In this document: positions 1 to 37,736 of the stretch, one piece after another
Layout of the letters: the number at the start of each line of letters is the position of its first letter
How positions within the stretch are numbered: the stretch's first letter is position 1
Source: an uncultured Verrucomicrobiales bacterium
GTDB taxonomy: Bacteria; Verrucomicrobiota; Verrucomicrobiia; Verrucomicrobiales; DEV007
DNA length: 37,736 nt
Assembly (NCBI GenBank): GCA_913058215.1
Contig: CAJXQE010000021.1
Coordinates: forward strand, 1-37,736
Direction of reading: 5' to 3'
Translations under genes and position numbers: made by a program
The notes under the pieces: model-generated
The model's input: only the letters and a program-made list of their open reading frames with translations
Told to the model about the DNA's origin: nothing
Database searches by the model: none

Positions 1-51
1 AGATCTACACTATCCTCTTCGTCGGCAGCGTCAGATGTGTATAAGAGACAG
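1..51 (+). other. Illumina Nextera i5/Read 1 adapter (artefact)
   Basis: These bases are library adapter, not genome. They read as the end of the P5 sequence (AGATCTACAC, 1-10), an 8-base i5 index (TATCCTCT, 11-18), the Read 1 linker (19-32) and the 19-bp Tn5 mosaic end (33-51). Translation of this stretch gives the peptide MCIRDS, a known contaminant prefix in metagenome proteins. It should be trimmed before any use. Confidence 0.98.
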
Positions 52-52
52 T

Positions 53-721
53 ATGCAGGCTGATTCGCATGTGATCGACAACGCACGCCCCGAAAGGGTC
101 CGGGTTTATCCGGATGATCCGGAAAGCTCGTGGTGGGAAGTCAATCCGCGTTACGCTTTTAAACGGGCACAGCGGGAGCAAAAGCCGCTGATGCTGCTCT
201 TTACCGCTGTTTGGAATACTCAAGCAATGTCGCTTTCGGAAGAGGTATTTTCTACCAAGTCATTCAACGAATACGCAAAAGAGAATCTCGTAATTTGTTA
301 TCTCAGCTTTCCCCGAAATCCCTCGGATGCCCCGGATTCAGTGAGAAATGTGAAAGAAAAGTTCAACGTCCGGGGTATTCCCAATGTGATTCTTTTCAAT
401 CCCAATGGCGAAGTCATTCGCGGTATTACCGGATATCGGAGTGGTCGACCGGTCGATTATTTCAACGAGTTGCAATCAATCTGCATGCCGGTCCTTGAAT
501 CTATTAAAGAGCAGAAGTCGGAACTCGAAAGGTCGGGTTACCGGGACTGGTCGAACTATTTGGGGAAAGTGATCTTCGCGAAGTTTTCAGGACGGACTCC
601 CACGATGGTCGCTCTCAGCGATGTGTCGGGACAGGTTTGGAAGATTCCGAAGAACGATCTTGCGCCCGAAGATCAGAAAATTGCTGAATCTTTTCCCATA
701 ACCAATCCGAAGCCGAAGTAG
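53..721 (+). CDS. Thioredoxin-like protein with C-terminal SHD1-like domain, 5' partial
   Basis: The open frame enters from the adapter, so the true N-terminus is lost and the Met at 53 may be internal. Residue numbers count from that Met. Residues 33-150 look like a thioredoxin fold of the DUF255/thioredoxin_7 type: a helix with AFKRAQREQKPLMLLFTAVW, then a cis-proline segment GIPNVILFNPNG (P110). The place where CxxC is expected reads WNTQA (54-58), so both redox cysteines are absent. Residues 166-213 (RDWSNYLGKVIFAKF, VALSDVSGQVWKIP, then L.PED) resemble the SHD1 module common in planctomycete and verrucomicrobial exported proteins. An export signal was probably in the lost part. It lies 40 bp upstream of the HtrA-like gene and may be co-transcribed. 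A folding or scaffold role is inferred, not shown. Confidence 0.7.
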   Translation: MQADSHVIDNARPERVRVYPDDPESSWWEVNPRYAFKRAQREQKPLMLLFTAVWNTQAMSLSEEVFSTKSFNEYAKENLVICYLSFPRNPSDAPDSVRNVKEKFNVRGIPNVILFNPNGEVIRGITGYRSGRPVDYFNELQSICMPVLESIKEQKSELERSGYRDWSNYLGKVIFAKFSGRTPTMVALSDVSGQVWKIPKNDLAPEDQKIAESFPITNPKPK

Positions 722-761
722 AATTCGTAGTTATTGTTGATTACACCGGTTCCCTTTTCTT

Positions 762-2315
762 ATGAGATTCATCTTTCACTCGATCATTATGGTCCTCCTT
801 TTTTTGGCGGCCAGCTGGATCTATCAAAATGCGATCAGCGAAGAAGATCGTTACGATATCTTTGACCTCCTGCGCAGGGAGTCTGTCACCGCAGCCATCG
901 GTGTAAGTGAAGGTCCTATCCTCGCGCAGGCTGCAAAACCTACTCTGCGGGCGAAACCTCTAGAAGTACCGAGTCTGGGACTTCTCGAACAGGTGAACGA
1001 TGCCCTTTCCAATCTGACAGATGCAGTGGTTCCTTCTGTGGTCAGCATCGATACGACAAAGAGTGTGGATGTTCAGAGGTTGGTTCCCAACGATCCTTTC
1101 GGAATGTTTGGCTACCGAAGGCTGAATCAGCGCTATGAATCGCCGGGTTTGGGATCAGGTGTGATTGTTTCCGAAGAAGGTCATGTCGTGACCAATCATC
1201 ACGTGGTGGCGGACGTGGATGCGATTCAAATCACTCATCACGATGGCACCAAATACGAAGCAGAATGGGTCGGCAGTGATCCGGGGGCGGATATTGCTGT
1301 GCTGAAAATTAAACCATCTGAAGGCAGGCCGCTTCCGAAATTTCAGCCACTCGCTTTCGGGGATTCTGAAAAGGTCCGGGTTGGGGAAATGGTTCTCGCT
1401 GTGGGGAATCCATTCGGTTTAAGTGAGACGGTCACAAGGGGGATTATCAGTGCCAAGCAGCGGCAGCTCAGTGATGGCGCCAATGAATATTTCCAAGTGG
1501 ATGCGGTGATTAATCCCGGGAATTCCGGCGGCCCGCTCATCAATGTTCGAGGGGAAATTATCGGGATCAATGTCGCCATCTTCAGTGGCCAACAGGAAGT
1601 GAAGGTGTGGCAGGGCATTGGACTTGCGATTCCCTCTGATGAAGCGCGTGCAGTTTTTGAGGCGATCGTTCACGGGGAGCCATTGATTCGTGGATATCTC
1701 GGGTTGGATCTGGCAGAAATCTCAAGGAACTACGCGCTCGCGCTCGGCCTGAGTTCCACCCGTGGAGCTTTGATTACGAATATTGCGAAGGGATCCCCGG
1801 CGGAGACGGCCGGATTAAAACCCGGTGATGTCATTTTGAAATTTGACGATAAAGAAGTGAAAACCGCCACCGACACTCTTGCGAGAATTCGATTGAAAAA
1901 GAAAAGCGACACGGCCGGGCTCGAAATTGTGAGGAAGGGACAGGTCATGAATATTGCCGTCGACGTAGTCGCTAAAAGTGACACCAACAGCATCAAGTTG
2001 AAAAGTGACATCGCGGCAACCGGGCAGACGATTAGCTCGTCGCTGGGCCTGGAACTGAGGGAACTCACCAGAGAAGAACGTGCTGCGCTTGGGCTGGACG
2101 CTGGCAGTCCCGCCATTCTAATTACCGATGTGAAAAAGGGATCGCAGGCTGAGAAGAGATTTCTCCCCGGTGATCTGATTCATCGTATCAATAGAGACCC
2201 GGTCAGCAGCGTTGCGGAATTCTACGATCTTCTGGGATCTCTACCTCACGACCGCCAGTCGACTATGGTCCTGAGTCGGAACGGGCATCGCATCACCGCG
2301 ATTATGAATCCGTAA
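762..2315 (+). CDS. HtrA/DegQ-like serine protease with two PDZ domains
   Basis: This is a 517-residue S1C periplasmic protease that would degrade or refold damaged exported proteins. The N-terminus (MRFIFHSIIMVLLFLAASW) is a signal anchor or signal peptide. The trypsin-like domain spans about residues 95-305. Its catalytic triad is intact: H147 in TNHHVVAD, D177 in GADIAVLKI and S255 in NPGNSGGPL. PDZ1 is about 310-400 (ending GLKPGDVILKFDDKEV) and PDZ2 about 427-515 (FLPGDLIHRINRDPV). Length and layout match DegP/DegQ. The PDZ1 carboxylate loop reads YLGLDL, close to the usual YLGV. There is no good ribosome-binding site before ATG 762, but this is the first in-frame Met and gives a sensible export signal. 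An AT-rich gap with an inverted repeat follows the stop. Confidence 0.93.
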   Translation: MRFIFHSIIMVLLFLAASWIYQNAISEEDRYDIFDLLRRESVTAAIGVSEGPILAQAAKPTLRAKPLEVPSLGLLEQVNDALSNLTDAVVPSVVSIDTTKSVDVQRLVPNDPFGMFGYRRLNQRYESPGLGSGVIVSEEGHVVTNHHVVADVDAIQITHHDGTKYEAEWVGSDPGADIAVLKIKPSEGRPLPKFQPLAFGDSEKVRVGEMVLAVGNPFGLSETVTRGIISAKQRQLSDGANEYFQVDAVINPGNSGGPLINVRGEIIGINVAIFSGQQEVKVWQGIGLAIPSDEARAVFEAIVHGEPLIRGYLGLDLAEISRNYALALGLSSTRGALITNIAKGSPAETAGLKPGDVILKFDDKEVKTATDTLARIRLKKKSDTAGLEIVRKGQVMNIAVDVVAKSDTNSIKLKSDIAATGQTISSSLGLELRELTREERAALGLDAGSPAILITDVKKGSQAEKRFLPGDLIHRINRDPVSSVAEFYDLLGSLPHDRQSTMVLSRNGHRITAIMNP

Positions 2316-2366
2316 ACTGGATTCTCCTCCCAAGTGGCAATCGAAGATAGCCCGTTAAGATCTCGG

Positions 2367-2393
2367 TTATATCTGATAATTAATCAGTTATAA
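2367..2393. repeat. AT-rich inverted repeat downstream of the HtrA-like gene
   Basis: TTATA-t-CTGAT / AATTA / ATCAG-t-TATAA forms an 11-bp-arm dyad with one T/T mismatch and a 5-base loop. No T-run follows on either strand, so it is not a standard intrinsic terminator. It lies 35 bp upstream of the candidate pilin promoter and could be an operator or a weak 3' stabilising hairpin. Confidence 0.5.
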
Positions 2394-2427
2394 GGAATAT
2401 TAGCGTAGATTATAAAAATACTTGTAT

Positions 2428-2456
2428 TTATGAATGTTATTAATTATTGTTATAAT
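2428..2456 (+). promoter_or_regulatory. Sigma-70-type promoter for the pilin-VWA gene
   Basis: A perfect -10 box TATAAT (2451-2456) is preceded by TG at 2448-2449, giving an extended -10. A weak -35 (TTATGA, 2428-2433) stands 17 bp upstream. The predicted transcription start near 2463 lies before ATG 2479 and after the upstream in-frame ATG at 2434. This supports 2479 as the real start. The surrounding 150 bp are much more AT-rich than the rest of the window. Confidence 0.55.
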
Positions 2457-2478
2457 TCAGAATAAGTCATTTGGGGGA

Positions 2479-4155
2479 ATGAAAAAGAATCTACAAAATC
2501 GCGGGTATTCGTTTATTGAATTGATCAGTGTCATTGCACTTCTCGGAATCGTCGTTGCGATATCGATACCGGTGGTAGGTGGCCTGAACGAGAGCACGAG
2601 GAAAACGGTAGTCGCGTCAGATATTCAGACCGTCAATCAAGCGGTAAAGGCCTACCTTGGCAGTGGTGGTGACCTTTCAGAGCTAAGCGATCCTCTCGAG
2701 ATCCTGACAAAGCTGAAGACAACTCAGACCGAAGAAGATCGTCGGACCTATGTTGGATTTACCGGCAGCATGCTTGACCCTCGGCTCACGATTGTTCCTC
2801 TCACAGAGGAAGAGAAAAAGTCAGCGGCTTCAGGGATTAGTTGGAATACAAAATCGCAGAGATTTGAAGCGGTCGAAAAGGGGGGAGGGTTCAGCACATT
2901 TGTTCTCGATAGTGATTTGGCTGAAAAGGATTATGGGACCGAAAAAAGAGAGGTTTCCAGCCTTTCTTACAATAAAGACGATGGCTGGGTGTGGGCTCAC
3001 GTCGAAAAATCGGCACCTGATCTGCCGGGGGCAACCACGATTCCGACAGGGATTCCTGTCGATACGAAACCTCCTGTTCCACCGAAGTTGCTCTCGCCTC
3101 CAATTTTCTCCCCTCCGGGAGGTACTTTGGACATTTCAGAACTTCCATTCCAGGTAACGATTCAGAATCCGAACGATGCCTCGACCTGGATCGTGTACTC
3201 CCTCAACGGAGGTGAGGAAGTACAATACAATGGGCCGATTACCTTAACCGGAGACACAAAGGTCGTTGCTTATACAATTGGCGATCCTGCGCTTTGGAAG
3301 CAAAGCTCGAATGCATCTTCATCCTACAAATTTGAAGACCTGCCTGATCCTGTGCTCTTGTCGCCTCCCGTTATCACCTTGAGCGGAACTGAATTCAATG
3401 AAGACAGCACATCGGTCTCTTTCGATATCGAAAATCCCAATCCTGCGGGCTCTTCGGAGCTTCACTATATTATTTCTGTCCCATCGGCGACTCTTCCCAA
3501 CCGATCCAACTGGAAGGAATTCATAGGTGGCGGAGCCATCCAATATGACGATTATCCCAAGGGTTTTACGATCACTGCCTATGCAAAGTCATTGGATACA
3601 CTCCTTTACATCGACAGTCCCAATGCGCAGCGTGTGGTCACTTCCAGTTTCTTTGGAATTCCGCTGGACCAGGATGTTCTCATCATTCTCGACGCCTCAA
3701 GTTCAATGAACCAAAATTATGGGGGAGAGTCTCGCTACGAGGCCGTTGTAAACGAAACTGTTCGGGCGATTGGTCATTTGGGTAATAATGTGAAGTTCAA
3801 TGTCGCGATGTTTGATGGAGGTATTCACTGGACGGACGGCTCCTGGAAATTGCATCCGGCGAATCAACACAACAAAGATTCCTTGATCTCACAGATCTCG
3901 GTGGTCGATAACGATTCCGGGACAAACTATGCGGTCGGACTTTCTCTTCCTCTGATGTTCAAACCCATCCCTAAAACTGTAATTTTCCTCAGTGATGGGG
4001 AACCTTCCGGAAATTACTCTTCAGAAGTTTCCGCGTTGCAGACTGCGGGAGTAGCTGTCAGCACGATTGGCATCGGATTGGATGCTGACAGTGCTGCAAA
4101 CCTTGAGGCCATTGCGACCAGTCTCGGTGGGCAATTTGTGAATGTCAGCGACTGA
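2479..4155 (+). CDS. Type IV pilin-like protein fused to a von Willebrand A domain
   Basis: This 558-residue protein begins with a class III prepilin signal. A short basic leader MKKNLQNRG is followed by YSFIEL and a hydrophobic helix to about residue 35; cleavage after G9 would put Glu at +5, as in true (pseudo)pilins. Residues 40-190 look like a pilin globular part. About 205-290 and 295-390 are beta-rich and resemble chitobiase-C/FN3-type modules (a PP..SPPGGT linker, then YSLNGGEEVQYNGPI). Residues 400-558 form a VWA domain with a complete MIDAS: DASSS at 405-409, T482 and D506 in LSDGE. ATG 2479 was preferred over 2434 because of the promoter and the GGGGG just upstream. A minor pilin presenting a metal-dependent adhesive head is the likely role. 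No pilus assembly genes are nearby, and the 3' end converges on a sulfatase gene. Confidence 0.8.
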   Translation: MKKNLQNRGYSFIELISVIALLGIVVAISIPVVGGLNESTRKTVVASDIQTVNQAVKAYLGSGGDLSELSDPLEILTKLKTTQTEEDRRTYVGFTGSMLDPRLTIVPLTEEEKKSAASGISWNTKSQRFEAVEKGGGFSTFVLDSDLAEKDYGTEKREVSSLSYNKDDGWVWAHVEKSAPDLPGATTIPTGIPVDTKPPVPPKLLSPPIFSPPGGTLDISELPFQVTIQNPNDASTWIVYSLNGGEEVQYNGPITLTGDTKVVAYTIGDPALWKQSSNASSSYKFEDLPDPVLLSPPVITLSGTEFNEDSTSVSFDIENPNPAGSSELHYIISVPSATLPNRSNWKEFIGGGAIQYDDYPKGFTITAYAKSLDTLLYIDSPNAQRVVTSSFFGIPLDQDVLIILDASSSMNQNYGGESRYEAVVNETVRAIGHLGNNVKFNVAMFDGGIHWTDGSWKLHPANQHNKDSLISQISVVDNDSGTNYAVGLSLPLMFKPIPKTVIFLSDGEPSGNYSSEVSALQTAGVAVSTIGIGLDADSAANLEAIATSLGGQFVNVSD

Positions 4156-4175
4156 CTCCCCGTTCTTTTCAGAGT

Positions 4176-5588
4176 CTATTCTGTCGATTCAAGCAAAGGA
4201 TCCCCTGCTGTTTTCCGCCACTCGTTCAGCTGATTGAAGAGACCGTTCTCGACTTTTTGAAACTCAGCATTTCCGGCGAGATCATTCACCTCGTTCGGAT
4301 CTTCCGCCACATTGAAAAGCTGACGCTTGTCCAGTTGCGGGTAGTAAATCAGTTTCCAACCGTCGTCGCGTCGGATCATGCGCTGATACTCGCGAAAGTA
4401 ACCGTAGATCGTTTCATTTTGATCGGTGCGTTCGCCTTTCAAAACCGGTACAAAACTCTTTGCCGAAACCTTTTCAGGAACTGCAAGTCCACCCAGTTCG
4501 CAGGTCGTTGGATAAATTTCACGCAAATAGACCTGCGCATCGCTCGAAGTTCCGGCTTCGATTCCGGGGCCGGCCACAATGAGCGGAACATTGATGGTGT
4601 GCTCATACATGTTCTGTTTCCCGCGCAGCCCGTGGCTTCCCACTGACATTCCGTGATCGCTCGAATAGATGACGTAGGTGTTTTCGAGCTCGCCCGTTGC
4701 TTCAAGGGCTGCAAGGATCCGCCCGATCTGTTTGTCCATGTCCCCGACGACAGCGTAGTACATCGCCAACAAATCTTTCACTGCCAGTTCTGTTCGGGGC
4801 CAGGCGAGCAGCGCTTCATCACGACCGCCGAAGTTCCCGTGATCAAATGGATGGACCGGCAGATAATTCTCCGGCAACTTCATATCGCCAATGCTGTATT
4901 TCCCGTCCATTCCGGTTGGAAGAAAAAGTGGATCGTGGGGAGCTGTGAAATTGACGGAGAGAAAGAAAGGTTTCTCTCCGCTGCGTTTGTTCTCCAAAAC
5001 TTCAATTGCCGCATCCGCGAAGAGTGAGGAAATGTCCGGCGTTACGCCGATCCCGAGATCCGGAAATTTTTCTTTGGTAGCCGGGTCGTTGAAGATCCAC
5101 CCACGGTAACCGGTTACGGGAAATCCTTTCCAGTCGTCCAAATCCTTCCACCACTTTCCTCCACCGCTTCCGAAGAAACCGGAAGTTTCCTGGAAACCCC
5201 GGCTGATCACATTTCCAGGAGTATGCCATTTCCCAGTGTAAAAAGTCTCGTATCCGCCGTCCTGCAATGTCTGCGCCCACCACGAAAGACGCTCCTCATT
5301 CATCCTGTCGCCCGGCTGTGCCGTGAATCCATTCTCCCATCCGTGTGTGCCTGTCAGGATTTCGGCGCGACTGGCCACACAGATCGGATTGGAACAGGTC
5401 GCACGGGTGAAATGCATCCCCCGTTTAACAAGAGAATCGATGTTCGGTGTCGAGATTCGATCATTTCCAAAAGCGGAAATGGTGTCGGGTCGCTGATCGT
5501 CAGCCAGTAGAAACAGAAAGTTCGGTTTGTCTGCTGCCGTGACAGAGATAGAAAAAATGGCCAGCAAGAGCGAAGTGAAAAGTTTCAT
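4176..5588 (-). CDS. Secreted S1 sulfatase (CVASR active site)
   Basis: A 470-residue sulfatase that would hydrolyse sulfate esters, probably on polysaccharide in the periplasm. I start at 5588, giving MKLFTSLLLAIFSISVTAA as a signal peptide; an upstream in-frame Met would add 12 residues before it. The N-terminal metal site is LLADDQRP (D30, D31). The formylglycine motif is C70-V-A-S-R, the CxAxR variant. Later motifs include GYETFYTGKWH, SVNFTAPHDP and the second metal site SSDHGMSVGSHG followed by GKQNMYEHTINVPL. The C-terminal subdomain ends with LFNVAEDPNEVNDLAG. It is convergent with the pilin-VWA gene (20 bp apart) and divergent from the acyltransferase at 5654. The exact S1 subfamily and substrate cannot be set by eye. 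No sulfatase-maturing enzyme is encoded in the window. Confidence 0.92.
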   Translation of the reverse strand: MKLFTSLLLAIFSISVTAADKPNFLFLLADDQRPDTISAFGNDRISTPNIDSLVKRGMHFTRATCSNPICVASRAEILTGTHGWENGFTAQPGDRMNEERLSWWAQTLQDGGYETFYTGKWHTPGNVISRGFQETSGFFGSGGGKWWKDLDDWKGFPVTGYRGWIFNDPATKEKFPDLGIGVTPDISSLFADAAIEVLENKRSGEKPFFLSVNFTAPHDPLFLPTGMDGKYSIGDMKLPENYLPVHPFDHGNFGGRDEALLAWPRTELAVKDLLAMYYAVVGDMDKQIGRILAALEATGELENTYVIYSSDHGMSVGSHGLRGKQNMYEHTINVPLIVAGPGIEAGTSSDAQVYLREIYPTTCELGGLAVPEKVSAKSFVPVLKGERTDQNETIYGYFREYQRMIRRDDGWKLIYYPQLDKRQLFNVAEDPNEVNDLAGNAEFQKVENGLFNQLNEWRKTAGDPLLESTE

Positions 5589-5653
5589 AGGGATTCTTTG
5601 AGCGATTGAACCCTGTTGACTCATCGGTCATACAGGCTTGAGTCAAAAGCGTA

Positions 5654-6616
5654 ATGAAACGCCTCGACCCTGTCACGTTCCGCGAACGCGTTGCCGATTA
5701 TGAGGCAGCGATAGTGGCATGTCCCGAGATCGCGAAATTCTGTTCGGGACCGGACTGGCAACTGGCGGCACATTCTGGGCTGCACGGTCAAAGCGACGAT
5801 GGTGAGATTTTTGTTTTCGAAGAAGAGGGAACCTGGTTGGTATTTCGGGAGAACGCCCCTTCGGTTTTTTTCCCACTCGAATCGGCCTGGTGTTTTGGAT
5901 GTCCCATCATTGGTGATCCGGAATCTGCCGTCGCTCTTTTGCGCCGGGCGGTGTCGAAGCTTTCGCCGGGTGGTGCGGGATTTCTTATTAGTGGTGTGCG
6001 AATCGACGGTCATCTTCACGCAGAATTGAAAAAGCAGGAAGCCGGGGCGCTGAGATATTCCGAATTCCCGACCACCGATTGTATGATTATTCATCTGTCA
6101 GATGGAATCGATGAATGGCTGGCTCGCCGTTCCAAAAAATTCCGACGGACGATCCGAAATCTTTCTCTCCCCGAAGAAATTGTCATCGAATCCGCCGGGG
6201 ACGGAGATCCGGAGACGCAGTTCAGCCGGATGCTTGCCGTTCAGCAAAAAACTTACAAATGGCGTGATGGATCCGATATTTTCCAGAGCGACGAATACAG
6301 GGATTTCTACCGGGATTTGTTGGGGCGCCTTTCAGAAAAGGGAGGGGTCCGAATTCAGTTCGCAAAGAAAGACGGCGAGGATGTCGCCTATATTTTTGGA
6401 GGGGTATCAGGAAATGTTTATCGAGGGTTTCAAATGAGCTATGCCGAAGAAATGCGATCCTTCGGCCTCGGGAATATTCTTCAGATCGACAATCTCCGCC
6501 GGATGGAGGCTGAAGGGGTTTGCCACTACGATCTCGGGATGCATTCCGAATACAAAGAGCGATGGGCCGACGAACGCGAAGAATACATCGGAGTATTCCT
6601 TGTGCTTTCGGCTTGA
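5654..6616 (+). CDS. GNAT-fold acyltransferase, CelD/BioF2-like
   Basis: A 320-residue cytoplasmic protein with no signal peptide. The C-terminal half (about 150-315) resembles the FemAB/CelD-type GNAT domain often called Acetyltransf_6 or BioF2-like: FRRTIRNL, then a long helix, VRIQFAKKDGEDVAYIFGG, RGFQMSYAEEMRSFGLGNIL and CHYDLGMHSEYKERW. The N-terminal half is the degenerate second GNAT-like lobe seen in this family. Members transfer acyl or aminoacyl groups during cell-surface polysaccharide or peptidoglycan synthesis; the substrate here is unknown. The gene is divergent from the sulfatase with about 65 bp between starts. Family confidence is fair, function low. Confidence 0.75.
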   Translation: MKRLDPVTFRERVADYEAAIVACPEIAKFCSGPDWQLAAHSGLHGQSDDGEIFVFEEEGTWLVFRENAPSVFFPLESAWCFGCPIIGDPESAVALLRRAVSKLSPGGAGFLISGVRIDGHLHAELKKQEAGALRYSEFPTTDCMIIHLSDGIDEWLARRSKKFRRTIRNLSLPEEIVIESAGDGDPETQFSRMLAVQQKTYKWRDGSDIFQSDEYRDFYRDLLGRLSEKGGVRIQFAKKDGEDVAYIFGGVSGNVYRGFQMSYAEEMRSFGLGNILQIDNLRRMEAEGVCHYDLGMHSEYKERWADEREEYIGVFLVLSA

Positions 6617-6667
6617 ACTGTCGGAGTATTCTGACGGATTGCGTCCGCTAATTCCGCCGCGAGGAAG

Positions 6668-6772
6668 ATGGCCAGACCCGACCTGCTAATTTTTTACGTA
6701 GGCCCCAAATACATCGTCGATCGCGACGGCCCGCCTCCCGGTGCGGAAAAGGCGGAGCCGGAAAAGAAATAG
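6668..6772 (+). CDS. Possible 34-residue small ORF
   Basis: An ATG at 6668 with GAGG at 6661-6664 opens a short frame with a hydrophobic start (MARPDLLIFYVGPKYIVD) and a charged proline-rich tail (PPPGAEKAEPEKK). It fills most of the 161-bp gap between the acyltransferase and the esterase 3' end. I do not recognise it. It could be a real small protein, the tail of a lost gene, or chance. Confidence 0.25.
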   Translation: MARPDLLIFYVGPKYIVDRDGPPPGAEKAEPEKK

Positions 6773-6777
6773 CGAGT

Positions 6778-7671
6778 CTACTTCAGGGCTTTCATCAAAA
6801 AGTCAGACACCAATTGCATCCGTTCGGCATCGTAGAATTCTTCGCCTCCATGCAAGCCCCCGTGAATGACTTCGAGCTTCACGCGATCTGCAAGACCCTC
6901 AGATTTGTAGGCCCCGTGTAATTCGTGGCTTTGATTGATGGGAACCTGCGGATCCTGATCCCCGTGAATCAGAAGGAGCGGAGGGTCATTTTTGTCGACG
7001 TGAAATACAGGGCTGGCCAGCTTTGCGAGTTCTGAAACCTTTTCCGGCTGAGCTCCGAGTAGCAGTTCCAGAGCCGGAACGCGAACGCTTAATCCGTGCG
7101 GAGTCGACTGATGAAGAATGGTCATGAAATTGGTCGGCCCATAAAAATCGACAATCGCGGCTACGTCCGAAGACTGATCTTCGTGTTCGCCGATATCACC
7201 TTCGAGCTCAGCATGACCATTTGTCACTCCGACATGCGCGGCAAGATGCCCTCCTGCCGATGAGCCGGCGATAATGACTTTTTCCGCGTCATATCCATAT
7301 TTGTCTTCATGGGCGCGAAGGAATCGAATTGCCGCTTTGATGTCATGAATCTGCGCCGGAAATTTTGCCACCGGGCTAAGTCGGTAGCTGACGCTGGCAA
7401 TTGCGAAGCCGTGATCGAGCAGGCCGGGGATCTGCATCTTCTCTTTGGAGCCGCGTCGCCAGGCACCACCGTGAACCCAAACAAGCAGCTTCGGGTCTTC
7501 GACTTTTTCAGGCAGGTAAATGTCGAGCTTGAGCGAATGCTCACCCACTTTGGCGAATTCAATTTCGCGATAATCCGGTTCGGCTGCGAATGCAGAAAAT
7601 GCTGTGGCGAGCAGACAGGGTAGAATCGACCATCTCACCCTCTTGAGCCATAAGTTTTGGAGCGTTTTCAT
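6778..7671 (-). CDS. Secreted alpha/beta-hydrolase (acetyl-esterase-like)
   Basis: A 297-residue exported esterase of the BD-FAE/hormone-sensitive-lipase-like group. A signal peptide covers residues 1-30 (ending LATAFSAFAA). The oxyanion motif is HGGAW (67-71). The nucleophile elbow is G136-S-S138-A-G. The acid is D240 in HGDQDPQVP and the base H274 in HGGLHGG. Length and motif order are normal for enzymes that remove acetyl or other small acyl groups from polysaccharide. Its ATG overlaps the pdxA stop in the ATGA arrangement (7668-7671), so translation is probably coupled to pdxA. The functional link between a vitamin B6 enzyme and an exported esterase is not obvious. Confidence 0.88.
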   Translation of the reverse strand: MKTLQNLWLKRVRWSILPCLLATAFSAFAAEPDYREIEFAKVGEHSLKLDIYLPEKVEDPKLLVWVHGGAWRRGSKEKMQIPGLLDHGFAIASVSYRLSPVAKFPAQIHDIKAAIRFLRAHEDKYGYDAEKVIIAGSSAGGHLAAHVGVTNGHAELEGDIGEHEDQSSDVAAIVDFYGPTNFMTILHQSTPHGLSVRVPALELLLGAQPEKVSELAKLASPVFHVDKNDPPLLLIHGDQDPQVPINQSHELHGAYKSEGLADRVKLEVIHGGLHGGEEFYDAERMQLVSDFLMKALK

Positions 7672-8651
7672 TGGGCGAGTTTCGTGGCCAGTTTGACAGC
7701 TTCGATCAAACTTTGTGGATTCGCTTTTCCCTGCCAGGCGATGTCGAGCGCAGTTCCGTGATCGACAGAGGTGCGAATGATAGGAAGCCCGAGGGTGGTG
7801 TTGACTGCTTCGTCGAAGGCAAGTGCTTTCAGTGGGATGTGTCCCTGGTCGTGATACATGCAGATGAAGGCATCGGTGGTCGCGCGCTTCGCCGGAATGA
7901 AAGCCGTGTCGGAGGGAAGCGGTCCTTCGAGAATAGCACCATTTGCTGCTGCCTTTTCCATCGCGGGAATGATGATTCGTTCCTCCTCCATATTTCCGAA
8001 CAAGCCGTGTTCTCCCGCATGAGGATTCAGACCACAGACGACCATGCGAGGTTCGTGGCCGCGGATTCTTTGCAGAGCGCTTCGAGTCAGCTCGATTACT
8101 TCGACAATTCGATCGACGCTCAGCAAGTCTGGAACTTCGTGGTAGCCGCAGTGGACGGTGACAAAGCTGGCGGTGACTTCATCCGATACCTGCAGCATGC
8201 AAAAGCGATCAACTCCAGTACGCTCCGCGAAAATTTCAGTGTGGCCGGGTTGGTTGATTCCGGCACTGTGAAGCGCTTCTTTGTTGATCGGCGCGGTGGC
8301 GACTCCGTCGACGACTTTAGCCATCGCGAGATCAATCGCTTTGATGATGTAATCGTAGGCTGCTTTTCCCGTGGCCGGATTGATGGTTCCGGGTTTGAAA
8401 TCATCCATAGAGATGCTGTCGATGTGAAAAATTCCAGGTTCGACTGCTGTGGCCAGTTCCTCTTCGGTGAAAATATTTCGAGGCATCGGTTTTCCAGTGG
8501 CTGCGGCACACTTGCTCAGCACCTCCACATCTCCAAAAATGATAGTCGCACAGCTTGCCGCGACTTCTGTGTTGTCGAGAAGATCGAGGCAAATCTCGGG
8601 ACCGACTCCGGCCGGGTCTCCCATAGTAATCGCGATGCGTGACAGGCTCAT
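7668..8651 (-). CDS. pdxA: 4-hydroxythreonine-4-phosphate dehydrogenase PdxA
   Basis: A 327-residue cytoplasmic NAD-dependent enzyme. In pyridoxal 5'-phosphate synthesis PdxA oxidises 4-phosphohydroxy-L-threonine to a product that decarboxylates to 3-amino-2-oxopropyl phosphate. The N-terminal signature is ITMGDPAGVGPE. The metal-binding histidines align with E. coli H166, H211 and H266 as H167 (VTVHCGYH), H211 (GLNPHAGEHG) and H267 (MYHDQGHIP). The C-terminus SVDHGTALDIAWQGKANP is typical. Family members called PdxA2 act on threonate or erythronate 4-phosphate, but their DUF1537 kinase partner is absent, so PdxA is the better call. It lies downstream of the LysR gene on the same strand and overlaps the esterase by 4 bp. 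Confidence 0.93.
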   Translation of the reverse strand: MSLSRIAITMGDPAGVGPEICLDLLDNTEVAASCATIIFGDVEVLSKCAAATGKPMPRNIFTEEELATAVEPGIFHIDSISMDDFKPGTINPATGKAAYDYIIKAIDLAMAKVVDGVATAPINKEALHSAGINQPGHTEIFAERTGVDRFCMLQVSDEVTASFVTVHCGYHEVPDLLSVDRIVEVIELTRSALQRIRGHEPRMVVCGLNPHAGEHGLFGNMEEERIIIPAMEKAAANGAILEGPLPSDTAFIPAKRATTDAFICMYHDQGHIPLKALAFDEAVNTTLGLPIIRTSVDHGTALDIAWQGKANPQSLIEAVKLATKLAQ

Positions 8652-8719
8652 TGGAGGATACTATGTTGCCGAATTTTGAGTCGCGCACTTTTCTTTTTGT
8701 TTGGAGAGGAGCGCTTCTG

Positions 8720-8739
8720 CAATTTGTTCACACAAATTG
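8720..8739. promoter_or_regulatory. Perfect 8-bp-arm palindrome upstream of pdxA
   Basis: CAATTTGT / TCAC / ACAAATTG is a perfect inverted repeat about 70-90 bp upstream of the pdxA start, in the 168-bp gap after the LysR stop. No T-run follows it in the direction of pdxA transcription. An operator or hairpin is plausible; the binding protein is unknown. Confidence 0.45.
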
Positions 8740-8759
8740 GAAAGGCTTCGCTTCTTTCC
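8739..8759. repeat. Second hairpin, GGAAAG/CTTTCC
   Basis: GGAAAG (8739-8744) and CTTTCC (8754-8759) can pair across a 9-base loop, directly next to the palindrome at 8720. The two stems together may form a compact leader structure for pdxA or protect the 3' end of the LysR mRNA. No thymine run follows on the minus strand. Confidence 0.3.
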
Positions 8760-8800
8760 CTGTATAGAGTTCAGATCCGTGCTCATCCCCTGATCTATGT

Positions 8801-8818
8801 AAAAAAACAAAGCCTGTT
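8801..8818 (-). terminator. Weak intrinsic-terminator-like element after the LysR gene
   Basis: On the minus strand, just past the LysR stop, AACA-ggctt-TGTT is followed by a run of seven T. The 4-bp stem is short, so termination would be weak or the match may be chance. Confidence 0.22.
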
Positions 8819-8819
8819 C

Positions 8820-9704
8820 CTAGTTATCCATCAACAATTCCACCAAAGCCTTAACAGCTTTCGTATCTCCCGACTTCCTCCATGCAGCGGAAAACAGCAG
8901 AGACAACTTCGGCTTTCGAATCTTAAGAAAAATCACTCCTGAATGCGGCAGCTGTTCCAGATCTGCCGGAGCAATCGCAACACCAGCCCCTCCGCCGACA
9001 AGACCAAGGAGTTCCGATAAGCCCTTGGCGCGAATGGTGACCTCGGGATTGATGCCGGCCTTGGAAAACATGTCAGCCATCATCTCGGGTCGGCCGGGGA
9101 ATTGATCTTCGTGCAGTGTCAGGAATTTGTCATCGCCCAGTTCCCCTAATTCGGCTGACTTTCGATTGGCAAGTCGATGGTCATCGGGAACCACGATCGC
9201 CATCTCCGTCGTCTTCACTGTTTTTACCTGAAAGTCCCGTACGATTTCCGGACAGGGATCGCCGATCAATGCCAGATCGATCTCACCGTCCCGGAGCGCT
9301 TTCTCCTGTTCGCTCGGGCTCATCTCAAAAATTTGAACGCAAACGTTCTCGTACTTCCGATTAAATTTTCGCATTCCTTCAGTGAGGAAGCCTGGTAGCG
9401 CAGTGGGTAGAAATCCAACCTTGATCGAAACCATCCGATCGTTGCGGGCAAAGCTCTTCATGGAATCAACAAGTGCGCCGGACTGTCGCAGCACTTCACG
9501 GGCTTGGACGAGTGCTGTGCTTCCGGCGTCGGTAAGGCTCAGACCATTGTGCTCACGATCAAACAGGGCAACTCCAAGTTCCTCCTCCAAATCCTTGATC
9601 TGACGCGACACTGCTGGTTGCGAAACATTGAGACGGGAAGCGGCCCGCGAAATATTCGTCTCTTCCGCCGCCATCACAAAATATCGCAGGTGTCTCAATT
9701 CCAT
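8820..9704 (-). CDS. LysR-family transcriptional regulator
   Basis: A 294-residue LysR-type regulator. The winged helix-turn-helix is at residues 1-60 (MELRHLRYFVMAAEE, then ISRAASRLNVSQPAVSRQI, LFDR), and a substrate-binding domain runs from about 92 to 294. It starts 76 bp from, and divergent to, the pirin gene, the classic arrangement for a LysR protein controlling its neighbour. A GGTATA-N9-TATACC palindrome with T-N11-A spacing sits immediately upstream of its start codon. The likely target is therefore the pirin-DoxX-FMN-reductase unit plus its own gene. The inducer is unknown. Control of the downstream pdxA gene is possible but not indicated. Confidence 0.92.
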   Translation of the reverse strand: MELRHLRYFVMAAEETNISRAASRLNVSQPAVSRQIKDLEEELGVALFDREHNGLSLTDAGSTALVQAREVLRQSGALVDSMKSFARNDRMVSIKVGFLPTALPGFLTEGMRKFNRKYENVCVQIFEMSPSEQEKALRDGEIDLALIGDPCPEIVRDFQVKTVKTTEMAIVVPDDHRLANRKSAELGELGDDKFLTLHEDQFPGRPEMMADMFSKAGINPEVTIRAKGLSELLGLVGGGAGVAIAPADLEQLPHSGVIFLKIRKPKLSLLFSAAWRKSGDTKAVKALVELLMDN

Positions 9705-9706
9705 TT

Positions 9707-9727
9707 GGTATAACTAAAACGTATACC
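9707..9727. promoter_or_regulatory. LysR-type operator palindrome (GGTATA-N9-TATACC)
   Basis: Perfect 6-bp arms separated by 9 bases, within the 76-bp divergent gap between the LysR and pirin genes. It contains the T-N11-A pattern of LysR recognition sites (T9711 to A9723). It starts 3 bp from the LysR start codon, a position suited to autorepression. A further GGTAT half-site occurs at 9741-9745. Confidence 0.6.
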
Positions 9728-9780
9728 TCCCCAAAAACAAGGTATTGGCTGATATTCGAAAAAAGCAGCAGGATGTGGCC

Positions 9781-10515
9781 ATGGAAACGAAAACAACACC
9801 CAAAGTAACGAAGCGTTCTGCCAATGAACGCGGCCGCGCTGACCACGGTTGGCTCCAGGCTCGCTTCACTTTTTCCTTCTCGGGTTATTTTGATCCGGAT
9901 CACATGGGGTTCAAAGCGTTGCGTGTCATGAACAATGACACGATTCAGCCCGGTGGCGGATTCCCAACTCATCCGCATGCCGATATGGAAATCTTCACTT
10001 ATGTCATCGAAGGGAAGCTCCAGCATAAAGACAGCATGGGGAACGGAGCGGTCATCGAGCCGGGAAATCTCCAATACATGAGCGCCGGTAGCGGCGTAGA
10101 GCACAGTGAGTTCAATCCATCTGACTCAGAGAAATTGCATCTCTACCAAATCTGGCTCCACCCGAACGAAACTGGCGGCGAACCTCGTTACGCGGAGAAA
10201 CAGCTTGGTGAACTCGCGAATCCGAACGACCTGACCATTCTCTATTCGGGAGATGGCCGTGACGGTTCTACAGAGATCCGACAAAATGCGGAAATCTGTT
10301 TCGGAAAAGCGGATGCAGGGAACACGCTCATCGTGCCAGCTTCCGAAACGATGCCGCATGCCTGGATTCAGGTGGTCTCTGGAAATGTATCGGTTCTCGG
10401 AGAGAATCTGAAAACAGCCGACGGTCTCGCCGTCGAAAATGGTGCAGGCGGCTTTTCCATCGAAGCCACCGAAGATTCCGAATTCTTCCTTTTCCGCCTC
10501 AACGAAACAGACTGA
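9781..10515 (+). CDS. Pirin-family protein (YhhW-like, cupin)
   Basis: A 244-residue pirin. I chose ATG 9781 because AGGA (9770-9773) lies 7 bases upstream; a TTG at 9745 is less convincing. The N-terminal cupin has the metal ligands H64 and H66 (THPHADMEI), H108 and E110 (GSGVEHSEF), all conserved. The C-terminal cupin is about residues 135-244. Bacterial homologues show quercetin 2,3-dioxygenase activity or act as redox-sensing partners. It is first of three genes with 32- and 26-bp gaps (DoxX-like, FMN reductase), a combination common in stress-response loci under a divergent LysR regulator. Confidence 0.92.
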   Translation: METKTTPKVTKRSANERGRADHGWLQARFTFSFSGYFDPDHMGFKALRVMNNDTIQPGGGFPTHPHADMEIFTYVIEGKLQHKDSMGNGAVIEPGNLQYMSAGSGVEHSEFNPSDSEKLHLYQIWLHPNETGGEPRYAEKQLGELANPNDLTILYSGDGRDGSTEIRQNAEICFGKADAGNTLIVPASETMPHAWIQVVSGNVSVLGENLKTADGLAVENGAGGFSIEATEDSEFFLFRLNETD

Positions 10516-10547
10516 ACCAATCTCAAAGATCCAACATTCAAAAACCT

Positions 10548-10928
10548 ATGAACAAACTAACTACTATCGCCGGGGCCCTGCTCGGACTCGCTTTCATCGT
10601 CTTCGGACTGAATTTCTTCCTCAGCTTCATCGAGATGCCCGGGCCTCCGAAGGACAGTAACGCGGCAAAATGGTTCGGGGTCATGGCGCCGACCGGCTAC
10701 ATGGGGATGGTCAAAGTCTTTGAAATCATCGGTGGAATCCTTGTGGCGGTTCCTAAAACCCGGAATATCGGATTGCTCGTTCTCGGGCCGATTATCGTGA
10801 ACATCCTCGCCTTCAACATTTTTGTCGCACCCGGAGGATTGACCCAGGCTCCTGTGATCATTATCTCTGTTTTGGGAGCATTCCTTCTCTGGGCAGAACG
10901 GAAATCGTTCGCAAAATTGATCCATTAG
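10548..10928 (+). CDS. DoxX-like four-helix membrane protein
   Basis: A 126-residue integral membrane protein with four predicted helices at about 4-24, 52-72, 75-95 and 98-117. Size and the pattern KVFEIIGGILVAVPKTRNIG match the DoxX/DoxX-like group, which includes proteins tied to quinone or thiol redox at the inner membrane. Its place between pirin and FMN reductase supports a membrane redox role. No catalytic motif is visible, so the specific activity is unknown. Confidence 0.82.
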   Translation: MNKLTTIAGALLGLAFIVFGLNFFLSFIEMPGPPKDSNAAKWFGVMAPTGYMGMVKVFEIIGGILVAVPKTRNIGLLVLGPIIVNILAFNIFVAPGGLTQAPVIIISVLGAFLLWAERKSFAKLIH

Positions 10929-10954
10929 ATTTCTACTGAACAAAAGACACCACT

Positions 10955-11476
10955 ATGAAAATTCTCGCATTCGGAGGCTCGACCAGCTCGACCTCCATCA
11001 ATAGACAGCTCGCCAATTACGCCGCCGGAAAAGTTCCCCGAGCCGAGGTGACGGACCTCGACCTTCGTCAGTTTGATCTTCCGATCTACAGTTCGGATGA
11101 GGAAGAAGCCAACGGCATACCGGAAGGCGCAGTAGAATTCAAAGCGCTGATTCAAAGTCACGATGCAATCGTTCTTTCGCTGGCCGAACACAACGGGTCC
11201 TACAGCGCTGCCTTTAAAAACCTGTATGATTGGACTTCGCGGATCGATACCAGCGTCTGGGCGGACAAGCCGATGTTGCTGATGGCGACCTCACCCGGTG
11301 GGCGCGGAGGAGCAACGGTTCTGGAGGCAGGGAAAGCGACATTCCCAAGAATGGGCGCTGATCTGAGAGCGACCTTCAGCCTGCCGTCGTTTTACGACAA
11401 TTTCTCGGCGGAAGAAGGAGTGGGCGACGCCGCTCTGGGCGAAGAGTTGGAAACTGCGATTGCGACTTTGTCCTGA
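10955..11476 (+). CDS. NAD(P)H-dependent FMN reductase
   Basis: A 173-residue flavodoxin-fold oxidoreductase. The flavin phosphate loop is GGSTSSTSINRQLA (8-20). The segment SLAEHNGSYSAAFKNLYDW (75-93) matches the PEYNGS-type FMN loop of this family, and MATSPGGRGGA is the second flavin loop. Family members reduce free FMN, quinones or azo compounds with NAD(P)H. It is the last gene of the pirin-DoxX unit, 26 bp after the DoxX-like gene, and may supply reducing power for that block. A 72-bp gap separates it from the next gene. Confidence 0.9.
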   Translation: MKILAFGGSTSSTSINRQLANYAAGKVPRAEVTDLDLRQFDLPIYSSDEEEANGIPEGAVEFKALIQSHDAIVLSLAEHNGSYSAAFKNLYDWTSRIDTSVWADKPMLLMATSPGGRGGATVLEAGKATFPRMGADLRATFSLPSFYDNFSAEEGVGDAALGEELETAIATLS

Positions 11477-11548
11477 CAGAATCGCATTTCCTGTGGAAAT
11501 ATCGCGTAGGAAACGGCGGGATTCCTGTTAACTTCTCTGCTGAATCCT

Positions 11549-13111
11549 ATGCGGCTTTCCATAAATTCACGTCCTGCAATCACTGCCTGCGCCTCCCTTC
11601 TTGGTAAGCTTGTAAGCTCGATCAGATCTCTTCTTTTATTTCTCTGCTGCGTTGCGACGCTTGCTTCAGCGGCACCTCGTCAGCTATCGCTTCAGATCGA
11701 GTTGTCGACGGGGGAACGGGTGGACTATCTTTTCTACGAGCCGCAACAAGCTTCCGATGGTGAAGTGCTGCCTCTCCTTCTCTTCCTCCACGGTGGCGGG
11801 GAAAGCGGTGATGGTTTAGAAAAGGTGAAAACTCATGGTCCGCCTCGCGAAATTGAGGAGGGCAGGGAGTTTCCGATGTTTGTCGTGTCACCCCTCAATC
11901 CTGATGCGAAAGGCTTCTGGGATGAGGACCGACTTTCCCGTTTTCTGGACGCCCTGCAAGAGAAGGTCGAATTCGACAAAGCCCGGGTTTATCTCGCTGG
12001 AATGAGTCGGGGCGGTTACGGAGCCTATCGGCTGGCGATGGAAAATCCGGATCGTTTTGCGGCGATGATCGTTTTGTGTGGAGCGGCTCCTTCACCCTAT
12101 GCGAACTGGTTGGGCGATTTGCCTGTTTGGATGATTCACGGGGAAAAGGACAAGTCTATTCCGGTGGCGGAATCCGTGCGGATGGAGAAAGCGATTCGGG
12201 AGGTGGGTGGAAATGTGCGGCTGACGCTTTATCCGGAAGCTGGACACGATGTCTGGACGCGAACTTTTCAGGATCCAAAAACCATCAACTGGCTGCTGAG
12301 CCATCGTCGTGGCGGTGAGTCGGTAGTTGAGTTTGAGGATGTTCTTATCACCTTCGGAGAAACGCAGGCGGCTTTGAAACGCGCAGGAAAGGGAATCCAG
12401 CAGTTCAGCGTCGCTCAACCGAATGGAAAGAGGTTTCACGCTGAGTCTGTCCAGAACACCTATGTGGCTCGATTGCTGGACAATGACAAATTGGCCGGGA
12501 TCAAAGGAGCGGTTGTCGGAAAGAGAGGGCAGGATGCTTTTGGGATCGAGGGGCCTCTCAGCGCCACCCTTTTTCAAAGTGGATGGCATCTCTCTAAGAA
12601 TCAGCCTGTCATTGAGATCCGTGAAGGGGAGAATCCAGGTATCGAGACGGAGTTGGGCATTATTTTATCAAAACCGATCACCAAAGAGTTGGCGGACATC
12701 GCCGCGCTGAAAGAGCACATTGAGGCGCTTGTTCCCGTCATCGAGCTTCCCTCCGGAAAGATGGATTGGTCGGAGAAGCCGAGGGCTGTCGACTTGATTG
12801 CCGCGAACGTGGGATCTGATAACTACATCGTTGGGGAAAAATACACCGATCTTTCCATCGATCTGGATGCGCTTCCGGTTCAGCTTTTTGCCGGAGACAA
12901 AATTATCAACGAAACTTCCGGAGGAGCCGCAAATCGCGGCCAGTGGTGGAACTTTCTGCATCAAGTGAACTGGGCGGTGAAGCAGGGCTACGAACTGAAG
13001 CCAGGTAATCTTGTCATCACCGGAGCTCTCGGGAAGATTCGCAAAGATGGAGTGGGAAGCTACCGGGCGACCTTCGGGGACCTCGGTGAGATCCGTTTTT
13101 CCCTGAAATAA
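11549..13111 (+). CDS. Secreted esterase fused to a 2-keto-4-pentenoate-hydratase-like domain
   Basis: A 520-residue protein with two unrelated enzyme folds. A signal peptide is at about 1-42 with a long n-region; no closer in-frame start was found. Residues 45-255 are an alpha/beta-hydrolase of the PHB-depolymerase/feruloyl-esterase-like type: FLHGGGESGDG, nucleophile S153 in GMSRGG, acid D201 in HGEKD and H233 in PEAGHD. Residues about 285-520 match the MhpD/fumarylacetoacetase-related hydratase fold: FGIEGPLSATLFQSG, the metal pair E366 and E368 in GIETELG, E399 in VIEL, DLIAANVGSDNYIVG and LVITGALG. The metal ligands appear intact, so this half may be catalytic. Hydratases of this fold are normally cytoplasmic, so an exported copy is unusual. 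Substrate unknown; an ester releasing an unsaturated or keto acid is one idea. Confidence 0.8.
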   Translation: MRLSINSRPAITACASLLGKLVSSIRSLLLFLCCVATLASAAPRQLSLQIELSTGERVDYLFYEPQQASDGEVLPLLLFLHGGGESGDGLEKVKTHGPPREIEEGREFPMFVVSPLNPDAKGFWDEDRLSRFLDALQEKVEFDKARVYLAGMSRGGYGAYRLAMENPDRFAAMIVLCGAAPSPYANWLGDLPVWMIHGEKDKSIPVAESVRMEKAIREVGGNVRLTLYPEAGHDVWTRTFQDPKTINWLLSHRRGGESVVEFEDVLITFGETQAALKRAGKGIQQFSVAQPNGKRFHAESVQNTYVARLLDNDKLAGIKGAVVGKRGQDAFGIEGPLSATLFQSGWHLSKNQPVIEIREGENPGIETELGIILSKPITKELADIAALKEHIEALVPVIELPSGKMDWSEKPRAVDLIAANVGSDNYIVGEKYTDLSIDLDALPVQLFAGDKIINETSGGAANRGQWWNFLHQVNWAVKQGYELKPGNLVITGALGKIRKDGVGSYRATFGDLGEIRFSLK

Positions 13112-13215
13112 TCAGGAGTATTCCGGGGCGACTTCACTCTTGAAATTCAGGAAATCCAAACTGACAGTAAGCGACGCTGCAGGGTTCATTTTCTTTCGCA
13201 GTGCTTTCCAGGTTT

Positions 13216-14046
13216 ATGAGACTCGCTCTTTTCAGTATCTTCGGCCTTCTTGCCCTTACCTCCTGTCAGGTCCCCTCATCGATTTCTCTGGATCCGGTTC
13301 CTTTGTCCGGAAACAAGGCTAATTCGAAGTTCAGCAAATCGATACTGGCCGGACTCGACGCTCCGACCTGGGGGCAGCAGGAATTGGAATCAGGAATTCC
13401 GGGATGGGATTTTCAAATCGATGACAGATACACCAGCGTGTCGACCAGTCAGAAAGTCATCGCGATAACTTTCGATGACGGCCCTCACGGTTCGAACACT
13501 CCGCGTCTGCTCGACATGCTGAAGCAGCGGAACGTGAAGGCTACCTTTTACGTCGTTGGCGATATGATCACCGGGAATCCCTCCTCGGCTCCGGGGCTTT
13601 TACGCCGGATGGTCGCTGAAGGTCATGAGATCGGGAATCACACCGTGACCCACGGTACTCTATCGCGAATGTCTAATGACGCTTTGCGAAGTGAGTTGAG
13701 CAGGGCACACAAGTTGATTTTGAAAGAGACTGGCGTTGCCCCGCGCTCGATGCGTCCTCCCGGAGGAGCGATCAAGTCGGACCAGAGAAAATTGATGCTG
13801 GAGGAATTCGGCTACCCCACCATTTTGTGGTCGGTGGACCCGGAGGATTGGAAAAGGCCGGGGCCGTCTGTGGTCACGAGCCGTCTCTTAAAGGGGGCCA
13901 GTCCCGGCGGGATTCTTTTGGTCCACGATCTACATAAGCCTACGGTTGACGCAATGCCCTCGACTCTGGATCAACTCCTGGCTCAGGGATACAAGTTCGT
14001 CACCATCTCTGAGCTGATCGCTCTTGATGAGCGCAAAAAGGAATAA
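13216..14046 (+). CDS. Polysaccharide deacetylase (CE4/NodB) lipoprotein
   Basis: A 276-residue lipoprotein that would remove N- or O-acetyl groups from polysaccharide or peptidoglycan. I chose ATG 13216 over GTG 13201; it gives a short signal with lipobox LTSC (C17). The NodB domain spans about 80-270 with all five motifs: TFDDGP (D87, D88), HEIGNHTVTH (H142, H146), RPPGGA, SVDPEDWKRPG and LLVHDLH. It sits 104 bp after the esterase-hydratase gene and 87 bp before a sulfatase, within a run of exported carbohydrate-modifying genes on the same strand. No glycan-binding module is visible. Confidence 0.92.
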   Translation: MRLALFSIFGLLALTSCQVPSSISLDPVPLSGNKANSKFSKSILAGLDAPTWGQQELESGIPGWDFQIDDRYTSVSTSQKVIAITFDDGPHGSNTPRLLDMLKQRNVKATFYVVGDMITGNPSSAPGLLRRMVAEGHEIGNHTVTHGTLSRMSNDALRSELSRAHKLILKETGVAPRSMRPPGGAIKSDQRKLMLEEFGYPTILWSVDPEDWKRPGPSVVTSRLLKGASPGGILLVHDLHKPTVDAMPSTLDQLLAQGYKFVTISELIALDERKKE

Positions 14047-14133
14047 ATCAGGCGAAGCGGGGTATTTTCTTAATCAGGGATTCAAATTAGGTTTTATTCC
14101 CCTTTTCGAGAAACCCCTACTTTGCCCGGCCCT

Positions 14134-16029
14134 ATGTCGAAATACCCTTTGATTTTCGCTCTGCTCTTTCTGAGCTTCAGCATCTTCACGTCCAGGGCGG
14201 AGACCGAAAAGCCAAATATCGTCATGATTCTGGCCGATGATCTGGGCTGGGCGGATACTACTCTCTACGGGCACACTTCATTGTACGAGACGCCGAACAT
14301 CGAGCGTCTTGCCAAACGGGGAATGACATTTTCCCATGCGTATTCCGCGAGCCCTTTGTGTTCGCCGACGAGGTCCAGCATTCTCACGGGGCTGCACCCT
14401 GCGCGGACAGGTTTGACCACGCCGAATTGCCACCTGCCACAGGTGGTCCTGAAAGCGACGCCGGGTGCAAAGGGGAATGCGGGGAACAAGTCGGTGGGAC
14501 CGAATGGCGTTTCACGACTGGATACCAAATACGATACTCTCGCAGAACGATTGAAATCGGTAGGTTATGCGACCGGCCATTTCGGGAAGTGGCACCTCGG
14601 CAAAGAACCTTACTCGCCATTGGAACACGGCTTCGATGTCGACATTCCTCACTGGGCCGGTCCCGGACCGGCTGGCAGCTTTGTCGCACCGTGGAAATTC
14701 CCTGATTTCGATCCGGATACTCCGAAAGAGCATATTGAAGATAGGATGGCAAAAGAGGCGTCTGACTGGATGGCGGCGAACAAAGAAAAGCCGTTTTTCC
14801 TCAACTACTGGATGTTCAGCGTTCATGCGCCCTTTGATGCCAAGCCTGAGTTGATCGAAAAATACCGGCCCAAAATTGATCCTCAGGACCCTCAGAGAAG
14901 TCCCACGTATGCAGCGATGATCGAAAGCATGGACGACGCTGTTGGAACCTTGCTCGATACGCTCGATGATCTTGGAGCCACTGATAAAACCATCATCATT
15001 TTCTTCTCCGATAATGGAGGGAACATGTATAACGAAGTCGACGGAACCACGCCGACATCCAATGATCCACTTCGCGGAGGGAAGGCCTCGATGTATGAAG
15101 GTGGCGTTCGTGTGCCGATGATTGCGAGCTGGCCCGGTGAGATTAAACCGGATTCAAAGAATGATGCCGTGGTTCAGAGTTGCGATTTTTATCCAACTCT
15201 TCTGCAAATGTTAGAATTGGATCCGGGTGAAGGTCAGGAGTTTGATGGTATTTCTATTCTGCCCGCCTTCAAAGGCGGCGATCTCAGTCGGGAGGCGATC
15301 TTCACCTATTTTCCCCACGATCCACCGGTCCCGGACTGGGTCCCGCCTTCGGTCACTGTTCATCGGGGTGACTGGAAATTATTTCGACTGTTCTTCCAGG
15401 GAGAAGACGGGGAGCATCGGTATCAGCTTTTTAATTTGGCTGAAGACATCGGGGAAACTAAAAACCTCGCTGAAGAAAAACCTGAGTTGGTCGCGGAGCT
15501 GGATGCCTTGATTGATGCTTTTCTCATCGAGACTAAAGCCGTGTTGCCAATTCCTAATCCAAGCTTTGACCCGTCGAAGTATCGCCCTGAGCAAGAAGGG
15601 AAAAATCGCGAGAGGACGAACAAGCCTGCTCCCAAGGCTAAGCCAATAGAGCAAACCGTTGGCGGCTGGAAAGCCCGGCAATCGGTCGGTATTTTAAAGG
15701 AAGGAGTGCTCACCTTGGAAGGAAACGCCAAGGCCCCCTTTCTGGGAGTTGGCGCGACGGTAGCTGAAAAACCAGGAATCACTTTTCGCGTCCGAACTAA
15801 AAATGGAGGGGCGGGGAAAATCGAATTTATTTCCAAAGGCGGCGAAGCAAAAAATACTCCGTTTACCTTGAGCGGTAGTGACTGGCAGGAAATTTCACTG
15901 AAAGTCCCCGCGAAAAATTCCACAGGAATCCTGAGGATTTACCTTCCTGCGGAGAAGAAGGCTGTGGAAATTGACTGGATTGAGTTGAAGTCGGATGGAA
16001 AAGTTCCACGTCGGTGGGAGTTCAATTGA
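14134..16029 (+). CDS. Secreted S1 sulfatase with C-terminal beta-sandwich domain
   Basis: A 631-residue exported sulfatase. ATG 14134 gives a clean signal peptide ([20 protein letters not shown]); a TTG 12 bases upstream is less likely. Metal residues are D35 and D36 in LADDLGW. The formylglycine motif is canonical, C76-S-P-T-R. Other marks are [27 protein letters not shown] and [15 protein letters not shown]. The sulfatase core ends near residue 470. A basic linker with KPAPKAKP leads to a beta-rich region (about 500-631; [18 protein letters not shown], then [10 protein letters not shown]) that looks like a carbohydrate-binding or jelly-roll module, not assigned. The extension makes it about 130 residues longer than usual. 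It probably acts on a sulfated polysaccharide together with the following DUF1080 genes. Confidence 0.92.
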
Positions 16030-16081
16030 CCCAAGCCTGCTCTTTCGTTTATTTTACATTCTAAAATCGTAACTAATTATC

Positions 16082-19000
16082 ATGATGAAAAACCTAACCG
16101 CGCTCATTGCGCTTATACTGCTCGCCTTCGCGCCCGTTCTCACGGCGCAGGACAAGGACGGATTCCGTTCCCTTTTTAACGGGAAAGACCTCACTGGCTG
16201 GGATGGAAATACAGAGCTCTGGTCTGTCGAAGACGGGGCCATTACCGGAAAAACAAGCGGACCGGGACAACTGAAATACAACCAGTTCCTGATCTGGCGC
16301 GGCGGCATTCTTAAGAATTTCGAACTGAGAGCCAAGGTCAAAGTGGAAGGCAACAATTCAGGTATTCAATACCGCAGCAAGGAAATGCCTGAAGTCGGCA
16401 AGTGGTCCATCGGTGGCTACCAGTGCGACGTTCATCCGGCGCCGAAGAACAACGCCATGGTTTACCATGAGCGCGGGCGAGGCATCATTGTTCAGAATGG
16501 CCAAAGCGTGGTGATCGATCCTCAGGGTGGCAAATGGGTTGTCGCGGAACACGAAACCGTCGCGGTCGACACCGCTAAGTGGCACGAATACACCATCATT
16601 GCCAAGGGGAATCACCTCATCCATAAAATCGACGGCAAGATGACGATCGATCTCGTAGATCACGAAGAGAAATTTCGTTCATTGAAAGGCCTGCTTGCAT
16701 TTCAGGTTCATGGCGGTCCGGCGATGACCGTTCAGATCAAAGATGTCATGCTCAAGGAGTTGCCCGACGGAGGAGTGATCCCTTTTGCAAAATCCAACAT
16801 CCCTAACGATGCCCAGATGATCGAGAAGCCTGCCCCGAAAGGAAAAGGTAAGGGAAAAGGGAAAGTTCCTGCCAAAGGGAAGGCGAAAGGAAAAGCTAAG
16901 GCGAAAGCCAAGGCAAAACCGAAACGGGCTCAAGCGGTTGGGCCAGCTATCGGAGAGAACGTAGCGACACCGGTCGACCGCGTCAAAGCGCTCAAGGATT
17001 TTAAAGTGGAGCTGCTCTATTCCGTTCCCGGTGGTGATCATGGATCGTGGGTGGCTCTTTGTGCCGACGACAAAGGTCGCATCTATGCAAGCGATCAGTA
17101 TGGCGATCTCTACTCTTTTAATCCTCCGAAACCTGGAGCTGTCCTGAAAAAAGGGGATGTCAAAAAAGTGCCGGTCAACATTCGTGCGATTAACGGAATG
17201 GTTTTCACCGACGGCGCAATTTACGCCGGAGTGAATGACTACGAGCAGAAGATGACCAGTGGCCTCTATCGCATTTCCGATTCGGACAACAATGGTGAAA
17301 TGGACAAGGTGGAGCTGTTGCGCGGATTCGAATCGAAGAGTGATCACGGCGTTCACGCTGTCGTTCCAACACGGGACGGTGAAAGCTTTTATCTCATCAC
17401 CGGGAACAACGCGGTTCTGACAGACATCGAGGAATCCTCACCCGTCGCTAAAAACTGGGCGGATGATCATTTGCTTCCCCGGATGCCGGATGGGCGTGGT
17501 CACAACCGCTCTGTGCTTGCCCCGGGTGGGATCATTTACAAAGTGTCGAAGGACGGGAAAAAGTTCGAAGCCTTCGCTTCCGGGTTCCGCAATATCTACG
17601 GAGGTGATGTGAACCGCGAGGGAGAGTTGTTCACCTACGACGCCGACATGGAGTATGATTTTAACACTCCCTGGTATCGTCCAACTCGCGTTAATCATGT
17701 TGTCAGTGGTGGCGAATACGGATGGAGAAACGGCGCCGGGAAATATCCCGAGTTTTATCCTGATACATTGCCCGCAACTTTGAATATCGGACCGGGATCA
17801 CCGACCGGAACACGCTTTGGTTACGGCTCGAAGTTTCCTGAGAAATACCAAAAGGCTTTCTACGTGCTCGATTGGAGTTGGGGAAAACTTTACGCGGTCC
17901 ATTTGGAGCCGAAGGGAGCCAGCTACACGGCTACCAAGGAAGATTTCATCACGGGTGCTCCGCTTCCGATCACTGATTTGATTATTCACCCGAAAGACGG
18001 CGCGATGTATTTCGCCATCGGTGGTCGTCGGGTTCAATCGGGATTGTACCGGGTGACCTATGCGGGAGGTGAGGACACTTCTCCGCTTCCACCAGTGACC
18101 GCGACAGCTCAGAAGACGACGGATGGTCTGCGCAATCTCCGCCACAAGCTGGAAGCTTTTCACGGGAAGAAAGAGGCTGACCCTGCTGCTGTGGCGAAAG
18201 CCTGGGAGCATCTCGATCATGGTGATCGCCACATTGCGTGGGCGGCGCGGATCATTCTTGAGCATCAGCCCGTGTCCGGCTGGAAAGAGAAAGCACTGAG
18301 CGAGAAAACTCCCGGGAAACAACTTCCTGCTCTTTTGACCCTGGCTCGCGTATCCGAGGCAGGACCTTCTCATCGCGATGAAAAATACAAGGTCGACGTC
18401 GCCACTCGCGATCAGATTTTGGGATCGCTTTTGAAACTGGACTACGCATCTCTGAAACATCGCGAGCAGTTGACTCATGTGCGGACGTTTGAGATTGCCT
18501 TGCATCGGGCCGGTGATCCGGATCAGGCGACAATCGATAAAATCATTGCTCAGCTCGATCCTTCGTTTCCTGCGGACAATTTTGCGGAAAACTGGCTGCT
18601 CTGCGAAACTCTCGCTCATCTCCAGGCACCGAACGCTGCAGCCAAAGGCATGGCTTTGATAGCTGATGCGGTTGGACAGGAGCAGCAACTCGAGTATGCG
18701 CGCAGTCTACGTTTCCTGAAAACCGGTTGGACACCTGCGCTTCGCGAAGCCCAGCTCAACTGGTTCCTGACAGCAGCGAACTACAAAGGTGGGGCCAGTT
18801 TTGATAAGTTTATCGAATTCATTCGCAATGACGCGCTTGCCACCTTCACTGATGCCGAGAAGAAAGAGCACGCTGAACTCATTGCCAAGAAAGCGGAACG
18901 GAAGTCTGCGATCGAAAATGTCGGTGCGATGTTCGCGGGCCGGACACCGAAAATGTGGACTTTGGATCAACTCAGCAAAGCTGCCGGGACCGAGCTGAAA

Positions 19001-19447
19001 GGCCGTAACTTTGCACAGGGACGAAAAATGTTCGGAGCTGCTGCCTGTTATGCGTGCCACCGTTTTGGAAACGAAGGCGGAATGACCGGTCCTGATTTGA
19101 CGGGTGCAGGTGGTCGTTACAGCCCTCATGATTTGCTGGATCAGATCATCAATCCAAGCAAGGAAATCAACGAGCAGTTTGCTCCTATCGTGGTGACGAA
19201 GAACAACGGCGATGTTTCCACCGGAGTGGTCGTCAACCTGAGTGGTGACAACGTCACGATCAACACTGATGTATCGAACCCCAACCAGCGTGAAAACATT
19301 GACCGCAAAGAAGTGAAGAGCATCGAAGTGAGTAAAGTCTCACCAATGCCACCCATGTTGCTGGCGATGTTGAAGGAAGAGGAAGTCCTCGACCTCCTCG
19401 CCTACATCCTGAGCGGTGGGGATAAAGAGAACGCGATGTTTAAATAG
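16082..19447 (+). CDS. DUF1080 / sugar-dehydrogenase-like beta-propeller / HEAT / cytochrome c fusion
   Basis: A 1121-residue exported multidomain protein (signal peptide 1-22; Met at 16085 is an alternative start). Residues 25-230 are DUF1080, the 3-keto-disaccharide hydrolase fold (FRSLFNGKDLTGW, GGYQCDVHP, KWHEYTIIAKGNHLIHKIDG). Residues 253-282 are a Lys/Gly/Ala-rich linker. Residues about 295-665 form a beta-propeller like PQQ-type soluble sugar dehydrogenases and planctomycete membrane-bound dehydrogenase proteins (GFRNIYGGDVNREGELF, VVSGGEYGWRNG). Residues 680-960 are helical, HEAT-like. Residues 975-1115 are a cytochrome c domain with C989-Y-A-C992-H993 and late Met residues in MPPMLLAM. 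The layout suggests one chain that oxidises a sugar, passes electrons to heme and cleaves a 3-keto glycoside. That coupling is inference. It follows the sulfatase by 52 bp. Confidence 0.85.
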   Translation: MMKNLTALIALILLAFAPVLTAQDKDGFRSLFNGKDLTGWDGNTELWSVEDGAITGKTSGPGQLKYNQFLIWRGGILKNFELRAKVKVEGNNSGIQYRSKEMPEVGKWSIGGYQCDVHPAPKNNAMVYHERGRGIIVQNGQSVVIDPQGGKWVVAEHETVAVDTAKWHEYTIIAKGNHLIHKIDGKMTIDLVDHEEKFRSLKGLLAFQVHGGPAMTVQIKDVMLKELPDGGVIPFAKSNIPNDAQMIEKPAPKGKGKGKGKVPAKGKAKGKAKAKAKAKPKRAQAVGPAIGENVATPVDRVKALKDFKVELLYSVPGGDHGSWVALCADDKGRIYASDQYGDLYSFNPPKPGAVLKKGDVKKVPVNIRAINGMVFTDGAIYAGVNDYEQKMTSGLYRISDSDNNGEMDKVELLRGFESKSDHGVHAVVPTRDGESFYLITGNNAVLTDIEESSPVAKNWADDHLLPRMPDGRGHNRSVLAPGGIIYKVSKDGKKFEAFASGFRNIYGGDVNREGELFTYDADMEYDFNTPWYRPTRVNHVVSGGEYGWRNGAGKYPEFYPDTLPATLNIGPGSPTGTRFGYGSKFPEKYQKAFYVLDWSWGKLYAVHLEPKGASYTATKEDFITGAPLPITDLIIHPKDGAMYFAIGGRRVQSGLYRVTYAGGEDTSPLPPVTATAQKTTDGLRNLRHKLEAFHGKKEADPAAVAKAWEHLDHGDRHIAWAARIILEHQPVSGWKEKALSEKTPGKQLPALLTLARVSEAGPSHRDEKYKVDVATRDQILGSLLKLDYASLKHREQLTHVRTFEIALHRAGDPDQATIDKIIAQLDPSFPADNFAENWLLCETLAHLQAPNAAAKGMALIADAVGQEQQLEYARSLRFLKTGWTPALREAQLNWFLTAANYKGGASFDKFIEFIRNDALATFTDAEKKEHAELIAKKAERKSAIENVGAMFAGRTPKMWTLDQLSKAAGTELKGRNFAQGRKMFGAAACYACHRFGNEGGMTGPDLTGAGGRYSPHDLLDQIINPSKEINEQFAPIVVTKNNGDVSTGVVVNLSGDNVTINTDVSNPNQRENIDRKEVKSIEVSKVSPMPPMLLAMLKEEEVLDLLAYILSGGDKENAMFK
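16838..16927 (+). repeat. Low-complexity Lys/Gly/Ala linker-coding repeat
   Basis: Iterated AAG/AAA with GGN and GCN codons encode a roughly 30-residue KGKGK..KAKAKAKAK tract between the DUF1080 and propeller domains. The composition resembles histone-H1-like tails, but it lies inside an exported enzyme, so a flexible, highly cationic linker that could bind anionic (sulfated) glycan is more likely. Such repeats change length easily by slippage. Confidence 0.8.
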
Positions 19448-19468
19448 GGAGTCGTGGTCGAGGGCAGT

Positions 19469-19495
19469 CCACGGAATACACAGAAGGCACGGAAA
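19469..19495 (+). repeat. Left arm of CACGGAA inverted repeat
   Basis: It starts CCACGGAA and ends CACGGAAA. It pairs with 19704-19730 with four mismatches. It lies 21 bp after the stop of the DUF1080-cytochrome gene, so it could also form the stem of an mRNA 3' structure. Confidence 0.75.
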
Positions 19496-19516
19496 CAGGT
19501 CTGACGCAGTTTTTGG

Positions 19517-19676
19517 ATGAGTGAGCTTATCTACAAGGCTGAGTCATACTTGATTCGTGGGGCCGCCTTTGAGGTATACAAGGGAAAAGGAGTCTGAACC
19601 GGATTTAATTCACCTCGGCCTACTGATCAATTTCGGCCATCACCCGAAAGTCGAAATCGAACGCATCGTTTTGTAA
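19517..19676 (+). pseudogene. GxxExxY-family (PDDEXK-type) protein, internal deletion
   Basis: The N-terminal part (ATG 19517 to stop 19595-19597) reads MSELIYKAESYLIRGAAFEV then YKGKGV, matching the family's N-terminal helix up to just before the GxxExxY motif. The C-terminal part (about 19611-19676, a different frame) reads LGLLINFGHHPKVEIERIVL and stops at 19674, matching the family's C-terminus. Intact members are about 125-130 residues, so roughly 70-80 codons, including the GxxExxY and D..ExK core, are missing and the frame is broken. GxxExxY proteins have a restriction-endonuclease-like fold of unknown function. The remnant cannot be active. Confidence 0.8.
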
Positions 19677-19703
19677 GGGCCACCAATTTCCAAAATCATA
19701 AAA

Positions 19704-19730
19704 TTTCCGTGTGTTCCGTGTCTTCCGTGG
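19704..19730 (-). repeat. Right arm of CACGGAA inverted repeat
   Basis: On the plus strand it reads TTTCCGTG to TTCCGTGG, the near reverse complement of 19469-19495. Three TTCCGTG units are spaced 9-10 bases apart. It ends 52 bp before the start codon of the next sulfatase. Confidence 0.75.
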
Positions 19731-19782
19731 TCCATACTTCCACAAGCCCTGCGAGCTCACCCAAAGTCCACATCAACCAAAC

Positions 19783-21993
19783 ATGAATCGTATTATCCAG
19801 TTTCTCTTCTGCCTTTTAGCAATCCCGCTTTCTCTCATCGCGCAGGAGAATCTCATCGCGCAGGAGAAGCAGCCTAACATTGTCTTTTTCTTCACTGATG
19901 ATCAGACGATCAGCACGATCGGATGCTATGGAAATCCCATCGTCAAGACTCCTAACATCGACGGCCTCGCCGCTCGCGGAACTCGCTTCGACAATGCCAC
20001 CGTCAGCCACTCCATCTGTTGGGTAAGCCGCACCACCATTCTATCCGGCCTGATTGGTCGAAGCTACAGTACCCCGGCCAATCCGGATCAGGCGCGTCCC
20101 GATGCCGTTGAAACACTTTACTCCGACATCCTCCGCGAGAATGGATACCGAACTGGATACTTCGGAAAATGGCACGCAAAAATGCCGAAAGGCTGGAAGG
20201 CGGCGGATCACTTCGATGAGTTCGAGGCCATCGGACGGAACCCTTTTTACAAAAAACAAGCCGACGGCAGTCTTCGTCACGAAACAGAAGTCATCGTCGA
20301 TCGCGGGATTGAGTTTGTGAAGAATCAGTCCAAGGACAAACCCTTCGCACTCAACATGTGGTTCAACGCCTGTCACGCCGAGGACGGCGATCGTCGCCCG
20401 GGGATCGGTCACTTCGCATGGCCCCGCGCTGTCGACGGCATGTATGACGACACGGAAATGTATCAGCCGCGGCTCAACGATCCTGCAATTTTTGATGCAC
20501 AACCTGACTTCCTGAAGACCACCATCAATCGCGAGCGTTTTTTCTGGCGCTGGAATACGGAAGATAAGTACCAGACGAACATGCGCGCATATCTGCGTAT
20601 GGTCAGTGGCATCGATGGTGCCATCGGGCGTTTCGAAAAAGCTCTCGAAGAAGCGGGTCTGGCCGACAACACGATCATCGTTTATTCCGCCGACAATGGC
20701 TATCACATGGGCAACCGCGGCTTTGCTGGCAAATGGTCACACTATGAGGAAGCTCTCCGCGTTCCGCTCATCGTTGCAGATCCCCGGGTCCCGGAAAAAG
20801 AACAGGGAAAGGTTGTCGATGCACCTGCTCTCAACCTTGATCTTCCTGCCACCTTCCTCGACTGGGCCGGTGCGGACATTCCGGAACGCTATCAGGGCCA
20901 CAGTCTGAAGCCGATTGTAGATGCGAAGGTCCCCGGTGACTGGCGTAAGGAAACTTTTCACGAGCATTTCGCGGTGCGGAATCGCATCCCCGCTTTCGAA
21001 GGGCTCCGCAATGATGACTTCAAGTACGTCCGCTATTTTGATCACGGAAACTACGAGTTTCTTCACGATCTCAAGAAAGATCCCGACGAGCTTGTCAATT
21101 TGGCCGGGGATTCGAAATATGCTGACAAACTTAAAGAAATGCGTGAGCGCACCACCACACGGATCTCCGAAATAGGCGGGCCGCTCGATCCTCCCAAGGG
21201 TGCATTCACTGCCTCCACCGTTCCCCACCCGGAAGCAGCCGCAGCGGTTACGCAAAAGCCGGGTAAAGACGGGTTCGTGAATCTGTTCAATGGCAAAAAC
21301 CTTCAGGGCTGGACTGGTGATCTGAAATACTGGTCCGTAAAAGACGGGGCGATCACTGGTGTGACCGATGGCAGTTTGAAGATGAATCGTTTCCTCACCT
21401 GGAAAGGTTCCACGGTTCACAATTTTGATTTGCGAGTGAAAGTCAAAGTCACCGATGGCGGCAACAGCGGCCTCCAATACCGCAGTGTGATGCGCCCGGA
21501 ACTCGGGCTTGATATCGTCAGCGGATATCAATGCGACGTGGTTTCCAATAATCCAAAATACAATGGAATGCTCTATGAAGAGAAAGGTCGCCGGATTCTT
21601 TCTCACACGGGCGAGAAGGTGATCGTCGACAAAAAAGGGCAGCCTTGGATTGTTGGTGAAATGCCGGTCAAGGAATTCGCCGCCGACGAGTGGCATGATT
21701 ATCGTGTCCTCGTAGAAGGGAATCATCACCAGCACTGGATCGATGGTCATCAGACAGCCGACTTCATCGATCTCGACGAAGAAGGAAGGTCACTTGGCGG
21801 AGTGTTAGGGGTGCAGGTTCATGTGGGGCCGGCGATGGTGATTCAGTACAAAGATTTCAAGATTAAACATCTGCCCGATGATCTGCCATTGCTGACAACT
21901 GAGGATGCAGCGATCCCGGCGGAATCCCCTGGAGTGAGGCCGCAAGGCAAATTGCCGAAGGATTGGAAGCCGCCTGTTTATGGGGAGCAGTAG
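19783..21993 (+). CDS. Secreted sulfatase-DUF1080 fusion (CWVSR active site)
   Basis: A 736-residue exported protein. ATG 19783 gives a signal peptide MNRIIQFLFCLLAIPLSLIA. Residues 30-480 are an S1 sulfatase: FFTDDQT (D39, D40), GYFGKWHAKMPKGW, SADNGYHMGNRGFAGKWSHY, and a C-terminal subdomain ending DPDELVNLAGD. The formylglycine motif reads C79-W-V-S-R; position +2 is Val rather than the usual Pro or Ala, so modification of C79 is uncertain. Residues 510-710 are a DUF1080 domain (GFVNLFNGKNLQGWTGD, GYQCDVVSN, EWHDYRVLVEGNHHQHWIDG) clearly related to that in the 16082 gene. One chain may desulfate and then cleave or bind the same glycan. A perfect 18-bp tandem repeat duplicates the signal-cleavage region. 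It follows the decayed GxxExxY cassette. Confidence 0.88.
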   Translation: MNRIIQFLFCLLAIPLSLIAQENLIAQEKQPNIVFFFTDDQTISTIGCYGNPIVKTPNIDGLAARGTRFDNATVSHSICWVSRTTILSGLIGRSYSTPANPDQARPDAVETLYSDILRENGYRTGYFGKWHAKMPKGWKAADHFDEFEAIGRNPFYKKQADGSLRHETEVIVDRGIEFVKNQSKDKPFALNMWFNACHAEDGDRRPGIGHFAWPRAVDGMYDDTEMYQPRLNDPAIFDAQPDFLKTTINRERFFWRWNTEDKYQTNMRAYLRMVSGIDGAIGRFEKALEEAGLADNTIIVYSADNGYHMGNRGFAGKWSHYEEALRVPLIVADPRVPEKEQGKVVDAPALNLDLPATFLDWAGADIPERYQGHSLKPIVDAKVPGDWRKETFHEHFAVRNRIPAFEGLRNDDFKYVRYFDHGNYEFLHDLKKDPDELVNLAGDSKYADKLKEMRERTTTRISEIGGPLDPPKGAFTASTVPHPEAAAAVTQKPGKDGFVNLFNGKNLQGWTGDLKYWSVKDGAITGVTDGSLKMNRFLTWKGSTVHNFDLRVKVKVTDGGNSGLQYRSVMRPELGLDIVSGYQCDVVSNNPKYNGMLYEEKGRRILSHTGEKVIVDKKGQPWIVGEMPVKEFAADEWHDYRVLVEGNHHQHWIDGHQTADFIDLDEEGRSLGGVLGVQVHVGPAMVIQYKDFKIKHLPDDLPLLTTEDAAIPAESPGVRPQGKLPKDWKPPVYGEQ
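19833..19868 (+). repeat. Perfect 18-bp tandem duplication at the signal-peptide cleavage region
   Basis: Bases 19833-19850 and 19851-19868 are identical and in frame, giving LIAQEN followed by LIAQEK. The duplication offers two possible signal-peptidase sites six residues apart. Likely a recent slippage event. Confidence 0.85.
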
Positions 21994-22106
21994 GATTAGC
22001 AGAAGTTCTTAAATTTGCCTGCCGGTTCATCATATTTCCTGTCTCATCCATCCTGGGCATCGTCGATTCAAGAGGGTAAGGTCATCGATCCAAGCCTGTT
22101 GATATC

Positions 22107-23588
22107 ATGATTCGATTGATTTTTTTGTTCACTCTTTTTGCGTTTGGTAGTCTCTATGCTGCCGACAAACCAAATGTCCTTTTCATTTCGATCGATGATT
22201 TAAATGACTATATTTCACCGTTGGACAATCATCCGGGGGTAAAGACTCCGAATTTTGACAGGCTTGCCGAACGATCCGTCACGTTTACGAATGCCCATTG
22301 TGCGGCCCCGGCTTGCCACGCTTCGCGGGTGGCAGTGATGACCGGGGTGCATCCGGTGAAGTCCGGTATTTATCGGAATCTCTTCGGGGCTCACGGTCCC
22401 CGTTGGCGGCACGAGTCAAAAGTGCTGGAGAAAGCAGTGGTGTTGTCGCAGCATTTTCGGGATCATGGTTATCACGCAGCCGGTGGTGGAAAAATTTTCC
22501 ATACTTTGCAATGGACTCCGGGTGACTCGCAGAATGATCCGGATGCCTGGGACGAGTATCGCGGTGATCCGCTGGATCCTATTTCAAAGGACTGGCCGCG
22601 CCCTGAGTTTTCGAAACCTCAGAACCAGGGTTTTGTCGGGAAGCGCCCCTTGAATTTCCACCTTTTCGGAGCAGCACCGGTCGAGTTGGCTCCAGAGCAG
22701 GGCGACGGTGCGGTCGTAGACTGGGCGGTGGAAAAAATGAAATCCCGATCAGAGGGTGACAAACCTCTCTTTCTTGGGCTTGGGCTTTTTCGTCCTCATA
22801 TTCCCTGGGAGGTGCCTCAGAAATGGTTCGACCTCTATCCGGAGGAGGAAGTGAAATTGCCGGATGATCGTGAAAATGACTTGGAAGACGCCCGCAGTCA
22901 CGGCCGCGAAAGCTGGCACAAATGGGTGACCGATAACAAGCAGTGGAAGCATCTCATGCGGGGTTATCTCGCATCGATTAGCTACGTAGATCACGAGTTG
23001 GGCCGTTTGCTGGACGGACTCGACTCATCGTCAATGGCGAAGGACACCATCGTTGTTTTGTGGTCCGATCACGGGTTTCACATCGGCGAGAAAGAAAACT
23101 GGGAAAAGTTTGCCCTGTGGGAACAGACCACGCGGGTGCCGCTTTTTATTCATGCTCCGGGCGTATCCAAAGACGGTGAACGAACCCGACAGCCCACAAC
23201 ATTAACAGACCTCTATCCGACGCTGTGTGAGCTCGCGGGCTTGCCGGTTCCGGAGCAATGCACCGGAGCTTCGGTGGTGCCTGCGTTGACGCATCCGGAC
23301 AAGACAGATGGGCGGGTGTCTTTGACGTCGTTCGTTTTTAATCGGGACAAGACTCAGGCTTCGCACGGAATTTCCGATGAAAAGTTTCGATACATTCGCT
23401 ATCCCGACGGAGTGGAAGAATTGTATAATCTGGAAAAGGATCGTGGAGAATTTGTCAATCTGGCTGGCGATCCGGCTTATAAGGAGGTGAAAGTGAGGCT
23501 CAAAAAGAATTTGCCATTGGACGCAGCACCCATGGTGAAAATCCCAAGGGACTCTCCTTATCATCGGGGAGCGAAAAAGAAGAAGTAA
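22107..23588 (+). CDS. Secreted S1 sulfatase, iduronate-2-sulfatase-like (CHASR)
   Basis: A 493-residue exported sulfatase with signal peptide MIRLIFLFTLFAFGSLYA. Metal residues are in SIDDLNDY (D30, D31). The formylglycine motif is C70-H-A-S-R in APACHASR, the CxAxR type. GGGKIFH, GLFRPHIPWEVP and LWSDHGFHIGEKENWEKFALWE are characteristic of the iduronate-2-sulfatase-like group. The C-terminal region ends LYNLEKDRGEFVNLAGDP plus a lysine-rich tail. It is 113 bp after the sulfatase-DUF1080 gene and 31 bp before the sigma factor gene. Homology to iduronate sulfatases suggests a sulfated uronate or similar residue, but the true substrate is unknown. Confidence 0.93.
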   Translation: MIRLIFLFTLFAFGSLYAADKPNVLFISIDDLNDYISPLDNHPGVKTPNFDRLAERSVTFTNAHCAAPACHASRVAVMTGVHPVKSGIYRNLFGAHGPRWRHESKVLEKAVVLSQHFRDHGYHAAGGGKIFHTLQWTPGDSQNDPDAWDEYRGDPLDPISKDWPRPEFSKPQNQGFVGKRPLNFHLFGAAPVELAPEQGDGAVVDWAVEKMKSRSEGDKPLFLGLGLFRPHIPWEVPQKWFDLYPEEEVKLPDDRENDLEDARSHGRESWHKWVTDNKQWKHLMRGYLASISYVDHELGRLLDGLDSSSMAKDTIVVLWSDHGFHIGEKENWEKFALWEQTTRVPLFIHAPGVSKDGERTRQPTTLTDLYPTLCELAGLPVPEQCTGASVVPALTHPDKTDGRVSLTSFVFNRDKTQASHGISDEKFRYIRYPDGVEELYNLEKDRGEFVNLAGDPAYKEVKVRLKKNLPLDAAPMVKIPRDSPYHRGAKKKK

Positions 23589-23619
23589 CTTTCCCCTGTT
23601 TCGTGGTAAGTGCTATTAG

Positions 23620-24147
23620 ATGCCACCTCAGTCTCCCGCCGAAAGCTTTGTTCAGTCTCTGACCGAAAGTCAGAATCGAATCTATGGGTACATCTATTCA
23701 TTGATCGGAGATCATCATCGAACTTCGGATGTATTGCAGGAATGCAATCTCGTCCTTTGGCGCAAAGCATCAGAATTTCGGGAAGGGGCTGACTTTATTC
23801 CCTGGGCTTTCGCAATTGCCCGATTCCAGGTTATGGCTCATCTGCGGGACAAAAAACGGGACCGTCTTGATCTGATGGACCCTGAACTCGCAGAGCTCTT
23901 GGCGGATGAAGTGGAGGGGCAGGCGACTCAGTTTGAAGATCTTCGCATCGCTTTGCGCGGCTGTATCGGGAAGCTTCCTGAGCACAGTCGTGAGTTGGTC
24001 GACCTTCGCTATTTCGGAAAGATGTCGATCCAGAAACTGGCCGGTAAAACAGAAAAGGGAATCTCTGCGGTGAAGGTGGCCCTGATGCGGATACGCCGCG
24101 GCTTGCGCACCTGCATTGAAACTGAAATGAAACAGCTGAACTCCTGA
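23620..24147 (+). CDS. ECF RNA polymerase sigma factor (Rhodopirellula/Verrucomicrobium type)
   Basis: A 175-residue ECF sigma factor. Region 2 covers about 14-80 (RIYGYIYSLIGDHHRTSDVL, NLVLWRKASEFR, FIPWAFAIARFQ), and region 4 about 118-165 (LPEHSRELVDLRYFGKMSIQ, then a helix-turn-helix KTEKGISAVKVALMRIRRGL). The CNLVLW and F.PWAF..ARF segments are hallmarks of the group found in Planctomycetota and Verrucomicrobiota. The stop overlaps the start of the FecR-LamG gene by one base (TGATG), so the two are translationally coupled, as expected for a sigma factor and its membrane-bound regulator. The promoter set it reads is unknown; its own operon is the first candidate. Confidence 0.9.
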   Translation: MPPQSPAESFVQSLTESQNRIYGYIYSLIGDHHRTSDVLQECNLVLWRKASEFREGADFIPWAFAIARFQVMAHLRDKKRDRLDLMDPELAELLADEVEGQATQFEDLRIALRGCIGKLPEHSRELVDLRYFGKMSIQKLAGKTEKGISAVKVALMRIRRGLRTCIETEMKQLNS

Positions 24148-25727
24148 TGAACGAAGAGTTTTTTGAAATGTTGGAACGATATCGTGACGGTGAACTTTCT
24201 GAAGAGGAAGTGACCCGGCTCCGCGATGCCTTGAAAAATGATTCGGCGTTGAGGCAGGATTTTATCTTCGGCCAGATGATCGAAGCGGCCTGTGAGTTGG
24301 AGGTCCCCGGTGCGATCGAACCGCAGATTGAGGCGCCGATTCTATTCACTAAACCGACCTCACGGAAAAGGTTTGCCTGGCATTGGGCTGCTGCTGCGGC
24401 CCTGGTGGTTTTTGCCATTGGTCTCGGATCAGGGCACGGATTGTTTTCGGGGTCGGCCGGAATGGCCGCCGAGGAACAGGAAGACGATGGCGTTGCCGTG
24501 CTTTCTGAAAGTGTTGACGCGATTTGGGACGGGGAACTTGACCCGGAAGTCGGAGGCATCCTTTCGCCCGGGAATCTGAAATTGAAGAGTGGTTTGGCTC
24601 AGATCGAATTCTACAGCGGGGCCCGCCTCGTTCTCGAGGGCCCGGTTGAATTGGAGCTGGTTTCTCCGAGCCGCGCTATCTGCCGCAGCGGAAAATTACG
24701 AGCTCAGGTGCCGCCTCATGCGAGGGGATTCACGGTCTTGTCACCGCAGTTCGAACTGGTTGATCTGGGAACTGAGTTTGGAATCGAAGTCAACAAATCG
24801 GGAGAGGCTAAAGTCCAGGTTTTTGATGGCGAAGTGGAAGTTTATCCACCAAACGGGAAGCGATCTCCCGACGAGTTGAAGCGGCTTCTTAAAGGTGCGG
24901 GCCTTAATTTTGATACCGAAGGGAACTCTGCGGAAGCGGAGCCGGAAGGGGGAAGTTTTCCTTCCTTTGATGATGTGAAGACGAAGACCAGGGCTGCGAA
25001 AAAGGTTCGCTTTGAAAATTGGAAGAGCTGGAATGAGTCTCTTCGTGTGGATAGCCGGGTTGTTGCCCATTATGATTTCGAAAATTCCTCAGGCTCACAA
25101 CTTTTCGATGCGGGTCCTTCCGACGCGAACGGGAGTATCGTCGGGAGCGAGTGGACGAAAGGTCGGTGGCCCGAAAAAGGAGCTCTCGAATTCAAACGCC
25201 CCGGGGACAGAGTTCGCCTCGATATTCCCGGGGAATTTGAAAACCTAACTCTGACTGCGTGGATTCGGATGGACGCGCAAACAGGAAGATATCAGTCGCT
25301 GCTTTTGACTGACCGTTATGAAATTGGCCACGTGCACTGGCAGTTTTCCGGTAAGGGTGGGCTACGGTTCGGGGTTCGTCTGCCATCCGGTGCCAAAAAA
25401 GTTCACGGGAGTGGGTATGAGTCTCCGGTGCTTTTCAGCCCGCGCCGAATCGGAACCTGGAATTTCGTGGGTAGTGTTTACGATTCAGGAGCTGGTGAGG
25501 TTCGTCATTATCTGAATGGGCGTGAGGTTTCCGCCGAGAAAATGAAAGCTCGTCAGTCCCTGCAAATTGGTTCTGCTGAGATTGGAAACTGGGGGATGCC
25601 TCTGCGGCCTCAGACGAACAGCCGTTCAATCAGGAACTTCGTTGGCAGAATCGACGAGATGACGATTTGGAATGTGGCTTTGAAGGATGGCAAAATTCGC
25701 GACATTTATCGCCAGACCCGTCCCTGA
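24147..25727 (+). CDS. FecR-like anti-sigma/sensor protein with C-terminal LamG domain
   Basis: A 526-residue single-pass membrane protein. Residues 1-50 (FFEMLERYRDGELSEEEVTR, then DSALRQDF) resemble the cytosolic anti-sigma part that binds the cognate sigma factor. A transmembrane helix is at about 76-95. The FecR domain (about 150-240; LKLKSGLAQIEFYSGARLVL, LVDLGTEFGIEVN, VQVFDGEVEV) is periplasmic. A charged linker precedes a LamG/concanavalin-like domain at about 310-520 (VVAHYDFENSSG, LTAWIRMD, VGRIDEMTIWN). It is co-translated with the sigma factor at 23620 and 26 bp from the cytochrome/DUF1587 gene. LamG could sense glycan and so control the operon; this is inference. Confidence 0.85.
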   Translation: MNEEFFEMLERYRDGELSEEEVTRLRDALKNDSALRQDFIFGQMIEAACELEVPGAIEPQIEAPILFTKPTSRKRFAWHWAAAAALVVFAIGLGSGHGLFSGSAGMAAEEQEDDGVAVLSESVDAIWDGELDPEVGGILSPGNLKLKSGLAQIEFYSGARLVLEGPVELELVSPSRAICRSGKLRAQVPPHARGFTVLSPQFELVDLGTEFGIEVNKSGEAKVQVFDGEVEVYPPNGKRSPDELKRLLKGAGLNFDTEGNSAEAEPEGGSFPSFDDVKTKTRAAKKVRFENWKSWNESLRVDSRVVAHYDFENSSGSQLFDAGPSDANGSIVGSEWTKGRWPEKGALEFKRPGDRVRLDIPGEFENLTLTAWIRMDAQTGRYQSLLLTDRYEIGHVHWQFSGKGGLRFGVRLPSGAKKVHGSGYESPVLFSPRRIGTWNFVGSVYDSGAGEVRHYLNGREVSAEKMKARQSLQIGSAEIGNWGMPLRPQTNSRSIRNFVGRIDEMTIWNVALKDGKIRDIYRQTRP

Positions 25728-25753
25728 TATTTTGTCCCTTCATTCATTTTTCT

Positions 25754-28261
25754 ATGTCGACTGCCCGAACCTTTGCCTTTGTCGCGCTGCTCATTCTTTC
25801 TCCCCATTGGGGTATTTCCCGGGACGCTTCGGTGACGAATATGTCGAAGGCGAAGCTGGCGCCCTTCTTCAAAGAAAATTGCATCCGCTGTCACGGCCCT
25901 GAGAAGGAAAAGGGGCAGTTGCGGCTGGATGAGATTTCCTATCAAATTACTGGCAATGATGAAGCTCAGCGTTGGCAGGATATCCTGGATGTTCTCAACG
26001 GCGGAGATATGCCGCCCGAAGATGAAGAGCAACCCACTAGTGACGAGCTTTCGGCAACTCTTGATGTTCTCACCAATAATCTCCTGACCGCCCGAAAGAG
26101 GCTCACGGACAGTGGCGGGGAAATTACGATGCGGCGACTCAACAGAAGAGAGTATGCCAAAACGATCGAAGAGCTTTTCGGGTTTCGGATTCCTGCTGAA
26201 ATGATTCCGGAAGACGGGGAGGTAGCTACTTTTGATACCGTTGGTTCTGAACAGTTTTTCACTTCGTCCCATTTTGAGAAGTATCTGGAACTGGGAAAGG
26301 AGATCGCTACTCAAGGCTTCATGTGGGCGGGGCGACCACCGTTTGATTCAAAGACGAACCGTCGTGAGCCGGAGGCCCATGTGACTGACAGACTGAGGGA
26401 GAAACTTGCCGATCTGGATAATAAGATGCGGATGAAGAACGAAGGCAAGTCCTGGCGCGAAATGGGTTTCAAGGATGAAGGCGAAGCGGAGATCGTTTTC
26501 AGCCAGTTCAAAAACAGGGCGGGTAAACCTCGTGAGTATTTGACGAAGCCGCTCGTCGAAAGTGGGATCTATTTTGCCGGAGTGAACAATGAGACCAAAC
26601 GGTTCGGGACCAATCACGGAGGCTGCGATCCTCGTGCGACCTATCGGCTAAGGGTGCGCGCGGGAATTCTCGGGGATCCACCGGAGATTCGAAAATTTAT
26701 ACGACTGACTGACAATGTTGGAACGGTGGGCATTTTGAAGGTGCAGGGCACTACGGAGAATCCGGAAGTGGTGGAGATGACTTACCGACCTCGATTTGGT
26801 GAAAAGAACGTGAACTTTTCTGTGGAAGAAAACCGTGCTGATATCCGGGTGCTCGATGCCTATCTCAAGCGATTGAAGTCTGAAGAGGAAGCTGCGTCGA
26901 TCTGGATGGACTGGCTCGAAACGGAGGGGCCCTTTTACGGGGAAGAGCGATTCTGGTTCGAGAAGCTCCTCTATCCTGACGCGCCCGGGAAAGGAAAACC
27001 CAATCGGATGGCGTGGAATTTTGGGAATGCCAGGGAGTTGGTTGAAGGTTTTGCCTACGAAGCATTCCGGCATCAAAAAGCTGACCCGGCCTATGTGGAT
27101 AAATTGATGGTCTATTTTGAGGGAATCAAAAGTGAGGGATCCAATTTTAATAATGCAATGGCTGAGGTGTTCGCTGTTGTGTTGGCTTCGCCGCAGTTCC
27201 TTTTCATTGAGGAAGCAGGAGGGGAAGACGAAACCGAACGACGAAAACTGGATGATCGGGAATTGGCGGTTCGCCTTGCCTATTTTCTTTGGAGCAGTCC
27301 TCCTGACAATGATCTTTATAGTTGTGCCGAAAACGGAACGATTCAGAAACCGGAAGTGCTTCGCGAGCAGATTGAACGGATGTTGGACGACCCGAGGGCG
27401 GAGGCATTCGTTTCAGGATTTGCGAGTCAGTGGGGGGAGTTGGACCGCTTTGATGCGATTACGGTGGATGAGAATAAGTTCTTTCTTTTCAATAAAGGAA
27501 TCCGGTATTCGGCGCGGCAGGAAGTGTTGGAGTTTTTCAAGGTGATGATCGCTGAGAACTTGCCGGTTTCGAATTTCGTCGATTCTGATTTTGTAGTGGT
27601 TAACTCCCTTCTCGGGCAGCACTACGGAATCGATGGTGTAAATGCCGACGCATTTGAAAAAGTAAAACTGCCAGCAGAATCCCCTCGCGGTGGCATTCTT
27701 GGTCAGACCGCTTTTTTGACCCTGGGATCTAACGGTGAGCGATCATCTCCGGTAATTCGTGGAGCTTTCGTGATGGAGAAGCTGTTGCATGACAAACCGG
27801 CTCCACCTCCACCCAATGTGCCCGAGCTCGGTGCCGGTTCGAAGAAGCCGGCAACTAACCGGCAGATGGTAGAGTTGCATCAAAGTCAGGCTGTCTGTGC
27901 ATCCTGTCACCGGAAAATGGACGTGATCGGATTCGGTTTGGAGAATTTTGATCCAATTGGAAAATGGCGCGAGACCGAGTTGGTAGGTCGGAAAGAAGTT
28001 CCTATTGAGACGGCAGGGAAACTTCCCGGAGGTGCCGTGTTTGACGACGTTGACGGATTGAAATCGGTTTTGCTAAACCAGAAGGAAGGTCTCGCAACCG
28101 AGTTGGTCGAGGCGCTGCTTGCCTACTCGCTGGGCAGGACCATAGAATTTTCTGATGCTGACGATGTCGAAGAAATCATCAAGAATCTGCGCGCTGAAGA
28201 GTATCCGCTTCGTTCGATGATTCACGAAATTGCCTCAAGCCGTCTCTTCCATACCAAATAG
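25754..28261 (+). CDS. Cytochrome c (PSCyt1)-DUF1587-DUF1592-DUF1588-DUF1585 protein
   Basis: An 835-residue exported protein with signal peptide MSTARTFAFVALLILSPHWG. ATG 25754 was preferred to frames extending back into the upstream gene. A planctomycete-type cytochrome c motif is C43-I-R-C46-H47, with MPPEDEEQ as the likely axial-ligand region. Then come DUF1587 (RRLNRREYAKTIEELFG), DUF1592/1595-like regions (ELAVRLAYFLWSSPPDNDL), DUF1588 with a second CxxCH (C715-A-S-C718-H719, CASCHRKMDVIGFGLENFD) and DUF1585 at the C-terminus (LLAYSLGRTIEF). Such proteins are almost always paired with a DUF1552 or DUF1501 partner; here DUF1552 follows after 37 bp. Their activity is not established; an extracytoplasmic redox role in polymer breakdown is the common view. 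Confidence 0.9.
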   Translation: MSTARTFAFVALLILSPHWGISRDASVTNMSKAKLAPFFKENCIRCHGPEKEKGQLRLDEISYQITGNDEAQRWQDILDVLNGGDMPPEDEEQPTSDELSATLDVLTNNLLTARKRLTDSGGEITMRRLNRREYAKTIEELFGFRIPAEMIPEDGEVATFDTVGSEQFFTSSHFEKYLELGKEIATQGFMWAGRPPFDSKTNRREPEAHVTDRLREKLADLDNKMRMKNEGKSWREMGFKDEGEAEIVFSQFKNRAGKPREYLTKPLVESGIYFAGVNNETKRFGTNHGGCDPRATYRLRVRAGILGDPPEIRKFIRLTDNVGTVGILKVQGTTENPEVVEMTYRPRFGEKNVNFSVEENRADIRVLDAYLKRLKSEEEAASIWMDWLETEGPFYGEERFWFEKLLYPDAPGKGKPNRMAWNFGNARELVEGFAYEAFRHQKADPAYVDKLMVYFEGIKSEGSNFNNAMAEVFAVVLASPQFLFIEEAGGEDETERRKLDDRELAVRLAYFLWSSPPDNDLYSCAENGTIQKPEVLREQIERMLDDPRAEAFVSGFASQWGELDRFDAITVDENKFFLFNKGIRYSARQEVLEFFKVMIAENLPVSNFVDSDFVVVNSLLGQHYGIDGVNADAFEKVKLPAESPRGGILGQTAFLTLGSNGERSSPVIRGAFVMEKLLHDKPAPPPPNVPELGAGSKKPATNRQMVELHQSQAVCASCHRKMDVIGFGLENFDPIGKWRETELVGRKEVPIETAGKLPGGAVFDDVDGLKSVLLNQKEGLATELVEALLAYSLGRTIEFSDADDVEEIIKNLRAEEYPLRSMIHEIASSRLFHTK

Positions 28262-28298
28262 CAAAACCCCTGATTTCTGCCAACTTAGTATAAACCTT

Positions 28299-29603
28299 AT
28301 GAGCCAGTTTCACACGAACTCGACAACGCGGCGCTCAATTCTCCGGGCGGGAGGAGCAGTCATGGCGCTTCCGTTTCTGGAGACGTTTGCCAATGCACAG
28401 GCAAGCGCTGCCGCGCCCCCGAAGCGAATGATTTTTCTCGGGGGAGGATTTGGATTTACCAAGGATACCTTCTACCCGACTGAGGCGGGACGTTTTTCCG
28501 AAATTGGCCTGACCGAAGGCCTGTCGCCGCTCAAGAGGCATCAGAATGATTTCACGATGGTGTCGAATCTTACCAATCTCGGTGCGACGAATCCACACGG
28601 CGGGAGCGTTTCTTATCTGACCGGAGCCGACGTTGCAGGGACTCCGGGTAAGCGCTTTTTCAATTCAATTTCCTGCGATCAACTCGCCGCGAAATATCTC
28701 GGAAATGATACCCGGTTTTCCTCTCTTTCTCTTTCCGCCAAGGAATCGGACGGAGGGCAGAACTCCGGCCATGGGCAGGGGCTTTCGCTTTCCTGGGATG
28801 GTGACGGGAATCCGATACCCGGAATCAACAAGCCGGTCGAACTCTTCCACACTCTTTTCGCAAATCCCGGGGACTCACGTGAGGAGTTGGATGCCCGGCT
28901 TAAAAAAAAGCAAAGCATCCTGGATATCGTCCGGGTGAATGGCGGTAGCATGAAGCGCACCTTGAGCAAGAGTGATCAGGAAAAGCTCGACGAATATTTT
29001 ACGGGCATCCGGCAAGTAGAGAAAGGTCTCGAGCGTCAGGCGAAGTGGGCGGATATCCCCAAGCCGGACGCTCCATTTGATGCGCCGGGTGAAGGGCTCA
29101 CGGGTGAAGAGGAAATTCACATGATGTATGACATGATCATCATTGCCCTGCAGACGGATGCCAGTCGGGTGCTTAGTTACCGTCAGCCGGTTTGTTCTGT
29201 TCTTGAGGGCATGGGGATTTCCCTGAAGGCGCATTCGCTGAGTCATTACGGATTTTCCGAGCCAAGAACAATGGCGTCCCGCCAGAGGGATAAAAAGTGC
29301 TCCGCTTTATTTGGTCACTTTCTCGACCGCTTAAAGGAAGCCCGTGACATGGATGGTAGTCGCCTTTTCGACAATTGCATTGTCAGCTACGGAACCAATC
29401 TGCGCAGTGGTCACGAACTGAAGAATCTACCCGCTCTGCTCTCCGGTGGAGGCGCCTCCGATATTCAACACGGAAAACACATTCAGTTGCCGAAACAAAA
29501 TACGCCCTTGGCGAACTATTGGCTGACACTGATGCAGCAGGCTGGTATTGAGATGGATTCATTCAGTCACAGCACTGGGAATCTTCCCGAACTGCTGGCT
29601 TAG
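28299..29603 (+). CDS. DUF1552 family protein with Tat signal
   Basis: A 434-residue protein. ATG 28299 gives a twin-arginine signal, TTRRSILRAGGAVMALPFLE, so it is folded, possibly with cofactor, before export. The body matches DUF1552: MIFLGGGFGFTKDTFYPTE, NPHGGSVSYLTG, SCDQLAAKYLG, LSYRQPVCSVLEGMGI and a conserved C-terminal SGGGASDIQHGKHIQLP. DUF1552 is related to DUF1501 and the alkaline phosphatase/sulfatase superfamily, but the catalytic role is unknown. It is the usual partner of the DUF1587-1585 cytochrome protein encoded directly upstream. The gene 23 bp downstream encodes an esterase, probably in the same operon. Confidence 0.88.
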   Translation: MSQFHTNSTTRRSILRAGGAVMALPFLETFANAQASAAAPPKRMIFLGGGFGFTKDTFYPTEAGRFSEIGLTEGLSPLKRHQNDFTMVSNLTNLGATNPHGGSVSYLTGADVAGTPGKRFFNSISCDQLAAKYLGNDTRFSSLSLSAKESDGGQNSGHGQGLSLSWDGDGNPIPGINKPVELFHTLFANPGDSREELDARLKKKQSILDIVRVNGGSMKRTLSKSDQEKLDEYFTGIRQVEKGLERQAKWADIPKPDAPFDAPGEGLTGEEEIHMMYDMIIIALQTDASRVLSYRQPVCSVLEGMGISLKAHSLSHYGFSEPRTMASRQRDKKCSALFGHFLDRLKEARDMDGSRLFDNCIVSYGTNLRSGHELKNLPALLSGGGASDIQHGKHIQLPKQNTPLANYWLTLMQQAGIEMDSFSHSTGNLPELLA

Positions 29604-29625
29604 ATATACGCATTGTTGATTTCCC

Positions 29626-31557
29626 ATGAAAACTTTCCTGTCTGCCGCTGTTGTTTTGTTAGCTTTTGCGGGGGCCGCTCTCTCAAAAGAAGTTCCTCAA
29701 TCCGTTCCTGAAGTGTGGGAGGATTTTGATCCGCGCGCTGAAGCTCTTGAAGTCGAAACCATTCGGGAAACGATCGAGAACGGGATTGTCCTGCGCTACG
29801 TCCGCTATGTTGTGGGGACCTTTGATGAAAGAAAGACCAAAGTCGCAGCCTTCTATGCTTTTCCTGAAGGAGGGGGAAATCTCCCTGCGATTGTGCAGGT
29901 CCACGGGGGCGGGCAGTATGCGCGCAAGGATGCCGTCAGGTTTTGGGCTGCCAGAGGCTATGCGGCGATTGCGGTGAACTGGGGTGGAAAAGTGATCGAT
30001 AAACCCGATGATCCAAATACCGACTGGGCAGGTATTCCTGCGGGATTCCTCGACCCAACGCATCACAATGGTGTCGAGCCCGGAGAGGGAACGATCCATG
30101 ATGTCGAACATCCCTGGAACAGTTCGTGGATTCTCTACTCGGCGGCGGCGCGAAGAGCGATTACTTTTCTGGAGGAACAAGCCGAGGCCGATGGAAATCG
30201 AATCGGCCTGATGGGACACAGCATGGGCGGTCGGCTTACGGTGCTGACAGCAATTGACCCAAGAGTGAAAGCCGCGTCACCTTCCGTCGGCGGGAGTGGA
30301 TTCCTCTACGAGAATATCACGGGAATTCCCGATTCGGGCCGACGGATGACTGAAGGGCGTGAGCTCTATTTGAAAACGCTCGACTGCAAGGACTATTGGC
30401 CGCTGATCCAGTGTCCCTTGATGTTCCTCGGAGCGACCAATGATTTCAATTCACCGATGGAGCACGTCATTCGGGGATTCAGGCGTCTGCCGACTCGGAA
30501 CAACTCGATGTCCTTTACACCGCACATGAACCATCGCTTTACGGTCGACAACTATGCGGCCCGGGTTCGGTGGATGGATGCTCACTTGAAAGGGGATTTT
30601 GATTTCCCGGGAATGCCGGGTGGTCAGTTAGAGCTGAAGACAGAGAACGGGATTCCTCGTTACACGATCAATCCGGACCTGTCAGTTCCTTATCCAATTG
30701 AAAAGGTTTCGATCTATTATGGGTATGACAGAGAGCCGAGAGTTCGATTTTGGCGGTCTGCTGCGGTGGTAGAGAAAGGGGGCACTTATTCAGCAGATTG
30801 TCCGGTGTTAGACCTGAATGAACCTCTGTTTGTTTTCGCCAACGTCACTTACGAAACAAATGATTCGATTCCAATGCCGCCGGGAATGAACGAGAATTCT
30901 CTCCTCACCGTGACGAGCCATCCCAGCGCTGCATTCCCGGAACAATTAAAGGAAGCAGGGGCAAAGCCGGTCGGAGAGCGACAACGACTGATTGAAGATT
31001 TTAAACACGGATGGCGGGACTGGTCACTCGTTGGAGTGAATCACAGAGCCCACTGGAATTATACAAGCCACAAAGTGAATGACCCTGCTTATTTCGGGCC
31101 GCGTGGGGCATCCCTGGCCATGGATATTGAGGTCAGTGATCCGGGAGACACGATTGCCGTGATCCTGGAAACAGATCAATGGCGGGGATATACCGGCCGG
31201 AAGACAAAGCGATATGTGGCTATGGTAGAGCTGAAGAAGCCGGGGGTGAATTCCCTGACCCTACCGGTGTCCGATTTTAAAACGGAAGACGGAACTTCTC
31301 TCGATAGCTATGATTTTGTTACTGCCCTCATCCTGACGCCTGGACAGAAAGAGCGTCCTCAGGAAGTGAAGGGGGAATGGCAGGGAAAAGTTCCAACTTT
31401 TAGGAATATCCGTTGGGAAGGCGGCGAATTTCAGCCGCGCCCTCGAACTTATCTAAAGAGCGGTGTATCAGAAGTGGATGCCGATGCCGCCTTCAGCGAC
31501 GCTTTTGACAATGCGGTGAAGGAATCAGTGGAGCGTGAGGATCAGGACAGGAAGTAA
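29626..31557 (+). CDS. Secreted alpha/beta-hydrolase with C-terminal CBM-like domain
   Basis: A 643-residue exported esterase (signal peptide 1-20, MKTFLSAAVVLLAFAGAALS). Residues about 45-330 are an acetyl-xylan-esterase/dienelactone-hydrolase-like fold: oxyanion region VQVHGGGQYA, nucleophile S199 in GHSMGG, acid in LGATNDFNSP, and base in HMNHRF. Residues about 335-450 are a beta-rich middle region. Residues about 460-600 (LIEDFKHGWRDWSLVG, SLAMDIEVSDPGDTIAVILE, SYDFVTALILTPG) resemble a CBM11/CIA30-like jelly roll. It closes the probable sigma-FecR-cytochrome-DUF1552 operon and is convergent with the glycosylase gene (10 bp apart). Deacylation of a carbohydrate polymer is the likely job; the substrate is unknown. 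Confidence 0.85.
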   Translation: MKTFLSAAVVLLAFAGAALSKEVPQSVPEVWEDFDPRAEALEVETIRETIENGIVLRYVRYVVGTFDERKTKVAAFYAFPEGGGNLPAIVQVHGGGQYARKDAVRFWAARGYAAIAVNWGGKVIDKPDDPNTDWAGIPAGFLDPTHHNGVEPGEGTIHDVEHPWNSSWILYSAAARRAITFLEEQAEADGNRIGLMGHSMGGRLTVLTAIDPRVKAASPSVGGSGFLYENITGIPDSGRRMTEGRELYLKTLDCKDYWPLIQCPLMFLGATNDFNSPMEHVIRGFRRLPTRNNSMSFTPHMNHRFTVDNYAARVRWMDAHLKGDFDFPGMPGGQLELKTENGIPRYTINPDLSVPYPIEKVSIYYGYDREPRVRFWRSAAVVEKGGTYSADCPVLDLNEPLFVFANVTYETNDSIPMPPGMNENSLLTVTSHPSAAFPEQLKEAGAKPVGERQRLIEDFKHGWRDWSLVGVNHRAHWNYTSHKVNDPAYFGPRGASLAMDIEVSDPGDTIAVILETDQWRGYTGRKTKRYVAMVELKKPGVNSLTLPVSDFKTEDGTSLDSYDFVTALILTPGQKERPQEVKGEWQGKVPTFRNIRWEGGEFQPRPRTYLKSGVSEVDADAAFSDAFDNAVKESVEREDQDRK

Positions 31558-31567
31558 TCGATAACTC

Positions 31568-32149
31568 TCACCCGAGAAGATTGTTTACTGACTTTTGCAG
31601 TTCAGGGATCACTTCCTCCTCAAACCACGGGTTTTTCTTCAACCACAAATTGTTTCGCGGGCTCGGATGGGGAAGCGGAATCTTTTCGGGCCAAAACTCC
31701 CGCCAGTTTTTCACGTTCTCCGTGAGCGTTGTTTTCGACTTCCCGAAGTGCCAGTCGTGTGCGTATTTCCCGACGACCAGGGTGAGTTCAACTTCTTGAA
31801 GGTGGCTAAGAATCTTTTCCCGCCAAAGTTCTGCACATTCCGGTCGTGGAGGAAAATCACCTGACTTACCGGTTCCCGGGTAACAGAATCCCATCGGCAC
31901 AATCGCGATTCTTTTCTCGTCGTAGAATACCTCTTTTGAAATGCCCAGCCACTCGCGGAGCCGGTCGCCGCTCGGATCATCAAAAGGAATTCCGGTTTCG
32001 TGCACACGTCTTCCGGGCGCTTGCCCGACTAAAAGAATCTTTGAATCCGGATGCGCTTGAAAGACCGGTCGAACTCCATTCTCCAGCATGGGCTCGCAAT
32101 GGGTGCAGGCTTTGATTTGTCTGGAGAGCTCTGGAAAAGTTTCGGCCAT
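31568..32149 (-). CDS. Uracil-DNA glycosylase family protein
   Basis: A 193-residue cytoplasmic protein of the UDG superfamily, which removes uracil or related damaged bases from DNA. I start at 32149 (MAETFPELSRQIKACTHC); an upstream in-frame Met would add 36 residues without homology value. Motif A is ILLVGQAPGRRVHETGIPFD, with SGDRLREWLG after it. The C-terminal motif is HPSPRN in PLPHPSPRNNLW. Cys pairs (C15, C18) recall the iron-sulfur ligands of family 4 and 5 enzymes, but the other two expected cysteines are not clear. The first motif GQAPG differs from family 4 GEAPG, so the exact family and activity are open. Confidence 0.8.
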   Translation of the reverse strand: MAETFPELSRQIKACTHCEPMLENGVRPVFQAHPDSKILLVGQAPGRRVHETGIPFDDPSGDRLREWLGISKEVFYDEKRIAIVPMGFCYPGTGKSGDFPPRPECAELWREKILSHLQEVELTLVVGKYAHDWHFGKSKTTLTENVKNWREFWPEKIPLPHPSPRNNLWLKKNPWFEEEVIPELQKSVNNLLG

Positions 32150-32446
32150 ATTGGTAAGACGTCGTGGGTAGCAGAAAATTTCGGTAAGAAAAATACGGGA
32201 GAAAAGGAAAAGGAAGCGTGAGCAGTATTCTCTACCCGGGTGGCTTATACTCAACAATTCCGGTGATCAGAGAGGTCAATGCCCTCCCGTGCTGCTGGTA
32301 TTGTCATGGAGCAGACTGATAGGGGAGACACCTTTCATACCTATTTCGCTTTATTTCTCAAGCGGGGATGTTTCGTTTTAGCCAGCAAAAGAGGTAACGC
32401 CACAGGATATTGTGGTAAAGGTTTATGAGTTATTCCTGATACTGAG
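32150..32446. other. 297-bp divergent intergenic region
   Basis: It separates the glycosylase gene (minus) from the LamG exoprotein gene (plus). A purine-rich stretch near 32188-32220 is a pyrimidine run in the glycosylase leader. No convincing promoter, terminator, RNA gene or repeat was recognised. Confidence 0.5.
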
Positions 32447-35400
32447 ATGCCCAAGTTCACTTCTGTTATTTTCTTCGTCATTCTTCTTTCGATCTTCCCT
32501 GGAGTGGCGAACTGCCAGTCTCCGGAAGTTTCATCAGCATTTATGCCGGGGGAGAGAGACTTCACATCGATGTGGTGGGAGGATGGATTTCCGGGAGTGG
32601 TTGAGGGTGCGCCCTGGCATCGTTGTATTGAAACCGGGCACTTCGGTTTTGTGCTGAATACTGAGACTTTGGAGATCCTCCACCTGGGAGAGGATATTGA
32701 TTCTCCAGGGGCTGAGCTGGATCTCAAAATTCGACTGGGGGAGAAGGTGTATCATGGCCGGAAAGCAGCACCCTGGTCGCGTTTCGAGGGGCCGCGTCTG
32801 ATTGAATCGGGAAAGTTCTTCCAGCGAGCGGACGTCACCGGTCTGGTGTTTACCAGCGACGAGGGGGAAGAGTTAAACGTCGAGGCTCGTCTCGAGACAG
32901 CTGCCTGGTCGGATCAGCTATCCATGATTCTATCCGCCAGGCCGGGATTGAAGCCCATCGAAGCAGGGGAGAAATCATTTGGAAGGGTCCGCGGGGGATA
33001 CGGTCTCGACGGTTCGAACATTTTTGAGATTCCCCCGGTTCCTGAACTCGATGAAGGAAGTTTCACCCTGGAATTCTGGGCCTTTGTCCCCGTTGATTTT
33101 CAGGCGACGAAAGTTGCCCCCTGGTTGGTTTGTAAGAATCGAAACGAGCTCGCAGACGGGAATATTGGGATCACCGTTCGTCATGATGGCATGCCCCAGG
33201 TCCGGATGAATATTGGTGGAGGTCGTGAGAATGCAGTGACTCTGGAGATGGGCGCCGGCCATTCATTCAAGCTCGAACAGTGGAACCATCTCGCAATTAT
33301 TTACGATGAGAATCTGCTTCGGTTTTACCTTAATGGCAGGATCTCCGGCGAGATGAAGGTTGGAAAGGAACGCGTGCCAAAGGCCGGGGCTATCGCCTTT
33401 GGAGGTAGACAGGACGGTTTCGGGGAGGGGTATCTTTTTCGTGGCGTCGTTGATGAAATTCGCTACTACAATCGAGACCTTACGGTAGAGGATCTACGGC
33501 GAAATTTTCATCAGCCGGAAGCGGAACATCCAGCTCTTGAGCCGATGAGGGAATGGGAATTCCAGGAGAATGGGAGAGCCTCAATGGCGAAGGTGAGGGA
33601 GGAATGGACTGATGCAGCAATGGAGATTTCGCTATCGAAAGAGAAGCGTAGGATTGAATCGAAATGGGAATCTCTCAATGGTGAAGCCTGGACAGGAGAA
33701 GTGGCAAAGACTGTATCGATTGCTCTGGATCCGGTGACATTTCAAAAAGAGGCCACGGAAAGTAGGCTCCTAATCAAAGCAAAGGAGCTCGCCAGCAATC
33801 AGGAGAGGCCCGTTGAATTTGATCCCGCCCTCGGTTGGCACAAGATCAACCTTGATCGTATTGATCCAATTCCTCCGGCAGGATCGAATAACCCTGACAA
33901 TAATGCCATGGAGCGCGTCAAGATAGCCCTTTCCAATCCGACGGGGGAGGAACAAATTGCCCGGCTCATGTTCGAGAAAACGTTCCGGGGAATTCATCAG
34001 CGAATCGGAACTCCGATCACCGGGATTTCCGCAATCCTAAGGGACAGCAAAGGGAATCCTTCCGGCATCCCGGTCCAACTTAGCAAGAACTGGCACGTTC
34101 ACGAAAAGGGAGGAGATCATTCCGGTCAGTGGTTTCACGGTATCAGCCAGGTTCGATTGCCGGCAAAGACAGACATCGAGCTCGAGTTGGTGATCGCCTA
34201 CGGACATTGGGGAGGAGTGCCCGCAGCCTCACATGCTCAACTCAGTTTGATTGGCTGGGGAGGAAACCAACGGTGGGACCAGAGCGCGCTCGGCTCTTGG
34301 GGTGAGAGCATTTGTTACGAGCCTGAGCAGGTGCAAGCCAACTGTGTCATCACCGATGTTCGTCCCTTAATGGTGACCTCGATGAGGAAAAACCAGCAAT
34401 GGGGATGGACGAGTAATGTTGGCGGCGGAGATTTTTTCAGAACCTTTGACTCCGAAGATAAGCGTGTTCCGCACACGGCGATGAAAGCGGATTATCTCCG
34501 GCAAGGGCCATGCCTGACTGAAGTGATCTATCAGGGGCGAGTTGGAGAGACGGGAATCAATCACCGTGCCGGAGTGAGCATTTCCCGAAGCGACGACCTC
34601 ATTCGCGGTACCTATCGAATCCGGATGGATGTGACAAAGCCGGTCGACTTTTCCCGTTTCGTGATTTTTCAAATAGGAGCCGACACCTACAGCTCGACCG
34701 GCGAGCAAAAGATGGCCATCGGAAATGAATCCGGTCTCGTCGAAGAATGGAAAACGCAGTGGGGAGGAAATGTCTACCGCACAGTGCCCCGCGAGTTTAA
34801 GGGCCGAATTAACTGGGCATCACTTCACGAGGCGGTTCGGCGTGATGAGGAAAAGCCAGGAGCCTGGGCAAACCGGGGAATCGTGATCCGGGATTGGAAA
34901 GCGAAACTCGGCGGGAAGCCGGCCAATCCATGGATGGCAGAACGAGGGCTCGACGTGAATAAGTGGAACACCTCCTCAACCCTCGATATCGTCCCCCCTC
35001 CCGGGGTGACAAAACTGGAGCTTGGTGATTTTGTGGAAGCGACGATTGAGCACATCATTGTGCCGCAGTTTGCCAAAGACTACTACGGACCGAACCTTGA
35101 ACTTCGCGCCGCTTTGGCAAAAGGCGCGAACACCTGGCGGATGATTCATCGCGAGGCGACCGGCAATGATCGCAAGATCGAAATGAAAACGGGAAAGCTG
35201 GAAAGGACCTTTCCTGATATTCGGATCACGACAGAGAATAATATCGCAGAGCTAGCTGTTGCAGGCGGGCACGCCTACGTTCCTTTCACGTTTCAAAATC
35301 TGAGTTCGCCATCTGAGTTTGTGCTTACGGTTGATGGGGTAGCCGTCGATCAAGGTATTCACGGCAAAGATTTCTGGCAGACCGATTATAATCCGGCGAA

Positions 35401-35497
35401 CAAAACCTGGAGTCAGACTTTCACTCTTCCTCTCCCGGAATCCAAAAGCCGCACCATTCGTTTCGCTCCGATTCAAGAGGGTAAGTCGAAGGATTGA
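32447..35497 (+). CDS. Large secreted LamG-domain protein of unknown function
   Basis: A 1016-residue exported protein with signal peptide MPKFTSVIFFVILLSIFPGV. Residues 28-180 are a beta-rich N-terminal region. About 185-350 is a LamG/concanavalin-like domain (SFTLEFWAFVP, WNHLAIIYDENLLRFYLNGR, FRGVVDEIRYYNRDL). The remaining 650 residues have no domain I can name, but contain strongly patterned segments such as LIGWGGNQRWDQSALGSWGE, GDFFRTFD, RLRQGPCLTEV-like text at about 685-695, FQIGADTYS and VPQFAKDYYGPN. Repeated Trp/Gly-rich beta motifs suggest a glycan-active or glycan-binding fold. I recall similar uncharacterised proteins in Planctomycetota and Verrucomicrobiota. It precedes the second sigma/FecR pair by 74 bp. 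A new carbohydrate enzyme or surface binder is possible; no catalytic site is identified. Confidence 0.75.
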   Translation: MPKFTSVIFFVILLSIFPGVANCQSPEVSSAFMPGERDFTSMWWEDGFPGVVEGAPWHRCIETGHFGFVLNTETLEILHLGEDIDSPGAELDLKIRLGEKVYHGRKAAPWSRFEGPRLIESGKFFQRADVTGLVFTSDEGEELNVEARLETAAWSDQLSMILSARPGLKPIEAGEKSFGRVRGGYGLDGSNIFEIPPVPELDEGSFTLEFWAFVPVDFQATKVAPWLVCKNRNELADGNIGITVRHDGMPQVRMNIGGGRENAVTLEMGAGHSFKLEQWNHLAIIYDENLLRFYLNGRISGEMKVGKERVPKAGAIAFGGRQDGFGEGYLFRGVVDEIRYYNRDLTVEDLRRNFHQPEAEHPALEPMREWEFQENGRASMAKVREEWTDAAMEISLSKEKRRIESKWESLNGEAWTGEVAKTVSIALDPVTFQKEATESRLLIKAKELASNQERPVEFDPALGWHKINLDRIDPIPPAGSNNPDNNAMERVKIALSNPTGEEQIARLMFEKTFRGIHQRIGTPITGISAILRDSKGNPSGIPVQLSKNWHVHEKGGDHSGQWFHGISQVRLPAKTDIELELVIAYGHWGGVPAASHAQLSLIGWGGNQRWDQSALGSWGESICYEPEQVQANCVITDVRPLMVTSMRKNQQWGWTSNVGGGDFFRTFDSEDKRVPHTAMKADYLRQGPCLTEVIYQGRVGETGINHRAGVSISRSDDLIRGTYRIRMDVTKPVDFSRFVIFQIGADTYSSTGEQKMAIGNESGLVEEWKTQWGGNVYRTVPREFKGRINWASLHEAVRRDEEKPGAWANRGIVIRDWKAKLGGKPANPWMAERGLDVNKWNTSSTLDIVPPPGVTKLELGDFVEATIEHIIVPQFAKDYYGPNLELRAALAKGANTWRMIHREATGNDRKIEMKTGKLERTFPDIRITTENNIAELAVAGGHAYVPFTFQNLSSPSEFVLTVDGVAVDQGIHGKDFWQTDYNPANKTWSQTFTLPLPESKSRTIRFAPIQEGKSKD

Positions 35498-35571
35498 ACC
35501 CTGTTCAAGGTTCTCCTAAAAAAAGAGAAAAAATTCGGCAGGTTCGCTACCGGAACAGAATAAGGTGGTGA

Positions 35572-36126
35572 ATGGCGGATACTAATCATCCCGAAGCAAA
35601 ATTCCACGAAGGCGATTTCATGCGCTTGCTGATGCAGCATGAGCCGGCGCTTCGTGCCTATTCGCGTTCCCTCTTGCCCGACTGGAATCTGGTGGATGAA
35701 GTCATTCAGGAAGCCAGCCTGACCCTGTGGCAAAAGATCGGTCAGCTTCGCGAAGAGGAAGGCTTTCTCCCGTGGGCCAAAGTTATCGTGCGTTTTAAAT
35801 GTCTATCGGCAATTGGAAAATTGGGACGTGATCGCCATGTCTTTAGCGATGGAGTTCTCGAGTTGCTGGCCGATGAAGCTGACTCCATCGAGGCTGATGA
35901 GCAAGCGGCTGCAATGAAGGCGCTTCGGTCCTGTCTCGTCAATTTCTCGAAGCCTCATCAGGAACTCCTCCTCGCGCCCTACTCGGGTGAAGGACGGGTC
36001 AAAGAGCTCGCAGAGAAAGCCGGCAAGTCGGCCAACGCTCTCTACAAATTGCTGGGTCGGCTCCGTGAAAAACTATCGGATTGTGTTCATGAGAATCTTT
36101 CCAGTGAAGAAAGGAATCCCGTATGA
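35572..36126 (+). CDS. ECF RNA polymerase sigma factor (second copy)
   Basis: A 184-residue ECF sigma factor of the same group as that at 23620 but clearly divergent. AAGG at 35562-35565 gives a weak ribosome site. Region 2 is about 20-85 (LRAYSRSLLPDWNLVDEVIQ, then ASLTLWQKIGQLREEEGFLP), and region 4 about 118-172 (HQELLLAPYSGEGRVKELAE, SANALYKLLGRLREKL). Region 4 is less canonical than in the first copy, lacking the L..RYF pattern. It overlaps the FecR gene by ATGA (36123-36126). It probably drives the downstream FAD-oxidoreductase-like operon, and perhaps the LamG exoprotein; both are inferred from position. Confidence 0.88.
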   Translation: MADTNHPEAKFHEGDFMRLLMQHEPALRAYSRSLLPDWNLVDEVIQEASLTLWQKIGQLREEEGFLPWAKVIVRFKCLSAIGKLGRDRHVFSDGVLELLADEADSIEADEQAAAMKALRSCLVNFSKPHQELLLAPYSGEGRVKELAEKAGKSANALYKLLGRLREKLSDCVHENLSSEERNPV

Positions 36127-37457
36127 AACCGGAAGATCTCATACGCCGGTATTTCATGGGGGAGGCTTCTGAAGAGGAGGTCGCAGACTTGGATGCGCTT
36201 CTTGCTGCGGATGCCGGGCTCCGCAGGAGGTTTGTGTTTGAGGCAGGAAATGACACCGCGCTCCGTGAAATTGCACTGGAAAGAATCTCGGAGCCGAAAG
36301 TGTCCGATGAGAAGGTTGTCAGGCCTGCATTTCGATCCGGTGGATGGATGGCGGCTGCCGCAGCAGTCATTTTATTAGGGGGCCTGACGTGGACACAATT
36401 CTCCAGCCCCAAAGTGATTGCGACTCTCGTTTCGTCGGAAGACGCCTCATGGGAAAGTGCTTTACCTACTGCCCCCGGTTCGGATCTCGTCGCTGGATAT
36501 TTGAAACTGAACTCCGGGATTGCTACGATACGATTCCGTTCCGGTGCGGAGGTCTTGCTGGAAGCTCCTGCTGATTTTGTGCTCGAGACCCCGATGAAAG
36601 GGCGTTTGCTCAGAGGTGCGGCCGTGATCGATGTTCCCGAATCCGCGATCGGATTTGTGATGGAGACGCCTGATGGCTACGCTGTTGATCACGGAACGCG
36701 CTTTGCCGTTTCGGTGGGCGAAGAGAACGAGGGAACCGATTTTGAAGTGCTCGATGGAGAGATCTCAGTTTTTCATCCAAAGACAGAATCGGAAGTGCGG
36801 CTCTCAGGTAAACAGGCGACGACCATTACCAGTAGCGGATTGGAGAAAAGAGACGGTCCGATTCCCGAAGCGACCCTGGAAAGGGATGATCATATCATCC
36901 GAGTCGGAACGCAGGGAATGTCTGTATCGGTCATCGCGAACAATGACGAAGACTACCTTCATCCCGATTTTCTAATGGCGAAGAAGTCGGTAGGTAAAAT
37001 TGATTTCGACCGGCGTTCGGTGTTTTCGTTTTCGCTGGATGGAATCGATATCGAAAAGATTGAGTCTGCACGGATTCGTTTGAACCTTGTCCCAAGCGGA
37101 ATCGGATTCGCCGGGCATCTCCCTAAGGTGAATCGCTTTTCAATCTATGGGCTTGGTGGCGAATCCCCTGCGTTTTGGGATTCAGGGATCCTCTGGGAAA
37201 ATGTTCCGCTCCCCGAAAGTGGAAAGCTTCTTGGAAGCTTTGAGATTCCCCGGAGCCAGCAACGAGCGGCAGTGGGAATCAATAGCGATGAGCTTCTTCG
37301 ATTCATACAGGAACATCCCGGAACCACTCTTACCTTTCTCCTCGTCCGGGAAACTTCTGAAACCGAGAGCCGTGGATTGGTGCACACTTTTGCCAGCGAC
37401 TCTCATCCTGAAGCATCGGGGCCGACTCTTGAACTCTTTACTAACAAAACACAATGA
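36123..37457 (+). CDS. FecR-like membrane regulator with C-terminal DNRLRE-like domain
   Basis: A 444-residue single-pass protein. Residues 1-45 (LIRRYFMGEASEEEVADLDA) are the putative sigma-binding cytosolic part. A transmembrane helix is at about 74-92. The FecR domain is about 120-235 (LKLNSGIATIRFRSGAEVLL, AVDHGTRFAVSV, FEVLDGEISV). The C-terminus (about 270-440; VFSFSLDGIDIEKIESARIR, then W.NVPLPESGKLLG, TLTFLLVRE) resembles the DNRLRE/CBM96-like beta-sandwich instead of the LamG seen in the 24147 gene. It is coupled to both neighbours by ATGA overlaps (36123-36126 and 37454-37457), so sigma factor, regulator and oxidoreductase are made together. Confidence 0.82.
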   Translation: MKPEDLIRRYFMGEASEEEVADLDALLAADAGLRRRFVFEAGNDTALREIALERISEPKVSDEKVVRPAFRSGGWMAAAAAVILLGGLTWTQFSSPKVIATLVSSEDASWESALPTAPGSDLVAGYLKLNSGIATIRFRSGAEVLLEAPADFVLETPMKGRLLRGAAVIDVPESAIGFVMETPDGYAVDHGTRFAVSVGEENEGTDFEVLDGEISVFHPKTESEVRLSGKQATTITSSGLEKRDGPIPEATLERDDHIIRVGTQGMSVSVIANNDEDYLHPDFLMAKKSVGKIDFDRRSVFSFSLDGIDIEKIESARIRLNLVPSGIGFAGHLPKVNRFSIYGLGGESPAFWDSGILWENVPLPESGKLLGSFEIPRSQQRAAVGINSDELLRFIQEHPGTTLTFLLVRETSETESRGLVHTFASDSHPEASGPTLELFTNKTQ

Positions 37458-37703
37458 AAATACTAAGAACTCTCTCAATCGTATTTCTCGGGCTGCTTGG
37501 CCTTGCTCGTGCTGCTGATCCAATTCTCGTCGAAGCGGAAGCATTTGCAGAACACGGTGGATGGAAGATCGATACGCAGTTCATCGAGATAATGGGCTCT
37601 CCCTATCTGCTTGCTCACGGTCTCGGCAAACCTGTGGAAGATGCGGTTACGACGATCAAAATTTCTGAGGCTGGTAAGTATCGAGTGTGGGCGAGGACAA
37701 AGG
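37454..37703 (+). CDS. Secreted FAD-dependent oxidoreductase-like protein, 3' partial
   Basis: ATG 37454 overlaps the FecR stop (ATGA). The 83 residues present carry a signal peptide (MKILRTLSIVFLGLLGLARA) and then VEAEAFAEHGGWKIDTQF, MGSPYLLAHGLGKPV and AGKYRVWARTK. That N-terminal module is typical of large exported FAD-dependent oxidoreductases in Verrucomicrobiota and Bacteroidota, sometimes called xanthan-lyase-like. The FAD-binding GxGxxG would follow and is lost because the fragment ends in adapter at 37704. If the call is right, it would fit the oxidative sugar chemistry suggested by the DUF1080 genes. Confidence 0.65.
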
Positions 37704-37736
37704 CTGTCTCTTATACACATCTGACGCTGCCGACGA
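37704..37736 (-). other. Illumina Nextera Read 1 adapter (artefact)
   Basis: The reverse complement of the Read 1 adapter: 19-bp Tn5 mosaic end (37704-37722) followed by the linker (37723-37736). It is the same adapter as at 1-51, in opposite orientation. Not genomic; trim. Confidence 0.98.

Follow-up and report, generated by a model that had tools for sequence, protein, structure and literature searches.

Inverted arms of repeated 7-bp units around a decayed GxxExxY gene: a candidate class of small mobile cassettes

GxxExxY proteins are a frequent annotation without a role. Cas4/RecB-type nucleases have a PD-(D/E)XK core with a QxxxY motif, and MITEs are internally deleted copies of mobile elements in which the ends are kept. 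As described in the available part of PMC3116915, REPIN/RAYT systems consist of short inverted doublets with a linked small gene and occur as gene-less extragenic hairpins. The recombination-promoting nucleases Rpn (PF04754) are small PD-(D/E)XK proteins which, according to the abstract and outline of PMC5350276, have been proposed to act in gene acquisition. The 23S rRNA intervening sequences are, in the accessible text of PMC4990558, small selfish insertions with one S23-type ORF. Finally, the portion of PMC8934634 that was available reports a GxxExxY domain where cas4 had been described earlier.

The window, by which we mean the whole stretch of DNA analysed (37,736 nucleotides from an uncultured Verrucomicrobiales bacterium), contains the following features.

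19469-19495, + strand: left arm, units CACGGAA, CACAGAA and CACGGAA, 7 bp each, at 9-bp spacing
19517-19597, + strand: start of a GxxExxY (PF13366) gene, 26 codons plus stop, identified by tblastn to intact members
19598-19610, + strand: deletion junction and frame change, placed by comparison with intact members
19611-19676, + strand: end of the GxxExxY gene in another frame, 21 codons plus stop, identified by PF13366, TIGR04256 and tblastn
19704-19730, - strand: right arm, three CACGGAA units spaced 9 bp, in inverse orientation to the left arm

The original prediction had proposed two inverted 27-bp arms, each built from three CACGGAA-type units. Alignment confirmed this, with 23 of 27 positions identical, and the arm score was equalled in none of 4886 draws of identical geometry at random window positions. 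The units lie at 19470-19476, 19479-19485 and 19488-19494 on the left and at 19705-19711, 19714-19720 and 19723-19729 on the right. The four differences between the arms fall on three spacer bases and on the degenerate fourth position of one unit. CACGGAA itself occurs 14 times in the window, as compared to a mean of 6.2 and a largest count of 12 in shuffled sequence.

The start and the out-of-frame end of a gene with a deleted middle had also been proposed between the arms, and comparison with intact members upheld this reading. The membership of the two translated pieces, queried separately, in the GxxExxY family was borne out by tblastn against the fetched loci, with a best match of 76% over 25 aa for the N-terminal piece (E=8.6e-9) and 95% over 19 aa for the C-terminal piece (E=6.6e-9). 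The C-terminal piece (19611-19673) also aligned with positions 100-117 of PF13366 (E=0.022, 15.6 bits against a cut-off of 22) and positions 99-116 of TIGR04256 (E=0.012, 16 bits against a cut-off of 35), neither score reaching the curated cut-off. For the 26-aa N-terminal piece (19517-19597) there was no match to either model, and neither piece matched PF04754. Compared with intact members, some 75-80 codons, as estimated by eye, are missing between the two pieces, which are in different frames; the missing middle is the region of the invariant E, D, ExK and QxxxY residues. Sequence comparison thus confirmed 19469-19730 as a predicted GxxExxY gene, internally deleted, between inverted three-unit arms. 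The copy is located between a 1121-aa ORF that ends at 19447 and an ORF starting near 19783, which we take to be sulfatase-like. Near the start of the latter, an 18-bp exact tandem direct repeat is present at 19833-19868. The neighbouring genes match different contigs in the congeners searched and are non-syntenic there, so that an empty site for the window copy is unreadable.

Several traits link this locus to the described systems. As in the available account of REPIN/RAYT, inverted repeats and a linked small gene are accompanied by gene-less copies in extragenic space, some of which are still hairpin-like here. However, the REPIN/RAYT enzyme is an HUH Y1 transposase whereas that of the GxxExxY cassette is a PD-(D/E)XK protein; searches of Pfam and NCBIfam with the C-terminal piece and the intact relatives returned GxxExxY models and no Y1 transposase model. 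Moreover, the unit spacing of the GxxExxY arms changes with the protein subfamily. Like a MITE, the window copy has gene pieces within terminal inverted arms, and full-length copies with CACGGAA arms exist in congeneric genomes; unlike MITEs, GxxExxY cassettes have shown no convincing direct target duplication at the sites inspected, and no DDE transposase partner was identified for them. Rpn and GxxExxY are both small PD-(D/E)XK nucleases, of different Pfam families, and the inverted unit arrays of the GxxExxY cassettes are unmentioned in the abstract and outline on Rpn (PMC5350276). Whereas 23S rRNA intervening sequences sit in rRNA, the window copy is found between protein-coding ORFs, and Rfam gave no match at 19300-19900. 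GxxExxY shares with Cas4/RecB the PD-(D/E)XK-type residues, the QxxxY motif and weak Cas4 HMM matches, but differs from Cas4 in being a stand-alone gene in its own armed cassette. In the literature searched, mostly outside subscription papers, the accessible text held no description of GxxExxY or S23 armed cassettes, and TIGR04256 and TIGR02436 were not mentioned in it. The repeat-unit strings had only unrelated matches there (connexin; eye development) in the text available, and for the S23/IVS, RAYT/REPIN and Rpn literature these arms are absent from the titles and abstract starts among the matches listed.

To measure how often such arms flank GxxExxY genes, we matched the upstream flank of every gene to the reverse-complemented downstream flank, with a threshold score of at least 14. 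We used 30 GxxExxY loci from a phylum-wide draw (set A) and the best 80 of 441 confirmed loci, from named genomes (set B). In a first test, inverted arms were found at 22 of 29 set-A and 57 of 62 set-B loci, as compared to 0 of 56 and 0 of 117 control positions shifted by 1 kb. This test left out 17 of the 80 set-B loci, in which a motif search found no gene, and one more with short flanks, as well as one of the 30 set-A loci (short flanks) and one of the 30 loci of set C, described below (too short). Matches in direct orientation across the gene reached the threshold at 6 of 29 set-A and 19 of 62 set-B loci, because the flanks often contain additional arrays and hairpins.

A later test placed the genes by HMM and added loci from the window's own genome, from congeneric genomes, from genome G004 and from plasmids. 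A gene was located in 152 of 153 loci, 151 of them with enough flank, and arms were observed at 126 of these 151, as against 2 of 266 shifted positions. Four locus pairs were the same record twice; with these removed from the loci, though not from the 266 controls, arms flank 122 of 147 unique loci. Since set B contains many orthologous loci from a single Opitutaceae site, we also give counts after thinning, which were 59 of 77 loci below 70% protein identity and 26 of 40 below 60%. By source, the unique loci with arms were 72 of 78 from named genomes, 23 of 32 from the phylum draw and the own genome together, 21 of 26 from the genus, 4 of 5 from G004 and 2 of 6 from plasmids. The 25 unique loci without arms include four of the six plasmid loci and two of the three PF13366 genes of the window's genome. 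In a cross-locus control with 32 loci, the 99th percentile was 17 and the maximum 23, showing that single scores of 14-17 prove little. Overall, the layout of arms around a GxxExxY gene, which had been predicted from the window copy, is general. In the window's own assembly, none of the three PF13366 genes has clustered CACGGAA-type units nearby and two are of the KPYE type (L002, L003); genes like that of the window, with CACGGAA arms, are present in congeneric genomes (L282, L283, L286).

Most arms are made of a 7-bp unit with the outline C-R-C-N-R-A-N, repeated two or three times with one, two or three spacer bases. A period could be called in 108 of the 126 armed loci (9 bp in 78, 10 bp in 25, 8 bp in 4 and 11 bp in 1), and in 107 it was 8-10 bp. 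In an earlier lag test, 49 of 57 set-B loci had 9 as their best lag, compared with only 12 of 22 in set A. The unit varies with the subfamily (CACGGAA, CACGAAA, CGCGAAA, CACAGAG, CGCCAAG, CGCTGAT, CACGAAT); to regard the arms as a CACGGAA-only feature was therefore wrong. Spacing and arm sequence both vary with the protein: among 52 thinned loci, nearest neighbours agreed at 0.73 as compared to 0.45 after permutation (p=6e-4), and a Mantel comparison of arm and protein gave a rho of -0.46, with no permutation below -0.19. The KPYE type had the 10-bp period in 9 of 9 thinned loci. At several KPYE-type loci (L298, L299, L306, L307, L309), the units are reversed in direction relative to the gene.

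S23 four-helix-bundle genes (TIGR02436, L145-L174; set C) were taken as a comparison. Inverted arms were found at 19 of 29 S23 loci, as against 0 of 58 shifted positions, and direct-orientation matches at 3 of 29. These arms consist of 7-bp tandem units (GAATCGT, AGGAGTC, AATGCGG and others), with lag 7 or 14 being best in 17 of 19. They are analogous to the GxxExxY arms, with a 7-bp spacing, and it is in the 7-bp tandem make-up of the arms that the S23 loci studied here differ from 23S rRNA intervening sequences. The two families were also compared in a pool of 225 inverted pairs from 2.0 Mb of sequence, which is redundant and enriched by design for GxxExxY and S23. Among pairs with a period of 8-10 bp, 131 hold a GxxExxY gene and one an S23 gene, while at a period of 7 bp 26 hold S23 and one GxxExxY. 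Of the 225 pairs, 66 hold neither gene and at least 3 consist of runs of N.

The observations are probably best explained by a mobile arm-GxxExxY-arm element, whose GxxExxY protein would move its own copies and gene-less ones; the window copy would be a dead, deleted member. Weighing against this model are the 25 unique loci without arms, the direct-orientation matches and, as described below, the weak periodicity of the G029 elements, the long residence in Opitutaceae and the nesting of the G004 arrays. An intact element would consist of an arm, a GxxExxY gene and a second arm within about 440-500 bp. GxxExxY, as a PD-(D/E)XK nuclease, would bind the unit arrays at both ends as double-stranded DNA. 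A spacing of 8-10 bp would place about one helical turn between units, so that three protomers could sit side by side. Cleavage at the arms by GxxExxY would then move its own element as well as gene-less copies. Having lost the nuclease and kept three recognisable units per end, the window copy would be movable, now or formerly, only in trans. The original prediction had invoked a transposase in trans, and in this it fared less well: none was identified and, because arm spacing and sequence are linked to the GxxExxY subfamily, the data point to the GxxExxY protein itself. If GxxExxY does move its own cassette, the protein family gains a function, with a Cas4-like nuclease as transposition enzyme. 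There would then exist very small mobile elements, as a class of their own, whose end codes are modular and subfamily-specific. Many CACAGAG/CACGAAA-type repeats dispersed through environmental genomes could be explained in this way. A wider proposal, which we make tentatively and hold at somewhat less than an even chance, is that GxxExxY proteins are the transposition nucleases of undescribed minimal elements with a subfamily 'ruler' (three 7-bp units at 8, 9 or 10 bp, read at both ends), that they also disseminate copies without a gene, and that S23 forms a parallel 7-bp class. Under this ruler, GxxExxY and S23, both long listed without a clear role, would be mobility proteins.

The link between arms and protein also bears on a rival in which GxxExxY is the cargo of a mobile cassette and another host enzyme, such as a RAYT/Y1 transposase or a reverse transcriptase, acts on the arms. 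Two genes with inverted repeats of their own, which we take to be RAYT/Y1-like transposases, do occur in the element-bearing stretches of genome G029 (C1:442739-443288 and C1:523592-524683), where they could serve as an internal standard. Furthermore, at L256:1498-1966 (G128:C1) a 142-codon ORF unrelated to GxxExxY, with no GxxExxY or S23 HMM match, is enclosed by CACAGAG arms, as though other cargo had entered the cassette. Against this reading stand the tracking of the GxxExxY subfamily by arm spacing and sequence and the sorting by period in the pair pool, which has one exception on each side and 66 pairs with neither gene. We therefore consider it unlikely that GxxExxY is a passenger; were it so, the cassettes would still be an undescribed mobile element, though a less new one.

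The pattern of mismatches between left and right arms is informative about how the arms could be recognised. In 39 thinned loci, 42 of 753 unit positions (5.6%) were mismatched as compared to 54 of 145 spacer positions (37%; p=2.5e-22), and in this most GxxExxY arms, as rows of 7-bp units with non-complementary spacers, differ from a REPIN/RAYT hairpin. The units had been conditioned on the left arm, which biases the unit figure downwards; unit position 5, which lies outside that condition, was mismatched in 9 of 107 cases against the same 54 of 145 for spacers (p=7e-8). Position 4, which is degenerate, was mismatched in 21 of 107. G-T wobbles between the arms were not above A-C mismatches (33 v 33, 18 v 20, 9 v 22). 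Selection for base pairing would be expected to keep a stem matched along its whole length, and in RNA to leave G-T wobbles. Conserved units with divergent spacers suggest sequence recognition rather than a base-paired stem, and the arms look like rows of predicted binding sites on double-stranded DNA, mirrored at both ends. On the wobble test and the concentration of mismatches in the spacers, the reading of the arms as an RNA stem was rejected. It is accordingly improbable that the arms act as RNA, either in a stem-loop like that of 23S rRNA intervening sequences or in a retro-mobile form, with RNase III or reverse transcription as the activity involved. That S23-type ORFs, known from intervening sequences in the accessible text of PMC4990558, have mirrored arms here speaks for such a reading, while the distribution of mismatches, the wobble counts and the Rfam result at the window copy all speak against it.

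The intact protein has the features expected of the nuclease in the preferred element model. Residues E29, D69, E79, K81, Q93 and Y97 are invariant in 51 GxxExxY sequences, and we presume that the E, D, ExK and QxxxY residues are catalytic. Four intact relatives match PF13366 at 2.9e-42 or better and did not match PF04754 at E <= 0.1. Weak Cas4 matches were obtained for two of three members with PADLOC and, below cut-off, for two of four with Pfam, which suggests that GxxExxY is a nuclease of the Cas4/RecB sort. A profile search for a solved structure gave 0 matches at E up to 10. In three of seven pairs with unsaturated dS, dN/dS values of 0.046, 0.084 and 0.096 were estimated from the sequences, which is purifying selection on the predicted protein.

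Selection of this strength would also suit a selfish or defence nuclease, toxin-like or homing-like, whose arms are operators or sites of occasional recombinational exchange. So would the long residence of the cassette at one site across many species of Opitutaceae, where it is more like a resident gene. The site is, presumably, between ybbA-like and ybbP-like genes, and at L113:2960-3410 the cassette is inverted there relative to its flanks, as compared to L068 and L138. We give this reading little credence, since an operator would leave unexplained both a mirror-image array at each end and gene-less copies that are polymorphic independently of the gene.

Such gene-less copies and the arrays they carry were surveyed across the phylum, the PF13366 and pattern draws being taken as one set of 145 genomes, as their handles agree. 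PF13366 was found in 69 of the 145 genomes and a pattern of three CACNGAR units in 36, while the reversed control pattern matched one genome. PF13366 was present in 35 of the 36 pattern-positive and 34 of the 109 pattern-negative genomes (Fisher p=2.9e-13, with kinship ignored). This association, together with the positional controls, excluded a random co-occurrence of CACGGAA repeats with GxxExxY genes. The window's genome has nine three-unit matches at seven places, and also gene-less pairs shorter than 262 bp on contigs C81 and C243. By eye, the 262-bp window copy fits into a size series with these pairs, in agreement with its proposed status as a MITE-like relic. Two contigs of this genome, C369 and C543 (L028:1-28, L029:1-58), end inside CACGGAG arrays; repeats of this type may break the assembly, and copies may thus be under-counted. 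Genome G004 contains 134 CACNGAR arrays which, where read, lie inside a larger amplified repeat with shared flanks. Seven of 15 G004 stretches (L262-L275, L281) show a strict pair whose outer ends are about 100-130 bp apart. These arrays were nonetheless rejected as clean gene-less elements, being nested in the larger repeat with unreadable ends.

Empty sites in relatives, which the original prediction had raised, exist for copies other than that of the window, both gene-bearing and gene-less. A 498-bp GxxExxY element of G029 is missing at the matching junction in the congeners G003, G130, G081 and G032, the G003 flanks being 85-89% identical. G032 carries an 88%-identical copy of this element elsewhere, and the two align as far as the arm ends and no further. 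An 876-bp element of G029 (L206:4009-4884, that is G029 C1:424009-424884) is missing in G032 and G081, and its site had no full flank match in G003 or G130. It is filled by a 271-codon ORF with the GxxExxY domain at its start, a longer form of the protein. A 78-bp gene-less copy (G029 C1:167224-167301), which has the 26-bp arms of the G029 elements, is absent in G003, G130 and G081; G032 gave no full flank match at this site. Further gene-less hairpins in G029 share the 26-bp arms, and more distant ones are found at two other G081 sites.

The arms of these G029 elements, with and without gene, are inverted and weakly periodic; the unit periodicity is 0.37-0.46 for the two that carry the gene and have clean empty sites. 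When two contigs of G029 (873,805 bp) were scanned without bias, 2 of 54 inverted pairs were clearly periodic, both at 7 bp, and the GxxExxY elements were among the non-periodic pairs. Because of this weak periodicity, it is from two gene-less cases and from a shift between two Kiritimatiellales MAGs that the movement of canonical array-armed copies is deduced. In these MAGs (L065, L066), a shared gene-bearing element lies one gene apart, at a site which we take to be a hydrogenase-maturation gene cluster. The element is about 80% identical, as are its flanks, and the protein 87%; by eye, a decayed arm was left at the vacated site. The two gene-less cases came from a scan for polymorphism in set-B pairs of at least 74% identity. 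One is an 88-bp CACGAAA copy present in L066 and absent in L065, and the other a 160-bp CACGGAA copy in L130 (1226-1385), of which 31 bp are left in L127 (1359-1391). L127 and L130, from the window's genus, are identical records to L282 and L286. None of the sites examined by eye had a convincing direct target duplication; at the L066 gene-less insert, the bases on the two sides agree at part of nine positions. Overall, the data show that the cassettes move, and the interpretation first given to the window copy is largely supported.

It is highly improbable that the arms belong to widespread intergenic repeats or terminators, with plain deletions behind the presence-absence differences. Arrays without a gene are indeed common in intergenic space, some arms border T-rich runs and the short L127 allele keeps the outer palindrome edges, but the positional controls (0/4886, 2/266, 0/117), the presence of one sharply bounded element at unrelated sites in G029 and G032 and, strongly when taken with that G032 copy, the absence of the 498-bp element from four congeners at once argue against it. 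In the short L127 allele, the outer arm edges appear to be joined (GGCGGCC..TAGGCCG), which may be the footprint of an excision or else a palindromic target. In L066, where the gene-bearing element of L065 is absent, TGAAA-type units, each about 7 bp long, form a row at 1608-1650 that resembles, by eye, an S23 arm.
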